Part shown: piece by piece, positions 1-64,000 of the stretch
Layout of the letters: the number at the start of each line of letters is the position of its first letter
Numbering within the stretch: the stretch's first letter is position 1
Assembly (NCBI RefSeq): GCF_010671595.1
Contig: NZ_JAABOP010000001.1
Location: 1,612,001-1,676,000 of the forward strand
DNA: 64,000 nt
Direction of reading: 5' to 3'
Source of the DNA: Muriicola jejuensis
GTDB taxonomy: Bacteria > Bacteroidota > Bacteroidia > Flavobacteriales > Flavobacteriaceae
Program-made: the position numbers and the translations under genes
Notes under the pieces: generated by a model
Database searches by the model: none
Seen by the model: only the letters and a program-made list of their open reading frames with translations
Told to the model about the DNA's origin: nothing

Positions 1-1
1 G

Positions 2-649
2 CTGGTGAGCAGCAAACTGAAAAGTAAATTCAAGCACTATTCCAAGGTGCACCTGCGAAATGGGATGAGTGGGGCGGAGATCGCCGAAAAAATGCTGGCA
101 GACCACGGGATCAGGGACGTAAAAGTGATCTCTACTCCTGGGATGCTGACAGACCATTACAATCCCGTGAACAAGACGGTGAATCTAAGTGAAGCGGTCT
201 ACAGTCAGAGAAATGCGGCGTCAGCTGCTGTAGCCGCGCACGAGTGCGGGCATGCCGTGCAGCACGCCCAGGCTTATGAATGGCTGACCATGCGTTCCAA
301 ACTGGTGCCCGTGGTCAGTGTAACCTCAGGGTTATCTACCTGGGTGGTCCTGGGTGGTATCATACTGGGAGCAGCTTCAGGAGCCGGACTCGGTTTATAC
401 GTGGCCGTCGCCGGTCTCGTCATGATGGGGATGGCTACCCTGTTCAGCTTTATTACCCTGCCGGTGGAGTACGATGCCAGTAATCGGGCCCTTGCCTGGC
501 TTAAAAGCAGGAATATGGTGACCCCCGAGGAGTACAAGGGATCTGAGGACGCCCTGAAATGGGCAGCCAGGACCTATCTCGTAGCGGCCATTGGCGCACT
601 TGCCACCCTGGTCTATTGGGGATTCCAGGTTTTTGGAAGCAGGGATTAG
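2..649 (+). CDS. Membrane zinc metallopeptidase, YugP-like (5' truncated)
   Basis: This is a neutral zinc metallopeptidase of the YugP/Zn_peptidase_2 type, expected to act on membrane or periplasmic substrates. The zinc motif HECGH is visible about 80 residues into the visible part, followed by two hydrophobic helices (about residues 102-145) and a further one near the C-terminus. The frame is open to the left edge of the window, and family members normally begin with another membrane segment ending in a sequence like WLVSSK. The true start therefore lies outside the window, and the GTG at position 5 is an internal codon. A strong bidirectional terminator follows the stop. Family assignment is firm; the substrate is unknown. 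Confidence 0.85.
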   Translation: MVSSKLKSKFKHYSKVHLRNGMSGAEIAEKMLADHGIRDVKVISTPGMLTDHYNPVNKTVNLSEAVYSQRNAASAAVAAHECGHAVQHAQAYEWLTMRSKLVPVVSVTSGLSTWVVLGGIILGAASGAGLGLYVAVAGLVMMGMATLFSFITLPVEYDASNRALAWLKSRNMVTPEEYKGSEDALKWAARTYLVAAIGALATLVYWGFQVFGSRD

Positions 650-666
650 AAAACAATACATCATGT

Positions 667-702
667 AAAGACCCGGGTTGCCATAAGATCCGGGTCTTTT
701 TA
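667..702. terminator. Bidirectional intrinsic terminator
   Basis: A 10-bp perfect stem (667-676 paired with 690-699) encloses a 13-nt loop, with a T-run on the plus strand and the complementary A-run on the minus strand. It lies between the convergent Zn-peptidase and Lrp genes, and its right edge overlaps the Lrp stop codon. It can serve both. Confidence 0.85.
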
Positions 703-1170
703 TATGGTGATCTGACGGTCGATCTGCTGGTTCAGGGAAATAAAGGTCTCCGTCCTGGATACCCCTTCGATCTGCTGAATATGCTTGTTCAGCACGTGCA
801 TCAGGTGCTCATTGTCCTTGCACAACACCTTGATCAGAATGGACCAGTTTCCAGTGGTATAATGACATTCCAGCACTTCCGGGATCTTCTCAAGTGCCTT
901 TACCGCGGTGGGGTTGCTCATGGCCTTATCCAGGAAGATCCCTATATAAGCCATGGTCGTATACCCCAGGATCTTGGGGTTGATGACGAATTTGGACCCG
1001 GCGATGAGCCCGGATTTTTCCAGTTTCCTCAGCCGCTGGTGTATGGCCGCTCCGGAAATACCGATATTCCTGGCGATCTCGAGGATGGGTTTCCTCGCAT
1101 CGGACATCAAATATCGAAGGATCTTTTTGTCGATCCCGTCTATTTTCACTTTATCGTTTGAAGAGGGCAT
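700..1170 (-). CDS. Lrp/AsnC family transcriptional regulator
   Basis: This is a 156-aa feast/famine regulator. The N-terminal winged helix-turn-helix (about residues 8-60, containing the typical ILRYLMSDARKPILEIARNIGIS-type sequence) is followed by a RAM ligand-binding domain (about 75-150). Proteins of this family bind amino acids and regulate amino-acid metabolism genes as octamers. It lies 48 bp downstream of, and in the same direction as, the saccharopine dehydrogenase-like gene. That suggests it may control lysine or related amino-acid metabolism, but this is inferred from position only. The end of the gene overlaps the bidirectional terminator. Confidence 0.9.
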   Translation of the reverse strand: MPSSNDKVKIDGIDKKILRYLMSDARKPILEIARNIGISGAAIHQRLRKLEKSGLIAGSKFVINPKILGYTTMAYIGIFLDKAMSNPTAVKALEKIPEVLECHYTTGNWSILIKVLCKDNEHLMHVLNKHIQQIEGVSRTETFISLNQQIDRQITI

Positions 1171-1218
1171 GTTTTAGTTTGAAATAGGAGTTAAATATAC
1201 CATTTCCTGTTACAAAAA

Positions 1219-2592
1219 CTAACCTGCGACCGAATCGGGGTTATAGCCCAGGTAGGGGACCTCATATTCTCTGAATTCAACTCCGTATGATTGCAGTTCT
1301 TTCAGGATAGGTTCGTATACCTCTTCCCGTATCGGGATCTGCACCCCTGGAGTGGTAACCTTTTTATTGAGTATCAGGAGGGTCGCCATAGCCACAGGCA
1401 AACCGACCGTTTTGGCCATGGCCGTATGTGTCCTGTTCTCACCCAATACGACCATATTGGCGTCTATCTGTTTTTTCTTTCCCTCTACCTGGTAGCCGAA
1501 CTTGTGGTACATTACGATCATATCCTTATCCTCTTCCGCCAGGGTCCACTGGTCTTCAAGGATCCTCTGCAGCATTTGAGCCGGGCTGGCATTCTTAAGT
1601 CCAATGATCTTTTTCGGGTTAAAAATATCGAGTTCCACCAGCTTGGTCCACATGATATCATCCTGGTCTATCTTCAGGTAATGTCTCAGTTTGAGTTCAA
1701 CAGAATCCGTGGGTGAATAAGGGAGGAAGAGGTTGGTGAATTCCCGGTAGGACATGTTCTCCGAATTCTCCACCGTGTAACTGTCATCCGTCATTCCTAA
1801 CTGCACGAACATATTCCAAGCTTTCGAAAAACCTACACGCCTCATGGTGCCCCGGTAAAGGGTTAGGGCATCCTGCAGACCATAGGCTTCCCTGTAATTC
1901 AGGGAGTCTCTGTTGGCGTATGCCTCAAATGTACCATAGCCGGGAATCTCCATGAATTCGGTCCGTCTGAAGAGTTTGTGATAAGGGATGTACTTATAGG
2001 TGCCTTCCTGAATGAATTTAGCCGCTCCTCCCTGTCCGGCCACGACCACGTTCCTCGGGTTCCAGGTAAATTTGTAGTTCCACTGGTTCGTGTCGCTCTC
2101 CGGGGCTACAAGCCCTCCCGTAAAAGACTCAAAAAGGAGCATTTTACCTCCCTTTGCCCTGATCTCATTGATGATCTGCATGGCGCTCATATGGTCTATC
2201 CCCGGATCCAGTCCGATCTCATTCATGAAAATAAGACCGCTTTTTTTCACTTCCTCCTTCATGGCTTCCATTTCCTTGCTGACATAGGAAGCTGTGACCA
2301 GGTTCTTTTTTAATTCCAGGCAATCCCTGGCCACCAAATGGTGCAGGCTCGCGGGAAGCATGGATACGACGATATCAGCTCCTGAAATGGCTCTTTTTCT
2401 GGACTCTGCATCGGTGATGTCGAGTTTGTGGAGGGTGACGGAGCTGTGATTTCCAATAGATGGGGGGATCCGGTCTATATGGAGGTCGGCAATGGTGAGT
2501 TGAAGTGCTTCAGGCCCCGATTTTTCGATAAAATAATCCAGGAGATAGGAGGTCGATTTCCCCGCTCCGAATATCAATATGTTCCGGCTCAT
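1219..2592 (-). CDS. Saccharopine dehydrogenase family protein
   Basis: This 457-aa protein has an N-terminal Rossmann fold (ILIFGAGKST near residue 5) and the long C-terminal saccharopine dehydrogenase domain, including the EIGLDPGIDHM segment around residue 124 that is typical of LYS9-like enzymes. The likely role is the glutamate-forming saccharopine dehydrogenase step of lysine catabolism. Bacterial homologues can also act on related opines such as carboxynorspermidine. The neighbouring Lrp-type regulator fits amino-acid metabolism. Length and domain order are normal. The function is well supported at family level, the substrate less so. Confidence 0.85.
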   Translation of the reverse strand: MSRNILIFGAGKSTSYLLDYFIEKSGPEALQLTIADLHIDRIPPSIGNHSSVTLHKLDITDAESRKRAISGADIVVSMLPASLHHLVARDCLELKKNLVTASYVSKEMEAMKEEVKKSGLIFMNEIGLDPGIDHMSAMQIINEIRAKGGKMLLFESFTGGLVAPESDTNQWNYKFTWNPRNVVVAGQGGAAKFIQEGTYKYIPYHKLFRRTEFMEIPGYGTFEAYANRDSLNYREAYGLQDALTLYRGTMRRVGFSKAWNMFVQLGMTDDSYTVENSENMSYREFTNLFLPYSPTDSVELKLRHYLKIDQDDIMWTKLVELDIFNPKKIIGLKNASPAQMLQRILEDQWTLAEEDKDMIVMYHKFGYQVEGKKKQIDANMVVLGENRTHTAMAKTVGLPVAMATLLILNKKVTTPGVQIPIREEVYEPILKELQSYGVEFREYEVPYLGYNPDSVAG

Positions 2593-2671
2593 GTGTATTG
2601 ATTACCTTTGAAAAACAACGGTACTAAGGTATCAATTAGTAATCGGTTTAAGAATTTAAAGGGGTTAAGTT

Positions 2672-3058
2672 ATGAACAGGAAAATTGTTTTGACAGGAGT
2701 GATTTTCGGTTTGATGTCCGTGATCCTTGGGGCTTTTGGGGCACACGGCCTGGAAGATCTCCTCAGTGCCTCATCCCTTGAAAGCTATGAGACCGGGGTG
2801 CGTTATCAGATGTACCATTCCCTCCTGCTGTTATGGCTGGGATCTTCTGCTGTTATACCGGAAAACGCCAAGAGATGGGTATACATCCTGCTGACCACAG
2901 GAGTGGTCCTGTTCTCCTTTTCCATTTACCTGCTGGCAACAGATTCTCTGACTTCGATCCCTTTTAAGGGGATTGCACTTCTGACTCCATTAGGCGGCTT
3001 TTTTCTCATCCTCGGGTGGGTGATACTGGGATATCGCGTTTTTAAGTATTTCGACTAA
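2672..3058 (+). CDS. DUF423 small membrane protein
   Basis: This 128-aa protein has four predicted transmembrane helices (about residues 5-25, 45-65, 70-90 and 98-122) and the DUF423/YgdD hallmark GAFGAHGLE near the first helix. The family is widespread in bacteria and has no established biochemical role. The gene is divergent from the saccharopine dehydrogenase gene across 79 bp and probably stands alone; pckA downstream has its own promoter. Confidence 0.85.
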   Translation: MNRKIVLTGVIFGLMSVILGAFGAHGLEDLLSASSLESYETGVRYQMYHSLLLLWLGSSAVIPENAKRWVYILLTTGVVLFSFSIYLLATDSLTSIPFKGIALLTPLGGFFLILGWVILGYRVFKYFD

Positions 3059-3097
3059 ACAATGCCCGAAAACCTGTGGCAAAGCATAAATTTTTTC

Positions 3098-3105
3098 TAG
3101 TTTTG
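3098..3105 (+). promoter_or_regulatory. -7 element of the pckA promoter
   Basis: TAGTTTTG matches the Bacteroidota -7 consensus TAnnTTTG perfectly. Transcription would start at about 3110. This excludes the in-frame GTG at 3105, which lies inside the element, and favours ATG 3126. No clear -33 TTG is visible. Confidence 0.6.
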
Positions 3106-3125
3106 TGCCACAAAATGAACTTCTC

Positions 3126-4742
3126 ATGGCATCCTCCAAACCTTTTACGAAAACGATTTCGTTAAAACCCTACGGCATCGACAGCAAACGTGTTCATTAT
3201 CAGTGGGATCCCGAACTGCTTCACAAGGAGACGCTCGATAAAGGAATGGGCCGGGAAGCTTCCTCCGGAGCCCTGGCCGTGAATACAGGCGAGTTTACCG
3301 GAAGGTCTCCCCAGGACCGTTTTATTGTAAAGGATGCCATTACGGAGGACAAGGTATGGTGGGGTCCTGTCAACAAACCGTTCGATCCCGAACAGTTCGA
3401 TGCACTCTACGACCAGGTTGTCGCCTACCTCTCAGACAAGGAGGTCTATGTGCGCGACTGTTTTGCCTGTGCAGACAGGGACTACCGTTTAGGCATACGG
3501 GTGATTAATGAGTACCCATGGTCCAATCTTTTCGCCTATAACATGTTTATCCGCCCGTCTGAAGCAGAACTGGAGTCGTTTTCGGCAGACTGGCTGGTGG
3601 TCAATGCACCAGGGTTTATAGCGGATGCGGCCGTGGCCGGTACCAGGCAACACAATTTTGCCATCCTCAACTTCAGTCGTAAGATCGCTTTGATAGGCGG
3701 AACGGGATATACGGGGGAGATCAAAAAAGGGATCTTTTCAGCCCTGAATTTCCTGCTACCTGTATATAACAATACTCTGCCTATGCATTGCTCAGCCAAT
3801 GTGGGGGAGGATGGGGATACCGCTATTTTCTTTGGGCTATCCGGTACCGGAAAGACCACTTTGTCTACGGATCCCAATCGAAGGCTTATCGGGGATGATG
3901 AACACGGTTGGACAAAAGAGAATACCATTTTCAATTTCGAAGGGGGATGTTATGCGAAGGTGATCAACCTGTCTGAAGAGAGCGAGCCGGAGATCTACCG
4001 TGCGATCAAAAAAGGGGCAATCCTGGAGAACGTCATTATGGATGAACAGGGGCAGGTGGATTTTGGGGATACCTCCATCACTCAGAATACCAGGGTCAGC
4101 TATCCGCTCTATCATATTGAAAATATACAGGAACCCTCTATTGGGAAAAACCCCAGGAATATATTTTTCCTGACCGCAGATGCTTTCGGGGTACTTCCCC
4201 CCATCAGCAAACTCACTCCGAGTCAGGCGGCCTACCACTTTATTTCCGGATATACTGCAAAAGTGGCCGGGACAGAGGCGGGGGTAGTGGAACCCATCCC
4301 TTCATTCTCGGCCTGTTTTGGAGCCCCGTTTATGCCCCTGCATCCCACCAAATACGCAGAAATGCTCAGCCGGAAGATGCAGGAATCCGGTGTCAATGTC
4401 TGGTTGGTGAATACAGGCTGGACAGGAGGTCCTTATGGAGTGGGGACCCGGATGAAGCTCAAGTATACCCGGGCCATGATCCATGCTGCCCTGAGCGGGG
4501 AATTAGGTCTGTATTCCTATGATACTTACCACATCCATTCAGTATTTGGGGTCGCCCAGCCGCGCTCCTGCCCGGGAGTTCCCACCAGTGTGCTAAGTCC
4601 CAGGGCTACATGGAACAATGACGAGGCCTATTACAAGACCGCATTCAAGTTGTCTAATGCCTTCAGGGAGAACTTTAAAAAGTTTGAAAGTTACGCGAGC
4701 GAGGAGATCCGAAGAGGAGGCCCTCAGCGCTATGCGTTCTAG
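3126..4742 (+). CDS. pckA: Phosphoenolpyruvate carboxykinase (ATP)
   Basis: PEP carboxykinase (ATP) interconverts oxaloacetate and PEP and is the entry step of gluconeogenesis. The 538-aa protein contains the kinase-1a P-loop GLSGTGKT (about residues 237-244), the upstream FAYNMFIRP region, and the metal- and substrate-binding GDDEHGW segment about 20 residues after the P-loop. The length is normal for the family. The start at ATG 3126 is chosen because the promoter -7 element overlaps the alternative GTG at 3105. The gene is transcribed alone and converges on hemD. Confidence 0.97.
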   Translation: MASSKPFTKTISLKPYGIDSKRVHYQWDPELLHKETLDKGMGREASSGALAVNTGEFTGRSPQDRFIVKDAITEDKVWWGPVNKPFDPEQFDALYDQVVAYLSDKEVYVRDCFACADRDYRLGIRVINEYPWSNLFAYNMFIRPSEAELESFSADWLVVNAPGFIADAAVAGTRQHNFAILNFSRKIALIGGTGYTGEIKKGIFSALNFLLPVYNNTLPMHCSANVGEDGDTAIFFGLSGTGKTTLSTDPNRRLIGDDEHGWTKENTIFNFEGGCYAKVINLSEESEPEIYRAIKKGAILENVIMDEQGQVDFGDTSITQNTRVSYPLYHIENIQEPSIGKNPRNIFFLTADAFGVLPPISKLTPSQAAYHFISGYTAKVAGTEAGVVEPIPSFSACFGAPFMPLHPTKYAEMLSRKMQESGVNVWLVNTGWTGGPYGVGTRMKLKYTRAMIHAALSGELGLYSYDTYHIHSVFGVAQPRSCPGVPTSVLSPRATWNNDEAYYKTAFKLSNAFRENFKKFESYASEEIRRGGPQRYAF

Positions 4743-4789
4743 GGAATCCAAAGAAAAGGGATGAAAAATTAACGGGTAAGCGGGATTCC

Positions 4790-5542
4790 TTATTTCTTGT
4801 TAACGCTTGTAATGTATTTCTGAAGCGCCATGGTCATAGAAGGGGTTTCAGGCGTAGGTGCCTGTATGTCTATCCTCAGACCCGCCTCCGTAGCGGCCTC
4901 GATGGTGGAGTTTCCAAAGACCGCGATCCTGGTGTTATTCTGCTCGAAATCGGGAAAATTCTTCAAAAGGGACTCTATTCCGGATGGACTGAAAAAGACC
5001 AGTACGTCATAGTACACATCCCTCAGGTCTGAGAGGTCACTGATCACGGTTTTGTAGAAAATACCCCTGGTCCAGTTTAGCTTCATTTCATTGAGCGTAT
5101 CCGGAATGACGGACTTTAAGACATCGGAAGAGGGAAGCAGGTACTTCTCGTCCTTGTATTTTTTGAAAAGGGGCTGCAGATCCACGAAATTTCTTTTGCC
5201 TACATAGATCTTTCTTTTCCGGTAGACCACATATTTCTGCAGGTAAAAGGCAACGGCCTCAGACTGGCAAAAATATTTCATGGTATCCGGCACCTTGAAT
5301 CTCATTTCCTCAGCGATCCTGAAAAAATGGTCTACCGAGTTCCGGCTGGTAAGAATGATGGCTGTGAAATCCTTGAGGTCTATCTTTTGTTGTCTGACCG
5401 ATTTAGCATCAACGCCTTCGACGTGGATGAAAGGCCTGAAATCTACCCGCACGTGTTCTTTCTCGATGAGCCGCAGGTATGGAGAGTTTTCCATTTTAGG
5501 TTCAGGCTGTGATACTAAAATCGTTTTGACTTTCATAGACAT
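4790..5542 (-). CDS. hemD: Uroporphyrinogen-III synthase
   Basis: This 250-aa protein has the two-lobed HemD fold signature, with weakly conserved segments such as IILTSRNSVDHFF (about residue 63) and VFFSPSGIESLL (about residue 185). HemD cyclises hydroxymethylbilane to uroporphyrinogen III in haem and corrinoid synthesis. The start codon at 5542 shares one base with the stop of the upstream DUF4271 gene (TGATG), indicating translational coupling. An in-frame ATG at 5536 is an alternative. Sequence conservation in this family is low, so the assignment rests on these two segments and length; pairing with a DUF4271 gene is, from memory, common in Bacteroidota. Confidence 0.85.
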   Translation of the reverse strand: MSMKVKTILVSQPEPKMENSPYLRLIEKEHVRVDFRPFIHVEGVDAKSVRQQKIDLKDFTAIILTSRNSVDHFFRIAEEMRFKVPDTMKYFCQSEAVAFYLQKYVVYRKRKIYVGKRNFVDLQPLFKKYKDEKYLLPSSDVLKSVIPDTLNEMKLNWTRGIFYKTVISDLSDLRDVYYDVLVFFSPSGIESLLKNFPDFEQNNTRIAVFGNSTIEAATEAGLRIDIQAPTPETPSMTMALQKYITSVNKK

Positions 5543-6198
5543 CAAACATTTAGAGTATTCAGGATAATAATCAATGGGGCAATTTCAAGTGCGCAAAGGT
5601 ACAAAATAAAATAGAAAAAGTAAGAAGTTACGAACTTAAGATGCGTTTTGATGATGGTGGCCCAGCCGATGATCAGGACGATCACCACAAGGATGGACCC
5701 GAGTAAATAAATCTCTTTAGACCCCGCAAAGACGTAGGTCAATAAAAGATTCATCAGGAACATTACTAACCCGCTGTAGTTGAGGTAGGTGATCTTTTTA
5801 AAGACGATTTCTGAAATGACGGCTCGCGAATTGAAAATGGTCCCACTGCCGAGTTGTGTAAGTAATTTCCCAAAAAGGAACAGGACGAGAAAGATCAGGA
5901 TCACGGAATACAAAAGCAGGGAGGATATCATCCCTTCAGGCAAGTAGAAGTCGACGCCGTAATACAGAAAGAGGGAAAAATTAAGCAAGAGGAAGATACC
6001 GAAAAGCAGGTTAAAACCATTGACGAGTTTGTCCTTCTTGTTATAAAGAAAGACGTATTTGCTGTTGAAGGGGAGAATAACAAAGTTCAAAAACCGGCTG
6101 TAGAATAGGGCTTTAGCTAGCACGAGAAAGACGGCACTGGCGAAGATGATCACCGTGATCCAGTCTGTTTGTCCGATCTGCCTTAGTACGGGTTCCAT
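5542..6198 (-). CDS. DUF4271 integral membrane protein
   Basis: This 218-aa protein has about six hydrophobic helices and matches the Bacteroidota-specific DUF4271 family in length, context and the N-terminal DWITVIIFASAV-type segment. Function is unknown. It sits between the GT39-type gene (stop/start overlap TAATG) and hemD (TGATG), so all three genes are translationally coupled. That is compatible with a role linked to the envelope or to membrane-associated haem synthesis, but no function can be assigned. Confidence 0.85.
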   Translation of the reverse strand: MEPVLRQIGQTDWITVIIFASAVFLVLAKALFYSRFLNFVILPFNSKYVFLYNKKDKLVNGFNLLFGIFLLLNFSLFLYYGVDFYLPEGMISSLLLYSVILIFLVLFLFGKLLTQLGSGTIFNSRAVISEIVFKKITYLNYSGLVMFLMNLLLTYVFAGSKEIYLLGSILVVIVLIIGWATIIKTHLKFVTSYFFYFILYLCALEIAPLIIILNTLNV

Positions 6199-7862
6199 TA
6201 CTCTATCGCTTTTCTTTTACCGTTGAGGCCCCACCTGAGGCCGTTCTCCGAGATGACCACCTTTACAAAGGCGGCTTCTTCCTCTAGGTCTGAGGGGAAA
6301 TTAGCAAAAAGGGTAATACGCGCCCCCGGGGGAAGCAGCGGTAAAGGAGTCTCGCCTGGCACTACAGTCAGCGGGATGACCTTGAGGATCTGTTTGTACC
6401 GGTCGAGCGTCTCCAGCCCAAACTTCAATTCGGATATGGGTACGCCGAAGGAATAGGGGTTCCTCACTTCGAAGGCGAATCTCTCTCCGGCTTCGGTTCC
6501 TGTCATATCGATGATCTCGGTCCTGAGTTTCCTGTAAGATCTGAAAGGATCCATATACACTCCGTAAAAGAGGGTGCTGTCTGGCATGGTAAAGGAGATG
6601 TCGCCCCCTGGCAGGTAGCGCGAAACGTAGAGGACCTTCTTATTCCTAACCCTATTTTCTGATGCATCTATGGAATACTGATTTTCCCTGTACCAGGCAT
6701 TGTTGAGCGAGAATGAGGGGATTCCCGTATAGAATTCGAACATGGGTGCCATGCGGTATGAGTTCTCAAAGACCACAGGGATGTCTCCTGCCCGGGAAGT
6801 GATCTTTTTCACCCATGTCCTGTTCCCATGGGTTTCATACACCACAGGAAATAGGGGCTCAAAGACCAGTCCGATCCTCAGGAACATCAGGATACAGATA
6901 TTCACCAAGCCCATCCTGAAGATCCATTTCCTGGCACTTTCATGGTTCAGCATATACCTGTAGGCTAGCACGGCCATGGGGATACATATGACAATGATCC
7001 ACTGGGTCTGTACCCGCCTTTGAAAACTCGAGATAAAAAAGAAGAGCAAGATGCCTATACTGACAAAGAGCAAGGCCTTTGTGAACAAGTCCCTTGAAGG
7101 GGTTTTGAACGTCGCCCTGTAGATCCAGTAAAAGGTGAGCCCAAAGATCGCGATCAGGTTTATGAAATAGCCCGCAGTGAAATCAAAAAATTCATAGGGC
7201 CGGTTTGGCCTTTCAAAGAGATGGTAGCGCACTGAAACGAAATGGTTGTCATAAAGCCACATGAGGTGCGGACTGTAGGCCGTTAGGGAAATGAGAACAG
7301 CTAACCAGGCATGACGTTCCCGGATCAGACCAGGGTTGGATAGGAAGACGAAGAAAATGACCAGGAAGGCGTGGTATTTGCTATACATGAGGGCAGCCAT
7401 AACCAGACCGAGTAAAATGGCGGTCTGCACCCCCGGGGATGCCAGGAACCTTTTGTAAACGAGAAAGAAAAGGGCTGTAAAGAAGAGCAAAGGGGTGTCT
7501 GGGAGCATCAGAAAACCATAGGCGTGAACCAGGGTCATGGAGGCGATCAGTACAAAGAAGTGGGGGATGTAGTCTTTCTTCTTCGGATCATCCACCAGTA
7601 GCCAGAGAACGGCCATCGTCCCTATTCCGAGGATACAACTCAGGAATCGCACGCCCAGCTCGCCTTCAAAAAAAAGCTGACCCAGGGCTATGAGCCAGGC
7701 CACCATGGGCGGGTGGTCAAAATATCCCCAGCTGATCTCCCTGGCGTAGTACCAGTAGTACGCCTCGTCAAAGATCAGCTGCGTACTCCACGCCTGCAGG
7801 AGGTTCAGGAGAAAGAACAGGCCGAGGATGTACAGGAAGATCTTCGGGAAATAGTTTCTCAT
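6198..7862 (-). CDS. Glycosyltransferase family 39-like membrane protein
   Basis: This is a 554-aa polytopic protein with around 10 transmembrane helices in its first 380 residues and a soluble C-terminal domain. The first periplasmic loop contains DEAYYWYYAREISWGYFDHPP, the acidic loop that carries the catalytic Asp in dolichyl/polyprenyl-phosphate-sugar-dependent (PMT/ArnT-like) transferases. It probably transfers a sugar from a polyprenyl phosphate to an envelope acceptor. The divergent neighbour makes exactly that type of donor (polyprenyl-phosphate mannose), which supports the pairing. The start is set at ATG 7862 because a -7 element overlaps the upstream TTG at 7883. Confidence 0.85.
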   Translation of the reverse strand: MRNYFPKIFLYILGLFFLLNLLQAWSTQLIFDEAYYWYYAREISWGYFDHPPMVAWLIALGQLFFEGELGVRFLSCILGIGTMAVLWLLVDDPKKKDYIPHFFVLIASMTLVHAYGFLMLPDTPLLFFTALFFLVYKRFLASPGVQTAILLGLVMAALMYSKYHAFLVIFFVFLSNPGLIRERHAWLAVLISLTAYSPHLMWLYDNHFVSVRYHLFERPNRPYEFFDFTAGYFINLIAIFGLTFYWIYRATFKTPSRDLFTKALLFVSIGILLFFFISSFQRRVQTQWIIVICIPMAVLAYRYMLNHESARKWIFRMGLVNICILMFLRIGLVFEPLFPVVYETHGNRTWVKKITSRAGDIPVVFENSYRMAPMFEFYTGIPSFSLNNAWYRENQYSIDASENRVRNKKVLYVSRYLPGGDISFTMPDSTLFYGVYMDPFRSYRKLRTEIIDMTGTEAGERFAFEVRNPYSFGVPISELKFGLETLDRYKQILKVIPLTVVPGETPLPLLPPGARITLFANFPSDLEEEAAFVKVVISENGLRWGLNGKRKAIE

Positions 7863-7880
7863 GCGGTAACTGCTACGGGT

Positions 7881-7888
7881 CAAAATTA
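7881..7888 (-). promoter_or_regulatory. -7 element of the GT39-DUF4271-hemD operon
   Basis: On the minus strand this reads TAATTTTG, a perfect TAnnTTTG. It lies about 19 nt upstream of ATG 7862 and overlaps the longer TTG start. It faces the mannosyltransferase promoter across the divergent gap. Confidence 0.55.
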
Positions 7889-7965
7889 CAAATAATCACC
7901 TCTTCCTCTCGCCCCTATCGGGCAAGAAAATTCAACATCATTCGAATACAGTCCGGTGAAAGGTT

Positions 7966-7973
7966 TATTTTTG
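7966..7973 (+). promoter_or_regulatory. -7 element of the polyprenol mannosyltransferase promoter
   Basis: TATTTTTG matches TAnnTTTG. It lies 19 nt upstream of ATG 7993. No convincing -33 TTG is seen at the usual distance. Confidence 0.55.
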
Positions 7974-7992
7974 CCATAATCTCCTGCAATTG

Positions 7993-8721
7993 ATGACAGA
8001 CAGTTTAGTAATCATCCCCTCATACAACGAGATCGAGAACATCAAGGCCATTGTGGATGCCGTAATGAGTCTCCCCAAGGAATTCCATATACTCGTAGTG
8101 GATGACAATTCGCCTGACGGGACGGGGGATGCGGTACGCGAATTGCAGAAGACATACTCAGGGAAGCTCTTCCTAGAGGAAAGAAAAGAGAAATCTGGCC
8201 TGGGAACGGCGTATATCCATGGGTTTAAATGGGCCCTCCAAAGGGAATATCTCTATATTTTTGAGATGGATGCCGATTTTTCGCACAGGCCTTCAGACCT
8301 GACCAGGTTGTACAGAGCTTGTGTTAACGGGGCCGACCTGGTCGTGGGGTCGAGGTACAAAAAAGGGGTGAATGTCGTCAACTGGCCTCTCTACCGTATC
8401 CTCCTTTCGTACGGGGCCTCCTTTTACGTTAAGCTCATTACCGGGATGCGGGTGCACGACCCTACGGCAGGGTTCGTATGCTACAGGCGGAAGGTGCTGG
8501 AGACGCTAGACCTCGATTCGGTCAAGTTCATCGGCTATGCCTTTCAGATAGAAATGAAATACAGGGCTTACTTGAAAAAGTTCAGCATTGAGGAGGTGTC
8601 CATTATCTTTACGGACCGGGAGAAAGGCAAGTCAAAAATGAGTTCGTCCATTATCTGGGAAGCCGTGTTCGGGGTGATCAGTATGAAGATAAGGAGTCTA
8701 TTCAAAAGAAATGGTTTTTAA
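7993..8721 (+). CDS. Polyprenol monophosphomannose synthase (Dpm1-like GT2)
   Basis: This 242-aa family-2 glycosyltransferase transfers mannose (or a related sugar) from a nucleotide donor to polyprenyl phosphate at the cytoplasmic membrane. It shows the IPSYNE start of the GT-A fold, the VVDDNSPDGTG nucleotide-binding segment (about residue 35) and the metal-binding EMDADFSH motif (about residue 90). The length suits the single-domain Dpm1 type without C-terminal membrane anchors. The divergent GT39-type protein is a probable user of the lipid-linked sugar. The next gene follows after 3 bp, so the two are co-transcribed. Confidence 0.9.
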   Translation: MTDSLVIIPSYNEIENIKAIVDAVMSLPKEFHILVVDDNSPDGTGDAVRELQKTYSGKLFLEERKEKSGLGTAYIHGFKWALQREYLYIFEMDADFSHRPSDLTRLYRACVNGADLVVGSRYKKGVNVVNWPLYRILLSYGASFYVKLITGMRVHDPTAGFVCYRRKVLETLDLDSVKFIGYAFQIEMKYRAYLKKFSIEEVSIIFTDREKGKSKMSSSIIWEAVFGVISMKIRSLFKRNGF

Positions 8722-8724
8722 GGT

Positions 8725-10062
8725 ATGAGCAGAACGATCATCAAAAACGCACGGATGGTGAATGAAGGCAGGATCGAGGAGGGAGACCTCCTCGTGGAAG
8801 GGGAAAGGATCGCCAGGATCGGACCCTCCATATCTTCAGACGGGGCCAGGGTGATCGACATACAAGGTAAATTTCTATTTCCGGGAGTTATCGATGACCA
8901 GGTCCACTTTCGTGAACCCGGACTCACCCATAAAGGCGATATTGGCACTGAAAGCAGGGCAGCTCTGGCAGGGGGGATCACCTCTTTCATGGAACAACCA
9001 AATACCGTCCCCCAAACGACGACGATCGAAAAACTGGAGGAGAAATTCCAGATGGGAGCCAGATCGTCCTATGCTAATTACTCCTTCCTCTTCGGGGGCA
9101 CCAATGACAACCTGGAAGAGCTGAAAAAGCTCGACAGGCATGCATGCTCCGGGGTAAAACTCTTCCTGGGTTCCTCCACCGGCAACATGTTGGTAGATGA
9201 CGAAGAGGTACTCGAACAGATTTTCAGAAATACCGAGATGGTCATTTCGGCCCATTGCGAAGACGAAACTACCATACGGCAAAACCTCGAGGCATACAGG
9301 GAAAAGTATGGGGATGACATCCCCGTGAAATACCATCCCCTGATCAGAAGCGAGGAAGCCTGTTACCTGTCGTCCTCCAAGGCGGTAGCCCTGGCGAGGA
9401 AAACCGGCGCCCGTCTCCATGTCTTCCACCTTTCTACAGCAAGGGAGATGGAATTGTTCACCAATGAGATCCCGCTTGAAGAAAAAAAGATCACGGCCGA
9501 GGTCTGTTTGCACCACCTTTGGTTCTCCGAGGAGGATTACGAATCCCTGGGGACCCACATCAAATGGAACCCTGCGGTAAAAAAGGCAGCCGACAGGGAA
9601 GCTTTGTGGGAGGCTTTGCTCGACAACCGTATCGACGTGATCGCCACAGACCACGCACCCCATACTCTGGAAGAAAAAGACCAGACCTATCTCAAGGCCC
9701 CTTCGGGAGGGCCTCTTGTTCAGCATCTGCTCCCCGCTATGATGGAGAAAGTGCTCGACGGGAAGATCAAAGCAGAGACGCTGATCACCAAGATGTGCCA
9801 CAACCCGGCCATCCTTTTCCAGATCCGAGACAGGGGGTATCTTCGGGAAGGATATTACGCAGATCTTACCGTGGTAGACCCGGACGACCCCTGGATGGTG
9901 GGGAAGGGGAATATCCTTTACAAATGCGGCTGGTCTCCCTTTGAAGGAACTGGTTTCAGAACCCGGGTAACCCATACCTTCGTCAATGGGCATCTCGCAT
10001 ATGAGAACGGTACATTTTCCGGTCAGCGGAATTCCAAACGCTTAACATTCAACAGGTCATGA
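8725..10062 (+). CDS. pyrC: Dihydroorotase-like amidohydrolase
   Basis: This 445-aa class I dihydroorotase-type amidohydrolase would close carbamoyl-aspartate to dihydroorotate in pyrimidine synthesis. Metal-site segments ISAHCEDE, LHVFHLST and ATDHAPHT are all present, as is the HFREPG substrate motif. The first His of the usual HxH metal pair is replaced by Gln (DDQVHFREPG; codon CAG near 8899). From memory the same substitution occurs in Bacteroidota homologues, so it looks like a family trait rather than a mutation. Other cyclic amidases (allantoinase, hydantoinase) are possible. The gene follows the mannosyltransferase by 3 bp and overlaps the DUF4296 gene by 4 bp (ATGA). Confidence 0.85.
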   Translation: MSRTIIKNARMVNEGRIEEGDLLVEGERIARIGPSISSDGARVIDIQGKFLFPGVIDDQVHFREPGLTHKGDIGTESRAALAGGITSFMEQPNTVPQTTTIEKLEEKFQMGARSSYANYSFLFGGTNDNLEELKKLDRHACSGVKLFLGSSTGNMLVDDEEVLEQIFRNTEMVISAHCEDETTIRQNLEAYREKYGDDIPVKYHPLIRSEEACYLSSSKAVALARKTGARLHVFHLSTAREMELFTNEIPLEEKKITAEVCLHHLWFSEEDYESLGTHIKWNPAVKKAADREALWEALLDNRIDVIATDHAPHTLEEKDQTYLKAPSGGPLVQHLLPAMMEKVLDGKIKAETLITKMCHNPAILFQIRDRGYLREGYYADLTVVDPDDPWMVGKGNILYKCGWSPFEGTGFRTRVTHTFVNGHLAYENGTFSGQRNSKRLTFNRS

Positions 10063-10469
10063 AAAAATGGATCGCATTTATGGCAGTTTTAGCACTGGTT
10101 TTTTCCTGTGCGGAAGAGGTCGTGAAAAAACCCGAAGACATGATCCCGCGGGATACCATGACCGATCTTTTGTATGAGATGGCCGTCCTGAATGCTGCCA
10201 AAAGCACCAACAAGGCCATCCTGGAGGAACAATTCGATGATCCTACGGAGTTTCTCTTCAAACAATACGGGGTTGACAGTCTTCAGTTTGTCAAAAGCGA
10301 TATGTATTACGCCTCCCAGCCCCTGGTCTACGAAGCGATCTACAAGGAGGTCGAAGCCCGTCTGGAAAAGGAAAAGAAGGCATTTGAGGAAGCTCGCCAA
10401 AAACGCACTGACAGTCTGGTCTCACGCAGCAGGGAGATTCGGGATTCTTTGGGGTTGGAGGAGGATTAA
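10059..10469 (+). CDS. DUF4296 lipoprotein
   Basis: This 136-aa protein has a lipoprotein signal with lipobox VFSC (Cys17). A region after it reads PEDMIPRDTMTDLLYEMAVLNAA, the recognisable start of DUF4296, a Bacteroidota family of unknown function. The C-terminal third is a charged helix or coiled coil rich in Lys, Glu and Arg. It begins within the end of the dihydroorotase gene (ATGA overlap). Its stop overlaps that of the convergent epimerase gene in a shared TTAA. Confidence 0.85.
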   Translation: MKKWIAFMAVLALVFSCAEEVVKKPEDMIPRDTMTDLLYEMAVLNAAKSTNKAILEEQFDDPTEFLFKQYGVDSLQFVKSDMYYASQPLVYEAIYKEVEARLEKEKKAFEEARQKRTDSLVSRSREIRDSLGLEED

Positions 10470-11485
10470 GACCATTTGGAGGGATACCTCTTTCGAAAAT
10501 ATTGACTGTATTCTTTGATGCTATCCTCCGGATGGATGAATTCAAACCCGAGTACATCCTTAATTTTTTGGGAAGAATACTGTTTGGGATTTTTCAGGGA
10601 ATTCACCGTATCTCTTGTGAGGCGCCTCTTTGTCCTTAGGAAGTAATGACTGAACCAGTCCACCCTCCAGCCCACTTCCAGCACCCATAGGGGGATCGCC
10701 TTTTTTGGGCGGGGTAACCCAAAGGACTCGCTCAGGGAGCCGAGAAAATCTTTATACGTCAGGTTGTCTGCGACTTTGATAAACCGCTCGTTCCTGATAT
10801 CCGATCGCATGAGGCGGATCATACAGTTTGCCACGTCCCTGACATCGACAAACCCGGTGCCTCCGGGGAAATAGGATTTCATCCCTCTGGCGGCATTCTT
10901 AAAAAACCTCAGGCTGCCCTGGTTCCAGTTCCCTGCACCCAGGATTACCCCCGGGTTCACCATCACAGCGTCCAGGCCTTCCTGGGATCCCCTCCAGACC
11001 TCCATCTCCGCCAGGTGTTTCGAGAGGGCGTACACACTGGTCTCGGTCTCCGCCCATTCGTTTTCCTCTGTCACCTCCCCCTGTTGGACGCCTTTCCCTA
11101 TGGCCGCAATGGAACTCGCATAGCACAATTTTTCCACCTTATGGGCCAGGCAAAGGTTTACGATATTGGCTGTACCTTCGACGTTAGTCTTTTTCAGGGC
11201 ATCCCATGCCGCTGGATTGAAGGAGATCATCGCGGCCGAATGATAGACCCGTGAAATATTTTTAAAGGCCGCTTCCAAAGACGGGATATCCGTGAGGTCT
11301 GCCTTTACCCATTGAATTTTCTCCAGGAGGGATGGCCCTTCGTCCGAATAGTATTCAAATAGGGATCTGACCTCTTCCAGGGAAGCCTCAGTCCTGTAGG
11401 TGGCCCTCACAGCATCATGGTCCTGCAATAGTTGAAAGAGCAGATGCGAACCCAATAATCCCGTGCCTCCAGTAACCAGAATCAT
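10466..11485 (-). CDS. NAD-dependent epimerase/dehydratase (extended SDR)
   Basis: This is a 339-aa extended short-chain dehydrogenase. The N-terminal [11 protein letters not shown] Rossmann motif and the catalytic YALSKHLAE (YxxxK, about residue 152) are intact. Closest in style to dihydroflavonol-4-reductase/3-beta-HSD-like epimerases, which act on nucleotide sugars, sterols or flavonoid-like ketones. No neighbour identifies the substrate. The N-terminal half is strongly conserved and the C-terminal substrate domain is not diagnostic. Confidence 0.88.
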
Positions 11486-11532
11486 GGGCCTAAAGTACTC
11501 AAATCCTCCGGATATAATTACAAAAGCACGGG

Positions 11533-11562
11533 TTTGGCTCCCGGGGATTTCTGTTATATTTG
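11533..11562 (+). promoter_or_regulatory. tyrS promoter with both consensus elements
   Basis: TTTG at 11533-11536 and TATATTTG at 11555-11562 are separated by 18 bp, matching the Bacteroidota TTG-N17-23-TAnnTTTG promoter in full. The predicted start of transcription is near 11566. An in-frame TTG at 11534 lies inside the -33 box, so translation starts at ATG 11588. Confidence 0.8.
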
Positions 11563-11587
11563 CAACATTCTAAGAAAAAGGATCCCG

Positions 11588-12886
11588 ATGAGACCGAACT
11601 TTGTCGAAGAGTTGAAATGGAGGGGCATGTTACACGATGTCATGCCGGGTACTGAGGAACATCTGCTAACAGGCATGCAGTCGGCATATGTAGGGATAGA
11701 CCCCACAGCAGACTCCCTTCACATCGGGCACCTGGTCGGGGTCATGATGTTAAAACACTTCCAGTTGGCAGGCCATAAACCCTATGCCCTGATAGGGGGC
11801 GCCACAGGGATGATCGGCGATCCCTCCGGGAAATCCTCGGAACGCAACCTGCTGGATGAGACCACCCTGAGGTTGAACCAGGAAGCCATCAGGGAGCAGC
11901 TGTCTCGTTTCCTCGACTTCGATTCAAAGACTGACAACAGCGCGGTACTGGTTAACAATTACGACTGGATGAAGGACTTTACCTTCCTCGATTTTATACG
12001 GGATGTTGGGAAACACATCACAGTAAACTACATGATGGCAAAGGATTCGGTCAGGAAAAGGCTCGATGCTGAGGCCAAGGAAGGCATGTCCTTTACCGAA
12101 TTCACCTACCAACTGGTGCAGGGTTATGATTTTCTCTACCTCTACCAGCACCACAACTGCACCCTGCAGATGGGCGGGAGCGATCAGTGGGGGAACATCA
12201 CGACAGGGACCGAACTGATCAGGCGAATCGGCGGAGGGAAAGGTTATGCCCTGACCTGTCCGCTGATCACCAAGGCAGACGGCAGCAAGTTCGGCAAAAC
12301 CGAAGGCGGAAATATCTGGTTGGATGCCCACAGGACCTCCCCTTACAAATTCTATCAGTACTGGATCAACACCTCTGATGAGGATGCCGAAAAATACATC
12401 AAGATCTTCACCTTCCTTACAAGGGAAGAGATCGAAGGGCTCGTCAGGGAGCACGGGGAAGCCCCTCACCTGCGTATCCTTCAAAAGCGACTGGCCGAAG
12501 AGGTGACCGTCATGGTACATTCCAGGGAGGACTACGAGAATGCGGTAAGGGCCAGTTCCATCCTATTTGGAAATTCCACTTCCTCAGATCTGAAAACGCT
12601 GGACACCCATACCTTTTTGGAGGTTTTTGAGGGGGTTCCCCAGGCGGAGATCAAACGGGAAGAACTGACCGGTGGCCTCGACATGATTGGGGCCTTGTCT
12701 GCCAGGACCGGCTTTCTGAGCTCCAACGGGGAGGCCAGAAGGGAACTCAAGCAAAATTCGATCTCAGTGAACAAGGAAAAAGTAGGAGAAGGATACGTGA
12801 TCACGGATTCGGACCTGATAGGGGACAGCTTCGTACTGTTGCAACGCGGGAAGAAGAGCTACTTTATCCTGGCGATTGTTGACTAG
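11588..12886 (+). CDS. tyrS: Tyrosyl-tRNA synthetase
   Basis: This 432-aa class I aminoacyl-tRNA synthetase charges tRNA-Tyr. The HIGH motif (LHIGHL, residues 45-48) and the KMSKS-equivalent KFGKT (preceded by ADGS) are visible, with GGSDQWGN between them as expected for TyrRS. The last ~70 residues form the S4 RNA-binding domain. The start is fixed by the upstream promoter; 22 nt of leader would remain. The gene converges with the acyltransferase-like gene 14 bp downstream. Confidence 0.97.
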
Positions 12887-12900
12887 GAAGAAATCCGATT

Positions 12901-13878
12901 CTAAGTGATCATCAGATTGCAGCCCCGGATATCGGCATTGTCAAATCTCCCAAGCACTTCAAAGGTACCATTCACTCCCAGCCTTCCCAGATCCTGGGTG
13001 GCTATGAACGAACAGGAATAAAAATTGGCGAGGTCGATCACGTTGATCCCTCCGGATCGTCCCGTCTCCAGAAGGCTTAAAGGGTCCTCCGTGCTCCGGA
13101 TGAGGACCTTCATCCAGGGGGGAGTTAAAAAGATCCCTTTACCTTGGGAGTATGCCTGGGATAGGAGTTCGGTCATCCCGTATTCCGAATGTATGCGGTC
13201 AATTCCAAAACCTCTACTCAGTCTCCCGTGAAGGTCTTCCCGTATCATTTCTTTCCTCCTGCCTTTCATTCCCCCGGTTTCCATCACGGTCGTATGGGTG
13301 AGTTTCATAGGATGGGCATCCGCCAGGTCCAACAAGGCGTAGGATACCCCTATTAAGAGCGTTCGGGTCCTTTTCTCTTCGAGGTTTCTGAGTTTTTCAG
13401 CAAGTTGGGGCAGATTGTGGAGGTAGAACCCACTGTCTGTATGTCCGCTCGAGGCGATAAGATCATTGACCATATAGACCAGGGAAGAGCCCTCTCGTTC
13501 GAGATAGGAAGGAAGTAGGGCAAGAATACAGTATTCATCGGGTCTGCCGTAAAACCTTTGAAAAGCTTCCCGGAAGCTTTCCTCGTACAGGGTCACATCC
13601 TGAACGTAGTGTTTACTGGTCTCTTCCGAAGTGGTCCCGCTGCTGCTGAAAACGATATCCGCGCGACTTGGGTCACAGCTGACCTTTTTTTTCTTGAAGA
13701 ATTCTATGGGCAAAAAGGGGATCTGTTCCGATCTTCGGATACTTAGGGGGTCAGTGGCCAGAAAGTCGCAGAATTGCCTGTAAACGGCATTGTTTTTATA
13801 CTGGTGATGGAATACGGCAATGGCGGCACTGTTGAATTCTTCCTCGTTCCTGATCCTGAAAATACGCCTGGGGTCCAT
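12901..13878 (-). CDS. LuxE-like acyl-protein synthetase/acyltransferase
   Basis: This 325-aa protein resembles the acyl-protein synthetase (LuxE/PaaK-related) branch of the adenylate-forming superfamily. It has the Ser/Thr-rich phosphate-binding loop IVFSSSGTTSEETS (about residue 76), a central HSEYGMTELLSQAYS segment (about 238-252) and a C-terminal ATQDLGRLG. LuxE activates fatty acids and transfers them to an internal Cys. No luxCD partners are nearby, so its role here is unknown. It is short (adenylate domain only) and stands between tyrS and the T9SS proteins. Confidence 0.7.
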   Translation of the reverse strand: MDPRRIFRIRNEEEFNSAAIAVFHHQYKNNAVYRQFCDFLATDPLSIRRSEQIPFLPIEFFKKKKVSCDPSRADIVFSSSGTTSEETSKHYVQDVTLYEESFREAFQRFYGRPDEYCILALLPSYLEREGSSLVYMVNDLIASSGHTDSGFYLHNLPQLAEKLRNLEEKRTRTLLIGVSYALLDLADAHPMKLTHTTVMETGGMKGRRKEMIREDLHGRLSRGFGIDRIHSEYGMTELLSQAYSQGKGIFLTPPWMKVLIRSTEDPLSLLETGRSGGINVIDLANFYSCSFIATQDLGRLGVNGTFEVLGRFDNADIRGCNLMIT

Positions 13879-13952
13879 CGCCTAGATTATTACCCCAAAA
13901 ATAGCAAAATTAACCCCTGCGAGAGGGGCTTGAGTGAAATGGGGGGTAAAGT

Positions 13953-14276
13953 CTATTTGACCACCAGTTTGCGGGTGATCGTCTTTTGCCTTTCCGTTAC
14001 CTGCAACACATAGACGCCGGGTACCAGTCGGGAGATATTGAGGGTGTTGGTAGAAATGCGGTCCGTAAGGACCACCTCTCCCAATACATCGTAGACCGTA
14101 ATGACCTTGGTGTCATTGTATTCCGAGGTAATGTAGACCACATCGCTGTAAGCGGGGTTCGGATAGAGCTTGAAATTTGGTATCTCCTGGGAGGGGGGCG
14201 TTTCCGGCGGATTTTTTTCCTGCCCGTAACCCCATAGGGAGAATAGCAAAAAGGCGGTTAAGTAAAATATTTTCAT
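13953..14276 (-). CDS. Minimal secreted protein with T9SS type A sorting domain
   Basis: This 107-aa protein consists of a signal peptide (about residues 1-18, ending near WGYGQ), a 15-residue Pro/Glu-rich linker and a complete type A T9SS sorting domain. The domain runs from NFKLYPNPAYS through VYDVLGE to PGVYVLQV and TRKLVVK. There is no room for a separate functional domain. The sorting domain directs export by the gliding/T9SS translocon and is normally removed at the surface. Start ATG 14276 is preferred over TTG 14279. A second protein of the same design lies upstream on the same strand. Confidence 0.85.
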   Translation of the reverse strand: MKIFYLTAFLLFSLWGYGQEKNPPETPPSQEIPNFKLYPNPAYSDVVYITSEYNDTKVITVYDVLGEVVLTDRISTNTLNISRLVPGVYVLQVTERQKTITRKLVVK

Positions 14277-14280
14277 CAAG

Positions 14281-14297
14281 ATTGATTTGGGATCAAT
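14281..14297. promoter_or_regulatory. 17-nt inverted repeat before the first T9SS mini-gene
   Basis: ATTGAT-TTGGG-ATCAAT has perfect 6-bp arms around a 5-nt centre. It lies just upstream of ATG 14276 and downstream of a -7-like sequence (minus-strand TATCTTTC at 14301-14308). That places it over the likely transcription start, so it may be an operator. Confidence 0.4.
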
Positions 14298-14381
14298 ACT
14301 GAAAGATACCTAAAGATGGTTTTAGGACATATAAATTGTTGTGAATGAGGGAAAAATGTAGGTGAACTTTTAGAGGCATGC

Positions 14382-14436
14382 ATTTCGTCGATAAAAGAAA
14401 TACTTTCATCGAGATGAAACGAGCGATTTCTCGCTT
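14382..14436 (-). other. Run of three RNA hairpins between the T9SS mini-genes
   Basis: Three consecutive stems occur: 14382-14401, 14404-14419 and 14421-14436. Read on the minus strand the last two are AGCGA-GAAA-TCGCT (a GNRA tetraloop) and TTTCAT-CTCG-ATGAAA. They lie 32 nt beyond the stop codon of the 14468-14779 gene, so they probably form its structured 3' UTR, acting as a weak terminator or RNA stabiliser. No long U-tract follows. Confidence 0.5.
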
Positions 14437-14467
14437 TAAAATTCACAAAAAGGGAGATGGATTTTAG

Positions 14468-14779
14468 CTATTTAACGATCAGCTTGCGGGTTGCCTGTTT
14501 GTCTTTTTCCATGACCCTCAGGACGTAGACTCCAGGGTCGAGATCTGACAGGTTCAATTCCTTTCCGATGATGGTCGTTTCTACGACCTTGGTTCCCAGC
14601 ACATCGAAGATCAGGATCTTCTTAGGCGCATTGGCTTTGGTTTCTATATACACCTTACCGTTGGTTACTGGATTGGGATAGAGGTTGAATCCCTGGATCT
14701 CACCGGGGTTGGAGGGTTTGTCCTGAGCTAACCCGGAAGATAAAACCAATAAAAAAGCCAGTAGGTAAAAGTGTTTCAT
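14468..14779 (-). CDS. Minimal secreted protein with T9SS type A sorting domain (second copy)
   Basis: This 103-aa protein has the same plan as the 13953-14276 gene: signal peptide (residues 1-18, ending near SGLAQ), an 11-residue linker, and a type A sorting domain (GFNLYPNPVTN, IFDVLGTKV, PGVYVLRV, TRKLIVK). Identity between the two is concentrated in the sorting domain, which suggests duplication. ATG 14779 is chosen over an earlier in-frame start because the promoter -7 element (14807-14814) would otherwise fall inside the gene. Confidence 0.85.
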   Translation of the reverse strand: MKHFYLLAFLLVLSSGLAQDKPSNPGEIQGFNLYPNPVTNGKVYIETKANAPKKILIFDVLGTKVVETTIIGKELNLSDLDPGVYVLRVMEKDKQATRKLIVK

Positions 14780-14806
14780 ACTGAGGGGGTTACATAGAAC
14801 ACTAAA

Positions 14807-14814
14807 CAAATATA
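14807..14814 (-). promoter_or_regulatory. -7 element of the T9SS mini-gene promoter
   Basis: The minus strand reads TATATTTG, a perfect TAnnTTTG, 27 nt upstream of ATG 14779. No -33 TTG is evident at standard spacing. Confidence 0.55.
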
Positions 14815-14842
14815 GGTATTTTGGCATTCCACCTGTCTCTCA

Positions 14843-14917
14843 GGTACGGTTCTGATTGAGAAATTCGATGAAATGCACGTTTCTAGCCGTAGAAATCACA
14901 AATCGTACCAATTTTTG
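14843..14917 (+). ncRNA. Candidate small structured RNA
   Basis: A 9-bp helix (14843-14851 with 14901-14909, one G-U pair) encloses 49 nt containing mutually exclusive inner pairings: 14880-14885 with 14890-14895, or 14859-14863 with 14880-14884 plus 14853-14857 with 14894-14898. The outer helix is followed by a run of five T. The element lies upstream of both flanking gene promoters, so it is not an obvious 5' UTR. A weak TAnTTTG-like sequence at 14817-14823 could drive it. This is speculative and based on structure only. Confidence 0.3.
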
Positions 14918-15043
14918 AGAAATGGAGGGGATTTTTGCAGGAGATCTTCAATATTCGAAATACAGGGGAATGGAAGCTATGTTATAAAATTGTTATGTTG
15001 TGGTTTTCCATATGTTCTGCCCGTGGTTTGAACTAATAATTCC

Positions 15044-15051
15044 TATTTTTG
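15044..15051 (+). promoter_or_regulatory. -7 element of the two-component operon
   Basis: TATTTTTG matches TAnnTTTG. It lies 24 nt upstream of ATG 15076 and overlaps an in-frame TTG at 15049, which is therefore not the start. The nearest TTTG upstream (15027-15030) is too close to be a standard -33 box. Confidence 0.55.
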
Positions 15052-15075
15052 ATAGGATCAGAAAACTCGAATTCC

Positions 15076-15762
15076 ATGAAGAAGCAGGACATCAGAATAC
15101 TACTGGTTGACGATGAACCGGACATCCTTGAGATCTTGAAATACAACCTGTCTTCTGAAGGGTATCAGGTCTCCACGGCAAAGAACGGCGTTGAAGGCGT
15201 GGCAAAGGCCAAAAAGAAGAGGCCCCACCTGATCATCCTCGATGTGATGATGCCTGAAATGGACGGGATAGAGGCCTGTGAAAAGATCCGGAATACGGAA
15301 GGGCTGGAAGATACGCTCATCACCTTTCTGACCGCAAGGGGGGAGGATTATTCCCAGGTAGCCGGATTTGATGCCGGAGCGGACGACTACATCACCAAAC
15401 CCGTGAAACCCAAGGTACTGATGAGCAAGGTAAAGGCCTTGTTGCGAAGGTTGAAGGACCAGGAAGACTCCACCCCTGAGATCAAAAAAGTAGGGAACAT
15501 CGTCATCAACAGAGAAGAATACAAAGTGGTGAACAACGGAGAAGAGATCGTCCTGCCCCGCAAGGAATTCGAATTGCTATCCCTGCTGACCTCCAAGCCC
15601 GACAAGGTATTTAAAAGAGAAGTGATCCTCGATAAGGTCTGGGGTCAGGAGGTGGTCGTCGGGGGTCGGACCATAGACGTCCATATCCGAAAACTCAGGG
15701 AGAAAATTGGGGACCATCACTTTAAAACCGTAAAGGGCGTAGGTTATAAGTTTGTTCTGTAA
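15076..15762 (+). CDS. OmpR/PhoB-family response regulator
   Basis: This 228-aa protein has a receiver domain (VDDEPD near residue 11, phospho-acceptor Asp56 in LDVMMPEMDG, and Lys in DYITKPVKP) and a C-terminal winged-helix DNA-binding domain (LPRKEFELLSLLTSKP to GVGYKF). It resembles the PhoB-like regulators typical of Bacteroidota. The stop overlaps the start of the histidine kinase (TAATG), so the pair is cotranslated. The regulated process cannot be read from the window. Confidence 0.93.
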   Translation: MKKQDIRILLVDDEPDILEILKYNLSSEGYQVSTAKNGVEGVAKAKKKRPHLIILDVMMPEMDGIEACEKIRNTEGLEDTLITFLTARGEDYSQVAGFDAGADDYITKPVKPKVLMSKVKALLRRLKDQEDSTPEIKKVGNIVINREEYKVVNNGEEIVLPRKEFELLSLLTSKPDKVFKREVILDKVWGQEVVVGGRTIDVHIRKLREKIGDHHFKTVKGVGYKFVL

Positions 15763-16820
15763 TGGCCATCAAGCTCAGGAAATCCTATAAGTTCGCACTG
15801 AGGTCCTCCCTGTATATTTCCATCATTCTCCTGATTTTTTCGCTAGCCCTTTTCAGCTACTTCTCCTTATGGTCTTATTGGGCCGTCCTCGCCCTTTCCA
15901 TAACGGTCGTTTTCGGGGTGTCCTTTCTGGTGATACAGTTCCGGGTGGAGAAGTTCATCTACCGCAGGATCAAGAAGATCTACGACGATGTGTCCCTTCT
16001 GGAATCGACCTCCTTCGCCTCCGGTCCCATTACTACTGATATGGCCACCCTGACCGAGGAGATCGAGAAGTTCGCCAAAGACAAGCGCATCGAGATCGAT
16101 ACCCTAAAAATCCGGGAGGAGTACCGGAAGGATTTTCTGGGCAATGTCTCACACGAACTCAAGACTCCCCTTTTTACCGTCCAGGGGTATATCCTTACCT
16201 TGCTGGATGGGGCCATGGAAGACAAAAGGGTCCGGAAGAAATACCTTCAGAGGGCCAACAAGGGGGTGGAGCGATTGATCTACATCGTAAAAGACCTCGA
16301 CCTCATCACCAAACTGGAGGCCGGTGACCTCAGCCTGGAAATATCGACCTTCGACATTATCGATCTGATCAAAAGTGTCTTCGAACTCCTCGAGATGAAG
16401 GCGGCCAGAAAGCAGATCGCCCTTACCTTCGACATGGACTATAAAGAGCCCGTCTACGTGAAGGGAGACCGGGAAAAGATTCAGCAAGTGCTCACCAACC
16501 TCGTGGTGAATTCCATCAAATACGGGCATCCTGACGGTACGACGGAGGTCAGTGTCGAAAACCTCATCAAGAACAAGGTCATCGTCAGGGTCACCGATAA
16601 CGGGGAAGGGATCCCTGAAGCCCATTTACAGAGGATCTTCGAGCGGTTTTACCGCATAGACAAGAGCGGAAGCAGAAAGGAAGGGGGGTCCGGACTGGGC
16701 CTCGCCATCGTTAAGCACATCATTGAGGCCCACGGGGAAAAGATCTACGTGGAAAGTGTGGTGGATGTGGGATCTGAATTCTCCTTCACCCTCGAGAAAG
16801 GGAAGAAACCGGGAACCTGA
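15762..16820 (+). CDS. Sensor histidine kinase
   Basis: This 352-aa partner of the preceding response regulator has two N-terminal transmembrane helices (about residues 15-35 and 38-60) with almost no periplasmic loop. A linker follows, then the phospho-acceptor His131 in SHELKTPLF, the N box NSIKYGH and the G boxes DNGEGIP and GSGLGLAIVKHI. The near absence of an external loop implies membrane-intrinsic or partner-dependent sensing, as in PhoR-type kinases. Family assignment is certain; the stimulus is unknown. Confidence 0.93.
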   Translation: MAIKLRKSYKFALRSSLYISIILLIFSLALFSYFSLWSYWAVLALSITVVFGVSFLVIQFRVEKFIYRRIKKIYDDVSLLESTSFASGPITTDMATLTEEIEKFAKDKRIEIDTLKIREEYRKDFLGNVSHELKTPLFTVQGYILTLLDGAMEDKRVRKKYLQRANKGVERLIYIVKDLDLITKLEAGDLSLEISTFDIIDLIKSVFELLEMKAARKQIALTFDMDYKEPVYVKGDREKIQQVLTNLVVNSIKYGHPDGTTEVSVENLIKNKVIVRVTDNGEGIPEAHLQRIFERFYRIDKSGSRKEGGSGLGLAIVKHIIEAHGEKIYVESVVDVGSEFSFTLEKGKKPGT

Positions 16821-16845
16821 TTTTCCTCCCGTCTTACGAAATCCT

Positions 16846-16853
16846 TAGCTTTG
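16846..16853 (+). promoter_or_regulatory. -7 element of the trmB operon
   Basis: TAGCTTTG matches TAnnTTTG and lies 23 nt upstream of the GTG start at 16877. The -33 region is not recognisable. Confidence 0.5.
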
Positions 16854-16876
16854 CAGGGAATCAATTAGAGCCTTTC

Positions 16877-17554
16877 GTGGGTAGCAAGAACAAACTAAAA
16901 CGCTTCAGGGAGAACGAGACCTTTCCCAATGTCCTGCAACCGACAAGGGAAGAAGTCCTCTCCGGATCTTTTGCACAAAGGGGCCGATGGGCAGAATTCT
17001 TTGGCAATGAGCACCCTCTGGTCCTTGAACTGGGATGCGGTAAAGGGGAATATGCCCTGGGCCTGGCAAAATTATACCCGGATAAGAATTTCATAGGGAT
17101 AGACATCAAAGGGGCCAGGTTGTGGAGGGGAGCCAAGACCGCCCTGGAGGAAAATATGCAGAATGTGGCCTTTGTGCGTTCTCAGATCGACCTGATCGAC
17201 CGATTATTCACCAAGGGAGAGGTGTCCGAGATCTGGATCACCTTCCCCGACCCGCAGATCAAATACAAGCGCACCAAACACAGGCTCACCAACCTGCATT
17301 TCCTTGAGAAATACAGGACCATCCTCAAAGAAAAGGGCACTGTTCACCTGAAGACAGACAGCGAATTCATGCATGGGTATACCCTTGGGATCCTCCATGC
17401 AAGTGAGATGGAAGTTTTGTATGCCAACCACGACGTGTACAGGAATGAGGGGAGTCCGCCCGAAGTTCTTCGCATCCAGACCTTTTATGAAAATCAGTAT
17501 CTTGAGCTCGGTAAACCCATCACGTATCTAAAATTCAGGTTTCCTTCCCAATGA
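16877..17554 (+). CDS. trmB: tRNA (guanosine(46)-N7)-methyltransferase
   Basis: This 225-aa SAM-dependent enzyme methylates G46 in the tRNA variable loop. LELGCGKGEYALGLA (about residue 50) is the SAM-binding loop and ITFPDPQIKYKRTKHRL (about residue 119) is the diagnostic TrmB motif. The start is a GTG, supported by the family's usual N-terminus with a KNKL sequence. It heads a tightly packed run trmB-lysE-ATL with 4-8 bp overlaps. Confidence 0.95.
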   Translation: MGSKNKLKRFRENETFPNVLQPTREEVLSGSFAQRGRWAEFFGNEHPLVLELGCGKGEYALGLAKLYPDKNFIGIDIKGARLWRGAKTALEENMQNVAFVRSQIDLIDRLFTKGEVSEIWITFPDPQIKYKRTKHRLTNLHFLEKYRTILKEKGTVHLKTDSEFMHGYTLGILHASEMEVLYANHDVYRNEGSPPEVLRIQTFYENQYLELGKPITYLKFRFPSQ

Positions 17555-18189
17555 CCCACCTCCTCATCCTATTTTTTGTAACCTATTCCGCAGCCTTTAT
17601 GGCTACGGTCCCCCCTGGACTGCTAAACATGAACGCAGCAAAGGCAAGCGTTGAAAAAGGGAAGAACAACGGTATTATTTTCAGCCTTGGGGTTTCAACC
17701 ATGATCATGATGCAGGCTTATGTGGCCGTAATGATCTCCAAATTTCTCTACAACAACCCTGAAGTGATCGACCTCCTGATGAAGATCGCCCTCGGGGTCT
17801 TCGCCTTTTTTGCCATTTATTTCTTTGTGCTGGCGAAGCGGTTCAAACCCAATAAGATCCGCATTGAAAAGATGAGCAGGAAGAACAGTTTTTTCAAAGG
17901 GATGCTCCTGGCTGCCCTGAACCTGCTCACGATCCCTTACTACAGCGGACTCAACGTGATGTGGAATGCGTCGGGCTGGATAAAGTTTGAACTCTGGGAC
18001 ATCGCAACCTTTATCCTTGCGGCCGGGTCGGGCACGTTTACGGTTCTCTATCTGTATACCTTTTATTTCAACAAACTCGACCTGAAGAACAAGACCTTTT
18101 CAAAGAACTCAAACTATATTCTGAGCGGCCTGATGCTGATCCTGCTCGTGATCACTCTGATCAGGCTTTTTTACAGGGACCATGCATAA
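17551..18189 (+). CDS. LysE-family translocator
   Basis: This 212-aa membrane protein has about six helices and the LysE/RhtB N-terminal pattern (ATVPPGLLNMNAAKASVEKG, about residue 20). These proteins export amino acids or other small polar metabolites. It overlaps trmB (ATGA) and the following alkyltransferase-like gene, so it is expressed with them. The substrate is unknown. Confidence 0.85.
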   Translation: MTHLLILFFVTYSAAFMATVPPGLLNMNAAKASVEKGKNNGIIFSLGVSTMIMMQAYVAVMISKFLYNNPEVIDLLMKIALGVFAFFAIYFFVLAKRFKPNKIRIEKMSRKNSFFKGMLLAALNLLTIPYYSGLNVMWNASGWIKFELWDIATFILAAGSGTFTVLYLYTFYFNKLDLKNKTFSKNSNYILSGLMLILLVITLIRLFYRDHA

Positions 18190-18526
18190 GAAGGGGAATG
18201 ATTTTTTTCAGCAGGTGTACGACCTCGTAAAGCAGGTGCCCTATGGGAGAGTAACCTCTTATGGGGCCATTGCCAGGTACCTCGGTACTTCCCGGGGAGC
18301 CAGGATGGTAGGCTGGGCAATGAACAATGTACCCGACAGGGAGGACGTGCCCGCCCACCGGGTGGTGAACCGGGTGGGGCTGTTGACCGGGAAACACCAT
18401 TTCGGAGGGACCAACCTAATGCAACAACTCCTCGAGAATGAAGGTCTGGTCATCGTCGATGATCGCATCCAGGATTTTGAAAAGCACTTTTGGGATCCCC
18501 TTAAGGAACTGGGGGAACCACTTTAG
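18182..18526 (+). CDS. Alkyltransferase-like (ATL) MGMT-family protein
   Basis: This 114-aa protein has the helix-turn-helix DNA-repair fold of O6-methylguanine methyltransferases: VPYGRVTSYGAIARYLG (about residue 20) and AMNNVP. The acceptor Cys of the PCHRV motif is Ala here (VPAHRVVN, GCC codon). It therefore cannot accept alkyl groups and belongs to the ATL group, which bind alkylated guanine and hand it to nucleotide excision repair. The small size also fits ATL. It is the last gene of the trmB operon. Confidence 0.88.
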   Translation: MHKKGNDFFQQVYDLVKQVPYGRVTSYGAIARYLGTSRGARMVGWAMNNVPDREDVPAHRVVNRVGLLTGKHHFGGTNLMQQLLENEGLVIVDDRIQDFEKHFWDPLKELGEPL

Positions 18527-18623
18527 CCAGCGCCGCCCGGAAGGCCTGATCAGCACTCCAGATGACCTAATAAACCCATAAGTCATTTCCGTTCAGTTCT
18601 TTCCGAATCTCGGCCCGATACCG

Positions 18624-18631
18624 TATCTTTG
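18624..18631 (+). promoter_or_regulatory. -7 element of the apbC promoter
   Basis: TATCTTTG matches TAnnTTTG and lies 42 nt upstream of ATG 18674. No clear -33 TTG is present. Confidence 0.5.
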
Positions 18632-18673
18632 TTGTTTAGAATCATTTTACATTAAGCAAAGGGTAAGGACCGG

Positions 18674-19813
18674 ATGAAACTCGATAAAAAAGACATACTG
18701 AAAGCCCTGGAAACCATCACTGTGCCCGGAGAGGGGCAGAATATGGTGGAAAGCGGTGCGGTGAGAAATATACAGACCTTCGGAGACGAAGTGGTCGTCG
18801 ATATCACAATAAAGAACCCCAGCCTCCAGGCTAAAAAGAAGGCTGAGGTCTCCATTCTGCAGGCCATTCACAGGGAGGTGTATGAAAAGGCCAAGATCAC
18901 CGTAAACATTACGGTAGATGCCCCTTCCAGGCAAAAGCAAAATGAGATCAAGGGGGCTCCGATACCGGGGATAAAGAATATAATCGCCGTGGCTTCAGGA
19001 AAAGGGGGTGTGGGTAAATCCACGGTGACTGCCAACCTGGCGGCCACCCTTTCCAAGATGGGATTTGCTGTAGGGATACTCGATGCGGATATCTACGGCC
19101 CGTCCATCCCCATCATGTACGATGTGGCCTCCCAGAAACCGCTGGCAGTTGAGGTGAACGGCAAATCGAAAATGAAGCCCATTGAGAATTACGGGGTAAA
19201 GATCCTGTCTATCGGTTTTTTTACCCAGCCGAACCAGGCGGTCATCTGGCGTGGTCCCATGGCGGCGAAGGCCCTTAACCAAATGATCTTTGATGCCCAT
19301 TGGGGGGAACTGGATTTCCTTCTGATCGACCTGCCTCCGGGTACAGGAGACATACACCTGAGTATCATGCAGGCCCTGCCCGTTACAGGTGCAGTGGTGG
19401 TGAGTACTCCTCAGGAGATCGCCCTTGCCGATGCCAGGAAAGGGGTGGCCATGTTCCAGCAGGAGGCCATCAACGTACCCGTACTCGGGATCATTGAGAA
19501 TATGGCATACTTTACCCCGGCGGAACTCCCCGAGAACAAGTATTACATCTTTGGCAGGGACGGGGCAAAAAATTTGGCGGAGGACATGGATGTGCCCTTC
19601 CTGGGTGCCCTCCCCCTGGTGCAGAGCATTCGTGAAGCCAGTGATGCAGGACGTCCTGCGGCCCTGCAAACGGCAACCCCTCTGGAAGCTTCCTTTGAAG
19701 AGATCACGAGGAATACCGTACAGGAACTGGTAAGAAGGAACACGGACCTGCCCCCCACCGAAGCGATCAAAATCACAACAATGGCCGGGTGTGCTGCCGT
19801 TAAAAAGAAATAG
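18674..19813 (+). CDS. apbC: Mrp/NBP35-type Fe-S cluster carrier ATPase
   Basis: This 379-aa P-loop ATPase delivers iron-sulfur clusters to target proteins. It has an N-terminal MIP18/DUF59 domain (residues 1-80), the deviant Walker A GKGGVGKST (109-117) and DLPPGTGD (about 217) of the Mrp family. The NifU-like gene starts 2 bp after the stop, giving a small Fe-S maturation operon. That suits an organism with many Fe-S enzymes such as those at 25-42 kb. Confidence 0.93.
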   Translation: MKLDKKDILKALETITVPGEGQNMVESGAVRNIQTFGDEVVVDITIKNPSLQAKKKAEVSILQAIHREVYEKAKITVNITVDAPSRQKQNEIKGAPIPGIKNIIAVASGKGGVGKSTVTANLAATLSKMGFAVGILDADIYGPSIPIMYDVASQKPLAVEVNGKSKMKPIENYGVKILSIGFFTQPNQAVIWRGPMAAKALNQMIFDAHWGELDFLLIDLPPGTGDIHLSIMQALPVTGAVVVSTPQEIALADARKGVAMFQQEAINVPVLGIIENMAYFTPAELPENKYYIFGRDGAKNLAEDMDVPFLGALPLVQSIREASDAGRPAALQTATPLEASFEEITRNTVQELVRRNTDLPPTEAIKITTMAGCAAVKKK

Positions 19814-19815
19814 CG

Positions 19816-20055
19816 ATGACTGAGGAAGAGTTACGCCACAACGTTGAGAAAGCCCTGGATGAGATAAGACCCTTCCTCCAGAGTGACGGGGGAGACATCT
19901 CCCTGGTATCCATTGAGGAAGGCAAAACCGTGACCGTACGCCTGGAAGGAAATTGCGTTGGCTGTAGTGTCAATCAGATGACCCTGAAAAGCGGGGTGGA
20001 AATGACCATTAAAAAGTACGCCCCTCACGTGGAAAAGGTCATCAATGTAGGTTGA
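19816..20055 (+). CDS. NifU C-terminal domain Fe-S scaffold
   Basis: This 79-aa protein is a stand-alone NifU C-terminal domain. The cluster-binding CVGC motif (Cys47 and Cys50) sits in the expected context between a beta-strand and a helix, after FLQSDGGDI. It can assemble or carry a [4Fe-4S] cluster at a dimer interface. It is coupled to apbC. Assignment is firm. Confidence 0.92.
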   Translation: MTEEELRHNVEKALDEIRPFLQSDGGDISLVSIEEGKTVTVRLEGNCVGCSVNQMTLKSGVEMTIKKYAPHVEKVINVG

Positions 20056-20100
20056 TTAACAACACTTCTACCTTTCCATTTCTTTACATTTTCCCGATAC

Positions 20101-21837
20101 CTAGATCCTGGCCTGGTAGGTAAAGAGGTTGTAATACCGGCCTTCAAGAGCTATGAGTTCCTCATGCATCCCTGTTTCCGCAATACGTCCATTCTCGATC
20201 ACCAGGATCTGATCTGCCTTTCTGATGGTACTTAATCTATGGGCTATCACAATAGTGGTCCTGCCTTTGGTAAGGGCCGCGAGGCTCTGCTGAATAAGGC
20301 CCTCGCTTTCTGTATCCAGGTTGGAGGTGGCCTCATCGAGGATCAGGATCCTTGGATCTGCCAGGATAGCCCTGGCAATGGCGATCCTCTGCCGCTGTCC
20401 GCCCGATAGTTTGATCCCCCTTTCCCCGATAAGCGTGTCCAAACCGTCTTCGAACCGGTCTGTAAATTCATCCACATAGGCCGACTTCACCGCATTCTGC
20501 AGTTCGCTTTCTGTCGCATGGGGCCTGGGGAACAGGATGTTTTCCTGTATCGTGCCCTCGAAGAGGAAATCGTCCTGCAATACCACCCCGAGGTGCTTCC
20601 GGTAATTCTTCAACACCATCTTAGACAGGTCATACCCATCCACGGTGATTTTCCCACTCTGGGGTTTCAGGAAGCTTGCGGCGAGTCCGGCGATCGTGCT
20701 CTTTCCGGAGCCTGAGCTGCCTACCAGGGCTACTACACTTCCGGGTTCCACCTCAAAGCTGATATCGTGAAGCACCTCCTTTTCCTCTTCGTAAGCAAAG
20801 GTAACATTCTCGAACACCATATGTCCCTGAAGGTGGTTGGGCCTGAGAGTGCGTTCCACCGGGTCCTCCTCTTCAGGGAGGTTCATAAGTTCCTCCGTCC
20901 GGTCGAGCCCGGCCAGGGCTTCGCTGAGCTGACTACCGATATTGCTCATCTGCACGATAGGGGCGATCATGAGTCCGAGCAGGAAGGTAAATTCCAGGAA
21001 TTCCCCCAGAGTAAGGACACCGGTCATGATCTTGTAACCGCCTATCCCCATGATACCTGTGGTGGCCACGCCCAGCAGGAAGGTGGAGGAGCTGGTCATT
21101 ACGGCCGTTGCAGTCAGGCTCTTTTTCACATTCTGGTACAGCCTGTGAACTCCATCCTTGAAGATGTCGTGCTCCTGTTCCTCGGCATTGAATCCTTTGA
21201 TGACCCGGATTCCACCCAGGGTTTCAGTAAGGCGGCCTGTCACCTCTGCATTGATCTTCCCCCGGTTCCGGAAAATGGGGCGTATGATCTTGAATGCCTT
21301 CAGGGCGACGACCGCAAAGATCGCCAGGGGGATCAGGGCGAAGAGGGTCATGGACACACTGATGTTCAATAAGAGGAGAAGGGCGACCACCGCTGTGATG
21401 GTCCCTCCAACCAATTGAACGAGTCCGGTGCCGATGAGGTTCCTCACCCCTTCCACATCGGTCATGATCCTGGAGACGAGTTCCCCGGATTTGGTATTGT
21501 CAAAGAACCTGATGGGCAGGGAAAGGATCTTGTGCTGCACCTGGGCACGGAGTTCGGAGATCATATATTGGGCCTGTACGCTGAGGATCTTGGTAAGGAG
21601 AAAAGAGGTAACGGCCTGGACCAGGATCGCCAGGATGACCACTCCGATGAGCATTTTAAGGAAAGGAATATCCTTGTTCGGAATGATGTCGTCCATGAGG
21701 TATTTGAGCGACATGGGCGCGACGAAACTCGCCGCTTTGCTGATCACGATCAGGATAAGTCCGATCAGGACCAGATTACGCCTGGGCCAGATGATGGTCC
21801 TGAATGCCTTTAGGATGCTGACTTTTTTTCCAGCCAT
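20101..21837 (-). CDS. ABC transporter with fused permease and ATPase (exporter type)
   Basis: This 578-aa half-transporter has six membrane helices (about residues 20-300) followed by an ATPase domain: Walker A GSSGSGKST (373-381), signature LSGGQ (477-481), Walker B ILILDEA (about 497-503). It is of the MsbA/lipid and multidrug exporter type. Its N-terminus is Lys-rich and cytoplasmic. It stands alone, divergent from the penicillin acylase gene. The substrate cannot be read from the sequence. Confidence 0.9.
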   Translation of the reverse strand: MAGKKVSILKAFRTIIWPRRNLVLIGLILIVISKAASFVAPMSLKYLMDDIIPNKDIPFLKMLIGVVILAILVQAVTSFLLTKILSVQAQYMISELRAQVQHKILSLPIRFFDNTKSGELVSRIMTDVEGVRNLIGTGLVQLVGGTITAVVALLLLLNISVSMTLFALIPLAIFAVVALKAFKIIRPIFRNRGKINAEVTGRLTETLGGIRVIKGFNAEEQEHDIFKDGVHRLYQNVKKSLTATAVMTSSSTFLLGVATTGIMGIGGYKIMTGVLTLGEFLEFTFLLGLMIAPIVQMSNIGSQLSEALAGLDRTEELMNLPEEEDPVERTLRPNHLQGHMVFENVTFAYEEEKEVLHDISFEVEPGSVVALVGSSGSGKSTIAGLAASFLKPQSGKITVDGYDLSKMVLKNYRKHLGVVLQDDFLFEGTIQENILFPRPHATESELQNAVKSAYVDEFTDRFEDGLDTLIGERGIKLSGGQRQRIAIARAILADPRILILDEATSNLDTESEGLIQQSLAALTKGRTTIVIAHRLSTIRKADQILVIENGRIAETGMHEELIALEGRYYNLFTYQARI

Positions 21838-21977
21838 AGAATTGTGAAATCGAGGAAATACGAAGGCGAAAGATACTCATTATTTGACAGCCCTGATGGG
21901 GCTGACAACGGGCCGGGAAAGAAAATTAGTTTTTCCCGCAGAAGTCGATTAAATTCACAGAATCTCAAAAAAACAGG

Positions 21978-24176
21978 ATGAAAAGATACGTCGGCACCCT
22001 TGTGTTATTCATTTTTTACTCTCTGCTCTTCTCTTGCGGCAGGGTACAGGAACTCACCGAATTGGAGCGATGGAAGACCCATGCGGAGCAAACCACCATT
22101 ATCAGGGACCAGTTCGGGGTGCCCCATATTTACGGGGAAACAGATGCAGACGCTGTTTTTGGCTTGCTGTATGCCCAGTGCGAGGACGATTTCAACCGGG
22201 TGGAACAGAATTACATCTGGGCCACAGGCAGGCTGGCAGAGGTGGAAGGGGAAGAGGCACTATACAGCGACCTCAGGGCCAGGATGTTCATGAGCCAGGA
22301 AGAGGCGGAGGCCATGTACGAGAACAGCCCGGAATGGTTAAAGGAACTGTGTGTGGCCTTTGCGGATGGGATCAATTACTACCTCCATACCCATCCCGAA
22401 GTAACCCCTAAACTCCTCACCCGTTTTGAACCCTGGATGCCCATGTATTTCAGCGAGGGCTCTATAGGCGGAGATATCGAACGTATTAGCACTCGCAAGT
22501 TGCAGGCCATGTACGAGAAGGGCATCGAATTTCCGAAATCTGCAGAAATGGAGATTGAAAAGAGAGAAAAAGAACTGGAGCCACAGGGATCTAACGGGAT
22601 CGCGATCTCCGGAAGTCTCACGCAATCGGGGAATGCCATGCTGCTGATCAACCCCCATACCTCCTTTTATTTCAGGGGGGAAGTACATGCCGTAAGTGAA
22701 GAAGGGCTGAACGCCTATGGGGCGGTGACCTGGGGGCAATTCTTTATTTACCAGGGATTTAACGAGAAGACCGGATGGATGCATACTTCTACTTATACGG
22801 ACGTCATCGATGAATTCGTGGAAACCGTGGTGGACATGGATGGTGATTTGTTCTACCAATACGGGGAAGAGCTCAGGCCCGTGGAAGTCTCGGAGGTAAG
22901 CCTGAAATACAAGGATGGGGATAAACTCAAAGAAAAAACCTTCCCTTATTACCGGACCCACCACGGTCCCATCACCCATATGGAAGGAGATCGGGTAGTG
23001 GCCACGGCCATGATGTGGGACCCGGTTAAGGCCCTGGAACAGTCCTATATCAGGACAAAGCAAACAGGGTACGAAGGATTCAGGAAGATGATGGATATCA
23101 GGACCAATTCGTCCAACAATACGGTCTATGCCGATGCAGATGGGAATATCGCCTACTTCCACGGCAATTTTATCCCGGTCAGGGATACCCTTTTTGATTA
23201 CACCGAGCCCGTTGAAGGCAAGGACCCCAGGACGGACTGGAAGGGGTTGCACACGGTGGATGAGAATATCCTCCTGCTCAACCCTCCCAATGGGTGGATA
23301 CAGAACTGCAACTCGACCCCTTTTACCGCTGCCCTGGAATTCAGCCCGAAACGAGAGGATTACCCCAGGTATATGTCTGTAGACCAGGAGAATTTCCGGG
23401 GGGTACACGCCATTGAGTTGCTCACGGGCCGCAGCGGGTATACCTTGGACAACTTGATCGAACTGGCCTATGACCCGTATTTACCGGCTTTTAAGGCATT
23501 GATCCCCGGATTGGTTGAGGCGGCTGACCGGAGTCCTGGCCTGGATCCGGAAACCAGGGAAGCTATCGACGTGCTAAGGCAATGGGATTTCAGGACCTCT
23601 AAGGAATCGGTCGCTATGACCCTGGCCCATTATTATGGAACCTTATCATGGCAATGGTTTAAAGCAGGAAAACGCAAGGTATGGCCTACACAATTTGAAG
23701 CATTCAATGATATTAATAATAATATATCAAATGAAGACATGCTTAAGGTATTTTCACTTGTCTTATCAAGGCTAAATGATGACTTTGGCACCTGGAAAAT
23801 GCCCTGGGGAGAGGTGAACCGCTACCAGAGGCTCAACGGGGATATCCGCCAGCCCTTTGACGATGCGAAGCCGAGCATCCCCATAGGATTTGCTTCAGGC
23901 CGGTGGGGAGCCCTCGCCGCCTACGGCGCGCGGTATGACAACAACACTAAAAAGATCTACGGTACCCGTGGGAACAGTTTTGTGGCCGTGGTGGAATTCG
24001 GGGAAAAGGTGAAGGCTAAAAGTATCCTGGCAGGGGGCCAGAGTGGGGATCCGTCCTCACCACATTTCGATGACCAGGCTCAGATGTATGCTGATGTGAA
24101 GTTTAAAGAAGTGCACTACTATAAAGAGGATGTTCTGGAGCATGCGAAGCGATCCTACCACCCCGGGGAACGGTAG
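21978..24176 (+). CDS. Penicillin acylase family lipoprotein
   Basis: This 732-aa N-terminal nucleophile hydrolase is made as a precursor that cuts itself between a small and a large subunit. The nucleophile is Ser205 in QGSNGIAISG, with oxyanion and substrate residues in the following NPHTSF. The signal peptide ends in lipobox LFSC (Cys20), so the enzyme is probably anchored in the outer membrane. Family members cleave amides such as beta-lactams, acyl-homoserine lactones or N-acyl amino acids. The substrate here is open. A short AT-rich patch occurs at about 23700-23785. Confidence 0.9.
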   Translation: MKRYVGTLVLFIFYSLLFSCGRVQELTELERWKTHAEQTTIIRDQFGVPHIYGETDADAVFGLLYAQCEDDFNRVEQNYIWATGRLAEVEGEEALYSDLRARMFMSQEEAEAMYENSPEWLKELCVAFADGINYYLHTHPEVTPKLLTRFEPWMPMYFSEGSIGGDIERISTRKLQAMYEKGIEFPKSAEMEIEKREKELEPQGSNGIAISGSLTQSGNAMLLINPHTSFYFRGEVHAVSEEGLNAYGAVTWGQFFIYQGFNEKTGWMHTSTYTDVIDEFVETVVDMDGDLFYQYGEELRPVEVSEVSLKYKDGDKLKEKTFPYYRTHHGPITHMEGDRVVATAMMWDPVKALEQSYIRTKQTGYEGFRKMMDIRTNSSNNTVYADADGNIAYFHGNFIPVRDTLFDYTEPVEGKDPRTDWKGLHTVDENILLLNPPNGWIQNCNSTPFTAALEFSPKREDYPRYMSVDQENFRGVHAIELLTGRSGYTLDNLIELAYDPYLPAFKALIPGLVEAADRSPGLDPETREAIDVLRQWDFRTSKESVAMTLAHYYGTLSWQWFKAGKRKVWPTQFEAFNDINNNISNEDMLKVFSLVLSRLNDDFGTWKMPWGEVNRYQRLNGDIRQPFDDAKPSIPIGFASGRWGALAAYGARYDNNTKKIYGTRGNSFVAVVEFGEKVKAKSILAGGQSGDPSSPHFDDQAQMYADVKFKEVHYYKEDVLEHAKRSYHPGER

Positions 24177-24182
24177 GAAGTC

Positions 24183-24827
24183 CTAGTCTTTAACGATGAT
24201 CAGGGAAGCTTTGGAACCCGTGGAAAGCAGCCATTTATTCGAGTAAATGAGCTTGCCCATATCGTCATAGACATCCACCTGTGCGGTGTTCGGGCCGGAG
24301 GTTCCCTGGTTTAAGGCTTCAAAATCGAGGCGGTTAAACCCCTTTTCCAAATTTAGATTGATCCCCTTGAAACTGCCGGTGAGCAGGATATTGGGTTCAA
24401 CCACTTCTCCATTGGCATAGATCTTTACCCTGTCTCCATCGACATACTCGTGGTCCCGGCAAACGATGCCCACAAATTTGGAGGACGTCTTCACATCCCC
24501 CAGGTACATGTCTCCATAATGCTCCTTGCTATTCCCTTTTTCCCGTTCTCCCACCTTGGGGTCAATAACCATGTCGAACCCGGCCTGCTTTAGTTCCCTG
24601 TCCGGGAGCATTTGGATATTGGGGTTCATGGAATCACTGAGATTCGGGCTCTTTCCCATGTCGATCACCGATGGCATATTCAGGGTCGCATTCGGGGTGG
24701 GGGTGGCCTTGATGTCCAAATTCGGTTTTGGCCCTATCTTCAGGGGCTGGGTCTTGGGAATATCGGTCTGTGACATTCCCATCGCGGCAACTCCCAAGAT
24801 GCATATAGCAGAAATAAAGGCCTTCAT
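24183..24827 (-). CDS. Secreted protein of unknown function
   Basis: This 214-aa protein begins with a clear signal peptide (residues 1-19, ending AMGMSQ). A Pro/Asn-rich, low-complexity stretch (20-70) is followed by a conserved-looking C-terminal part with VKIYANGEVV, LEKGFNRLDFEAL and VDVYDDMGKLIYSNKW. This part looks like a beta-sandwich. I do not recognise a named family. It converges with the acylase gene over 6 bp and stands downstream of the nuo operon on the same strand, separated by 91 bp. Confidence 0.7.
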   Translation of the reverse strand: MKAFISAICILGVAAMGMSQTDIPKTQPLKIGPKPNLDIKATPTPNATLNMPSVIDMGKSPNLSDSMNPNIQMLPDRELKQAGFDMVIDPKVGEREKGNSKEHYGDMYLGDVKTSSKFVGIVCRDHEYVDGDRVKIYANGEVVEPNILLTGSFKGINLNLEKGFNRLDFEALNQGTSGPNTAQVDVYDDMGKLIYSNKWLLSTGSKASLIIVKD

Positions 24828-24918
24828 GACAACACTTTAGGATTATAAAAGTAGCAAATACCCTGCCATGCCTGTATAAATCCTTGTTAAAATCGATAAA
24901 CTCCGGATGAAGTTTTCC

Positions 24919-25275
24919 TTATTCGGGTACCTGTTTTTGGCCGTTCCTGGGGGGTTTTACATTCCAGTACTGAGGGTGGGTGTCCGTGGTTTCCTGATTC
25001 CAGTATGCCGGGGTTACCTTCCTGCCATCAAAGGTCCTGAGCTTTCGCTGGTAGACCCAAATGGTCGGGTTAAATACCATATCCGTTACTGCGACGGTGT
25101 AGAGTTGGGGGTCTTCCTCGCTCTTTTTCTTTTCTTCCTCGGTAAGCACTTCAAAACCATTGTGTTCCAGCAGTTTTTTCAGGAAATCCCTGCGGTTTTC
25201 ATCCACTCCTTTCTCCACGAAGGTAACCCGGGTATCCTCTATACTGCCAAACATGTGTTTTCCTGATAAGCTCAT
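24919..25275 (-). CDS. Small soluble protein, last gene of the kor-nuo operon
   Basis: This 118-aa protein has no signal peptide or membrane helix. It starts with a predicted helical, Glu/Lys-rich half (residues 1-55). A beta-rich segment follows (LYTVAVTDMVFNPTIWVYQRK, about 58-78), then a Pro/Asn/Gln-rich tail. I recognise no family. It begins 7 bp after nuoN, so it is co-transcribed with complex I. Position alone suggests an accessory, assembly or electron-donor docking role. This is inference. Confidence 0.65.
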   Translation of the reverse strand: MSLSGKHMFGSIEDTRVTFVEKGVDENRRDFLKKLLEHNGFEVLTEEEKKKSEEDPQLYTVAVTDMVFNPTIWVYQRKLRTFDGRKVTPAYWNQETTDTHPQYWNVKPPRNGQKQVPE

Positions 25276-25282
25276 TCTATTT

Positions 25283-26710
25283 TCAATTTAGGGTACTGCT
25301 CAAGGCGTAAATATAATCGTAGATCGGGCTGTAGAGTCCGAGTGCTAGGATCCCGATCACGGTGATCACAAGTCCGATCCTCATATAAACCGTATTGGTG
25401 AAATAGGGGATGGGATGCTCGCTTTTGCGGAGGAACATGGCCCGTACCACCAGCAAATAATAATAGAGTGAGATCGTGACATTGACCACGGCCAGGAAGA
25501 CCAGAAAGTAATAGCCCTTGCTGGCTGCAGCCGTGAAGAGGAAGAACTTGCCGAAAAAGCCTGCAACGGGGGGTATTCCGGCCAGGGAGAACAACCCGAG
25601 CATCATCACCAGACTCAATTTTGGATTGGTGCGATACAGCCCTTCATAATCCTGAAGTTGCTCTTTGCCCGTTTCTGTGGAAATGGCCTGCACGACGCCA
25701 AAAGCAGCGAGATTGGAAAAAATATAGATCAATATAAAGTAGATCACGGTGGCCACACCCAGAGTAGTTCCTGTGATCAGACCCAGGAGAATAAATCCTG
25801 CCTGGGCGATGGAGGAAAAGGCCAGGAATCGCTTCATATTCTGCTGGCGCAGGGCGAAGAGGTTCCCGAGGAACATGGTCAGTACGGACAGAAGATAGAA
25901 CAGGTTTTCCCATAGGTGCATAAGCGGTTTTAAGACCGTAAAGAACAGGATCATCAGGATAAAAATGGCCGCTCCCTTTGAAATGACCGACAGATAGGAC
26001 GCAATCCCGATTGGCGCCCCTTCGTACACGTCGGCGGTCCAGAAATGGAAGGGAACCAGGGATATCTTGAATCCCAGTCCGGCAAAGAACAGGATCATGG
26101 CAAGGACGGTGAGGGGGTTCTCCGAGATCGCCCCTTGCAATTCCGCATAGTATATGGAACCGGAGGAGGCGTAAAGGAGGGAGATCCCGAAAAGTGTGAT
26201 GCCGGAAGCCAGGGCAGAGGAGAGGATAAGCTTGATCCCCGCCTCACTCGAACGCATACGGTATATCTCAAAGGCTGCAAGGGCTGCCAGGGGCAGAGTG
26301 GATAATTCCAATCCCAGGTAGAACATCAGGAAATCTCCTGAGGAGATCAGGAACTGAAGCCCGAGGAGGGAGGATAGCATCAGGATAAAGAATTCAGTAC
26401 CCCGGTTCTGGGGGATGAGTTCTTTCTTCACCCATTCGGCCGACTGCAACAGTACGATAAGTACACCCAGGTTCAGGATGTTCTTGAACATATGGATGAG
26501 GGCATTGGTTCGGAACATGCCCCCAAAGAGCTCGCCTTCCTTCATGTCCATAAATCCAAGGGCGGTATGAAGGCCAAACAGAACGATGGCAAGTGACACT
26601 ACTCCTGCCCTGTTTCGATCATTGGCAAAGATCTCGAAGAGTAGGAGGACCAGTGCAATGAGCAGGAGGGATACTTCCTGTCTGAGCAATAAAAGGGTTT
26701 CCATATCCAT
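25283..26710 (-). CDS. nuoN: NADH-quinone oxidoreductase-type complex I, subunit N
   Basis: This 475-aa antiporter-like proton channel subunit of the complex I membrane arm has about 14 helices. It carries the Lys/Glu residues typical of the Mrp-antiporter-like fold and LSLVMMLGLFSLAGIPPVAGFFGKFFLF near residue 360. It is the last complex I gene of an 11-subunit set. A second in-frame ATG lies two codons downstream. Confidence 0.95.
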   Translation of the reverse strand: MDMETLLLLRQEVSLLLIALVLLLFEIFANDRNRAGVVSLAIVLFGLHTALGFMDMKEGELFGGMFRTNALIHMFKNILNLGVLIVLLQSAEWVKKELIPQNRGTEFFILMLSSLLGLQFLISSGDFLMFYLGLELSTLPLAALAAFEIYRMRSSEAGIKLILSSALASGITLFGISLLYASSGSIYYAELQGAISENPLTVLAMILFFAGLGFKISLVPFHFWTADVYEGAPIGIASYLSVISKGAAIFILMILFFTVLKPLMHLWENLFYLLSVLTMFLGNLFALRQQNMKRFLAFSSIAQAGFILLGLITGTTLGVATVIYFILIYIFSNLAAFGVVQAISTETGKEQLQDYEGLYRTNPKLSLVMMLGLFSLAGIPPVAGFFGKFFLFTAAASKGYYFLVFLAVVNVTISLYYYLLVVRAMFLRKSEHPIPYFTNTVYMRIGLVITVIGILALGLYSPIYDYIYALSSTLN

Positions 26711-26722
26711 GGTTCCGGGCTT

Positions 26723-28210
26723 TTATAATACCCCCTGTATAAAGGGTTGTATACTTTGTAAAATCATCTCACTCAGCCATAGGGGTGCCACCCCAATCCC
26801 AATAATGGGGAGCAGCATCAAAAAGATACCCGCCTTTTCGTACCAGGTGGCCCGTTCCATAGGCGTGAGGGAGTTCTCTTTCAGCGGCCCCATCAGCATC
26901 ATTCCCACTACCCTCAGGATGTAGACTGCGGTCACCACGATGGCCGACACGGCAAAAATGGAAGCGATCCGGTAAGAAATCTCCGGGTGCTGGAAAGCTC
27001 CCACAAAGATGTTCATCTCGGCCACGAATCCGCTGAAACCTGGAAGACCGAGGGAAGCGAGCCCACCTATCACGTAGGTCGCCGAAATGAATGGGATCAC
27101 CTTCAGCAGGCCTCCTAGCCTGGTTACATCTCGAGTGTGGGTCCGTTCGTAGATCATCCCGATCAGGGCAAAGAAAAGGGCGGTCATAAAGCCGTGGGAG
27201 AGCGACTGAATAATGGCGCCGTTCCAGGCGGTTTTGTTGAGCATCAGCAAGGCAAAAAGGACAAGTCCCAGGTGACTTACAGAAGAATAGGCGTTGATGT
27301 ACTTCAGGTCGGTCTGCCTGATGGCGGCAAACGCCCCGTAGATTACCCCAAAGGCGGCGAGAACGATAAAGAACCAGGACCAGTGCAGGGTTCCTTCCGG
27401 CATAAGGTACATGGCCACCCTGAAAACTCCATAGCCCCCCAACTTCATCAGTACGCCTGCATGCAGCATGGAAACGGCGGTAGGAGCGGAGGCATGACCA
27501 TCCGGGGACCAGGTATGAAAGGGGAAAAGGGCCCCTATCACCGCAAACCCGATGAAGGTAAGAGGAAAGAAAAGCTTCTGTGCCTCTACCGGGATCTGCA
27601 CCTTGGCGATCTCGAGTATATTAAAGGTCAGAGGTCCACCGTCTGCCCCGGAATTGAAATAGATCCCCAGAATGCCCACCAGTAAGATAGCAGAAGCTCC
27701 CATCAGCATCAGGGTGAGCTTCATCGCGGCGTATTCCCGGGGTCCGGAACCCCAGATACCGATAAGCAGGAACATGGGGATGACCGCTATTTCAAAAAAT
27801 ACGAACATGAGGAAGAGGTCCAGGGATATAAAGAACCCGTATACCCCGGTAGAAAGGACGATGAGGGAAATAAAGAATTCCCTGGGGAGTTCTTCCATCT
27901 TCCAGGAAATAAATACACCTGCCAGGACGACCAGGGAGGTCAGTATGAGCAAGGCCACGGAGATCCCATCCACCCCTATACTGTAATGGATATTGAAGTC
28001 TTTAAACCAGACGAGGTCCCGGGTAAAGAGCATGATCTCATCATTGACCGACCTTTCCCTGAGATAGGCGAAGAGGAGGTTCACAGACATGCCTACCTGC
28101 ACAATGGTGCCTGCCAGGGCGATCAGACGAGCCTGTTTCAGGGATTTCGCACCGAGGAGTACGAGGACCGTTAGCAGGGGAAAAACTATAAACAACGATA
28201 AAATATCCAT
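26723..28210 (-). CDS. nuoM: Complex I subunit M
   Basis: This 495-aa antiporter-like subunit is recognisable from IGVDGISVALLILTSL (about residue 78), FPFHTWSPDGHASAPTAVSMLHAG (about 225) and AYSSVSHLG (about 305). It pumps protons in the distal part of the membrane arm. It lies 12 bp upstream of nuoN and 10 bp downstream of nuoL. Confidence 0.96.
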   Translation of the reverse strand: MDILSLFIVFPLLTVLVLLGAKSLKQARLIALAGTIVQVGMSVNLLFAYLRERSVNDEIMLFTRDLVWFKDFNIHYSIGVDGISVALLILTSLVVLAGVFISWKMEELPREFFISLIVLSTGVYGFFISLDLFLMFVFFEIAVIPMFLLIGIWGSGPREYAAMKLTLMLMGASAILLVGILGIYFNSGADGGPLTFNILEIAKVQIPVEAQKLFFPLTFIGFAVIGALFPFHTWSPDGHASAPTAVSMLHAGVLMKLGGYGVFRVAMYLMPEGTLHWSWFFIVLAAFGVIYGAFAAIRQTDLKYINAYSSVSHLGLVLFALLMLNKTAWNGAIIQSLSHGFMTALFFALIGMIYERTHTRDVTRLGGLLKVIPFISATYVIGGLASLGLPGFSGFVAEMNIFVGAFQHPEISYRIASIFAVSAIVVTAVYILRVVGMMLMGPLKENSLTPMERATWYEKAGIFLMLLPIIGIGVAPLWLSEMILQSIQPFIQGVL

Positions 28211-28220
28211 AGGCTTAGCC

Positions 28221-30140
28221 TTATGAGGTCCACAAATAAATAAATAGAATGGCCAGCAGGACGGTCCCGCTCACAAAGGCCATAGCGTAATCCTGTACCC
28301 GGCCGGATTGCATTCCTTTTATCTTTCTCGAGAGCACCACGGTCGAATTTCCGATGAGGTTCATGGTCCCGTCCACAATATTCCGGTCGAACCAGGCCGC
28401 TCCTGCTGCAATGCCTTTAAAAAGAATGTTCTTTGTGACGAACAGGTAGAGTTCATCCACATAGAATTTCTGGTGTGCCCAGGTATAAAGCACGCCCAGC
28501 CGGTCTGTCAATCGGGAGACCATTTCACTTTCTTTTTTATAGAGGATCCAGGCAACACCAAGGCCCAGGAGAGCCACCGCTACAGCCACTATGGCCATGG
28601 GGATGTCTATATGACCTTCGAATCCTGTCCTGTCCGGACTTATGAACGAACTGAAGGGAATAAATCCTACCGTAGCGCTGAGTACCGCCAGTACGACCAG
28701 GGGGAAGGTCATGGAGGAGGGCGACTCATGGGGACTGTGTTCGTATGCCTTGTTCTTTCCCCAAAAGATCCCGAAATAGATCCTGAAGATATAGATGGCG
28801 GTAAGGCCCGCGACCAGGATCCCTATGCCGTATAGGAAGGTATTGTGTTCAAAGACGGCTACCAGGATCTCATCCTTGCTCCAGAAGCCTGCAAAAGGAG
28901 GGATCCCCGCTATCGCAAGGGCGGCGATCAGGAAGCTGATGTGAGTGACAGGCATGTATTTCCTCAGTTGTCCCATGTCCTTTAACTCGTTGCTGTGTAC
29001 CGCATGGATGACCGAACCGGCACAGAGGAACAGCAGGGCTTTGAACATGGCATGGGTGAACAAATGGAACATGGAAGACATGTACCCTAGTCCCTCACTG
29101 CCTTCATATCCGGAAACGCCCAGGGCGAGCATCATATACCCCAGCTGGGACATGGTGGAATAGGCCAGCACCCTCTTGATATCCGTCTGAGTAAGGGCGA
29201 TGACCGCAGCGAATAAAGCCGAAAACGCTCCGACGAAGGCGACGATCTGGAGGGCAAATCCGTCCTCCACAAAGAAATACATAGGGAACAAACGGGCTAC
29301 CAGGAAGACACCTGCAACCACCATGGTGGCCGCGTGGATCAGGGCAGAGACGGGGGTGGGTCCTTCCATGGCGTCCGGGAGCCAGATATGGAGGGGGAAC
29401 ATAGCCGATTTACCCGCTCCCCCGATAAAGATCAGGATCAAGCCCCAGGTGAGTACGGAAAGCCCCATAAAAGAGGCCGGTGCCCAGTTCGATAGGATGG
29501 CTCCTCCCGGATCGTTCAGGGCCCCAAAATCGTAGGTACCTGTGTAGTAGCCGATCAGGAGTATGCCGATCAGAAACCCCAGGTCGGCAAAACGGGTCAC
29601 GATAAAGGCCTTCTTGGCGGCTGCCACAGCAGATTCCTTTGTGTAGTAATAACCGATCAGGAGGTAAGAGGAAACCCCTACCAGTTCCCAGAAAATGTAT
29701 ATCTGAAAGAGGTTGGTCGCAAGTACCAGGCCGAACATGGAAAAGGTAAAAAGGGAGAGGAAGGAAAAGAATCTGGTATACCCTTCATCCCCTTTCATAT
29801 AGCCCCTGCTGTAGATATGGACCATCAGTGAGACGGTGGATACCACGATCAGCATCATGACCGAAATGGGATCGATCAGTACACCCATATCGATCCTCAA
29901 AGTGTCTGTGAAATTCATCCAGACCACCGACTCAACAAGGGTCGGGTAGGCTCCCGAGACCTTCCCGACGACCCCGAAATACTGATAGGCGGTGTAAAAG
30001 GAGAGAACGGTGCTCAAAAGTATACCGCTAACTCCAATCAAACCGGATACAGCGGGGCCTATCTTCCTGTTCAAAAGGCCCAGGACCAGAAAGACCGCCA
30101 GGGGGATGAGGGGGATCAGGATGATAAGGCTGTAATTCAT
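28221..30140 (-). CDS. nuoL: Complex I subunit L
   Basis: This 639-aa largest antiporter-like subunit carries the long C-terminal amphipathic (lateral) helix expected for NuoL. Motifs include FPLHIWLPDAMEGPTPVSALIHAATMV (about residue 250) and LAYSTMSQLGYMMLA (about 325). It lies 12 bp downstream of nuoK. Length and order are typical. Confidence 0.96.
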   Translation of the reverse strand: MNYSLIILIPLIPLAVFLVLGLLNRKIGPAVSGLIGVSGILLSTVLSFYTAYQYFGVVGKVSGAYPTLVESVVWMNFTDTLRIDMGVLIDPISVMMLIVVSTVSLMVHIYSRGYMKGDEGYTRFFSFLSLFTFSMFGLVLATNLFQIYIFWELVGVSSYLLIGYYYTKESAVAAAKKAFIVTRFADLGFLIGILLIGYYTGTYDFGALNDPGGAILSNWAPASFMGLSVLTWGLILIFIGGAGKSAMFPLHIWLPDAMEGPTPVSALIHAATMVVAGVFLVARLFPMYFFVEDGFALQIVAFVGAFSALFAAVIALTQTDIKRVLAYSTMSQLGYMMLALGVSGYEGSEGLGYMSSMFHLFTHAMFKALLFLCAGSVIHAVHSNELKDMGQLRKYMPVTHISFLIAALAIAGIPPFAGFWSKDEILVAVFEHNTFLYGIGILVAGLTAIYIFRIYFGIFWGKNKAYEHSPHESPSSMTFPLVVLAVLSATVGFIPFSSFISPDRTGFEGHIDIPMAIVAVAVALLGLGVAWILYKKESEMVSRLTDRLGVLYTWAHQKFYVDELYLFVTKNILFKGIAAGAAWFDRNIVDGTMNLIGNSTVVLSRKIKGMQSGRVQDYAMAFVSGTVLLAILFIYLWTS

Positions 30141-30152
30141 AGGTCGGTCTTT

Positions 30153-30470
30153 TTAATATTTCATGGTTTCCACATCCCTGACTTCCACGGAACTGATCTT
30201 CCTGTACAGATTAATGATGATAGAGATCGCCAATGCGGTTTCGGCAGCGGCGACGGCGATGATGAAAATGGAGAAGATCATGCCCTGCAGTACGTCCGGA
30301 TACAGGTATTTGTTGATCACGACAAAATTGACCGCCCCGGCGTTGAGGATAAGTTCCACGGAAATGAGCACGGAGATCAGGTTCTTACGGGTGATAAAGC
30401 CGTAAATGCCTATAAAGAACAGGATGGACGTAACGGTCAGCAGTTCGTAAATGGATATGCCTTCTATCAT
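30153..30470 (-). CDS. nuoK: Complex I subunit K
   Basis: This 105-aa protein has three transmembrane helices and the buried Glu in SVELILNAGAVNFV (about residue 37) needed for proton translocation, and a second Glu in AVAAAETALA. Its start overlaps the nuoJ stop by 4 bp (ATGA). Confidence 0.95.
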   Translation of the reverse strand: MIEGISIYELLTVTSILFFIGIYGFITRKNLISVLISVELILNAGAVNFVVINKYLYPDVLQGMIFSIFIIAVAAAETALAISIIINLYRKISSVEVRDVETMKY

Positions 30471-30991
30471 TTCACCTCGTTTTTATTCTCTGATAATTTG
30501 GTGCCTTTCGCGATCACAATGGCTCCTACCATGGCGGCCAGCAGCAATACGCTGATCACTTCAAAAGGAAGGATAAACCCGCCTTCTCCATAATCGAGCA
30601 ATTTGGCTCCAATAACGGATACCTCTGTTCCCGGGCCGGGACCTGATACCTGGAAATCATAGGTATAGATCACCGAAAGGAAGGCAGCCAGCCCCAGGGA
30701 GCAGGCCAGGGCGGTGAGCAGTTGCCTGGTGGGCCTGGCGATCTCCATACGCATCTCAATATGGTGGACGAGCAGGACGGAAAAGATGATCAGGACGATG
30801 ATCCCCCCGGCATAGATCGTGAGCTGGATCGCCGCAAGGAAGTTGTAATCCATCATAAAATATACCCCGGCCACGGCACAGAGCACAAACAGAAGGTAGA
30901 TCACCGAGCGCAACATCCTCCTGCTCATCACGGAGGCAAGGGCAAAACCGATCATGATCAGGGCGAGGATATAAAAGAGGATTCTTTCCAT
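30467..30991 (-). CDS. nuoJ: Complex I subunit J
   Basis: This 174-aa membrane subunit has five helices. The third carries the pi-bulge region YAGGIIVLIIFSVLL (about residue 61) that gates proton transfer. It lies between nuoI (4 bp gap) and nuoK (4 bp overlap). Confidence 0.94.
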   Translation of the reverse strand: MERILFYILALIMIGFALASVMSRRMLRSVIYLLFVLCAVAGVYFMMDYNFLAAIQLTIYAGGIIVLIIFSVLLVHHIEMRMEIARPTRQLLTALACSLGLAAFLSVIYTYDFQVSGPGPGTEVSVIGAKLLDYGEGGFILPFEVISVLLLAAMVGAIVIAKGTKLSENKNEVK

Positions 30992-30995
30992 AGGC

Positions 30996-31472
30996 TTAAT
31001 CTTCTACACCCTGCATGAGTGTGGATCCGGGTTTGTTGAGCACTCGTGTGAGGGTTGACCTGTCATACACCGAATTCTCGAAGTTCTGCCCCCATTTGAT
31101 GGCATCATGCGGGCAAACGTCTATACAGAGCCCGCACATGGTACACATGCTCAGGTGATATACGAATTGGTCTATTTTCTTCTTCTTTTTCCCCGTTGCC
31201 TCATCGATGCCCCGGTCCCATATGATCTCGATGGTGCCATTGGGGCAGGCGATCTCACATTTCTGGCAACCCGTACACCGGTGTTCATTGTCATCGGTGT
31301 GGGGCATGATCACCTCCCCCCTGAACCTTTCGAACATTTGGAGAGTATCCCGGTTGTCCGGGTACTGCTGGGTGATGGCCCCTTTTCTGGAAGTGACGAA
31401 GTATTTGCCCGTCACGCTCATCCCGGTCAGAAGGGTCTTTATGCCTTTATAGATATCAGAAAAGTAGCTCAT
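30996..31472 (-). CDS. nuoI: Complex I subunit I (two [4Fe-4S] clusters)
   Basis: This 158-aa ferredoxin-like subunit has two CxxCxxCxxxCP motifs (CTGCQKCEIACP and CTMCGLCIDVCP) that hold clusters N6a and N6b. They pass electrons from the peripheral arm to NuoB. In complex I variants without the NADH module this subunit and NuoB lie nearest the entry point for ferredoxin. There is no extra extension. The gene lies 3 bp after nuoH. Confidence 0.94.
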   Translation of the reverse strand: MSYFSDIYKGIKTLLTGMSVTGKYFVTSRKGAITQQYPDNRDTLQMFERFRGEVIMPHTDDNEHRCTGCQKCEIACPNGTIEIIWDRGIDEATGKKKKKIDQFVYHLSMCTMCGLCIDVCPHDAIKWGQNFENSVYDRSTLTRVLNKPGSTLMQGVED

Positions 31473-31475
31473 ACG

Positions 31476-32546
31476 TCATAGTCTTAGCGTTAAGTTTAGC
31501 CATACCAGGAGGGCCATCAGAACCAAATTCACCAAATTTATGGGAAGCAGGTACTTCCACTCCAGGGTAAGCAGCTGATCTACCCTCAGCCTGGGGAAGG
31601 TCCAGCGGAACCACATCATCAAAAAGACAAGGGCCATGGTCTTGAGCAGGAACCAGAAAACACCCAACTCGGGAATAGATTCCGTTATTCCGAAAGGGGA
31701 GAGCCAGCCGCCGAAGAATACCGTGGCCGCGATAGCCGAAATGATAAACATGTTTATAAATTCCGCCAGGAAGAAATAAGCAAATTTCATCCCTGAATAT
31801 TCCGTGTGGAACCCCGCACCTAATTCCGATTCGGCCTCTACCATATCGAAGGGTGCACGGTTGGTCTCTGCCGTTCCTGAGATCATGAATACCATAAAGG
31901 CGATGGCGGCAGGGATATGTCCCTGCAGGATCAGCCAGCCACTTTTTTGAACCTCAATGATCTCCGATAATTGAAGGGATCCCGTAATCACGACCATGGT
32001 CAGGAGGGAGAGCCCTACAGAGAGCTCATAGCTTATGGTTTGGACCCCGCTCCTCATAGCACCGATCAGGGCGTACTTATTGTTGCTGCTCCAGCCTCCC
32101 AGCAAGATACCGATGACCCCTATGGACGAAATAGCGATCAGGAAAAAAATACCGATGTTGATGTCGAAAGCATGGAATTCTGCTGAAAAGGGTATGACCG
32201 CCAGTGCCATCAGGGCGGAGATGATGACGAAATAGGGAGCCAGGTTATAGAGGAACTTATCGGCTTTTTCCGTTCCGGTGAGCTCCTTGGTCAGGAGTTT
32301 GATAGCGTCGGCCATGGTCTGCAACAACCCCTGGGGCCCGACCCTGTTCGGGCCTATCCTCAGCTGGAACCAGGCCGCAACCCTTCGTTCCAGCAAGACC
32401 AGGAACAGGCCTGCAACCGCAAAAATGGTGAGGTATACCACGGCTATAAGGGTCATTTCCACCAGGCTGGCCACGCCCTCGGGCATGACGCTGAAGAGCC
32501 AGTTGTGTATATTCTCCGTGATTCTCAATGGCATCATTTCATTCAA
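31476..32546 (-). CDS. nuoH: Complex I subunit H
   Basis: This 356-aa membrane subunit holds the quinone channel and links the two arms. Recognisable segments are ERRVAAWFQLRIGPNRVGPQG (about residue 53) and TNRAPFDMVEAESELGAGFHTEYSG (about 230), including the conserved Glu residues of the E-channel. In this operon it directly follows nuoD, where nuoE, F and G would usually stand. Confidence 0.96.
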   Translation of the reverse strand: MNEMMPLRITENIHNWLFSVMPEGVASLVEMTLIAVVYLTIFAVAGLFLVLLERRVAAWFQLRIGPNRVGPQGLLQTMADAIKLLTKELTGTEKADKFLYNLAPYFVIISALMALAVIPFSAEFHAFDINIGIFFLIAISSIGVIGILLGGWSSNNKYALIGAMRSGVQTISYELSVGLSLLTMVVITGSLQLSEIIEVQKSGWLILQGHIPAAIAFMVFMISGTAETNRAPFDMVEAESELGAGFHTEYSGMKFAYFFLAEFINMFIISAIAATVFFGGWLSPFGITESIPELGVFWFLLKTMALVFLMMWFRWTFPRLRVDQLLTLEWKYLLPINLVNLVLMALLVWLNLTLRL

Positions 32547-33668
32547 TTAACGGTCAATATCGGGTATGACGAGATCCAGGGTGGCCATCGTAGCCACCAG
32601 GTCTCCAATTTTTCCACCCACGGCGATATGGTTTAACAGGGACAGGTTGGAAAATCCCGGGGATCGGAATTTGAGTCGGTACGGGTTCTTCGTGCCCGTG
32701 CTGATAATGTACACCCCGAGTTCTCCCCTGGCCGTCTCCACCTTTTGGTAGTATTCTCCCTTCGGCAATTTTATGACTGCATTCGTGGCTACCCTGTGTT
32801 CTCCTTCGGGAATATTGTCAATCAATTGTTCCACGATGGAGAGGGATTCCCACATCTCCTGTATGCGCACCAGGTAGCGCGCATAGGTATCGCCTTCGGT
32901 CCTCAGTGCCTCCTCGAAGGTGACCCTGTCATAGGCGCTGTAAGGATGGTGTTTACGCACGTCACAGGAATACCCCGAAGCCCTTCCCACAGGGCCGGAT
33001 GCGCCAAAGGAAATGGCGTCTTCCCTGCTCAGGACGCCGACACCCACGGTTCGTTTCTGAAAGATCACATTCCCGGTCAATAACCTGTCGTATTCGGGTA
33101 GTTTGGTCTTGAAGTGGGCCACAAATTCCTTTACCCTATTTACAAAGTTGGGATGAATGTCCAGCATGAGTCCGCCCGGCACGTTGTAATTCATGGTCAA
33201 ACGGGCCCCACAGGTCTCTTCCATGATGTCATTGATCATCTCCCTGTCCCGGAAACCGTAGAAATAGGTGGTCAGAGCCCCTACGTCCATGCCCATCACT
33301 CCCCACCACAAACAATGGGAGGCGATACGCGTAAGTTCTCCAATGATGGTTCGGATCACTTTTACCCTCTCAGGGATCTCCAGCTGCAGGGCATTTTCCA
33401 CGGCCAGGCAGACCGCTTCGTTGTTGATGTTGGCAGACAGGTAGTCCATGCGGTCGGTGAGGTGAACGATCTGCTGGTAACTGTCCCTTTCGCACATCTT
33501 TTCGATGGAACGGTGGATATATCCCAGGTCGGGTTCCACCTTTTTGATGATCTCACCATCGATGGTCAGCAGGAGTCTTAGCACGCCGTGGGTAGCCGGA
33601 TGCTGGGGCCCCATATTGATGAAGTATTCCTCGGATTTGAAATTGCTGTATAATACTTCGGTTTCCAT
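32547..33668 (-). CDS. nuoD: Complex I subunit D (49-kDa subunit)
   Basis: This 373-aa [NiFe]-hydrogenase-like subunit lines the quinone site. It shows MGPQHPATHGVLRL (about residue 19), the quinone-site GYIHR and the C-terminal SPGFSNLSLL. It is a separate gene rather than a fusion with nuoC. Gap to nuoC is 6 bp; nuoH starts immediately afterwards. A normal length of about 370-400 aa. Confidence 0.96.
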   Translation of the reverse strand: METEVLYSNFKSEEYFINMGPQHPATHGVLRLLLTIDGEIIKKVEPDLGYIHRSIEKMCERDSYQQIVHLTDRMDYLSANINNEAVCLAVENALQLEIPERVKVIRTIIGELTRIASHCLWWGVMGMDVGALTTYFYGFRDREMINDIMEETCGARLTMNYNVPGGLMLDIHPNFVNRVKEFVAHFKTKLPEYDRLLTGNVIFQKRTVGVGVLSREDAISFGASGPVGRASGYSCDVRKHHPYSAYDRVTFEEALRTEGDTYARYLVRIQEMWESLSIVEQLIDNIPEGEHRVATNAVIKLPKGEYYQKVETARGELGVYIISTGTKNPYRLKFRSPGFSNLSLLNHIAVGGKIGDLVATMATLDLVIPDIDR

Positions 33669-33674
33669 GGGCGC

Positions 33675-34136
33675 TTAATGTAAGATCATATTGACATCGT
33701 CTTCATAGTCCTTTCTCAGAGGAAATCCTTCCCAGTCCTCGGTCAAAAAGAGGCGTTTAAGATTTGGATGGTTCGTGAATCTGATACCAAAAAAGTCGAA
33801 TACCTCCCTTTCGTGGAATTCGGCTGTTGCCCAGATATCGGAAACCGAATCAAATTCGGGGTTCTCCCTGTCGGCTGTATAGACCTTTACCACGAGCATA
33901 TGCCTTTTGGTTGTTGATTCGAGGTGGTAGACCACCCCTAATTCTTCACCCCAGTCTACCCCGGACAGGCAAAACAGGTAATCGAAGCGGGTATCGGGAT
34001 GCTCCCTGAGCTGCTGCATCAGAGCGTGAAGGTTTTCAGGGGGTACTTTGATATTGAGGAACTGCGATTCCTCAGAGGTGAATTCCAGTTCCTGGAACCA
34101 GCTCCCGATCAGGTCTTGTAAGGCTTCATGGGTCAT
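33675..34136 (-). CDS. nuoC: Complex I subunit C (30-kDa subunit)
   Basis: This 153-aa peripheral subunit has the family signature ATAEFHEREVFDFFGIRFTNHPNLKRLFLTEDW in its last third (about residues 106-138). The C-terminus FPLRKDYE is typical. It helps to anchor NuoD and NuoI. It lies between nuoB (11 bp gap) and nuoD (6 bp gap). Confidence 0.95.
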   Translation of the reverse strand: MTHEALQDLIGSWFQELEFTSEESQFLNIKVPPENLHALMQQLREHPDTRFDYLFCLSGVDWGEELGVVYHLESTTKRHMLVVKVYTADRENPEFDSVSDIWATAEFHEREVFDFFGIRFTNHPNLKRLFLTEDWEGFPLRKDYEDDVNMILH

Positions 34137-34147
34137 AGGTTCAATTT

Positions 34148-34702
34148 TTATAGGCCTTCGTCAAACCCCTCCACGGGATTCTTTTTTTCTTTCCTGTTTT
34201 CTTTTCGGATCTTGTCCTGCAACATCAGCATGCCTTCCAGGAGCGCCTCAGGTCTCGGAGGACAACCGGGGACATAGACGTCTACGGGAATGACGTGGTC
34301 TGCACCTTTGACCACGGAATAGGTGTTGTAAAAGAAGGGGCCTCCGGAAATAGCACAGGCCCCCATTGCGATCACGTAGCGGGGTTCTGCCATCTGTTCG
34401 TACAGACGCCTTAACACAGGGGCCATTTTATTGACTATGGTCCCGGCGATAATGATCAGATCGGCCTGTCTGGGTGAAGGACGGGCCACCTCGAAACCAA
34501 AGCGGGAATAATCATGCCTGGCTGCTCCGGTCTGCATCATCTCAATGGCACAGCAACTGGTCCCGAAATACAGAGACCACAGGGAATTGGACCTTCCCCA
34601 GTTGATGATCTTGTCGAGGTTGGTCACCACGACATTAGCCCCGTTCCCGGCCGGGATCACTTTTCCGGGAAAATCCTCCGGTATTTTCTGCGATTCGTTC
34701 AT
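34148..34702 (-). CDS. nuoB: Complex I subunit B (cluster N2)
   Basis: This 184-aa subunit binds the terminal cluster N2, which reduces quinone. The ligand cysteines are visible in [18 protein letters not shown] and PGCPPRPE. The start is set at ATG 34702, which overlaps the nuoA stop (ATGA); longer in-frame starts would run further into nuoA. With no nuoE, F or G in the operon, NuoB, C, D and I form the whole peripheral arm encoded here. Confidence 0.95.
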
Positions 34703-35049
34703 TTCCATTTCAAAGCTCCTTTTTTCCATGCGTATAATAGTCCCAGCCCCAGGATAAAGAGGAAGATCAGGACCTCGACAAATGCTATGGCCCCTATTCC
34801 CTTATATGCCACTGCCCAGGGGACCAGGAAGGCGATCTCTACATCGAAGACCAGAAAGAGGATGGCGAAGAGGTAGTACCCGACCTTGAACTGTACCCAG
34901 GTAGGCCCTATGGTGGTCATCCCACTTTCGTAAGGCGCCCTTTTGGCATCGCTGTCGGATTTGGGTGAGATCAGATTCGACAGGAAATTAGCCCCGGTGA
35001 CGAGCACTACGCCTGCCAAAAAGAATACGATAATTGCTTCTGATCCCAT
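34699..35049 (-). CDS. nuoA: Complex I subunit A
   Basis: This 116-aa protein has three membrane helices and the conserved loop [14 protein letters not shown] (about residue 30) followed by [14 protein letters not shown]. It lies 17 bp downstream of korB with no room for an independent promoter, so the complex I genes are read from the kor promoter. Confidence 0.95.
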
Positions 35050-35066
35050 AGGTTAGATGTCAGTCG

Positions 35067-36077
35067 TCATTTAATATCATAGGTATCCCCGGAGAAAAAG
35101 AGGTCATTGGTCTTCCTGAAAGAAGAGTTGGATTTTACCTGAATGGTAAGGGCATCTTCCCTCTCCTCGAAGGTAACATCCTCAAAACTACGGATGATAC
35201 CGGTAACCATCGGATATTCGAGCCTGACCAGCATCTGGTGCAGGGTGGGATCCTGTTCTTTGGCATCGTGCACAAGGATATCTGATTCCTCAATCCCATT
35301 CTCACCAATAGTTGCCACTTCAAGGCGTAGGCCTTTCAGGACCAACCCCTTATCCCGGACTTTTCCGAAGATCATGGGTTTGCCGTGTTCCACAAAGAGC
35401 TGCCTGTCCTCACGCACTGCCTTGTCAGTGTATTTCGCAAAGCACCCATCATTAAAAATAGGGCAATTCTGCAGTACCTCCACCAGGGCGGTACCCTTGT
35501 ATTTTTCGGAGGCTATAAAGATGTCCGTCATCTCCTTGGGGGTATTTCCGCCAATCCTGGCAAAAAATCGGGCCTGTGCCCCCAGGGCGAGTTCTCCCGC
35601 TGAAAAAGGCGGTTGCGTATTTCCGTAAGGGGAGGACTTGGTCTTCTGCCCAACCAGGGAGGTTGGGGAGAACTGGCCCTTGGTGAGGCCGTAGATCTCA
35701 TTGTTGAACAGGATGATATTGAGATCGAGGTTCCGGCGGAGTACGTGTATGAAATGGTTCCCGCCAATGGCCATGGAGTCTCCATCTCCGGTGATCACCC
35801 ATACGCTTAGTTTTGGATTGGCGAGTTTTACGCCTGATGCTATAGCGGTGGCCCTCCCATGGATGCCGTGCATGCCGTAGGTATTCATGTAATACGGGAA
35901 GCGGGAGGAACATCCGATCCCTGAAATAAAGACGATATTTTCCTTCTTCACCCCGATCTCAGGCAGTGCCTTTTGTACAGATCGCAAGATCACATAGTCG
36001 TCACACCCCGGACACCAGCGCACTTCCTGGTCGCTCGCAAAGTCTTTGTACGTGTATTCCTGAACGGCTGTTTCCAT
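35067..36077 (-). CDS. korB: 2-oxoacid:ferredoxin oxidoreductase beta subunit
   Basis: This 336-aa TPP- and [4Fe-4S]-binding subunit, with its alpha partner, oxidises a 2-oxoacid (probably 2-oxoglutarate) to acyl-CoA and reduces ferredoxin. Cluster ligands are Cys22 and Cys25 (WCPGCDD), Cys56 (GIGCSS) and Cys205 (NCPIFNDGC). TPP binding is by GDGDSMAIGG (97-106) and NNE (125-127). It lacks ferredoxin-like cluster domains, as in the two-subunit Kor enzymes of aerobes such as Mycobacterium and haloarchaea. It is sandwiched between korA (2 bp) and nuoA (17 bp). Confidence 0.92.
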   Translation of the reverse strand: METAVQEYTYKDFASDQEVRWCPGCDDYVILRSVQKALPEIGVKKENIVFISGIGCSSRFPYYMNTYGMHGIHGRATAIASGVKLANPKLSVWVITGDGDSMAIGGNHFIHVLRRNLDLNIILFNNEIYGLTKGQFSPTSLVGQKTKSSPYGNTQPPFSAGELALGAQARFFARIGGNTPKEMTDIFIASEKYKGTALVEVLQNCPIFNDGCFAKYTDKAVREDRQLFVEHGKPMIFGKVRDKGLVLKGLRLEVATIGENGIEESDILVHDAKEQDPTLHQMLVRLEYPMVTGIIRSFEDVTFEEREDALTIQVKSNSSFRKTNDLFFSGDTYDIK

Positions 36078-36079
36078 GG

Positions 36080-37933
36080 TTATGATAGGATTTGTTTGAA
36101 TTTTTCTTTCAATTCATTGTTGGAAAAGGGCAAGCCCTGAATCTTGTTGTATTGCAGGAATTCATACTTGCCGAAATGAGACTTCAGCACTTTGACGAAC
36201 TGCCCGGTGTTCAATTCGCATACAACGATCTTCTTGAAATGGCTGAGGACCTCTTCTGTATTGGCAGGCAGAGGATTGAGGTAGTGGAAATGCGCCAGGC
36301 CTATATTCTTGAATCCCTCCTCGTGCAGGTGTTTTACAGCCGTATGCAAACTTCCGTATGTCCCTCCCCATCCGATGACCAGCAGATCTCCAGACTGGGC
36401 GAATTCCACTTTCTGAGTCGGGATATAATTCTGTACGCGTTTGACTTTTTCTGCCCTGATTCGGGTCATGTATTCGTGATTTTCCGGAACGTAAGAGACA
36501 TTCCCGGAGATCTTGTCCTTCTCAAGACCCCCTACTCGGTGTTCCAGTCCCGGGGTACCCGGAACGGCCCAGTACCGTGCCAGGGAATCCTTATCGCGTT
36601 CATAAGGCATATAATCCTCCTTTGCCTCTGTCAGTTTCATGTTTTTGATCTCGGGCATATCATCCACCGTCTGAATTTTCCATGGAGCAGAACCATTAGC
36701 TATATACCCGTCCGTGAGCAGGATGACAGGCGTCATATGCTCCAGGGTGAGCTTGGCTGCCTGATAGGCGAAATTGAAACAATTGGCAGGCGTACTCGCT
36801 GCAATGACGATCACGGGGCTCTCCCCATTCCGTCCATACATAGCCTGCAGCAGGTCTGATTGCTCCGTTTTGGTAGGCAATCCGGTGGAGGGACCACCTC
36901 TTTGTACGTCAACCACCACCAGGGGAAGTTCGATCATCATGGCCAGACCCAGGGCCTCTCCCTTAAGGGCCAGTCCGGGGCCCGAGGTAGTGGTGATCGC
37001 GAGGTCTCCTGCAAAGGAAGCCCCAATGGCAGAGGTAATACCAGCTATCTCGTCTTCTGCCTGGAGGGTTTTCACCCCAAAGTGTTTGTGCTTTACCAGT
37101 TCGTGAAGGATATCCGAAGCGGGGGTTATAGGATAAGAACCCAGAAAAAGTTCCATCCCGGATTTTTCTGCCGCTGCCAGGAACCCCCAGGCAGTAGCAG
37201 TATTCCCCATGATGATCCTGTAGGTGCCTGCCGGCATTTTAGCCGGGGAGATGGTATAGGCATTCGGGATGAGTTCAAGGGTTTCCGCGAAGAAATAACC
37301 GGCATTGAGGACCTTGGTATTTGCCTCGATGAGCTCGGGTTTGTTCCTGAACTTCTTTTGGAAAAATTCTATGGTGTGTTCCGTGGAGCGGTGGTACATC
37401 CAGTAAACCATCCCCAGGGCGAACATATTCTTACTTCTGGTAATGGCCTTGTTATCCAGGCCCTGTACATCCTTGAGTGCCTCTTTCGTGAGGGAGGTCA
37501 TGGCCACCTCTATCACCCTGTAATTCTCCAGGCTGTTGTCTTCCAGCGGATTGGTTTCGTACTGGGCCTTTTCCAGGTTCTTTTTAGTAAAGGCGTCGGT
37601 ATCTACTATAATGGTGTGCCCCGGTTTAACGGCGTGCAGGTTTGTTTTCAATCCGGCCGGATTCATGGCTACCAGCAGGTCTACTTCATCTCCGGGGGTG
37701 CTGATCTCCACACTCCCGATGTGCACCTGGTATCCGGATACCCCGTACAGACTTCCCTGAGGGGCCCGGATTTCGGCAGGGTAATTAGGGAATGTGGCCA
37801 CATCATTCCCGAACATGGCTGAAGTATCGGAGAATTGAGTACCCGTGAGCTGCATACCATCCCCGGAATCGCCAACAAAACGAATGATGACCGCTTCCAG
37901 GATCTCTTGGGGAGTGTCAGTTTGTATATCCAT
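36080..37933 (-). CDS. korA: 2-oxoacid:ferredoxin oxidoreductase alpha subunit (gamma-alpha fusion)
   Basis: This 617-aa protein fuses the gamma domain (residues 12-215, beginning VIIRFVGDSGDGMQLTG) with the alpha domain (about 240-617). The YPITPAS motif at 267-273 binds the 2-oxoacid carboxylate. This fusion is the hallmark of aerobic two-subunit Kor enzymes. It is the first gene of the korAB-nuoABCDHIJKLMN operon. The promoter lies about 50 nt upstream with a -7 box TAAATTTG and a Crp/Fnr-like palindrome shared with the divergent ferredoxin gene. 2-Oxoglutarate is the most likely substrate because a separate pyruvate enzyme is encoded nearby. Confidence 0.92.
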   Translation of the reverse strand: MDIQTDTPQEILEAVIIRFVGDSGDGMQLTGTQFSDTSAMFGNDVATFPNYPAEIRAPQGSLYGVSGYQVHIGSVEISTPGDEVDLLVAMNPAGLKTNLHAVKPGHTIIVDTDAFTKKNLEKAQYETNPLEDNSLENYRVIEVAMTSLTKEALKDVQGLDNKAITRSKNMFALGMVYWMYHRSTEHTIEFFQKKFRNKPELIEANTKVLNAGYFFAETLELIPNAYTISPAKMPAGTYRIIMGNTATAWGFLAAAEKSGMELFLGSYPITPASDILHELVKHKHFGVKTLQAEDEIAGITSAIGASFAGDLAITTTSGPGLALKGEALGLAMMIELPLVVVDVQRGGPSTGLPTKTEQSDLLQAMYGRNGESPVIVIAASTPANCFNFAYQAAKLTLEHMTPVILLTDGYIANGSAPWKIQTVDDMPEIKNMKLTEAKEDYMPYERDKDSLARYWAVPGTPGLEHRVGGLEKDKISGNVSYVPENHEYMTRIRAEKVKRVQNYIPTQKVEFAQSGDLLVIGWGGTYGSLHTAVKHLHEEGFKNIGLAHFHYLNPLPANTEEVLSHFKKIVVCELNTGQFVKVLKSHFGKYEFLQYNKIQGLPFSNNELKEKFKQILS

Positions 37934-37988
37934 GATTCCTTAGGATTTAGAATAAAATGTTAGAGAGACGGCAAGGACATATAAAGAT

Positions 37989-37996
37989 CAAATTTA
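37989..37996 (-). promoter_or_regulatory. -7 element of the kor-nuo operon
   Basis: The minus strand reads TAAATTTG, a perfect TAnnTTTG. Its first T is 29.5 bp from the centre of the palindrome at 38020-38031. There is no usable -33 TTG, consistent with activator dependence. Confidence 0.7.
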
Positions 37997-38018
37997 ATTT
38001 CTGGATAATCAAGGAAAC

Positions 38019-38032
38019 ATGATTTTTATCAT
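38019..38032. promoter_or_regulatory. Crp/Fnr-like palindrome shared by korA and ferredoxin promoters
   Basis: ATGAT-TTTT-ATCAT is a perfect 14-bp inverted repeat with FNR-type spacing (FNR consensus TTGAT-N4-ATCAA). It stands at about -40 from the predicted start of both divergent transcripts, the class II activator position. Confidence 0.7.
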
Positions 38033-38054
38033 TAAATTAGGAGAAGAGGTTATC

Positions 38055-38062
38055 TACTTTTA
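38055..38062 (+). promoter_or_regulatory. -7 element of the ferredoxin promoter
   Basis: TACTTTTA differs from TAnnTTTG only in the last base. Its first T is 29.5 bp from the centre of the upstream palindrome, the same distance as for korA. An identical TACTTTTA lies at the same distance in front of nifJ. Confidence 0.6.
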
Positions 38063-38087
38063 ACCTCAAGTATTCAAATTTGTTATT

Positions 38088-38438
38088 ATGGCTATTATAA
38101 TCACAGACGAATGCATTAACTGCGATGCCTGTATCTCGGAATGTCCCAATAATGCGATCTACGAACCGGACCAGGAATGGTCGTACTCTGATGAAACCGC
38201 TTTATCCGGCACAGTGACGACTCCTGGTGGGGCAGAGGTGGACGCTGATGCTGAGAATGAACCTATATCGGATGAATTCTACTACATTGTTCCCGACAAG
38301 TGCACGGAGTGTAAAGGATTCCATGATGAACCTCAATGTGCCTCCGTCTGTCCGGTAGATTGTTGTGTTCCCGACGATAATCATGTAGAAACGGAAGACC
38401 AGCTGCTCCAAAAGAAAGCCTGGTTGCACGGGGAATAA
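38088..38438 (+). CDS. 2[4Fe-4S] ferredoxin with acidic insertion
   Basis: This 116-aa low-potential ferredoxin has cluster I ligands Cys9, 12, 15 and 19 (CINCDACISECP) and cluster II ligands Cys72, 75, 84 and 88 with an 8-residue gap between the second and third (CX2CX8CX3CP). The enlarged second loop is the feature of Chromatium-type ferredoxins, which have very low potentials. About 40 residues of acidic sequence (Asp/Glu-rich, residues 27-66) separate the clusters, and two more Cys (92 and 93) follow. It is divergent from korAB-nuo and precedes nifJ, so it is the natural carrier between the oxoacid oxidoreductases and complex I. Confidence 0.93.
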   Translation: MAIIITDECINCDACISECPNNAIYEPDQEWSYSDETALSGTVTTPGGAEVDADAENEPISDEFYYIVPDKCTECKGFHDEPQCASVCPVDCCVPDDNHVETEDQLLQKKAWLHGE

Positions 38439-38507
38439 AGGCAAGAGTCGAATATTAGTTAAAGCGTTCCAAACATTCATTAAAGGAAATTATTTCTATC
38501 GAAGAGA

Positions 38508-38720
38508 TCACTCCTCCTCCGTTTCGGATGGGGGGTGATCTTTGATTTTATGCCCATCGGATCCCATGGCGGATCCCCTTTCTCCCAATTCATCAATACC
38601 CGTAGTTAAAACCACCCATTTACCCTCCTGGAGTACAGGAAATAACACCTGATAAATGTCATAGTTTACCCTATGGCATAATGGTACTTTTAAAAGATTT
38701 GCAGGCTGTGGTATGTCCAT
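38508..38720 (-). CDS. Possible small protein (doubtful)
   Basis: A 70-codon open frame ends in a charged SETEEE tail and has protein-like composition, including EGKWVVLTTGIDELGERGSAMG. Against it, the nifJ promoter palindrome and -7 element (38650-38692) lie inside its 5' part. A shorter version from GTG 38648 would avoid that clash. Its third-codon positions are more AT-rich than in neighbouring genes, and I recognise no family. Confidence 0.25.
   Translation of the reverse strand: MDIPQPANLLKVPLCHRVNYDIYQVLFPVLQEGKWVVLTTGIDELGERGSAMGSDGHKIKDHPPSETEEE
38649..38668 (+). promoter_or_regulatory. Crp/Fnr-like site upstream of nifJ
   Basis: CTGATAAATGTCATAGTTTA contains TGAT-N4-GTCA (centre 38655.5). 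It matches the tonB site (49420-49439) at 18 of 20 positions and shares CTGAYA and TCATAGTT with the site before the DoxX gene. Confidence 0.65.
38685..38692 (+). promoter_or_regulatory. -7 element of the nifJ promoter
   Basis: TACTTTTA (TAnnTTTG with one mismatch) starts 29.5 bp from the centre of the palindrome, the same geometry as at the korA, ferredoxin and DoxX promoters. Predicted leader about 100 nt. Confidence 0.55.
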
Positions 38721-38798
38721 ATTCGGATATCCGTTTCTGAGACCTGTCGGGAACTGCGGTCAGAAATCTACACAAGGTTTTAATCTAAATGGAACACC

Positions 38799-41700
38799 AT
38801 GAAAAGAGAATTTCCAAAACTGATCTGTGACGCCAATGAGGCGGTTGCCAGGATAGCCCATAAGACCAATGAGGTCTGTGCCATTTATCCCATCACACCA
38901 GCTTCACCCATGGGAGAACACGTGGATGTCTACAGTTCCAACGGACAAAAAAATATCTGGGGCAACGTCCCCCGTATCGTTGAAATGCAAAGCGAAGGCG
39001 GAGCTGCCGGGGCCGTACACGGCTCATTACAGGCCGGGGCGCTGACCACTACCTTTACCGCCTCCCAGGGCTTGTTATTAATGATACCCAACATGTATAA
39101 GATCGCGGGGGAATTATTGCCTGCCGTCATCCACGTGGCCGCAAGGACCGTAGCCACACATGCCCTCTCTATCTTCGGGGATCATTCGGATGTAATGGCT
39201 ACCAGGCAAACAGGATTCTCCATGATGTTCGGGGGTTCTGTACAGGAGGCCATGGATTTTGCCCTGATCTCCCAGGTCGCTACCTTAAAGACCCGCGTTC
39301 CTTTTCTGAATATTTTTGACGGGTTCCGCACCTCCCATGAGATCTCCAAGATCGATGCGATCCCCGATGAGGTGATCAAGGCGATGATGCCCGAAGACGA
39401 GATCGCGGATCACAAAAACAGATCCCTGGATCCGGACCATCCCGTAGTAAGGGGTACTTCCCAAAACCCGGATGTATTCTTCCAGGCCAGGGAAGCCGCA
39501 AACCCCCAATACGCAAGGGTACCTGATGTGGTCACGGAAGTAATGGATGAGTTTTACACCCATACCGGTCGCAGGTATCAACTTTTTGAATACATCGGCC
39601 ATCCACAGGCTGAGCGTATCATCATCATCATGGGTTCCGGAGAAGGTGCCGTGAGGGAAACGGTTGAGACCCTTGTAGAACAGGGCGACAAAGTAGGTGC
39701 CGTATTCGTACGCTTATACAGGCCCTTCTCCATGGATCACTTTATGGAAAGGTTGCCCAAGTCGGTTAAGAAGATCGCTGTCCTCGACAGGACCAAAGAA
39801 CCCGGCAGCCTTGGCGAACCCCTGTATCTGGATGTGGTTACCGCCTTTGTGGAAAGCCAGAGAGAAATGCCGGTTATCGTTGGAGGCAGGTATGGCCTCT
39901 CCTCCAAGGAATTCAACCCCGCCATGGTCAAAGGGATATTCGATGAACTGCTCAAGAAACAACCCAAGAACCACTTCACTATCGGTATCAATGATGACCT
40001 CGGCCATACCAGCCTGGAATACAATCCGGTCTTCAAAACGAAAAAAACGACCTTTAACTGTATGTTCTACGGCCTTGGGTCCGATGGAACGGTTGGAGCC
40101 AATAAAAACTCTATCAAAATCATCGGTGAGACCACCGATAATTACGTACAGGGATATTTTGTATACGATTCCAAGAAAGCGGGGGCGCAGACCATTTCAC
40201 ATTTGCGCTTTGGTCCCAACCCGGTCTATTCTTCCTACCTGATCAATACAGCCGATTTCATCGCCTGCCACCAGTTTAATTTTATAGAAAAATACGATGT
40301 CCTCTCACATATCAAAAAGGGAGGTACCTTCCTGCTCAATGCCCCGTATTCCAAAGAGGAGATCTGGGATCAGTTGCCCAGTACCATGCAGCAGGAGATC
40401 ATAGACAACGAACTGAATTTCTATGTGATAGATGCGACCAAGGTGGCCCAGGAAGCCAAACTTGGAAAAAGGACCAATACGGTTCTGCAGACCTGTTTCT
40501 TTGCCATCTCAGGAATACTGCCCAGGGAAGAGGCCATCGAGAAGATCAAAAACGCCATCGTGAAGTCCTATTCCCACAAAGGGGATAAGGTGGTGAAGAT
40601 GAATTTCAAAGCGGTAGATACTTCCCTTAAACACCTGGAAAAGGTAGATTACCCAAAAAAGACGACAAATACCAGGGGACTGAGATCCATTATGAGCGGA
40701 GAACCCGATCCCTTTGTCAAAGAAGTACTGGGTAAGATCCTGGCAGGGAGGGGAGACGAACTCCCCGTCAGCTACTTCCCCATTGACGGGACCTTTCCCA
40801 CAGGGACGACCCAGTATGAGAAGAGGGGCATAGCCGACTTTATCCCGGTATGGGATGGTGAGGACCTGTGTACCCAGTGCAACAAATGCGTTGCGATCTG
40901 TCCACATGCCGCGATACGGGCCAAGGTAGTACCCAATGAGGAACTCACCTCTGCTCCGGAAACCCTCAAACACGTTCCAGCTAAGGGAAGGCCGTTCACA
41001 GGTGAAAAGGAATCCTATATCCTTCAGGTCTCTCCGGAAGATTGCACGGGTTGTGATCTTTGTGTGGCCGTATGTCCGGCTGAAAGCAAGGAGATCCCGG
41101 ATTTCAAGGCCATCAACATGCACAGGAAACTGGATGTAGACACGGTCGAAAACGAACACTGGAACTATTTTACCCAGTTGCCTGATTACGACCGATCTGC
41201 CCTGCAGATCACCAATGTCAAAGGATCCCAGTTCCTGGAACCCCTCTTTGAATTCTCAGGTGCGTGTTCAGGGTGTGGGGAAACCCCTTATATCAAGATG
41301 TTGACCCAGCTGTACGGCGATAGTATCATGATTGCCAATGCCACGGGTTGTTCCTCTATCTACGGTGGCAACCTGCCAACCACTCCTTACAAAACCAATA
41401 AGGAAGGTCGTGGCCCGGCCTGGGCCAATTCCCTCTTCGAGGACAATGCCGAATTCGGTTTCGGAATGAAGCTGGCGCTTTCAAAAAAACAGGAAATCGC
41501 CGTGGATCTGCTGAAATCCCTGGAGGAAACCGTGGGCAGCCAACTTGTAGAATCGATCCTTAACAATCCGGAGGAAGATGAGGCGCAGCGAAAGGAGAAA
41601 TTCAAACACCTGGATGAATTGAAAAGCATCCTCAAAGCCCACAGGGACATCCCTGAGGCCAAAAAGTTGTTGAACCTGACGGAGTACCTAAGGAAAAAGG

Positions 41701-42332
41701 CTGTGTGGATCCTCGGTGGTGACGGTTGGGCCTATGATATCGGATACGGAGGAGTAGACCACGTCCTGGCTTCAGGAGAAGATATCAATATCATGGTGCT
41801 GGATACAGAGGTGTATTCCAATACGGGAGGACAGACCTCTAAGGCCACCCCTCTCGGGGCCAGTGCCAAGTTCTCTGTCTCCGGTAAGCGTACTGGAAAG
41901 AAGAGCCTTGCCTTGCAGGCCATTTCCTATGGTAATGTGTACGTGGCACAGGTAGCGATGGGCGCCAAGGATATGCAAACCCTGAGGGCCATCGAAGAGG
42001 CAGCTGCCTACCCTGGACCTTCCCTGATCGTGGCTTACTCCCACTGCGGGGAACACGGATACGACCTCAAAGAAGGAGCACTGCACCAGGAGAGGGCCGT
42101 GGAGACAGGTTACTGGCCATTGTTCCGTTTCGACCCGTCAAAACCCAAAGGCAAGAAATTCAAACTGGATTCCAAGGAACCCAGCAGGCCGCTTGAGGAT
42201 TTTATGTACAGGGAAACCCGATTTACCAGGGTAGTCAAGGAAAATCCGGAATTGGGGGCAAGCTTGTTAAAACAAGCCCAGGAAGAAGTGGAAACCAGAT
42301 GGGAGCGCCTCGAACTCTTCAGAAATATGTAA
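38799..42332 (+). CDS. nifJ: Pyruvate:ferredoxin (flavodoxin) oxidoreductase, single chain
   Basis: This 1177-aa enzyme carries all PFOR domains in one chain and converts pyruvate and CoA to acetyl-CoA, CO2 and reduced ferredoxin. YPITPAS (residues 30-36) binds pyruvate. Two ferredoxin-like clusters follow (CTQCNKCVAICP about 690; CTGCDLCVAVCP about 749), then the proximal cluster (GACSGCGE about 822) and the TPP site (GDGWAYDIGYGG about 974; YSNTGGQTS about 1007). PFOR is usually oxygen-sensitive, so its presence with Kor and complex I in a flavobacterium is notable. The promoter has a Crp/Fnr-like site. A weak hairpin follows the stop. Confidence 0.96.
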   Translation: MKREFPKLICDANEAVARIAHKTNEVCAIYPITPASPMGEHVDVYSSNGQKNIWGNVPRIVEMQSEGGAAGAVHGSLQAGALTTTFTASQGLLLMIPNMYKIAGELLPAVIHVAARTVATHALSIFGDHSDVMATRQTGFSMMFGGSVQEAMDFALISQVATLKTRVPFLNIFDGFRTSHEISKIDAIPDEVIKAMMPEDEIADHKNRSLDPDHPVVRGTSQNPDVFFQAREAANPQYARVPDVVTEVMDEFYTHTGRRYQLFEYIGHPQAERIIIIMGSGEGAVRETVETLVEQGDKVGAVFVRLYRPFSMDHFMERLPKSVKKIAVLDRTKEPGSLGEPLYLDVVTAFVESQREMPVIVGGRYGLSSKEFNPAMVKGIFDELLKKQPKNHFTIGINDDLGHTSLEYNPVFKTKKTTFNCMFYGLGSDGTVGANKNSIKIIGETTDNYVQGYFVYDSKKAGAQTISHLRFGPNPVYSSYLINTADFIACHQFNFIEKYDVLSHIKKGGTFLLNAPYSKEEIWDQLPSTMQQEIIDNELNFYVIDATKVAQEAKLGKRTNTVLQTCFFAISGILPREEAIEKIKNAIVKSYSHKGDKVVKMNFKAVDTSLKHLEKVDYPKKTTNTRGLRSIMSGEPDPFVKEVLGKILAGRGDELPVSYFPIDGTFPTGTTQYEKRGIADFIPVWDGEDLCTQCNKCVAICPHAAIRAKVVPNEELTSAPETLKHVPAKGRPFTGEKESYILQVSPEDCTGCDLCVAVCPAESKEIPDFKAINMHRKLDVDTVENEHWNYFTQLPDYDRSALQITNVKGSQFLEPLFEFSGACSGCGETPYIKMLTQLYGDSIMIANATGCSSIYGGNLPTTPYKTNKEGRGPAWANSLFEDNAEFGFGMKLALSKKQEIAVDLLKSLEETVGSQLVESILNNPEEDEAQRKEKFKHLDELKSILKAHRDIPEAKKLLNLTEYLRKKAVWILGGDGWAYDIGYGGVDHVLASGEDINIMVLDTEVYSNTGGQTSKATPLGASAKFSVSGKRTGKKSLALQAISYGNVYVAQVAMGAKDMQTLRAIEEAAAYPGPSLIVAYSHCGEHGYDLKEGALHQERAVETGYWPLFRFDPSKPKGKKFKLDSKEPSRPLEDFMYRETRFTRVVKENPELGASLLKQAQEEVETRWERLELFRNM

Positions 42333-42336
42333 AGCA

Positions 42337-42359
42337 TTCCCCCGGGGATCCTGGGGGAA
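42337..42359 (+). terminator. Hairpin after nifJ (weak terminator)
   Basis: A 7-bp stem (42337-42343 with 42353-42359) follows the nifJ stop, with a 9-nt loop. Only a short AT-rich stretch follows, so termination is probably partial and the HEPN-like gene may be read through. Confidence 0.4.
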
Positions 42360-42399
42360 ACTTAATTTGATCACGCTATAAATATCAATTACAGACATC

Positions 42400-42777
42400 A
42401 TGGAAACCCTAGCAAACCGCTATTTCGAGATAGCCGTTGAAAAGATGAAGGAAGCCAACCGAGAATTGTACCGGCCAGAGGAAGATGTAGTTTCTTTCCT
42501 GGTTTGTAAAAATGCCCAGATCGCAGTTCAGAATTATCTCAGAGGATATCTATTGCGCAGCGGCATAGAGACCAAGAAGGAAGATACCCTGGATCATCTT
42601 TACAAACAGTGTGTGAATCTCAATAAGAATTTTAACCAGGTAGATCTGAAAGGGTTCAACTGCCAGTATGAAAACACAAAGGCCAAGTATTGTGACGGGG
42701 TTGAAAAGGTGAGCAGGTGCTTTGAGATAGCCAACAGGCTGGATACCTTCCTGAGGAAGGAAAAGGTCATTGGTTGA
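42400..42777 (+). CDS. HEPN-domain-like protein
   Basis: This 125-aa all-helical protein resembles HEPN domains: AVEKMKEANRELY (about residue 12) and KNAQIAVQNYLRGYLLRSG (about 37), the helix pair usually seen in the family, followed by TLDHLYKQC. The nuclease RX4-6H motif is not evident, so it may be a non-catalytic helical-bundle protein. It has five cysteines (36, 71, 88, 98, 107), many for its size. It starts 67 bp after nifJ on the same strand and may be co-transcribed. A function in PFOR biology is only positional inference. Confidence 0.6.
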   Translation: METLANRYFEIAVEKMKEANRELYRPEEDVVSFLVCKNAQIAVQNYLRGYLLRSGIETKKEDTLDHLYKQCVNLNKNFNQVDLKGFNCQYENTKAKYCDGVEKVSRCFEIANRLDTFLRKEKVIG

Positions 42778-42819
42778 CCCAGGCTGACAATTTTCACGCC
42801 TTCTTCGTAGGATCAAAAG

Positions 42820-43920
42820 CTAGTGATCCCTTGCAGCCACTTTCCAGGACCCGGTGATCCTGCCCTTCTCAACCGTAAGCGCTGCGGGATATTTAGCCAC
42901 CGTGGGGCAGATATGCATCGGAATGGCATAAAACACGGTTCCAATTGGGATATCGGGAGCATCCTTTGTCCTCAGAACGAGATGTTCTTCGCTTTGACCG
43001 ATCTGCTCTGCAGATTCCATCCCAAGGATCCTAACCCGGGGAAAGTCCATTTCCGGGGCCACTGATTTGTGCCCGAGGTCGAGACACAGGATTCCCTCTG
43101 CAGGTTTGCTTATCACCCGGGTCAGGAGCACAGCTGCCACCCGGAATTCCATTTCGGAAAAAGATTCGCCATAACGCGCGTCCCAGAGCAGGGTGGTCCC
43201 CGGGCTGGCGATGACCCCTTGCCGTTTTGCATGGACAGGGAAACTGGGGGATCCTCCGGCAATCACCTCATTTACGGGTAGCCCCGACTTTTTGAGTTCG
43301 GTTTTCATACAGGTCACGCTTTCAAAAACTCTGTCACATTCCTCCTTTTGCTTTACGAGGTCGGGATTGCGAATATGACCGTCATAGGCGTGCAACCCGG
43401 CTGGGTTGAGGGCAACGTGATCATGGATCATTTTGTAGAGGGCGAGGGCCTCTTCGGAAGGCTTGATCCCTGTCCGGTCCATCCCTACATTGAGGTCGAG
43501 ATAAAGCGTTGCTTTTAACCCCCTTTCCTTCGCCTGTGATCCGATGTCCTTTACGCTGGTCTCATGATCGACCAGGGTGGAGAATTTCGTTTGGGGAAAG
43601 CGATCCATAAGATCGAGGAATCTTTTGATGTTGGGGCCTACAGGCTGCATGGCCAGGAGTACATCCGGTGCCTTGCAGGTTCCGAGTAATTCGGCTTCTG
43701 CGATAGTAGCGCATTTGAATTTATTAATCCCGTACTTCAGTTGGAGTTCAACCACCTCAGCCATCTTATGGGTCTTGATATGAGGTCGGAGTTTATCAGC
43801 TCCGCCTGTCATCCTGATCATGGTTGCGATATTCTCTTTCACGCGTTGGGGATAGATCAGCAGGGATGGACTCGGGACCTTCTCCTCCTCGTCAATCCTG
43901 TACCAGGCTTTTTCTTGCAT
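42820..43920 (-). CDS. D-threonine aldolase/D-serine dehydratase-like PLP enzyme
   Basis: This 366-aa fold-type III PLP enzyme has the cofactor Lys in LRPHIKTHK (about residue 48), preceded by the SPSLLIYPQRVKENI segment. The C-terminal metal site HxC is present (AIPMHICPTVA). Members cleave D-threonine to glycine and acetaldehyde or deaminate D-serine-type substrates, with a divalent metal. It is the last gene of GntP-RidA-D-TA on the minus strand, beside a divergent PLP aminotransferase-fold gene. This suggests uptake and breakdown of a hydroxylated D-amino acid. Confidence 0.85.
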   Translation of the reverse strand: MQEKAWYRIDEEEKVPSPSLLIYPQRVKENIATMIRMTGGADKLRPHIKTHKMAEVVELQLKYGINKFKCATIAEAELLGTCKAPDVLLAMQPVGPNIKRFLDLMDRFPQTKFSTLVDHETSVKDIGSQAKERGLKATLYLDLNVGMDRTGIKPSEEALALYKMIHDHVALNPAGLHAYDGHIRNPDLVKQKEECDRVFESVTCMKTELKKSGLPVNEVIAGGSPSFPVHAKRQGVIASPGTTLLWDARYGESFSEMEFRVAAVLLTRVISKPAEGILCLDLGHKSVAPEMDFPRVRILGMESAEQIGQSEEHLVLRTKDAPDIPIGTVFYAIPMHICPTVAKYPAALTVEKGRITGSWKVAARDH

Positions 43921-43930
43921 AGAATATTGT

Positions 43931-44395
43931 TTAATGCAGTTGGAACATCGCTTCGATCTCTACAGCTACCTGCCCCGGCAAAGTCATCCCCACGGCACTT
44001 CGGACCCCCACTCCGTTTTCCATTCCGAAGATATCCGCCATCAGTTCGCTGAACCCGTTGATCACCAGGGGGTGCTGGTCGAAATCCGGTGTAGAATTCA
44101 CCATTCCCAGGGTCTTTACCAGCCTTTTCACCCGATCGATCTCACCGAAGTGTCTGATGATGGTTGACAGCATGGTGAGGCCCACCTGCTCTGCGGCTAG
44201 TTTGGCTTCTCCAAGGCTCATGGTTTCACCCACTTTACCCGTGATGTAGGTACCGTCGCTCTTCATGGGTCCCTGTCCGGAAACATAGAGAAACCCGTCA
44301 AGGACCAGTACAGGTTTATAGAGGCCCGCAGGGGGAGGTGCAGGGGGCAGGACCAGGCCCAGGTCCTTGATGCGTTGTGAAGGGAGATTACTCAT
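43931..44395 (-). CDS. RidA family protein
   Basis: This 154-aa protein of the YjgF/YER057c/UK114 family hydrolyses reactive enamine or imine intermediates released by PLP enzymes. The core LYVSGQGPMKSDGTYITGKVG and C-terminal VRSAVGMTLPGQVAVEIEAM (about 125-147) are typical. The catalytic-type Arg is in VRSAVG. ATG 44395 is preferred over an upstream TTG that would overlap gntP. Its position next to a D-amino-acid PLP enzyme suits clean-up of that enzyme's product. Confidence 0.88.
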   Translation of the reverse strand: MSNLPSQRIKDLGLVLPPAPPPAGLYKPVLVLDGFLYVSGQGPMKSDGTYITGKVGETMSLGEAKLAAEQVGLTMLSTIIRHFGEIDRVKRLVKTLGMVNSTPDFDQHPLVINGFSELMADIFGMENGVGVRSAVGMTLPGQVAVEIEAMFQLH

Positions 44396-44405
44396 GGTTT
44401 TATCT

Positions 44406-45722
44406 TTAAACAAATTGATTCAAAATAAGAACCCCGAACAGCCCGGTCAATCCTACGGTAGTTTCCATAAGGGTCCAGCTGCGAAGGGTATCGCGGACAG
44501 AAAGATTGAAGTATTCTTTAAAAAGCCAGAAGCCGCTGTCATTTACATGAGACAACATCAGGCTGCCTGAACCTATGGCCAGGACCATGAGTTCCGGGCT
44601 GACTCCCGTGGTCTGGATCATGGGGAGCACTATACCGGCCGCTGTCAGTCCAGCCACGGTGGCCGATCCCACACAGACACGGATGACGGTGGCTATAGCC
44701 CAGGCGAGCAGCAAGGGGGAGATCGCTGAGCCTTTGAGGAGGTCTGCGATATATTCACTTACCCCACTTTCTGTCAGAACCTCTTTCAGGGCACCGGCAC
44801 CTGCAATGATCAGCAGGACCATGGTGATCCCCGCTATGGATTCGCCCACTGAATCCATCAATTCTTTCATCTTTTTCCCCCTTGAAATCCCCAGGGAGAA
44901 GATGGCAAAGATCACAGACAACAACATGGCGATCACCGGATTACCCAGGAAGTTCAGGATCTTGCTAAACCAGAGTTCCGGAGGCAGGAATAAATCTGCA
45001 AGGGTGCCCAGGGAGATCAGGATAACCGGCATAAGCGCTGTGAGAATGCTGATCCCGGTACCCGGCATTTCAGCTTCGGTAAGTGGCCTTAGGTTCACGA
45101 ATTCCTTCAGGGGTGAAGCCTTGATGTGTTTCAGGGTACGGGAGAATACGGGTCCGCCGAGTACTATGGCCGGGATAGCTACGATAATGCCGTATACCAG
45201 CGTTTTACCCAGGTCTGCCCCGAACATGGTCGAAATGGCAGTAGGGGCGGGATGAGGGGGCAGGTACCCATGGGTGACGGAAAGGGAGGCGAGCATCGGC
45301 ATCCCGACATACAGCAGAGGCAAACCTGTTGCAGCCGCTACCGTAAAGACCAGGGGAACCAGGATCACGAACCCAACGGTATAGAACATGGGAATACCGA
45401 CAATAAAACCCGTGAGCACTACTGCCCACTGAATATTTTTCAGTCCAAACCGACTTATGAGTTTGGAAGTAATTCGCTGAGCAGCACCGCTATCGGCAAC
45501 CAACTTGCCCAGCATGGCTCCCAATCCAAGGATAATCACCAAAAAGCCTAGGGTGTTGCCAATACCCTTCTGAATGGAATCGACCACCTGTATAAGATCC
45601 ATCCCCTGGGCGATGCCCACGAAGAGAGATACGAGTATGAAGGTGATAAATGGGTTGAGTTTCCACCAGGCGATGAGCAGGAAGAGGATAAGGATTCCGG
45701 TAATGACTATGAGCAAGGGCAT
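44406..45722 (-). CDS. GntP-family permease
   Basis: This 438-aa proton symporter of the gluconate:H+ (GntP) family has about 12 membrane helices. Typical segments are GMDLIQVVDSIQKGIGNTLGFLVIILGLGAMLGKL near residue 40 and PPHPAPTAIS (about 155). GntP relatives carry gluconate, fructuronate, D-serine or glycerate. Its operon with RidA and a D-threonine aldolase-like enzyme makes a D-serine or hydroxy-acid substrate plausible. Confidence 0.88.
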   Translation of the reverse strand: MPLLIVITGILILFLLIAWWKLNPFITFILVSLFVGIAQGMDLIQVVDSIQKGIGNTLGFLVIILGLGAMLGKLVADSGAAQRITSKLISRFGLKNIQWAVVLTGFIVGIPMFYTVGFVILVPLVFTVAAATGLPLLYVGMPMLASLSVTHGYLPPHPAPTAISTMFGADLGKTLVYGIIVAIPAIVLGGPVFSRTLKHIKASPLKEFVNLRPLTEAEMPGTGISILTALMPVILISLGTLADLFLPPELWFSKILNFLGNPVIAMLLSVIFAIFSLGISRGKKMKELMDSVGESIAGITMVLLIIAGAGALKEVLTESGVSEYIADLLKGSAISPLLLAWAIATVIRVCVGSATVAGLTAAGIVLPMIQTTGVSPELMVLAIGSGSLMLSHVNDSGFWLFKEYFNLSVRDTLRSWTLMETTVGLTGLFGVLILNQFV

Positions 45723-45821
45723 CGGCAGGTCTTCTTGCAGGGCGGTGTTTAAGCATTAAATATACCAATTTGAACAGAACTAAATGATCAATTTTTTATA
45801 TTGTAGGAGAAACTGGCCATC

Positions 45822-47084
45822 ATGGATAAGCGATCTTTCTTGCGCAAAATGGGTCAGGCCGCCCTGGCGACCCCTTTTCTGCCTTTGACCCTTCATTCCC
45901 AGAACAAGGAATACCAGGGCACCTATGATCTGGAGGACGAGGAAGAGTTCTGGCAGAGGATACGGCTGGATTACGCTCTGAAACCCGACTATATCAACCT
46001 GGAGAACGGGTATTACAATATCGCCCCTGTCCCTACCATACAGAAATTTCACAGGCATATTGAGCAGGTGAATTACGAAGGGTCCTATTACATGCGGACC
46101 GTACAATGGACCAATAAGAACAGGATCGCTGCCCGCCTGGCAGGACTTGTAGGCTGTTCACCCGAGGAACTGATCATTACCAGAAACACCACTGAATCCC
46201 TCGACATGATCATAGGGGGTTACCCCTGGAGAGAAGGAGACGAAGCCGTTTTTGCAGTGCAGGATTACGGGGCGATGAGGGAACATTTCAAACTGATCGC
46301 CAATCGGTACGGGGTAGTAAACAAGACGATCTCTCTGCCCAACCATCCGGCAAATGATGAAGAGATTGTATCCCTATACGAAGCTCAGATCACCCCGAGG
46401 ACCAGATTGCTGATGGTTTGCCATATGGTCAATATCACCGGGCAGATCCTGCCGATCAGGAAGATCTGTGACATGGCCCACAGGCATGGTGTGGAGGTCA
46501 TGGTAGACGGAGCGCATTGCGTGGGTCATATTCAGGTGAACCTCGAGGAACTCCACTGTGATTACTACGGGTCTAGTCTCCACAAATGGCTGAGTACCCC
46601 CCTGGGTGCCGGCCTGCTATACGTGTCTAAAAAGAACATTTCCAAGATCTGGCCCCTGCTGGCTGAACACCACAGGGAACCGGATGACATCCGTCGCCTG
46701 AACCACATTGGAACCCATCCGGTCCACACGGACCTCACTATTAATGACGCTATGGATTACCTGGAACTCATCGGGATGGAGCGAAAGGAAAACAGGTTGA
46801 GATATTTGCAGAGATACTGGAGTGATGCCCTCAGGGACACAGAGCACGTGGTGATCAATACCCCTCTGGAAATGCACAGAAGCTGTGGGATAGCCAATGT
46901 GGGGATTGCCCATATGAAACCGGCGGACCTCTCCAAAGCCCTGTTTGATGAATTCGGCATATTTACGGTAGCCATTGATCAGGATAACGTGAAAGGTTGC
47001 AGGATCACGCCAAATGTGTACACGACCACTGCGGAGCTGGATGTGTTCATAAAGGCCGTAAAAGAGCTGGCCGGGAGGGTTTAG
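45822..47084 (+). CDS. Class V aminotransferase-fold PLP protein with Tat-like signal
   Basis: This 420-aa isopenicillin-N-epimerase/cysteine-desulfurase-like protein has the PLP Lys in SSLHKWLSTPLGAG (about residue 252) and the ligand segment VMVDGAHCVGHI (about 226). The N-terminus DKRSFLRKMGQAALATPFLPL resembles a twin-arginine signal with KR in place of RR, so export is possible. It is divergent from the GntP-RidA-D-TA operon across 99 bp and likely belongs to the same pathway. Substrate unknown. Confidence 0.83.
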   Translation: MDKRSFLRKMGQAALATPFLPLTLHSQNKEYQGTYDLEDEEEFWQRIRLDYALKPDYINLENGYYNIAPVPTIQKFHRHIEQVNYEGSYYMRTVQWTNKNRIAARLAGLVGCSPEELIITRNTTESLDMIIGGYPWREGDEAVFAVQDYGAMREHFKLIANRYGVVNKTISLPNHPANDEEIVSLYEAQITPRTRLLMVCHMVNITGQILPIRKICDMAHRHGVEVMVDGAHCVGHIQVNLEELHCDYYGSSLHKWLSTPLGAGLLYVSKKNISKIWPLLAEHHREPDDIRRLNHIGTHPVHTDLTINDAMDYLELIGMERKENRLRYLQRYWSDALRDTEHVVINTPLEMHRSCGIANVGIAHMKPADLSKALFDEFGIFTVAIDQDNVKGCRITPNVYTTTAELDVFIKAVKELAGRV

Positions 47085-47135
47085 CAGGGACAATTCAGCC
47101 ATAACAGCGCGTCCCCCTTTCTCTATGTTCCAAAA

Positions 47136-47155
47136 CTGATATTAATCATAGTTAC
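47136..47155 (+). promoter_or_regulatory. Crp/Fnr-like site upstream of the DoxX gene
   Basis: CTGATATTAATCATAGTTAC contains the perfect palindrome TGAT-ATTA-ATCA (centre 47142.5). Flanking C and TAGTT are shared with the nifJ and tonB sites. Confidence 0.65.
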
Positions 47156-47171
47156 TCTGGGTCTTTGCCTT

Positions 47172-47179
47172 TAGTTTTG
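47172..47179 (+). promoter_or_regulatory. -7 element of the DoxX-Gfo/Idh operon
   Basis: TAGTTTTG is a perfect TAnnTTTG starting 29.5 bp from the centre of the palindrome. Predicted leader about 70 nt. Confidence 0.65.
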
Positions 47180-47253
47180 AATGTTTAACCTCTGAAGTAG
47201 CATCGATATCCATATTCGAACAACTGTAGAAATCATAATCAAAATTCAAATCC

Positions 47254-47748
47254 ATGACCGAATTACTACAAAGGGAACCATTGCTTAAAAGCGTGGTTTT
47301 TTTGCGTATTCTCATCGGGTGGCACTTTCTGTATGAAGGGGTCATCAAACTTTTTAATCCCGACTGGACTGCCTTCGGATACCTGGCTACGGCCCAGGGT
47401 CCCTTCAGGTCGCTTTTTATCGCTCTCACAGGGGAAGGGACCATCGGGTGGGTGGATACGCTGAACACGATCACCCTGATCTTTATCGGAATTACCCTTA
47501 TCCTCGGAATTTTCGAAAAATGGGGAGCTATCGCAGGGATGGTCCTTCTGCTGATGTACTATTTTGCGCATCCCCCCTTTCCGTGGCTCGAACAGCGCAA
47601 CGTAGAAGGGAGTTACTGGTTCGTCAATAAGAATCTGATAGAGCTGGCCGCCTTGTGGGTATTGTACCAGATTCCTACCAGTTCGTATTTCGGACTGAAT
47701 TACCTCCTTAAAAGAGAACACAAAACCATCAAAACCCCTCAATCATGA
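47254..47748 (+). CDS. DoxX-family membrane protein
   Basis: This 164-aa protein has four membrane helices and the DoxX-type start VVFLRILIGWHFLYEGVIKL (residues 13-32). DoxX-family proteins are membrane components of oxidoreductase systems, sometimes quinone-linked. Its last codons overlap the start of a Gfo/Idh oxidoreductase (ATGA), a pairing I recall from Bacteroidota; it may help to re-oxidise that enzyme or shuttle electrons. It is under a promoter with the Crp/Fnr-like site. Confidence 0.83.
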   Translation: MTELLQREPLLKSVVFLRILIGWHFLYEGVIKLFNPDWTAFGYLATAQGPFRSLFIALTGEGTIGWVDTLNTITLIFIGITLILGIFEKWGAIAGMVLLLMYYFAHPPFPWLEQRNVEGSYWFVNKNLIELAALWVLYQIPTSSYFGLNYLLKREHKTIKTPQS

Positions 47749-49328
47749 AATGGACAAGAAGAGATATGCTAAAAGGCCTGGGCGGCCTGCCCATCCTGGG
47801 ATCGATATGGTGGGCCGGCGCAGCCAATGCGCTGGTTAAAAGCAAGGACCGGTCCGAGATCCTGGAGAGGCTAAAGATCGAACCATCCCTTCCTAATGCC
47901 CTGCCCGAGATCGGGGGAGACCCTATCCGCATAGGGATCATCGGTTTTGGTATCAGGGGAGAACAGCTCTGCAGGGCCCTGGGGTTCGCTACCGGGGAGT
48001 GGCTTGAAATGATGAAGGAAGAGGAGCGCCTCAACGGGAATACACAGTTAAAAGAATTCCTGGAACAGGAAAAACTGAATCTCAGGATAGCCGGAGTATG
48101 CGATATTTTTGACGTACGGGCAGAAAATGCCATTGCTTCGTTTTCCACTCCGGACAACAAGGTGAAACGGTATTCTACTTATCAGGAAATGATCCGAAGC
48201 GGGGAGGTGGATGCCGTGATCATCGCCACCCCGGACCACTGGCATGCACCTATGTCTATAGAGGCCCTTGAAAACGATGTCCACGTATATGTGGAAAAAC
48301 CTATGACACACACCATAGAGGAGACCTACCGGCTAAGGGATGCGGCTAGGAATTCAAAAGCCCACCTCATGGTCGGTCACCAGCACCGTCAGACCCTCAG
48401 TTTTAAGACCGCCAGTGATATCATAGATAAAAAAGTCCTGGGCCATGTTTCGGTGGTACAGACGTTTACGAACAGGAATGATGACAACGGCGCCTGGAAT
48501 TACGATATACACGAAAAGGCGAACGAACAGACCATTGACTGGCAGCAGTTCCTGGGCAGCGCGCCCCAGATTCCATTCAACAAGAACCACTTCTTCCGCT
48601 GGAGGAAATGGTGGGCCTATGGGTCAGGCCTGTCGGGCGATTTGCTGACGCATGATTACGACCGACTCAATTGCGTGCTCAATATGGGCATCCCCAAATA
48701 CGTTACTGCCTCCGGGGGAATATATACCCACAACGACGGCCGGAATGTCCCTGACGTGCTCCAGGTGAATATGGATTTCCCGGATTTCAGCACGGGCAGT
48801 ACCCAGGCCCCGGGTAAAGAAAAGGGGATGACCTTCACCTACAATGCCACGCTGGGAAATGGTTATAACCGACCAACCATACTCATGGGGCACGACGCGT
48901 CCATGGAACTGGGCAATAACCTCACCATATGGCCAGACAGGGGTTCCACCAAATACGCGCAGTTGCTCGAAGAAGGAAAAATGAACCCTGAGACGCCCAT
49001 CTACCATTACAATCCGGGAGCCAATATCCCGGATGCCGTATCCTCGGCTACTTCCCAGTACTTTGCGGATAAGGGCCTGATGTGGACCTATATTGATGGA
49101 GTTCGGGTGAATTCGACCTATCTGCACCTCAGGGAATGGCTGAGTGTTATTCGCAACGGTGGGGATCTGAGCTGTGGGATCAAGGAAGGATTTGATGAGG
49201 CTATCACCGCCCATATGACCGGACTCGCATACAAACTGGGCAGGCGGATAGAATGGGATCCTTTGGCAGAACAGATCGTTCCTATAGAGGATATCGATCT
49301 GGACGAGGTCCTGCTTACCAGCACCTGA
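47745..49328 (+). CDS. Gfo/Idh/MocA oxidoreductase with twin-arginine signal
   Basis: This 527-aa NAD(P)-dependent oxidoreductase probably acts on a sugar or polyol. The Tat signal MKWTRRDMLKGLGG is followed by a hydrophobic stretch ending ANAL. The dinucleotide site IRIGIIGFGIRGEQL begins about residue 64. EKPMTHT (about residue 184) is the catalytic EKP motif. The cofactor would have to be exported with the folded enzyme. It is translationally coupled to the DoxX gene and ends at a clear terminator. Confidence 0.9.
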   Translation: MKWTRRDMLKGLGGLPILGSIWWAGAANALVKSKDRSEILERLKIEPSLPNALPEIGGDPIRIGIIGFGIRGEQLCRALGFATGEWLEMMKEEERLNGNTQLKEFLEQEKLNLRIAGVCDIFDVRAENAIASFSTPDNKVKRYSTYQEMIRSGEVDAVIIATPDHWHAPMSIEALENDVHVYVEKPMTHTIEETYRLRDAARNSKAHLMVGHQHRQTLSFKTASDIIDKKVLGHVSVVQTFTNRNDDNGAWNYDIHEKANEQTIDWQQFLGSAPQIPFNKNHFFRWRKWWAYGSGLSGDLLTHDYDRLNCVLNMGIPKYVTASGGIYTHNDGRNVPDVLQVNMDFPDFSTGSTQAPGKEKGMTFTYNATLGNGYNRPTILMGHDASMELGNNLTIWPDRGSTKYAQLLEEGKMNPETPIYHYNPGANIPDAVSSATSQYFADKGLMWTYIDGVRVNSTYLHLREWLSVIRNGGDLSCGIKEGFDEAITAHMTGLAYKLGRRIEWDPLAEQIVPIEDIDLDEVLLTST

Positions 49329-49352
49329 AAAATCAGAATACACCTTCGACAT

Positions 49353-49381
49353 AAAAGACCTGCTTTCCGGCAGGTTTTTTT
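49353..49381 (+). terminator. Intrinsic terminator after the Gfo/Idh gene
   Basis: ACCTGC (49358-49363) pairs with GCAGGT (49370-49375) around a 6-nt loop. The stem is flanked by an A-run and followed by a T-run, so it may work in both directions. Confidence 0.8.
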
Positions 49382-49419
49382 ATTGAATACCCTGAAATTC
49401 AGTAGTATGGCCTGTAAAA

Positions 49420-49439
49420 CTGACAAATGTCATAGTTAA
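49420..49439 (+). promoter_or_regulatory. Crp/Fnr-like site upstream of tonB
   Basis: CTGACAAATGTCATAGTTAA contains TGACA-AA-TGTCA, which is TGAC-N4-GTCA (centre 49426.5). It matches the nifJ site at 18 of 20 positions. A -7-like TAATTTAA (weak) starts at 49456, again 29.5 bp from the centre. Confidence 0.6.
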
Positions 49440-49482
49440 AGTTTGACAATGGGTCTAATTTAAGGGTACTAAATTCAATGTC

Positions 49483-50205
49483 ATGCAAGTCAAAAAAAAC
49501 CCAAAAGCCGATTTAAATAGAAATAGTAGCCTGTATTTTGTGATTGGGCTCACTATTGTCTTGTTCCTTACCTGGCGTGCCCTGGAATTTAAGTCATATC
49601 CCCAGGATGAATTTGTACGGGATGTGGTCCAGGCCGTGGATGACCTTAAGGAAGATGTTCCTGTAACTGAGATGATCAAGACCACCCCTCCACCCCCACC
49701 TCCTGCTGCCCCGGAAGTGATCGAAGTAGTGGAAGATACCGAAGAGGTTGAGGAGACCGTGATCGAAAGTACAGAGACCAGCCAGGATGCCGTGATCGAA
49801 GAGGTAATAGACGTAGACGATGTGGAAGTTGGAGAAGAGGAAGAAGAGATCGTCGTGCCTTTTGCCATTATTGAGAATGTGCCCGTTTTCCCTGGCTGCG
49901 AATACGCAAAAAATAACGATGAGCGAAAAGCCTGCTTCCAGGAGATGATCCAGAAACACATTGTAAAGGAGTTCACCTATCCCCCTTCCGCGCTTGAGCT
50001 CGGTATCACAGGCAGGGTGTTCGTTCAATTCGTTATTGACTCCAAAGGGAATATCGGTTCTATCCGCATGAGGGGTCCGGACAAAACCCTGGAAAAGGAA
50101 GCACACCGTATAGTTGCTTCACTCCCCAGAATGAAACCGGGCGAGCAAAGGGGCAGACCCGTGTCAGTACCCTACAGTATACCTATCAATTTTGTGATAC
50201 AGTAA
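49483..50205 (+). CDS. TonB-like energy transducer
   Basis: This 240-aa protein has one N-terminal membrane helix (about residues 20-36), a Pro run (PPPPPPAAP, about 68-76) and a long periplasmic linker. The C-terminal TonB domain carries YPPSALELGITGRVFVQFVIDSKG and ends in PINFVIQ. The linker is acidic (Glu/Val-rich) rather than the usual Lys/Pro type. It transfers proton-motive force to outer-membrane receptors, but no receptor gene is adjacent. The promoter carries a Crp/Fnr-like site. Confidence 0.9.
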   Translation: MQVKKNPKADLNRNSSLYFVIGLTIVLFLTWRALEFKSYPQDEFVRDVVQAVDDLKEDVPVTEMIKTTPPPPPPAAPEVIEVVEDTEEVEETVIESTETSQDAVIEEVIDVDDVEVGEEEEEIVVPFAIIENVPVFPGCEYAKNNDERKACFQEMIQKHIVKEFTYPPSALELGITGRVFVQFVIDSKGNIGSIRMRGPDKTLEKEAHRIVASLPRMKPGEQRGRPVSVPYSIPINFVIQ

Positions 50206-50265
50206 ATCTGATCAGAACCTCTTAAAAGATTCATCTCTACGTGTAAAGGCCTGGGTGGGGCCGGG

Positions 50266-51174
50266 TCAGGAGGTGGGTCTTTTTTTATGGTAATCCTTTA
50301 ATTTCTTGGGCCCTTCCAGTACCACCCTGACGATCTGCAGGGTACCGTCCTCCCGGGTGGATATTTGCCATTTGATCAGGGTGATCTCTCCTCCAGAGAC
50401 CTCAATACCCGTGATACTGCGCGGGTGCACACAACTTCCGTCATTGAAGAAGGGGATCTCACCGGGAGATGCGAACCTGGGCCTGTGAGTATGTCCCGCA
50501 ATGGTTAGGATGGAATCATTCTGAAGGATCCATTTCTTGATGCGCCGTTCTACCTTGATCAGTTCCTTGTAATTCTTAGCCGGACTCGTAGGATCTGCTA
50601 TACCCCACACCTGAAGGGGTTTCCACAGGACGCGAACCAGGAAACGTCCCCATCTCCAAAAGGTGTAATTCCACCAGTCGGCCTGGTGTCCGTGCAATAA
50701 AAAGATCTCTTGTCCGGAATCCCGGTGTTTGAGGATAAGGGCCTCGTGAAATGTCAGATCCGGGAAGAGGGGTTTGTCCGTCTCGTCTATGGGATCGAAA
50801 TAGCTGCCTAAGTTCTTCCTTACGTAATCCGGATCCTTGTAGACCATATCGTGGTTGCCCCAGAGCATGTGCAACCGATTTCCCATGTAGAAGTTTCGCA
50901 TCAACAGGTACACATTCTTGTGGGCTTCGAAGAGTTCCTCGAATTTCAGGTTTTCCCAGAGCTCATCCCCGTCTCCAAGCTCGCAGTACTGGTATCCCTC
51001 CTTGTAGTAGTGCCTGAGGGCGTGGAAGTAGATGTTCCTGTTGTTGGCAAAATCGTCTGCAAAACTGTTGTCTCCCCGGTGACAATCACTGAAGAAGATA
51101 AACTTGGAAAAGTCATCGAAAAGCAGGGTTTTGGCATTTCTGTATGCCCTGCTCAGCCTTTTGTTGGAAGACAT
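50266..51174 (-). CDS. Calcineurin-like metallophosphoesterase
   Basis: This 302-aa metallophosphoesterase has all metal-binding blocks: FSDCHRGDN (about residue 28), GDGDELWE (about 62), WGNHDM (about 100), LLHGHQADWW (about 160) and IAGHTHRPRF (about 227). The arrangement resembles LpxH-type UDP-diacylglucosamine diphosphatases and cytoplasmic phosphodiesterases. The substrate is uncertain. It has no signal peptide. It lies alone between tonB and the haloperoxidase operon. Confidence 0.85.
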   Translation of the reverse strand: MSSNKRLSRAYRNAKTLLFDDFSKFIFFSDCHRGDNSFADDFANNRNIYFHALRHYYKEGYQYCELGDGDELWENLKFEELFEAHKNVYLLMRNFYMGNRLHMLWGNHDMVYKDPDYVRKNLGSYFDPIDETDKPLFPDLTFHEALILKHRDSGQEIFLLHGHQADWWNYTFWRWGRFLVRVLWKPLQVWGIADPTSPAKNYKELIKVERRIKKWILQNDSILTIAGHTHRPRFASPGEIPFFNDGSCVHPRSITGIEVSGGEITLIKWQISTREDGTLQIVRVVLEGPKKLKDYHKKRPTS

Positions 51175-51264
51175 AAGTCAGTTTTGCATAAATATCTAAA
51201 AATTCAGGGGATTATTCAGGAAACCAAAATGGATAATAGGAAGGCCCGGCCGGAATATACCTGT

Positions 51265-52155
51265 TTATTCCTTCAGGGGCATAAACACCTCTGCCTTCCA
51301 ACTAATCTCATCCACGCCTATATTCGGATTATTGTAAAATACCTCGATCGGGAGACCGGTAACTTCGATGTCGTTTTTCTCCGCATAGTCGAGCAAAGCG
51401 TACCAGGCCCTGTCTGAAGTGATATAATTCCCATTGTAGATTGCCTTTATGGCCTTAACCGGTTTACGATATCCGTACTTGAGATCAGGATGCCGGGGCA
51501 GGCTGTCATTCCTTACGATGGGATAACAGAAGTTGAATTCCAGGCTGTCTTTCCCCATATCCCAGTTCAATATCTCAATAAAGGGTTTCCCGTCTAGTTC
51601 CACCCCGTTATTGACCAGGAAAGGGTCGAGCAGAGGGAAATCGCGCATCATCCCCCCCGCCTTGCCGAATTGGGTGGTCTTGTTGTGAACATAGGCATAG
51701 AAAACGGAATCCAATTCGGCTTCTCCTTCTACCCGGACCCGAATCTTGTCGATGTGGTTGGCCAGGAGGTCTGCGAAATTGCTCAGACTCTTCCTGGTCC
51801 CCTTCTCAAAGTCGGTGTCGTAAAAGGGCACCTTGATCTTGTTCCTGAAACTATAGGCACTGTCCCTAACATAGACCTTAATTCTGGATACCGAATCACT
51901 GACAGCGGAGATCCTCCAGTCATAGATGTGGGTGGAGTCGCCGAAGTGCAGGGTCTGACGGATCTTCTCCAGGTCTTCACCGGCCTCGATCTGGCTGTCA
52001 TCAAGACTGGTATGCCACAATTTGATGATCTGATTGACGGTACCTCTGTTGGCCTTAGCCTCCATGGTTACCAGGTAATCATACGGATAGATAAAAAGGT
52101 ACCAGAGAATCCCCCCTGCGATCAGGAAGGAGAGAGCAATAAGCGCTTTCTTCAT
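51265..52155 (-). CDS. Membrane-anchored GyrI-like (effector-binding domain) protein
   Basis: This 296-aa protein has an N-terminal membrane anchor (about residues 5-27). The last ~120 residues (from AIKAIYNGNYITSDRAWYALLDYAEKND to the final SWKAEVFMPL) look like a GyrI/AraC effector-binding domain, which binds small hydrophobic or cationic molecules. The middle is unassigned. It is the last gene of the VCBS-haloperoxidase operon, 4 bp after the haloperoxidase stop. A role in binding the substrate or product of that enzyme is conceivable but unproven. Confidence 0.7.
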   Translation of the reverse strand: MKKALIALSFLIAGGILWYLFIYPYDYLVTMEAKANRGTVNQIIKLWHTSLDDSQIEAGEDLEKIRQTLHFGDSTHIYDWRISAVSDSVSRIKVYVRDSAYSFRNKIKVPFYDTDFEKGTRKSLSNFADLLANHIDKIRVRVEGEAELDSVFYAYVHNKTTQFGKAGGMMRDFPLLDPFLVNNGVELDGKPFIEILNWDMGKDSLEFNFCYPIVRNDSLPRHPDLKYGYRKPVKAIKAIYNGNYITSDRAWYALLDYAEKNDIEVTGLPIEVFYNNPNIGVDEISWKAEVFMPLKE

Positions 52156-52159
52156 AGGT

Positions 52160-53503
52160 CTACTTGCTTTGTGCCAGTTGTGATTCGTTTTCCGTTTTGA
52201 GTGTATTCACGATATAGGAACCGAGGTCTCGGCCCTGCTTTACGCCCACTTCCACGGCAGCCCGGTAATGGATTCCTCCATACATCCTGCTGATGGCAGC
52301 CTCGTCAGCGGCCTGCCTGAAAGAAGTAAAGGACCGGACAGGGAGGCCATAAGCTAGCTCTGTATCGTCATCAAAGGAAAAATTCTCACCAAAGATGTCT
52401 GTCAGAACGGTAGACGCTGCCCCGGAGACTACGCTGTGTCCACTGGTGTATTCGGGAAATGGTGGGGTTTGGAGGACAGGCTTCCAGTTATCGTCTATGT
52501 GTTCGTTGATCAGGGTCTCCGGCCTGATGAGGTTGCTGCGGTACTTTTCGTCCCAGCAACTTATAAAGGCATCGGCGATGGCCATGGAGGTCTTGGTGTA
52601 AGCGTGAACGGTCTCGTTGAAGTCTGAGTTGGATTTCCTGCAGGCGATCTTCGTGATTCCGATCCAATGTGCCCCAGGGGTGATCTTTTTGGTAGCGAAC
52701 ATCAGGTGTCCACGGGTTACAGACACGTAGGGATTGCAATCCCAAAACTTAGCGATCTCCACCTCTTCTGACTCATCCCCCTCGACTTCCATCTTTTTGC
52801 TGATGTCGTAAACTTCTCTCACTTCCCTGTAGAAATCAGAGCCTTCCTCCATAGAGAACGGAGGGGGCGGAACGGGTTTGAACTGCTCCGCAGAATCGAT
52901 CACAAAAGGCCTGATCTTGCTCCAGTGCGGTTCAATCCCAGCCATATAGGCGGGAGGTGTGGGTTGCCAACGGGAGGGTTCATCTGTGTTTACTGTGAAT
53001 TTGGGCATCGTCCTGGTCTGCTTGTAGTTGTCCTTGTCCATCCAGGCCGCTATGTGTTCCGCAACTTCAAGGCCATAGTCCCTGGAAGCTTCAAATTCCT
53101 TTTTGTTCTGCTCGGACCAGAGAGCGTACAGGCTATCGCGATAGGTATTCATTTGTTCTTCGCTGAAAATGAGTCGCCTGCTGAGATCGATATGTGCGAT
53201 CGCAGCTGCCAGGGCTCTGTTCACCGGTTTTCCGGCGTCCGGGGCAGGGATAGGGCTCAGTTCATGTACCTGCCCGGCCAGGGAAAGGTATCTTTCATCT
53301 TCCTGGGCAATGATCTCGTAGGCCGCGATATTTGGATATGCAAAGATCCTGCTGGCCACAGGGGGCGAAAAGATGTCGTGGATCATGATCTCCGTAACCT
53401 TGTCGACATTGCTGTGCATTAACTCAGGAGAGATCTCTATAGGGGTATCATTTTTCTGACAGCCCACTGAAATCAATATCAGGAGAAGGAGTAATTTCTT
53501 CAT
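52160..53503 (-). CDS. Vanadium-dependent haloperoxidase-like lipoprotein
   Basis: This 447-aa protein of the PAP2/vanadium haloperoxidase superfamily has the vanadate-binding set: Lys and Arg in KYRSNLIRP, SGH (354-356, in EYTSGHSVVSG), Arg406 and the vanadate-ligand His412 (RMYGGIHYR). Such enzymes oxidise halides with H2O2 or hydrolyse phosphates. A lipobox (ISVGC) points to the outer membrane. ATG 53503 is preferred to GTG 53506. It follows three VCBS lipoprotein genes within 2 bp. Confidence 0.88.
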   Translation of the reverse strand: MKKLLLLLILISVGCQKNDTPIEISPELMHSNVDKVTEIMIHDIFSPPVASRIFAYPNIAAYEIIAQEDERYLSLAGQVHELSPIPAPDAGKPVNRALAAAIAHIDLSRRLIFSEEQMNTYRDSLYALWSEQNKKEFEASRDYGLEVAEHIAAWMDKDNYKQTRTMPKFTVNTDEPSRWQPTPPAYMAGIEPHWSKIRPFVIDSAEQFKPVPPPPFSMEEGSDFYREVREVYDISKKMEVEGDESEEVEIAKFWDCNPYVSVTRGHLMFATKKITPGAHWIGITKIACRKSNSDFNETVHAYTKTSMAIADAFISCWDEKYRSNLIRPETLINEHIDDNWKPVLQTPPFPEYTSGHSVVSGAASTVLTDIFGENFSFDDDTELAYGLPVRSFTSFRQAADEAAISRMYGGIHYRAAVEVGVKQGRDLGSYIVNTLKTENESQLAQSK

Positions 53504-53505
53504 CA

Positions 53506-56500
53506 CTATTCTTTTTTGTTTATGAATTGGTATACTTGGGAGGCATCATTATTAAATGTTGCCAGTAAATAAGGTTGTCCCTGAACGGTTAGTATATTGA
53601 GATGCCGGACGGACTTCTGGATAAAGTCGAGTCCCAATCGGTCCCCCGAAATTACATCATTTTTACCTTTTATCATAGCCCCGGCAAATGCTCCGAGCCT
53701 CCCGTGATATGGTTTTACACCAAAATAATTGCCGCCTGCCAGGACCTCTTCCGTCCCGTCCCCGTCAAAATCATATTTAAGAAAAGACATGACAGGGGCG
53801 ACCTGCAATTCCATCGGGAAGGGAACGAAAGTGAATTTACCTTCCCTGTTCTCCAGATATCCGGACCTCAATTCGGTTACCTCCAAAATGACTGCCTGCT
53901 TCAGTTGATCCCGTTCCAGAATTTCTTTGATGGGTTTTCCGGCGAAGGACCTGTATGTTGTGAATTTCTTCCTGAGGCTTACCATTTGATCGGCCAGGCC
54001 CTTCAACCCCTCTATAGGATAGTCTTTCCCTTCTTTTACCGTCGTCAGGATGGTTTCGGTATTCCCATTATTGTCGAAATCTCCGTAATAGAGCTTCATG
54101 GGGTCTTTCCCGGAAGCCTTGAACTTGGTGTTGAGACCCCAGTTCCCGAGTAGGTAATCAGTATCCCCGTCCTGGTCTATGTCAAAAGCGATCAGGCTTT
54201 CCCATAGCCCGGAAACAGGCATGTCCAGTACCCGATCCCGCACGAGTTTCCCCCCTTCGTTCTTAAAGAATACAGGGGATATCCATTCTCCCACTACGAT
54301 AAGATCGGGCGTGCCATCCGCATTGTAATCGTCCCAGATAGCGCCTGTTACCATTCCTATATTTTCAAGGTCTTCGTTTTCAACTCTTTGCAATACCCCC
54401 TGGTTGTTCAAAAGGATAAAGGAATCGGGCGCTTTCCCAAAATCATTCGTGATCATCTGGTTGCCCACGAACAGGTCGATATCTCCATCCCCGTCAAAGT
54501 CGGCCGGGGCTACCACAGAAGCATTTTGAAAGGAGTCGGGCAGTGCCTGTTTGATGTAGGTTGAATCCCCTTTTAGAAAATAGGAATCCAGTAAAGGGAC
54601 CATCTGATTGTAAAAATCAGCACCCCCGGTACCGATGTACAGGTCGTTCCTTCCGTCTTTATTAAGGTCTGCTATGACGGCGGAGATATCCTCGGTGATT
54701 GAATCCCGGGCGATACTCTCTATCTTTTTCTGCTCGAACCCCCCGTCGGTCTGGACGTAAATCCTGGGAGGATCAAATTTGGATCCGCCGAAAAAGACGT
54801 CTTCTTTCCCATCCCCGTCGAGATCCCCAACAGCTACCGCCGGCCCACGGTCGGAACACTGATACGGAATGAGTTTTTGCCGGTTGAAATCGAGGTAGGG
54901 ATCTTCCCTGTGGACAAATTCCAGCCCTAAATTCCCCTCCACTTTTTTGAAAAGGGGACGTTTATTGGGTTTCAACCAGGGGGGACTAAAGGCTTGGCCC
55001 CCCTGTTGCTGTATGACCAGCGTCTGGTTTGGGGTTACATTTTTCAGGACCTGCGTGGTCCTATCTGGCCAGAGGATCCTCAGGGAATCGATGTTTTCGG
55101 TCGATCCGTAACCGAAATGGACCAGGGGTTCAGATGAGGCCTGGAACCCCCGTACGGTGTACATTTCCCGTGACTGAAGGATCCCCTGGTGGTAAGACAG
55201 GATTTTGGTTCCAATTCCAAAGGGATTTTTGCCCATGTATTTCAGTTTGATCTTGAGATAGCTGGCATCCGGCCCGGATTGGTTCACGTACAGAGAGGCT
55301 TCGCTGTTGACGTTGTTTACTACCAGGTCGAGGTCTCCGTCATTGTCCAGGTCGCCCAGGGCAGTGGCTCCGGAAACCAGAGTGTCCCTGGCGATCCAGT
55401 CCCGGGAGCGATCCTCGAACTGTGCGTTCTTCAATCCCTGAAAAATAAAATTATGGGTCCTTCCGGAAGGCATCATGTCCAGGGCTTCCTGGTCTACCAG
55501 CTTGGTATTGTCTATTTTCTTTTTGATCTGTTCATCGGAAACAAAGTTGATAAAATCCAGGTCGTTGGGCCGTTTCGGGATGCCGTTGGAAATAAATACA
55601 TCCTGTTCCCCATCTGCATTGAAATCGGCGAATAAGGCACTCCAGCTCCAATCCGTGGCGGCAATGCCGCTCATCAGGGCCGTCTCTTCAAAACCGGATC
55701 CCGGCCTGTTGATCTGAAGCATATTCCTCGTAAACTGGTAATGGTATCCATACTGGTTTATGCGGAGTTTCTGTATCTGCACATCATCGTCCCCTTCGGA
55801 GGATTTAAGGACCGTCTCGTCTTCCGGAAGCATGTCCAGGGACAGGATGTCTGGCCAGCCGTCGTGGTTGATATCCGCGATATCATTACCCATGGAGAAG
55901 CGGGTTGTATGGGTGAAGTAGGTTTTGAGTTCTTCGGAAAAGGTACCGTCCCTGTTGTTGAGGTAGTAATAATCATCCTCGTGGAAATCATTTCCCACGT
56001 AAATATCCGGGTACCCATCCCCGTTGAAGTCGCTCACAGCGATCCCAAGGCCGTAACCGTTGACGCCCCCGAAAATTCCCGCCTCTTCGCTCACATCCGT
56101 AAACCTGTCGCCGTCATTGCGGAGCAACCTGTCCCCGGTCTGGAAATCGCGTTTATACCTCAGGTCTGCCTTGCCAAAGGATTCCTGGGTGTGCACGGCA
56201 TGGTTGAGGAGGTAGAGGTCCAGATCCCCGTCCAGGTCGTAGTCCAGAAAAGCCGCGTTGGAACTGAAGGTGTCAAAATCCAGCCCATATTGGGCAGCAC
56301 TTTCGGTAAATGTCAGGTCCCCGTTATTGATAAAGAGTTCGTTATAACCATTAAATCCGTTGATCCCTACTACCGCACAGACGTAGATATCGAGGAGGCC
56401 ATCCCCGTTAACGTCTCCCATGACCGTTCCCGCATTCCAGGAACTATTGCCCCCTACACCGGCCTTATCGGTTATATCCTCGAACGTGAGGTTCCCTTTG

Positions 56501-56763
56501 TTGAGGTAGAGTTTGTTCTTCACCTGATTGCCCGAGAAGTAAATATCCGGAAGGTCATCGCCGTTGATATCGCCTATGGCAACCCCACCTCCATTGTAGA
56601 AGTAGAGGTAATCGAGGATGTTGAGGTCATCGGTCTCCGTGAGCGTATTGCTGAAGGTGATGCCTGTCTCGTCGGATGGGGGATTGGAAAAGAGATCCCC
56701 CTCCTTTTTTTTGCAGTTGAGCAGGAGTAGTAGAAGGCCGATAAGAATGACAATCCTATTCAT
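53506..56763 (-). CDS. VCBS/FG-GAP-repeat and ASPIC-domain lipoprotein (third in operon)
   Basis: This 1085-aa lipoprotein (lipobox LLNC, then KKKEGD, similar to surface export signals) has an N-terminal beta-propeller of FG-GAP/VCBS repeats with Ca-binding loops of the DxNxDGxxD type (about residues 55-400). A UnbV/ASPIC domain (about 490-570) and a second repeat block (about 620-950) follow. It resembles the CRTAC1-like proteins of Bacteroidota, probably a surface binding protein for polysaccharide or protein. It shares 8 bp with the end of the upstream paralogue and is 2 bp from the haloperoxidase gene. Confidence 0.88.
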   Translation of the reverse strand: MNRIVILIGLLLLLLNCKKKEGDLFSNPPSDETGITFSNTLTETDDLNILDYLYFYNGGGVAIGDINGDDLPDIYFSGNQVKNKLYLNKGNLTFEDITDKAGVGGNSSWNAGTVMGDVNGDGLLDIYVCAVVGINGFNGYNELFINNGDLTFTESAAQYGLDFDTFSSNAAFLDYDLDGDLDLYLLNHAVHTQESFGKADLRYKRDFQTGDRLLRNDGDRFTDVSEEAGIFGGVNGYGLGIAVSDFNGDGYPDIYVGNDFHEDDYYYLNNRDGTFSEELKTYFTHTTRFSMGNDIADINHDGWPDILSLDMLPEDETVLKSSEGDDDVQIQKLRINQYGYHYQFTRNMLQINRPGSGFEETALMSGIAATDWSWSALFADFNADGEQDVFISNGIPKRPNDLDFINFVSDEQIKKKIDNTKLVDQEALDMMPSGRTHNFIFQGLKNAQFEDRSRDWIARDTLVSGATALGDLDNDGDLDLVVNNVNSEASLYVNQSGPDASYLKIKLKYMGKNPFGIGTKILSYHQGILQSREMYTVRGFQASSEPLVHFGYGSTENIDSLRILWPDRTTQVLKNVTPNQTLVIQQQGGQAFSPPWLKPNKRPLFKKVEGNLGLEFVHREDPYLDFNRQKLIPYQCSDRGPAVAVGDLDGDGKEDVFFGGSKFDPPRIYVQTDGGFEQKKIESIARDSITEDISAVIADLNKDGRNDLYIGTGGADFYNQMVPLLDSYFLKGDSTYIKQALPDSFQNASVVAPADFDGDGDIDLFVGNQMITNDFGKAPDSFILLNNQGVLQRVENEDLENIGMVTGAIWDDYNADGTPDLIVVGEWISPVFFKNEGGKLVRDRVLDMPVSGLWESLIAFDIDQDGDTDYLLGNWGLNTKFKASGKDPMKLYYGDFDNNGNTETILTTVKEGKDYPIEGLKGLADQMVSLRKKFTTYRSFAGKPIKEILERDQLKQAVILEVTELRSGYLENREGKFTFVPFPMELQVAPVMSFLKYDFDGDGTEEVLAGGNYFGVKPYHGRLGAFAGAMIKGKNDVISGDRLGLDFIQKSVRHLNILTVQGQPYLLATFNNDASQVYQFINKKE

Positions 56764-59700
56764 TGATTTTGTAGATCTTAGGTTGGGAATCGTTGATCGC
56801 TGCGATCAGGAATAAACTGCCATTTCGGTCCTTGAACTGTCCCAGGTGTTTAACCTCATCCCGTATAAAGAATCCACTTCTGGTGTAGTCCTCCCAGTGG
56901 AAATCGAGGTCCTTGTTCCCGAGGAGCACATTTCCATAACTGGCGTCCAGCCTGGAGTACTGGGGTTTGAATTCGAAATTATTTCCTCCCATGATAAGAT
57001 CCAGATACCCGTCATTGTTGATATCCGTGCAGGAGATCCCGCAAACACAGGACAGCTGCACCCTGGTGGGAAGGACCTTGGTGGTGAATTTCCCCCCTCC
57101 TTCATTGATAGCGATGACCGACTCCGAAATGGAGGATTTTTTCATGATCGAAGTTTGGATGACCCCCGGAGGCCAGAGCTCATCAATACTCCGCCTGGCA
57201 TACTCAGAGGCCTTGAGGTTTTGCTTCTTCAGGGATACGATCTGATTAGTGAGCTCTTTTTTCTGATGCAAGGGGTAGTCCCTGCCATTTTCCTGCATGG
57301 TCACGATCTGTTCAATGGTACCGTTCCCGTCAAAATCATTCACCCATATTTTCATGGGTTTATCTGCTTCCGGCTTATAGTGCAGGTTAGCACCCTGGTT
57401 GCCAAGGATCAGGTCGTTGTCCCCGTCATTGTCGAGGTCCGCGACTTCCACCACGTTCCACCAACCGTCCATGCGGTCGAGGTCGGTCGACATTTTGGAA
57501 AGGCGCCTTCCGGAATTCCTGAAGATCTTTGGAGTTCCCCATTCTGAGACCGTGACCAGGTCCTTTCGGCCATCCCCGTCCATGTCTGCCCAGGTGGCAT
57601 CTGTGATCATACCGGCATCCCTGAGGTCATAGGCCAGGCGTTCTGTGGCGTCACGGAAGGTCCCATCTCCATTGTTCTCGAGGAACAGGTGGTCAGGATC
57701 TACCCCATAGGTACCCACCACACTCCTGGAACCGATAAAGACATCCACATCCCCGTCCCCGTCAAAATCGTAAGGGGCTATGGTAGAGGTGTTTTTATAA
57801 GCAGAAGGCAAAGGCACTTCAGAACGTGAAAATTTGCCTTTTCCATCGTTGACATAAAGTCTGTTGCGGTACGAGAGTTCCTCCCCTACCTGGTTTCCTC
57901 CTGAACCCACCATTAGGTCCAGATCGCCGTCCCCATCTGCGTCGAAAAAGGAGGCCGAGGTATCTTCATATCCCAGGTCTTCGAGGAATGTACTTTCCGA
58001 CAGGGGACGTACTTTTCCATTGCCCAGATGTTTGTAGAGGGTACCGGGCTGACCCGAGGCTCCACCCAGAAAGATATCTTCATTTCCGTCCCCGTCCACA
58101 TCACCGATCGCAAGGGCCGGGCCTTCTTCGGATAGCAATTTGTAGATCAGGCCTTCGTAATCAAAATCGTTGTAATTGTTCTCCTGATGTGCCGCCAGGG
58201 TATTGTTGGGAACCTCCTGCAGCAACGGAATGATACGTTCGGGCTTTGGGGGCATATACGTACCTTCCGATTGATCATAGCTCAACAACAGGGTCTGGTC
58301 TGAGGCGATGTCCGCAAGCTTCTGGGTCCTGTCATCAGGCCAGATCACCCTCAGAGAATCAATCTTAGAGGTTTTGCCAAGGCCGATGGTCATGATGTAA
58401 TCCATGGAGGACTGGAATCCTCTGGAGGGGATCAGTTCCTGGAAGATTACGGTATTCCCGAGGTAGAGATTCACCGTGGTCCCGATGGCGAATTTGTTCT
58501 TTTCGGGCCCCTGGAATTTCAGTTTGATGAAATGGTTCTCCGTCATGGAATCCGTATGGTTCTCGTAAAGGAAGGCCTCCATATTGACATTGCTTACAAC
58601 GAGGTCGAGGTCCCCGTCATTGTCTAGGTCCCCATAGCCGGCACCATTCGACATGGTGGGTAACTCAAACCCCCAATCCTTATTGGCATTGGAGAATGTG
58701 AGGTCCCGGTTGTTCCTGTATGCGTAATTGGGTTGTGGCCTGATGGGCATTTTGTTGATGATGGAATCGATGGATTCCTTACGCCCGGTCAGGGCCATTT
58801 TCTGGATGATCTCATTGGCGAAGAAATCCACAAAATCGAGGTCAGTAAGATCGTGGTTGATGCCGTTGGTCACGAAGATGTCCCGGAACCCGTCATTGTC
58901 CATGTCGAACATGAGCCCGGCCCAACTCCAGTCGGTCGCATCTACCCCACTGAAGTAGGCGATCTCAGAAAAGGAGCCATTCCCGTTGTTCAACTGGAGG
59001 GTGTTCTGTATGTATTGCTGGTAAAAATCCTTTTCCTGTTTCAGACGAAAGACATCGTACCCGTCAAATTCCATGACCGATTTAACACGTTCATCTGCCT
59101 CCGGGAGCATGTCTGTGATAAAGATCTCGGCATGCCCGTCATTGTTGATATCGGCCATATCGATGCCCATGGCAGAAAGGGAAAGGTGGGAGGTCCAGCC
59201 CTTGATGTCTTCTGTGAAGGTACCATCCCGGTTATTGATATAGAGGTAGTCCCTTTCATAGAAATCATTGGAGACATAGATATCGGGGTACAGGTCCTTG
59301 TTGATATCCGTGATCATGATGCCGAGACCAAAACCGATCAGGCTCCCGTAGATCCCTGCCTGCTCGCTTACATCCACGAACTTTCCGTCATCATTCCTGA
59401 GGAGCATATCGCCTACACCCCTGAAAATATCGGGTACACCTTCCCAGTCCTGGGCCCTTACTTCCCGCTGGGCGGCGTATCCAAGGCTGCTCACGGGAAT
59501 ATTGCTGTTATTCAGGATATAGGCATCCAGGTCGCCATCCTTGTCGTAGTCAAAGAAGGAGGCATGGGTAGAGAACCCGGTTTTGGCAAGGTTGTACTCT
59601 GCCGCTCTCTCTGTAAACGTAAGGTCCCCGTTGTTGATGTAGAGGTCGTTGTCGTGGTTGTTTCCCTCCATATTCCCGGCATTGCTGACATAGATATCGA

Positions 59701-60112
59701 GCAGCCCATCCTGGTTTATATCGACCATTACCACTCCGGTAGACCAGGGCTTGCTTCCTTCCACCCCGGCAGAGGCCGAAATGTCTTGGAATTTCAGCCC
59801 CCCTTTGTTCAGGTAGAGTTTGTTGCTGACCATGTTCCCCGTGAGGTAGATATCGGGCAGGCCGTCGTTGTTGATATCGCCGATGGCGACCCCACCTCCG
59901 TTGTAGAAGTTCCTGTATTTAAAGATGTTGAAGTTCTTCTGATTTTCCACCACGTTTACAAAATCTATACCCGTTCTCGAAGAGGGGAGGAGGGAAAAGA
60001 GCGTCGGGGCAGCTTCCTCGGCCGCCTCTTTCTTCCCGCTTTCAGAAGTACAGGCCGCGAGCCAAAGGGTCATACCCAAAATAAGCAGCCGTCCTACATT
60101 CTTTGTTCTCAT
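56756..60112 (-). CDS. VCBS/FG-GAP-repeat and ASPIC-domain lipoprotein (second in operon)
   Basis: This 1118-aa lipoprotein (lipobox LAAC) has the same plan as its two neighbours. It opens with YNGGGVAIGDINNDGLPDIY, then FG-GAP/VCBS repeats, an ASPIC-type domain (about 510-600, with KFAIGTTVNLYLGN and IDSLRVIWPDDRT) and a second block of repeats. A C-terminal segment carries LHQKKELTNQIVSLKK. The post-Cys region is Glu/Lys/Ala-rich. It overlaps the preceding paralogue by 4 bp (ATGA) and the following one by 8 bp. Confidence 0.88.
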   Translation of the reverse strand: MRTKNVGRLLILGMTLWLAACTSESGKKEAAEEAAPTLFSLLPSSRTGIDFVNVVENQKNFNIFKYRNFYNGGGVAIGDINNDGLPDIYLTGNMVSNKLYLNKGGLKFQDISASAGVEGSKPWSTGVVMVDINQDGLLDIYVSNAGNMEGNNHDNDLYINNGDLTFTERAAEYNLAKTGFSTHASFFDYDKDGDLDAYILNNSNIPVSSLGYAAQREVRAQDWEGVPDIFRGVGDMLLRNDDGKFVDVSEQAGIYGSLIGFGLGIMITDINKDLYPDIYVSNDFYERDYLYINNRDGTFTEDIKGWTSHLSLSAMGIDMADINNDGHAEIFITDMLPEADERVKSVMEFDGYDVFRLKQEKDFYQQYIQNTLQLNNGNGSFSEIAYFSGVDATDWSWAGLMFDMDNDGFRDIFVTNGINHDLTDLDFVDFFANEIIQKMALTGRKESIDSIINKMPIRPQPNYAYRNNRDLTFSNANKDWGFELPTMSNGAGYGDLDNDGDLDLVVSNVNMEAFLYENHTDSMTENHFIKLKFQGPEKNKFAIGTTVNLYLGNTVIFQELIPSRGFQSSMDYIMTIGLGKTSKIDSLRVIWPDDRTQKLADIASDQTLLLSYDQSEGTYMPPKPERIIPLLQEVPNNTLAAHQENNYNDFDYEGLIYKLLSEEGPALAIGDVDGDGNEDIFLGGASGQPGTLYKHLGNGKVRPLSESTFLEDLGYEDTSASFFDADGDGDLDLMVGSGGNQVGEELSYRNRLYVNDGKGKFSRSEVPLPSAYKNTSTIAPYDFDGDGDVDVFIGSRSVVGTYGVDPDHLFLENNGDGTFRDATERLAYDLRDAGMITDATWADMDGDGRKDLVTVSEWGTPKIFRNSGRRLSKMSTDLDRMDGWWNVVEVADLDNDGDNDLILGNQGANLHYKPEADKPMKIWVNDFDGNGTIEQIVTMQENGRDYPLHQKKELTNQIVSLKKQNLKASEYARRSIDELWPPGVIQTSIMKKSSISESVIAINEGGGKFTTKVLPTRVQLSCVCGISCTDINNDGYLDLIMGGNNFEFKPQYSRLDASYGNVLLGNKDLDFHWEDYTRSGFFIRDEVKHLGQFKDRNGSLFLIAAINDSQPKIYKINE

Positions 60113-63100
60113 AGTACTTTCTCCTTGTTAGTCGTTAAAAATATGGGATGATCATCGTTGATGCCGATCACAAAATGGTCTGTACCGTTGATCTTTATTT
60201 TTACAATGCACCTGGCGGGGCCGGAAATGTCGATTTCCGGGGTAGGTTGCCATCGGAAGTTCCCTCTTTGATCATTTAGCAAAATTAAACCATGTGATGC
60301 GTCCATCCTACCCAATTGGGTGCTAATTTCATAGGTATTTCCAACGAGCAGCAGGTCTTTGAATCCATCCCCATTCAGGTCGTAGATAAGGATATCGTGG
60401 GTACTGCTCGCCTGAGCCAGGACCGGTAATTCCTTCCTGCTGAACCTGCCCTTACCGTCATTGGAGAAATACAGGGTCCCTAACTCATAGAGCTGTTTTT
60501 TCTGAGCTTTCGACAGGGCATTAGCCGGGAACAGGTCGTTGAGACCTGCCTTGGCAAAAGATGTATAGGAAAGGAATTTCTTGTTGAGATTGGGAAGTTG
60601 CTTAACTAATTCGTCCTTGGAAGCGAATGGGGTCTCTTCCTTTCCTTCGAAATAGGTGACCACGGGGTCTATGGTCCCGTTGTCGTCAAAATCCATCCTG
60701 TATAGGGTTATAGGTTTTGAAAGCGAAGCTTTGAGACGGGTATTAAGCCCCCAGTTTCCAGCAACAATATCCAGATCCCCATCTCCGTCGAAGTCGGCAG
60801 TTCTTACCGTATTCCACCATCCATGGGTTTTCTCCAGCCCAGTATTTTCCAGCTTTCGGAGGGTTCCCTTCTGGTTAATCAGGACGGTCAGGGGTTCCCA
60901 GTAACCTGCGGTGATCAGGTCCTCTTCCCCGTCCCGGTCCACATCGGCCCAGACAAAATCCTTTACACTGCCCAGGGAGGTAAAGGAGGCGAAACGCTCA
61001 TCCCGGGCATGGGTAAACCTACCTTTGCCGTCATTCAGGAAAACAAACTGGGTGGAGGTGGACCCGAATTGCAGGGGCATCTGGTCTGAGGCGATCAGGA
61101 CATCCAGGTCTCCGTCACCATCGATATCATGGGCGCCTGCCTTGGAGGCGTGCATCCAGATCCCTTTGAATTGATCCGGATCTTTCTTCAACTCTCCCTG
61201 ATGATTGATATACAGGCGAGGTTGAAGCCTTATTCCACCGGGAAATTCATTTCCCCCGCTCACCACCAGGAGGTCTTCCCAACCATCTCCATTGGCATCG
61301 AAAAAGACCTGTGAGACATCTTCACTCAGGGCATCAACCTCGAATAGTTCCCTTTGGGTTTCGACAAAGCTTCCCGTCTCCGTCTGGAGGAAGAGTTGGG
61401 ATGGCTGGGCTTTGGCTCCGGAGACAAAGAGATCCTCCCTTCCGTCCTTGTTAATATCCACAACTGAAATAGCCGGACCCTCATTGGTGTTTGCAAAGGG
61501 TACTAGCGGATCCCGTTCAAACTCCAGGGTAGCCGGCTCCCGGTGACGATAACCCAGGGTGAGTTCCGCTTCACTCAACGCAATAGCGGGCATTGGGGAA
61601 GTCAGGCTCGGAATAGGAGTGATGGCTCCCGACGCATACAGGGTCAGGGTGGTGTCTGCAGGCAGGTTCTTTAACACTTGTGTTTTTCCGCCCGGCCATC
61701 GGATGCGCAAGGAATCGATCTTCGTGTTTTTCCCCAGACCAAAGTGGAGGGTAGGGGTGATAGCCGAAAGGAACCCTCTGGTTGGGTAGTTTTCCCGGGT
61801 CTGTATCTCACCCATGATATAAAGATCGGCTACGGCCCCTATTCCGAAGGGATTCTTTCCCTCGCCTTTTAGGTCGAGTTTAAGGAAGTGATGATCATTA
61901 TTTTTTACACCTTTGTTCTCCAGGACAAAGGCCGTTTCATCCACGTTGTTGACCACCAAATCCAGATCCCCATCATTGTCAAGATCGGCATAAGCTGCTC
62001 CGTTGCTGTAGGACGGGCGTTTTTCGAACCAGGAATTGGTAACGTCTTCAAAGGAGAGGTCGCCCTCGTTTTTAAGGAAGTAATTGGCAGCTTTTATCTG
62101 GGGGATCTCTTCAATAAAACTCATATCCTCGGCAGACATCCCTTGTTCCAATCTTTTTTGAATGGACTCATTGGCTATAAAACTGATAAAATCCATGTCA
62201 TTAGTAGCTCTTTTGATCCCGTTGGTGATATAGAGGTCCTTGTAGGAATCATTGTCGAAGTCGGCCAGCAAAACACTCCATGACCATTCGGTAGCAGCGA
62301 TTCCGGAGAGTTGTCCGATCTCACTAAACGTTTCGTTCCCGAGGTTTACGTGCAGGGTGTTTTGCATGTACTGGGGGGAGTACCCGTTCTTCAGATAGTA
62401 CTGGTAGGTCGGGTAAGGAAACTCCAGGCCTGAGGTCTTGTAGGTCTCCAGATCTTCCGGAAGCATGTCGAGAGAGACGATGTCGGTGAGCCCGTCATTG
62501 TTGATATCGGCGATATCGTTTCCCATGGAATAGTGACTGGTGTGTCCCAAAGACCGGTCGTCTGAGGTGATGAGTTCCTTGAAAGTCCCGTCCCCCTGAT
62601 TGATGTATACATAGTCGTTCTCAAAAAAATCGTTTCCTATGTACAGGTCCGGATATCCGTCCCTGTTTAGATCGCTCACTGTGATCCCCAGGCCGTACCC
62701 GATTCTCCCCTGGAAGATCCCGGCCTCTTCCGAAATGTTTGTATACTTCCCATCGTCATTGCGGAAGAGTTTGTCCCCGGAAGCAGGGTCGGGTTGCTGG
62801 CGTTGTGACCCTTTGCCATAAGTGAGGTTTGGATGGACGGAATGGTTTAGAAGAAACAGATCGAGATCTCCGTCCAGATCAAAGTCAAAAAATGAGGCCT
62901 GGGTGGAGAAACCCCTGAAATCCAGGTCATAGGATGCCGCGTCCTCTTGAAAGACAGGTATCCCCTCTTCATTTATACCCTGGTTGACGAAAAGGAGGTT
63001 CTTTCCCCGGATAGAGCGGTAATTTCCCACCTTGCAGACATAGATGTCCAGCCTGCCGTCGTGATTGATGTCTAGGTGGGTCACCCCGGTAGTCCAGTTT

Positions 63101-63423
63101 CCTGTATTCGCGATCCCCGCCTCGGCTGTAATATTCTTAAACCTGAGGTTTCCGAGGTTGAGGTAGAGTTGGTCTTCCGCCTGGTTGGCGGTAAAGTAGA
63201 GGTCAACGAGTCCGTCGTTGTTGAAATCTGCGGCAGCAACGCCTGCCCCGTTATAGAAATAGAGGTAATTCAGGATATTGAGTTCCGGGGATTCGGAAAG
63301 TGTATTCCGGAAGTCGACCCCGGTCCTGGATGCCTCCAGGGAAACGAATTGCCTGGGAGGGGTTTTGTCGCATCCGTAAGCCAGCAGACTCAGTCCAAAA
63401 ATGTACCCGTAGATCTTTCTCAT
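60109..63423 (-). CDS. VCBS/FG-GAP-repeat and ASPIC-domain lipoprotein (first in operon)
   Basis: This 1104-aa lipoprotein (lipobox AYGC, Cys18) begins the operon. It has the same order: YNGAGVAAADFNNDGLVDLY at the start, VCBS repeats with Ca-binding loops, an ASPIC-type domain (about 520-600, NPFGIGAVADLYIMG and IDSLRIRWPGGKT), a second VCBS block and a C-terminal FFL-like tail. The three paralogues have diverged beyond near-identity but align along their full length by motif order. No promoter -7 consensus is visible upstream. Confidence 0.88.
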   Translation of the reverse strand: MRKIYGYIFGLSLLAYGCDKTPPRQFVSLEASRTGVDFRNTLSESPELNILNYLYFYNGAGVAAADFNNDGLVDLYFTANQAEDQLYLNLGNLRFKNITAEAGIANTGNWTTGVTHLDINHDGRLDIYVCKVGNYRSIRGKNLLFVNQGINEEGIPVFQEDAASYDLDFRGFSTQASFFDFDLDGDLDLFLLNHSVHPNLTYGKGSQRQQPDPASGDKLFRNDDGKYTNISEEAGIFQGRIGYGLGITVSDLNRDGYPDLYIGNDFFENDYVYINQGDGTFKELITSDDRSLGHTSHYSMGNDIADINNDGLTDIVSLDMLPEDLETYKTSGLEFPYPTYQYYLKNGYSPQYMQNTLHVNLGNETFSEIGQLSGIAATEWSWSVLLADFDNDSYKDLYITNGIKRATNDMDFISFIANESIQKRLEQGMSAEDMSFIEEIPQIKAANYFLKNEGDLSFEDVTNSWFEKRPSYSNGAAYADLDNDGDLDLVVNNVDETAFVLENKGVKNNDHHFLKLDLKGEGKNPFGIGAVADLYIMGEIQTRENYPTRGFLSAITPTLHFGLGKNTKIDSLRIRWPGGKTQVLKNLPADTTLTLYASGAITPIPSLTSPMPAIALSEAELTLGYRHREPATLEFERDPLVPFANTNEGPAISVVDINKDGREDLFVSGAKAQPSQLFLQTETGSFVETQRELFEVDALSEDVSQVFFDANGDGWEDLLVVSGGNEFPGGIRLQPRLYINHQGELKKDPDQFKGIWMHASKAGAHDIDGDGDLDVLIASDQMPLQFGSTSTQFVFLNDGKGRFTHARDERFASFTSLGSVKDFVWADVDRDGEEDLITAGYWEPLTVLINQKGTLRKLENTGLEKTHGWWNTVRTADFDGDGDLDIVAGNWGLNTRLKASLSKPITLYRMDFDDNGTIDPVVTYFEGKEETPFASKDELVKQLPNLNKKFLSYTSFAKAGLNDLFPANALSKAQKKQLYELGTLYFSNDGKGRFSRKELPVLAQASSTHDILIYDLNGDGFKDLLLVGNTYEISTQLGRMDASHGLILLNDQRGNFRWQPTPEIDISGPARCIVKIKINGTDHFVIGINDDHPIFLTTNKEKVL

Positions 63424-63606
63424 TATTCACCTGAAAACGGGCCTCAAGATACTCATTCCCTGAGGAAGATGGAAGGCAGGCCCGTCTACATTTGGCCTGG
63501 GGAAGCGTTAAAAAGGTTATGGAAAAATTAATAATATTTAATTGCTGGATAATTTTATAAATAATCCGATATATTTAAAGGATCAAACGAACAAACTAAC
63601 CAGGTT

Positions 63607-64000
63607 ATGATAGGTATACTATCCTTCGTCGGCTTCACCTCTTTGGTGGCCATCATTTCTTATTTTGCAACACGGACTACAGATGAAACCTCCTCGGATG
63701 GATACTTCCTCGGGGGAAGAAGCCTTACGGCAGGGGTCATAGCGGGTTCTCTTTTGTTGACCAACCTTTCCACGGAGCAGATCGTCGGCCTGAATGGGAG
63801 TGCCTATAAGGACGGACTTTCGGTTATGGCCTGGGAAACTTTGGCGGCTATTGCCATAGTTGTTACCGCCATCTTCTTGTTACCGCGTTACCTGAAAGGA
63901 GGTCTTACCACGGTGCCCCAGTTCCTGGCCAAAAGGTTTGATGTTTCTACGAAGACCATCACCTCCGCTCTGTTTCTTACGGGATATGTAGTGGTACTGT
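63607..64000 (+). CDS. Sodium:solute symporter (3' truncated)
   Basis: The first 131 residues of an SLC5/SSS-family symporter run into the window edge. The start MIGILSFVGFTSLVAIISYF is the first helix, and GYFLGGRSLTAG with NLSTEQIVGLNG (about residue 55) is the conserved sodium-binding region of vSGLT-like sugar carriers. It is divergent from the VCBS operon across 183 bp. The substrate is probably a sugar or organic acid. It may belong functionally with the VCBS-haloperoxidase operon, but this is inferred from position. Confidence 0.88.
   Translation, partial: MIGILSFVGFTSLVAIISYFATRTTDETSSDGYFLGGRSLTAGVIAGSLLLTNLSTEQIVGLNGSAYKDGLSVMAWETLAAIAIVVTAIFLLPRYLKGGLTTVPQFLAKRFDVSTKTITSALFLTGYVVVL

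Follow-up and report, generated by a model that had tools for sequence, protein, structure and literature searches.

The 154-bp region between the divergent korA and ferredoxin genes of Muriicola jejuensis carries a palindromic box that is very likely the site of an FNR-like activator of the CRP family, placed at -41.5 (class II) from two divergent sigma-A promoters and belonging to a putative low-oxygen regulon. The box lies in the window, i.e., the whole stretch of 64,000 nucleotides analysed here, which is part of a 3.3-Mb genome. Flavobacteria are usually thought of as aerobes; this assignment would supply a large bacterial family with a putative regulon for low oxygen, for which a box, a spacing rule, a candidate regulator and predicted transcription starts are available. 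A wider reading is possible, and we put it forward tentatively: Flavobacteriaceae may possess a low-oxygen regulon, not described in the open-licence papers surveyed, in which it is common for a single dimer box at -41.5 to serve a symmetric pair of promoters, acting as a two-way selector with competing polymerases. Such a box would be read either by an FNR-like protein with a relocated fourth cluster cysteine or by a fusion of a receiver domain with a CRP-type protein, the recognition helices of the two sharing Glu and Ile-Arg.

A palindrome stands at the same distance from two divergent -7 elements

The features of the korA/ferredoxin region are collected in Table 1. The genes korAB and nuoABCDHIJKLMN share a strand, and neighbours are either 0-17 bp apart or overlap, so that a single korAB-nuo transcript is expected in M. 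jejuensis. The eleventh complex I gene (25283-26710) was named from its position and look only. The complex I operon behind korAB contains no nuoE, nuoF or nuoG, and a search for the NuoF family across the genome gave no match, a result in keeping with ferredoxin as electron donor to this complex I. A second ferredoxin copy (68% identical) is found at L111 (G000:C19:190538-190885); the 5.5-kb stretch around this copy has no box unit.

Direct reading of the sequence confirmed that, as the earlier note had claimed, the palindrome ATGAT-TTTT-ATCAT is flanked on each side by a -7 element 29.5 bp from its centre. The centre falls at 38025.5; the first T of the korA-side element lies at 37996, and the ferredoxin-side element starts at the same distance in the other direction, its last base (-5) being A in place of G. 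No other perfect 5-4-5 palindrome exists in the intergenic region. By itself it means little, since dinucleotide shuffling of this AT-rich region yields at least one in 30.9% of cases (n=5000), a frequency that would suit a palindrome arisen by chance. The palindrome together with both -7 elements (at most one mismatch) at the observed spacing was recovered in 0.02% of the shuffles (1/5000). When up to two mismatches are allowed, ATGATN4ATCAT has 73 matches on both strands of the window compared to 40 expected from shuffles.

According to PMC9723704, the element TAnnTTTG occupies positions -12 to -5 in promoters of F. psychrophilum and flavobacteria. With the first T at -12 and the palindrome centre 29.5 bp upstream of it, the box is centred at -41.5 for both genes, and both sides thus show a class II position relative to the predicted starts, i.e., near -41.5 and at a fixed distance from a core promoter element. 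The E. coli FNR protein prefers class II (PMC3688515): of the 23 promoters that it activates and whose start is known, 19 carry the site at -41.5 ± 4. The transcription starts proposed earlier, 37985 and 38066, were near the mark, each being one base short of the position that the TAnnTTTG register gives (Table 1; PMC9723704). A scan for E. coli-type sigma-70 promoters was uninformative here, with 3 promoter-like sites compared to 2.7 in shuffles. The palindrome might alternatively act as an RNA hairpin or attenuator. Against this, both predicted starts lie downstream of the box, and neither RNA would therefore contain it.

Table 1. Features of the korA/ferredoxin region and further loci; positions refer to the window unless a locus handle precedes them
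Feature	Position	Strand	Remarks
complex I genes, order A, B, C, D, H, I, J, K, L, M, N	25283..35049	-	Pfam for first ten
korB, 2-oxoacid:acceptor oxidoreductase beta subunit	35067..36077	-	TIGR02177, 240 bits, below cut-off 261.9
korA, 2-oxoacid:acceptor oxidoreductase alpha subunit, 617 aa	36080..37933	-	TIGR03710, 654 bits, above cut-off
predicted korA transcription start	37984	-	51-nt leader; from TAnnTTTG at -12 to -5 (PMC9723704)
-7 element TAAATTTG, korA-nuo promoter	37989..37996	-	predicted -12 to -5; plus-strand letters CAAATTTA
candidate activator box of FNR/CRP type, ATGATTTTTATCAT (ATGAT-TTTT-ATCAT)	38019..38032	both promoters	family form TGAY-N4-RTCA
-7 element TACTTTTA, ferredoxin promoter	38055..38062	+	one mismatch to TAnnTTTG
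predicted ferredoxin transcription start	38067	+	21-nt leader; from TAnnTTTG at -12 to -5 (PMC9723704)
4Fe-4S dicluster (YfhL-type) ferredoxin gene	38088..38438	+	NF033683, 98.8 bits, above cut-off
second box + 23 bp + TAnnTTTG unit	47137..47179	+	ahead of DoxX-like gene (47254-47748)
FNR-like protein, 229 aa	L100 4886-5575		
apparent receiver-CRP/FNR fusions	L252 2361-3410; L253 2019-3074; L254 1596-2645; L255 2327-3370		

Box and spacing are conserved at flavobacterial korA loci

From 80 named flavobacterial korA loci we counted the 73 in which a ferredoxin gene diverges from korA at a distance of no more than 300 bp and left out the other 7. The exact box TGAY-N4-RTCA is present in 70 of these 73 and missing from 3, with 0.64 expected from shuffles; this comparison and those that follow overstate the evidence in terms of the number of events, because the relatives are not independent. 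The korA-side -7 element (at most one mismatch) stands at exactly 23 bp from the box in 67/73 loci (shuffles 0.02). Both elements are found at exactly 23 bp in 40/73 loci (shuffles 0), and in 56/73 when the ferredoxin side may be at 22-23 bp (shuffles likewise 0), 17 loci failing the two-sided test. A comparison of nine genus/family sequences showed that the box letters ATGA and TTATCA (10 of 14 positions) are invariant and that most positions separating the box from the -7 elements vary. The conservation is the evidence that decides that the palindrome with its two -7 elements is beyond chance; set against this conservation and the fixed spacing, a chance palindrome or an RNA hairpin has a negligible probability.

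The two sides differ in their constancy. On the korA side, the gap profile has 67 cases at 23 bp and 0-7 at any other gap; on the ferredoxin side, 52 cases are at 23 bp, 16 at 22 bp and 0-5 at each remaining gap. One mismatch in the -7 element occurs in 43/70 loci on the ferredoxin side versus 7/70 on the korA side, and the ferredoxin-side -5 base is A for G in 24/61. The ferredoxin-side -7 is the weaker and less constant of the two elements. These mismatches, the boxes with a gap of 22 and the loci that fail the two-sided test would suit a class II site for korA only, in which case the ferredoxin-side -7 would be incidental and the ferredoxin gene under another promoter or constitutive. We consider this unlikely: the ferredoxin-side element is retained at 22-23 bp in 56/73 loci, with none expected, its gap distribution has a peak at 23, and symmetric boxes recur across the family (see below). 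The box is therefore better read as an activator site shared by both promoters.

Whether complex I, as consumer, joins this unit depends on the genome. The gene korB follows korA in 80/80 named loci, and nuoA follows korB in 56 of the 75 with enough flank. Co-transcription is expected in M. jejuensis, as the earlier note had assumed, and the linkage is common but not universal in the family. Many of the 19 loci without nuoA behind korB keep the shared box (e.g., L182, L199, L217, L224, L235, L247), which argues that the unit is built around Kor and ferredoxin.

Symmetric shared boxes recur in the family

We searched 149 family genomes for the two-sided pattern (-7 element, 23 bp, box, 23 bp, -7 element; up to two mismatches) and used the reversed pattern as a control. 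The search returned 247 matches in 101 genomes, compared to 11 matches of the reversed pattern. When the gap was held at 23 on one side and allowed to vary on the other, the free gap is 23 in 72 among the 150 matches listed, and other gaps occur 0-13 times. The korA/ferredoxin arrangement is thus one case of a recurring layout.

The neighbours of symmetric sites were read at 30 of the 247 loci (one per genome) and named by comparison with M. jejuensis genes. The pair korA and ferredoxin flanks the site at two of the 30 loci, with ferredoxin alone at a third. Further recognised pairs are a small nos-operon gene opposite an Rrf2 gene and ccoI opposite the gene of the FNR-like protein; an unnamed gene lies across from hemN and another across from a Usp gene. 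Many neighbours are unnamed, and at 4/30 loci the site overlaps an ORF. In G135, a gene that by eye resembles the DoxX-like gene of the window faces a shared symmetric box (L159).

Further box units define a putative low-oxygen regulon

In the M. jejuensis genome, the exact pattern of box, 13-33 bp and TAnnTTTG has five matches, three of them at gap 23. Across 60 genomes (M. jejuensis included), gap 23 accounts for 58 among the 150 matches listed, and each of the other 20 gaps for 0-9. When one mismatch is allowed, the box-23-TAnnTTTG unit occurs at 24 sites in M. jejuensis (reversed-pattern control 0) and at 18-33 sites in each of nine genus genomes (controls 0-3). An ORF on the same strand follows within about 390 bp at 22 of the 24 M. 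jejuensis sites; three of these (L094, L098, L106) overlap the 5' end of an ORF that is listed from its first possible start. The two sites inside ORFs (L097, L109) are probably due to chance. Among 148 genomes across the phylum, the unit is densest in Flavobacteriaceae, with 6-44 sites. A few genomes of the same class come near that density (e.g., G274 with 23 and G299 with 22 sites), and other classes have 0-9 sites.

The genes at these sites point to low oxygen. One site is near a metal-transporting P-type ATPase gene that we took as ccoI, the closest family scores being below cut-off; the cbb3 genes behind it were named by look. Another is at hemN (above cut-off), which is followed by a Usp-like gene. 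Shared boxes separate the nosZ operon (nosZ above cut-off; its first gene encodes a small protein, by look a cytochrome c) from an Rrf2 gene, and the [NiFe]-hydrogenase small subunit gene from a HypB-like gene. Sites are also found at Usp genes in two further places, one of which was confirmed by Pfam, as well as at ferritin, at the korA/ferredoxin pair (shared box) and at several uncharacterised genes. Oxygen limitation would thus be linked with KorAB, ferredoxin and a complex I that has no recognisable NADH module, beside a Sec-dependent nosZ and a hydrogenase. Likewise, the Anr/DNR and FixK regulons of Proteobacteria are low-oxygen regulons with cbb3, hemN and denitrification genes; they differ in phylum and in sigma factor, and the candidate regulator of M. 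jejuensis lies beside a ccoI-like gene.

PMC9723704 reports that cbb3 oxidase and haem-synthesis genes rise under oxygen limitation; the words Fnr and Crp are absent from its main text. Among the titles and abstract openings listed from the open-licence literature, none concerned an FNR box or regulon for Flavobacteriaceae.

At the box shared by nosZ and Rrf2 (L101 7738-7780), the DNA that separates the box from the Rrf2-side -7 element contains a second palindrome-like sequence, GGATA...TATCC. Judged from its letters, it may be an operator for Rrf2 itself. Strings similar to L101 7738-7780 are present in G002, G005, G006 and G008.

An FNR-like protein is encoded beside the ccoI-like gene

Four proteins with a cNMP-binding domain (PF00027) are encoded in the M. 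jejuensis genome. The gene of one of them and the ccoI-like gene point away from each other on either side of a box. This protein has the sensor domain of the CRP family and a Crp-type HTH, both above the Pfam cut-offs (cNMP_binding, PF00027; HTH_Crp_2, PF13545). It matches solved FNR-type regulators with E values of 9e-23 to 8e-22 and aligns over residues 4-226 with the one that we take to be the FNR of Aliivibrio fischeri; its best structure match is 2gau, a Crp/Fnr family regulator in the PDB (1e-26). The best NCBIfam match, Fnr PRK11161, reaches 102.8 bits and thus stays below the curated cut-off of 228. Four cysteines (alignment columns 9, 12, 58 and 111) are invariant in 30/30 orthologues from 30 genomes. 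The CxxC motif and the central Cys of the M. jejuensis protein align with FNR cysteines, the usual third N-terminal position is Asn, and the invariant Cys at column 58 is off the usual FNR ligand position, so that the placement deviates from the canonical four-cysteine pattern. Because of this deviation and the curated score, we call the regulator FNR-like and not FNR proper. We infer that it senses oxygen via an Fe-S cluster.

The recognition helix of the FNR-like protein reads VGTATESCIR, and ATES or ATEL as well as the R are kept through the 30-row alignment. It therefore has the Glu and Arg of the FNR recognition helix, the residues that read TGA. A box is found within 260 bp upstream of 27/30 genes for FNR-like proteins (0.76 expected), and in 24/30 it is accompanied by a -7 element directed away from the FNR-like gene (0.005 expected). 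Unlike the korA element, this -7 element usually is without the first T (CATCTTTG, AACCTTTG and alike; L112-L141). The median number of sites in excess of control is 13 in the 41 genomes with a match to the FNR-like protein at E<=1e-40 and 1 in the 19 genomes without (p=7e-6). G020, G028, G034 and G055 have such a match yet only 3-4 sites.

The box might instead belong to another CRP-family protein (L037, L038 or L039) or to a catabolite-type sensor of cAMP or nutrients. The presence of four PF00027 proteins in the genome leaves room for this, the recognition helix of L039 likewise has E-x-x-T-R, and some site-rich relatives have no ccoI-linked protein. The nearest published case, a Flavobacteriales CRP/FNR homologue from a bioreactor community, is treated as MalR-like in PMC8510549. 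We hold a different owner to be improbable, since the box precedes the ccoI-linked gene in nearly all genomes compared, none of the 24 M. jejuensis units lies ahead of L037, L038 or L039, and the targets include cbb3, hemN, nosZ and hydrogenase genes. The most plausible regulator of the box in the M. jejuensis genome is thus the protein beside ccoI.

Proposed mechanism and relation to known systems

In the proposed mechanism, falling oxygen would lead a dimer of the FNR-like protein, whose gene adjoins the ccoI-like gene, to occupy ATGAT-N4-ATCAT. From there it would bring RNA polymerase to the TAnnTTTG of either side, taking over the role of a -33 element. The leftward output would be korAB-nuoABCDHIJKLMN and the rightward output the ferredoxin gene, with the cbb3 cluster, hemN, nosZ, [NiFe]-hydrogenase, Usp and ferritin as proposed further members of the regulon. 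By analogy, the mechanism would be of a known kind and work like an FNR class II promoter pair. In the earlier note, one bound dimer was suggested to activate both promoters together. The first part is strongly supported by our computations, which established the box and its spacing at -41.5 on both sides, its conservation, the further sites in the genome and the widespread recurrence of symmetric boxes. As to the second part, the promoters may instead be used in turn, since a polymerase on one side of the dimer may keep out one on the other side. Simultaneous use by two polymerases placed so closely is sterically doubtful, and the box probably activates both promoters by alternating use.

The FNR box is TGAT-N4-ATCA, and the flavobacterial box is spaced alike; the outer base of the FNR half-site TTGAT is not kept. 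In common with FNR of E. coli and A. fischeri, the M. jejuensis regulator has a CRP fold and a homologous sequence, and its box is centred at -41.5. The flavobacterial system differs from that of E. coli in its promoters of the Bacteroidota type (TAnnTTTG) and in a regulator that does not reach the NCBIfam Fnr cut-off and carries one of its cysteines at another position. A single bound CRP dimer serving two opposite promoters was reportedly tested in E. coli by El-Robh and Busby in 2002. Compared to such CRP-driven divergent promoters, the flavobacterial layout is natural and exactly symmetric, and it is present in about two thirds of the family genomes. With its recurring symmetric boxes, the family provides a natural setting in which to ask whether a single class II activator can serve two promoters at once or must alternate.

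Box-rich relatives carry apparent receiver-CRP/FNR fusions

Four genomes, G005, G015, G030 and G035, have 19, 22, 12 and 19 sites, respectively, without a clear orthologue of the FNR-like protein. The G005 assembly is fragmented (400 contigs, 93% complete, 9% contamination). Proteins of about 350 aa with a receiver-type N-terminus and a CRP-family C-terminus are encoded in G015 (two), G030 and G035, and Pfam confirms the fusion domains for the G035 protein and for one of the two in G015. A sensor-kinase-like gene adjoins the fusion gene in 3/4 stretches (L252-L254); the one in G015 has PAS and kinase domains by Pfam. The recognition helices of the fusions (ATESLIR, ASETLIR, TTESLIR and STESFIR) are similar but not identical to the ATESCIR of the FNR-like protein, with Glu and Ile-Arg kept, which again speaks against the rival owners of the box named above. 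Since box-rich genera without the FNR-like protein carry apparent fusions with a similar helix, the protein that reads the box may differ from genus to genus.
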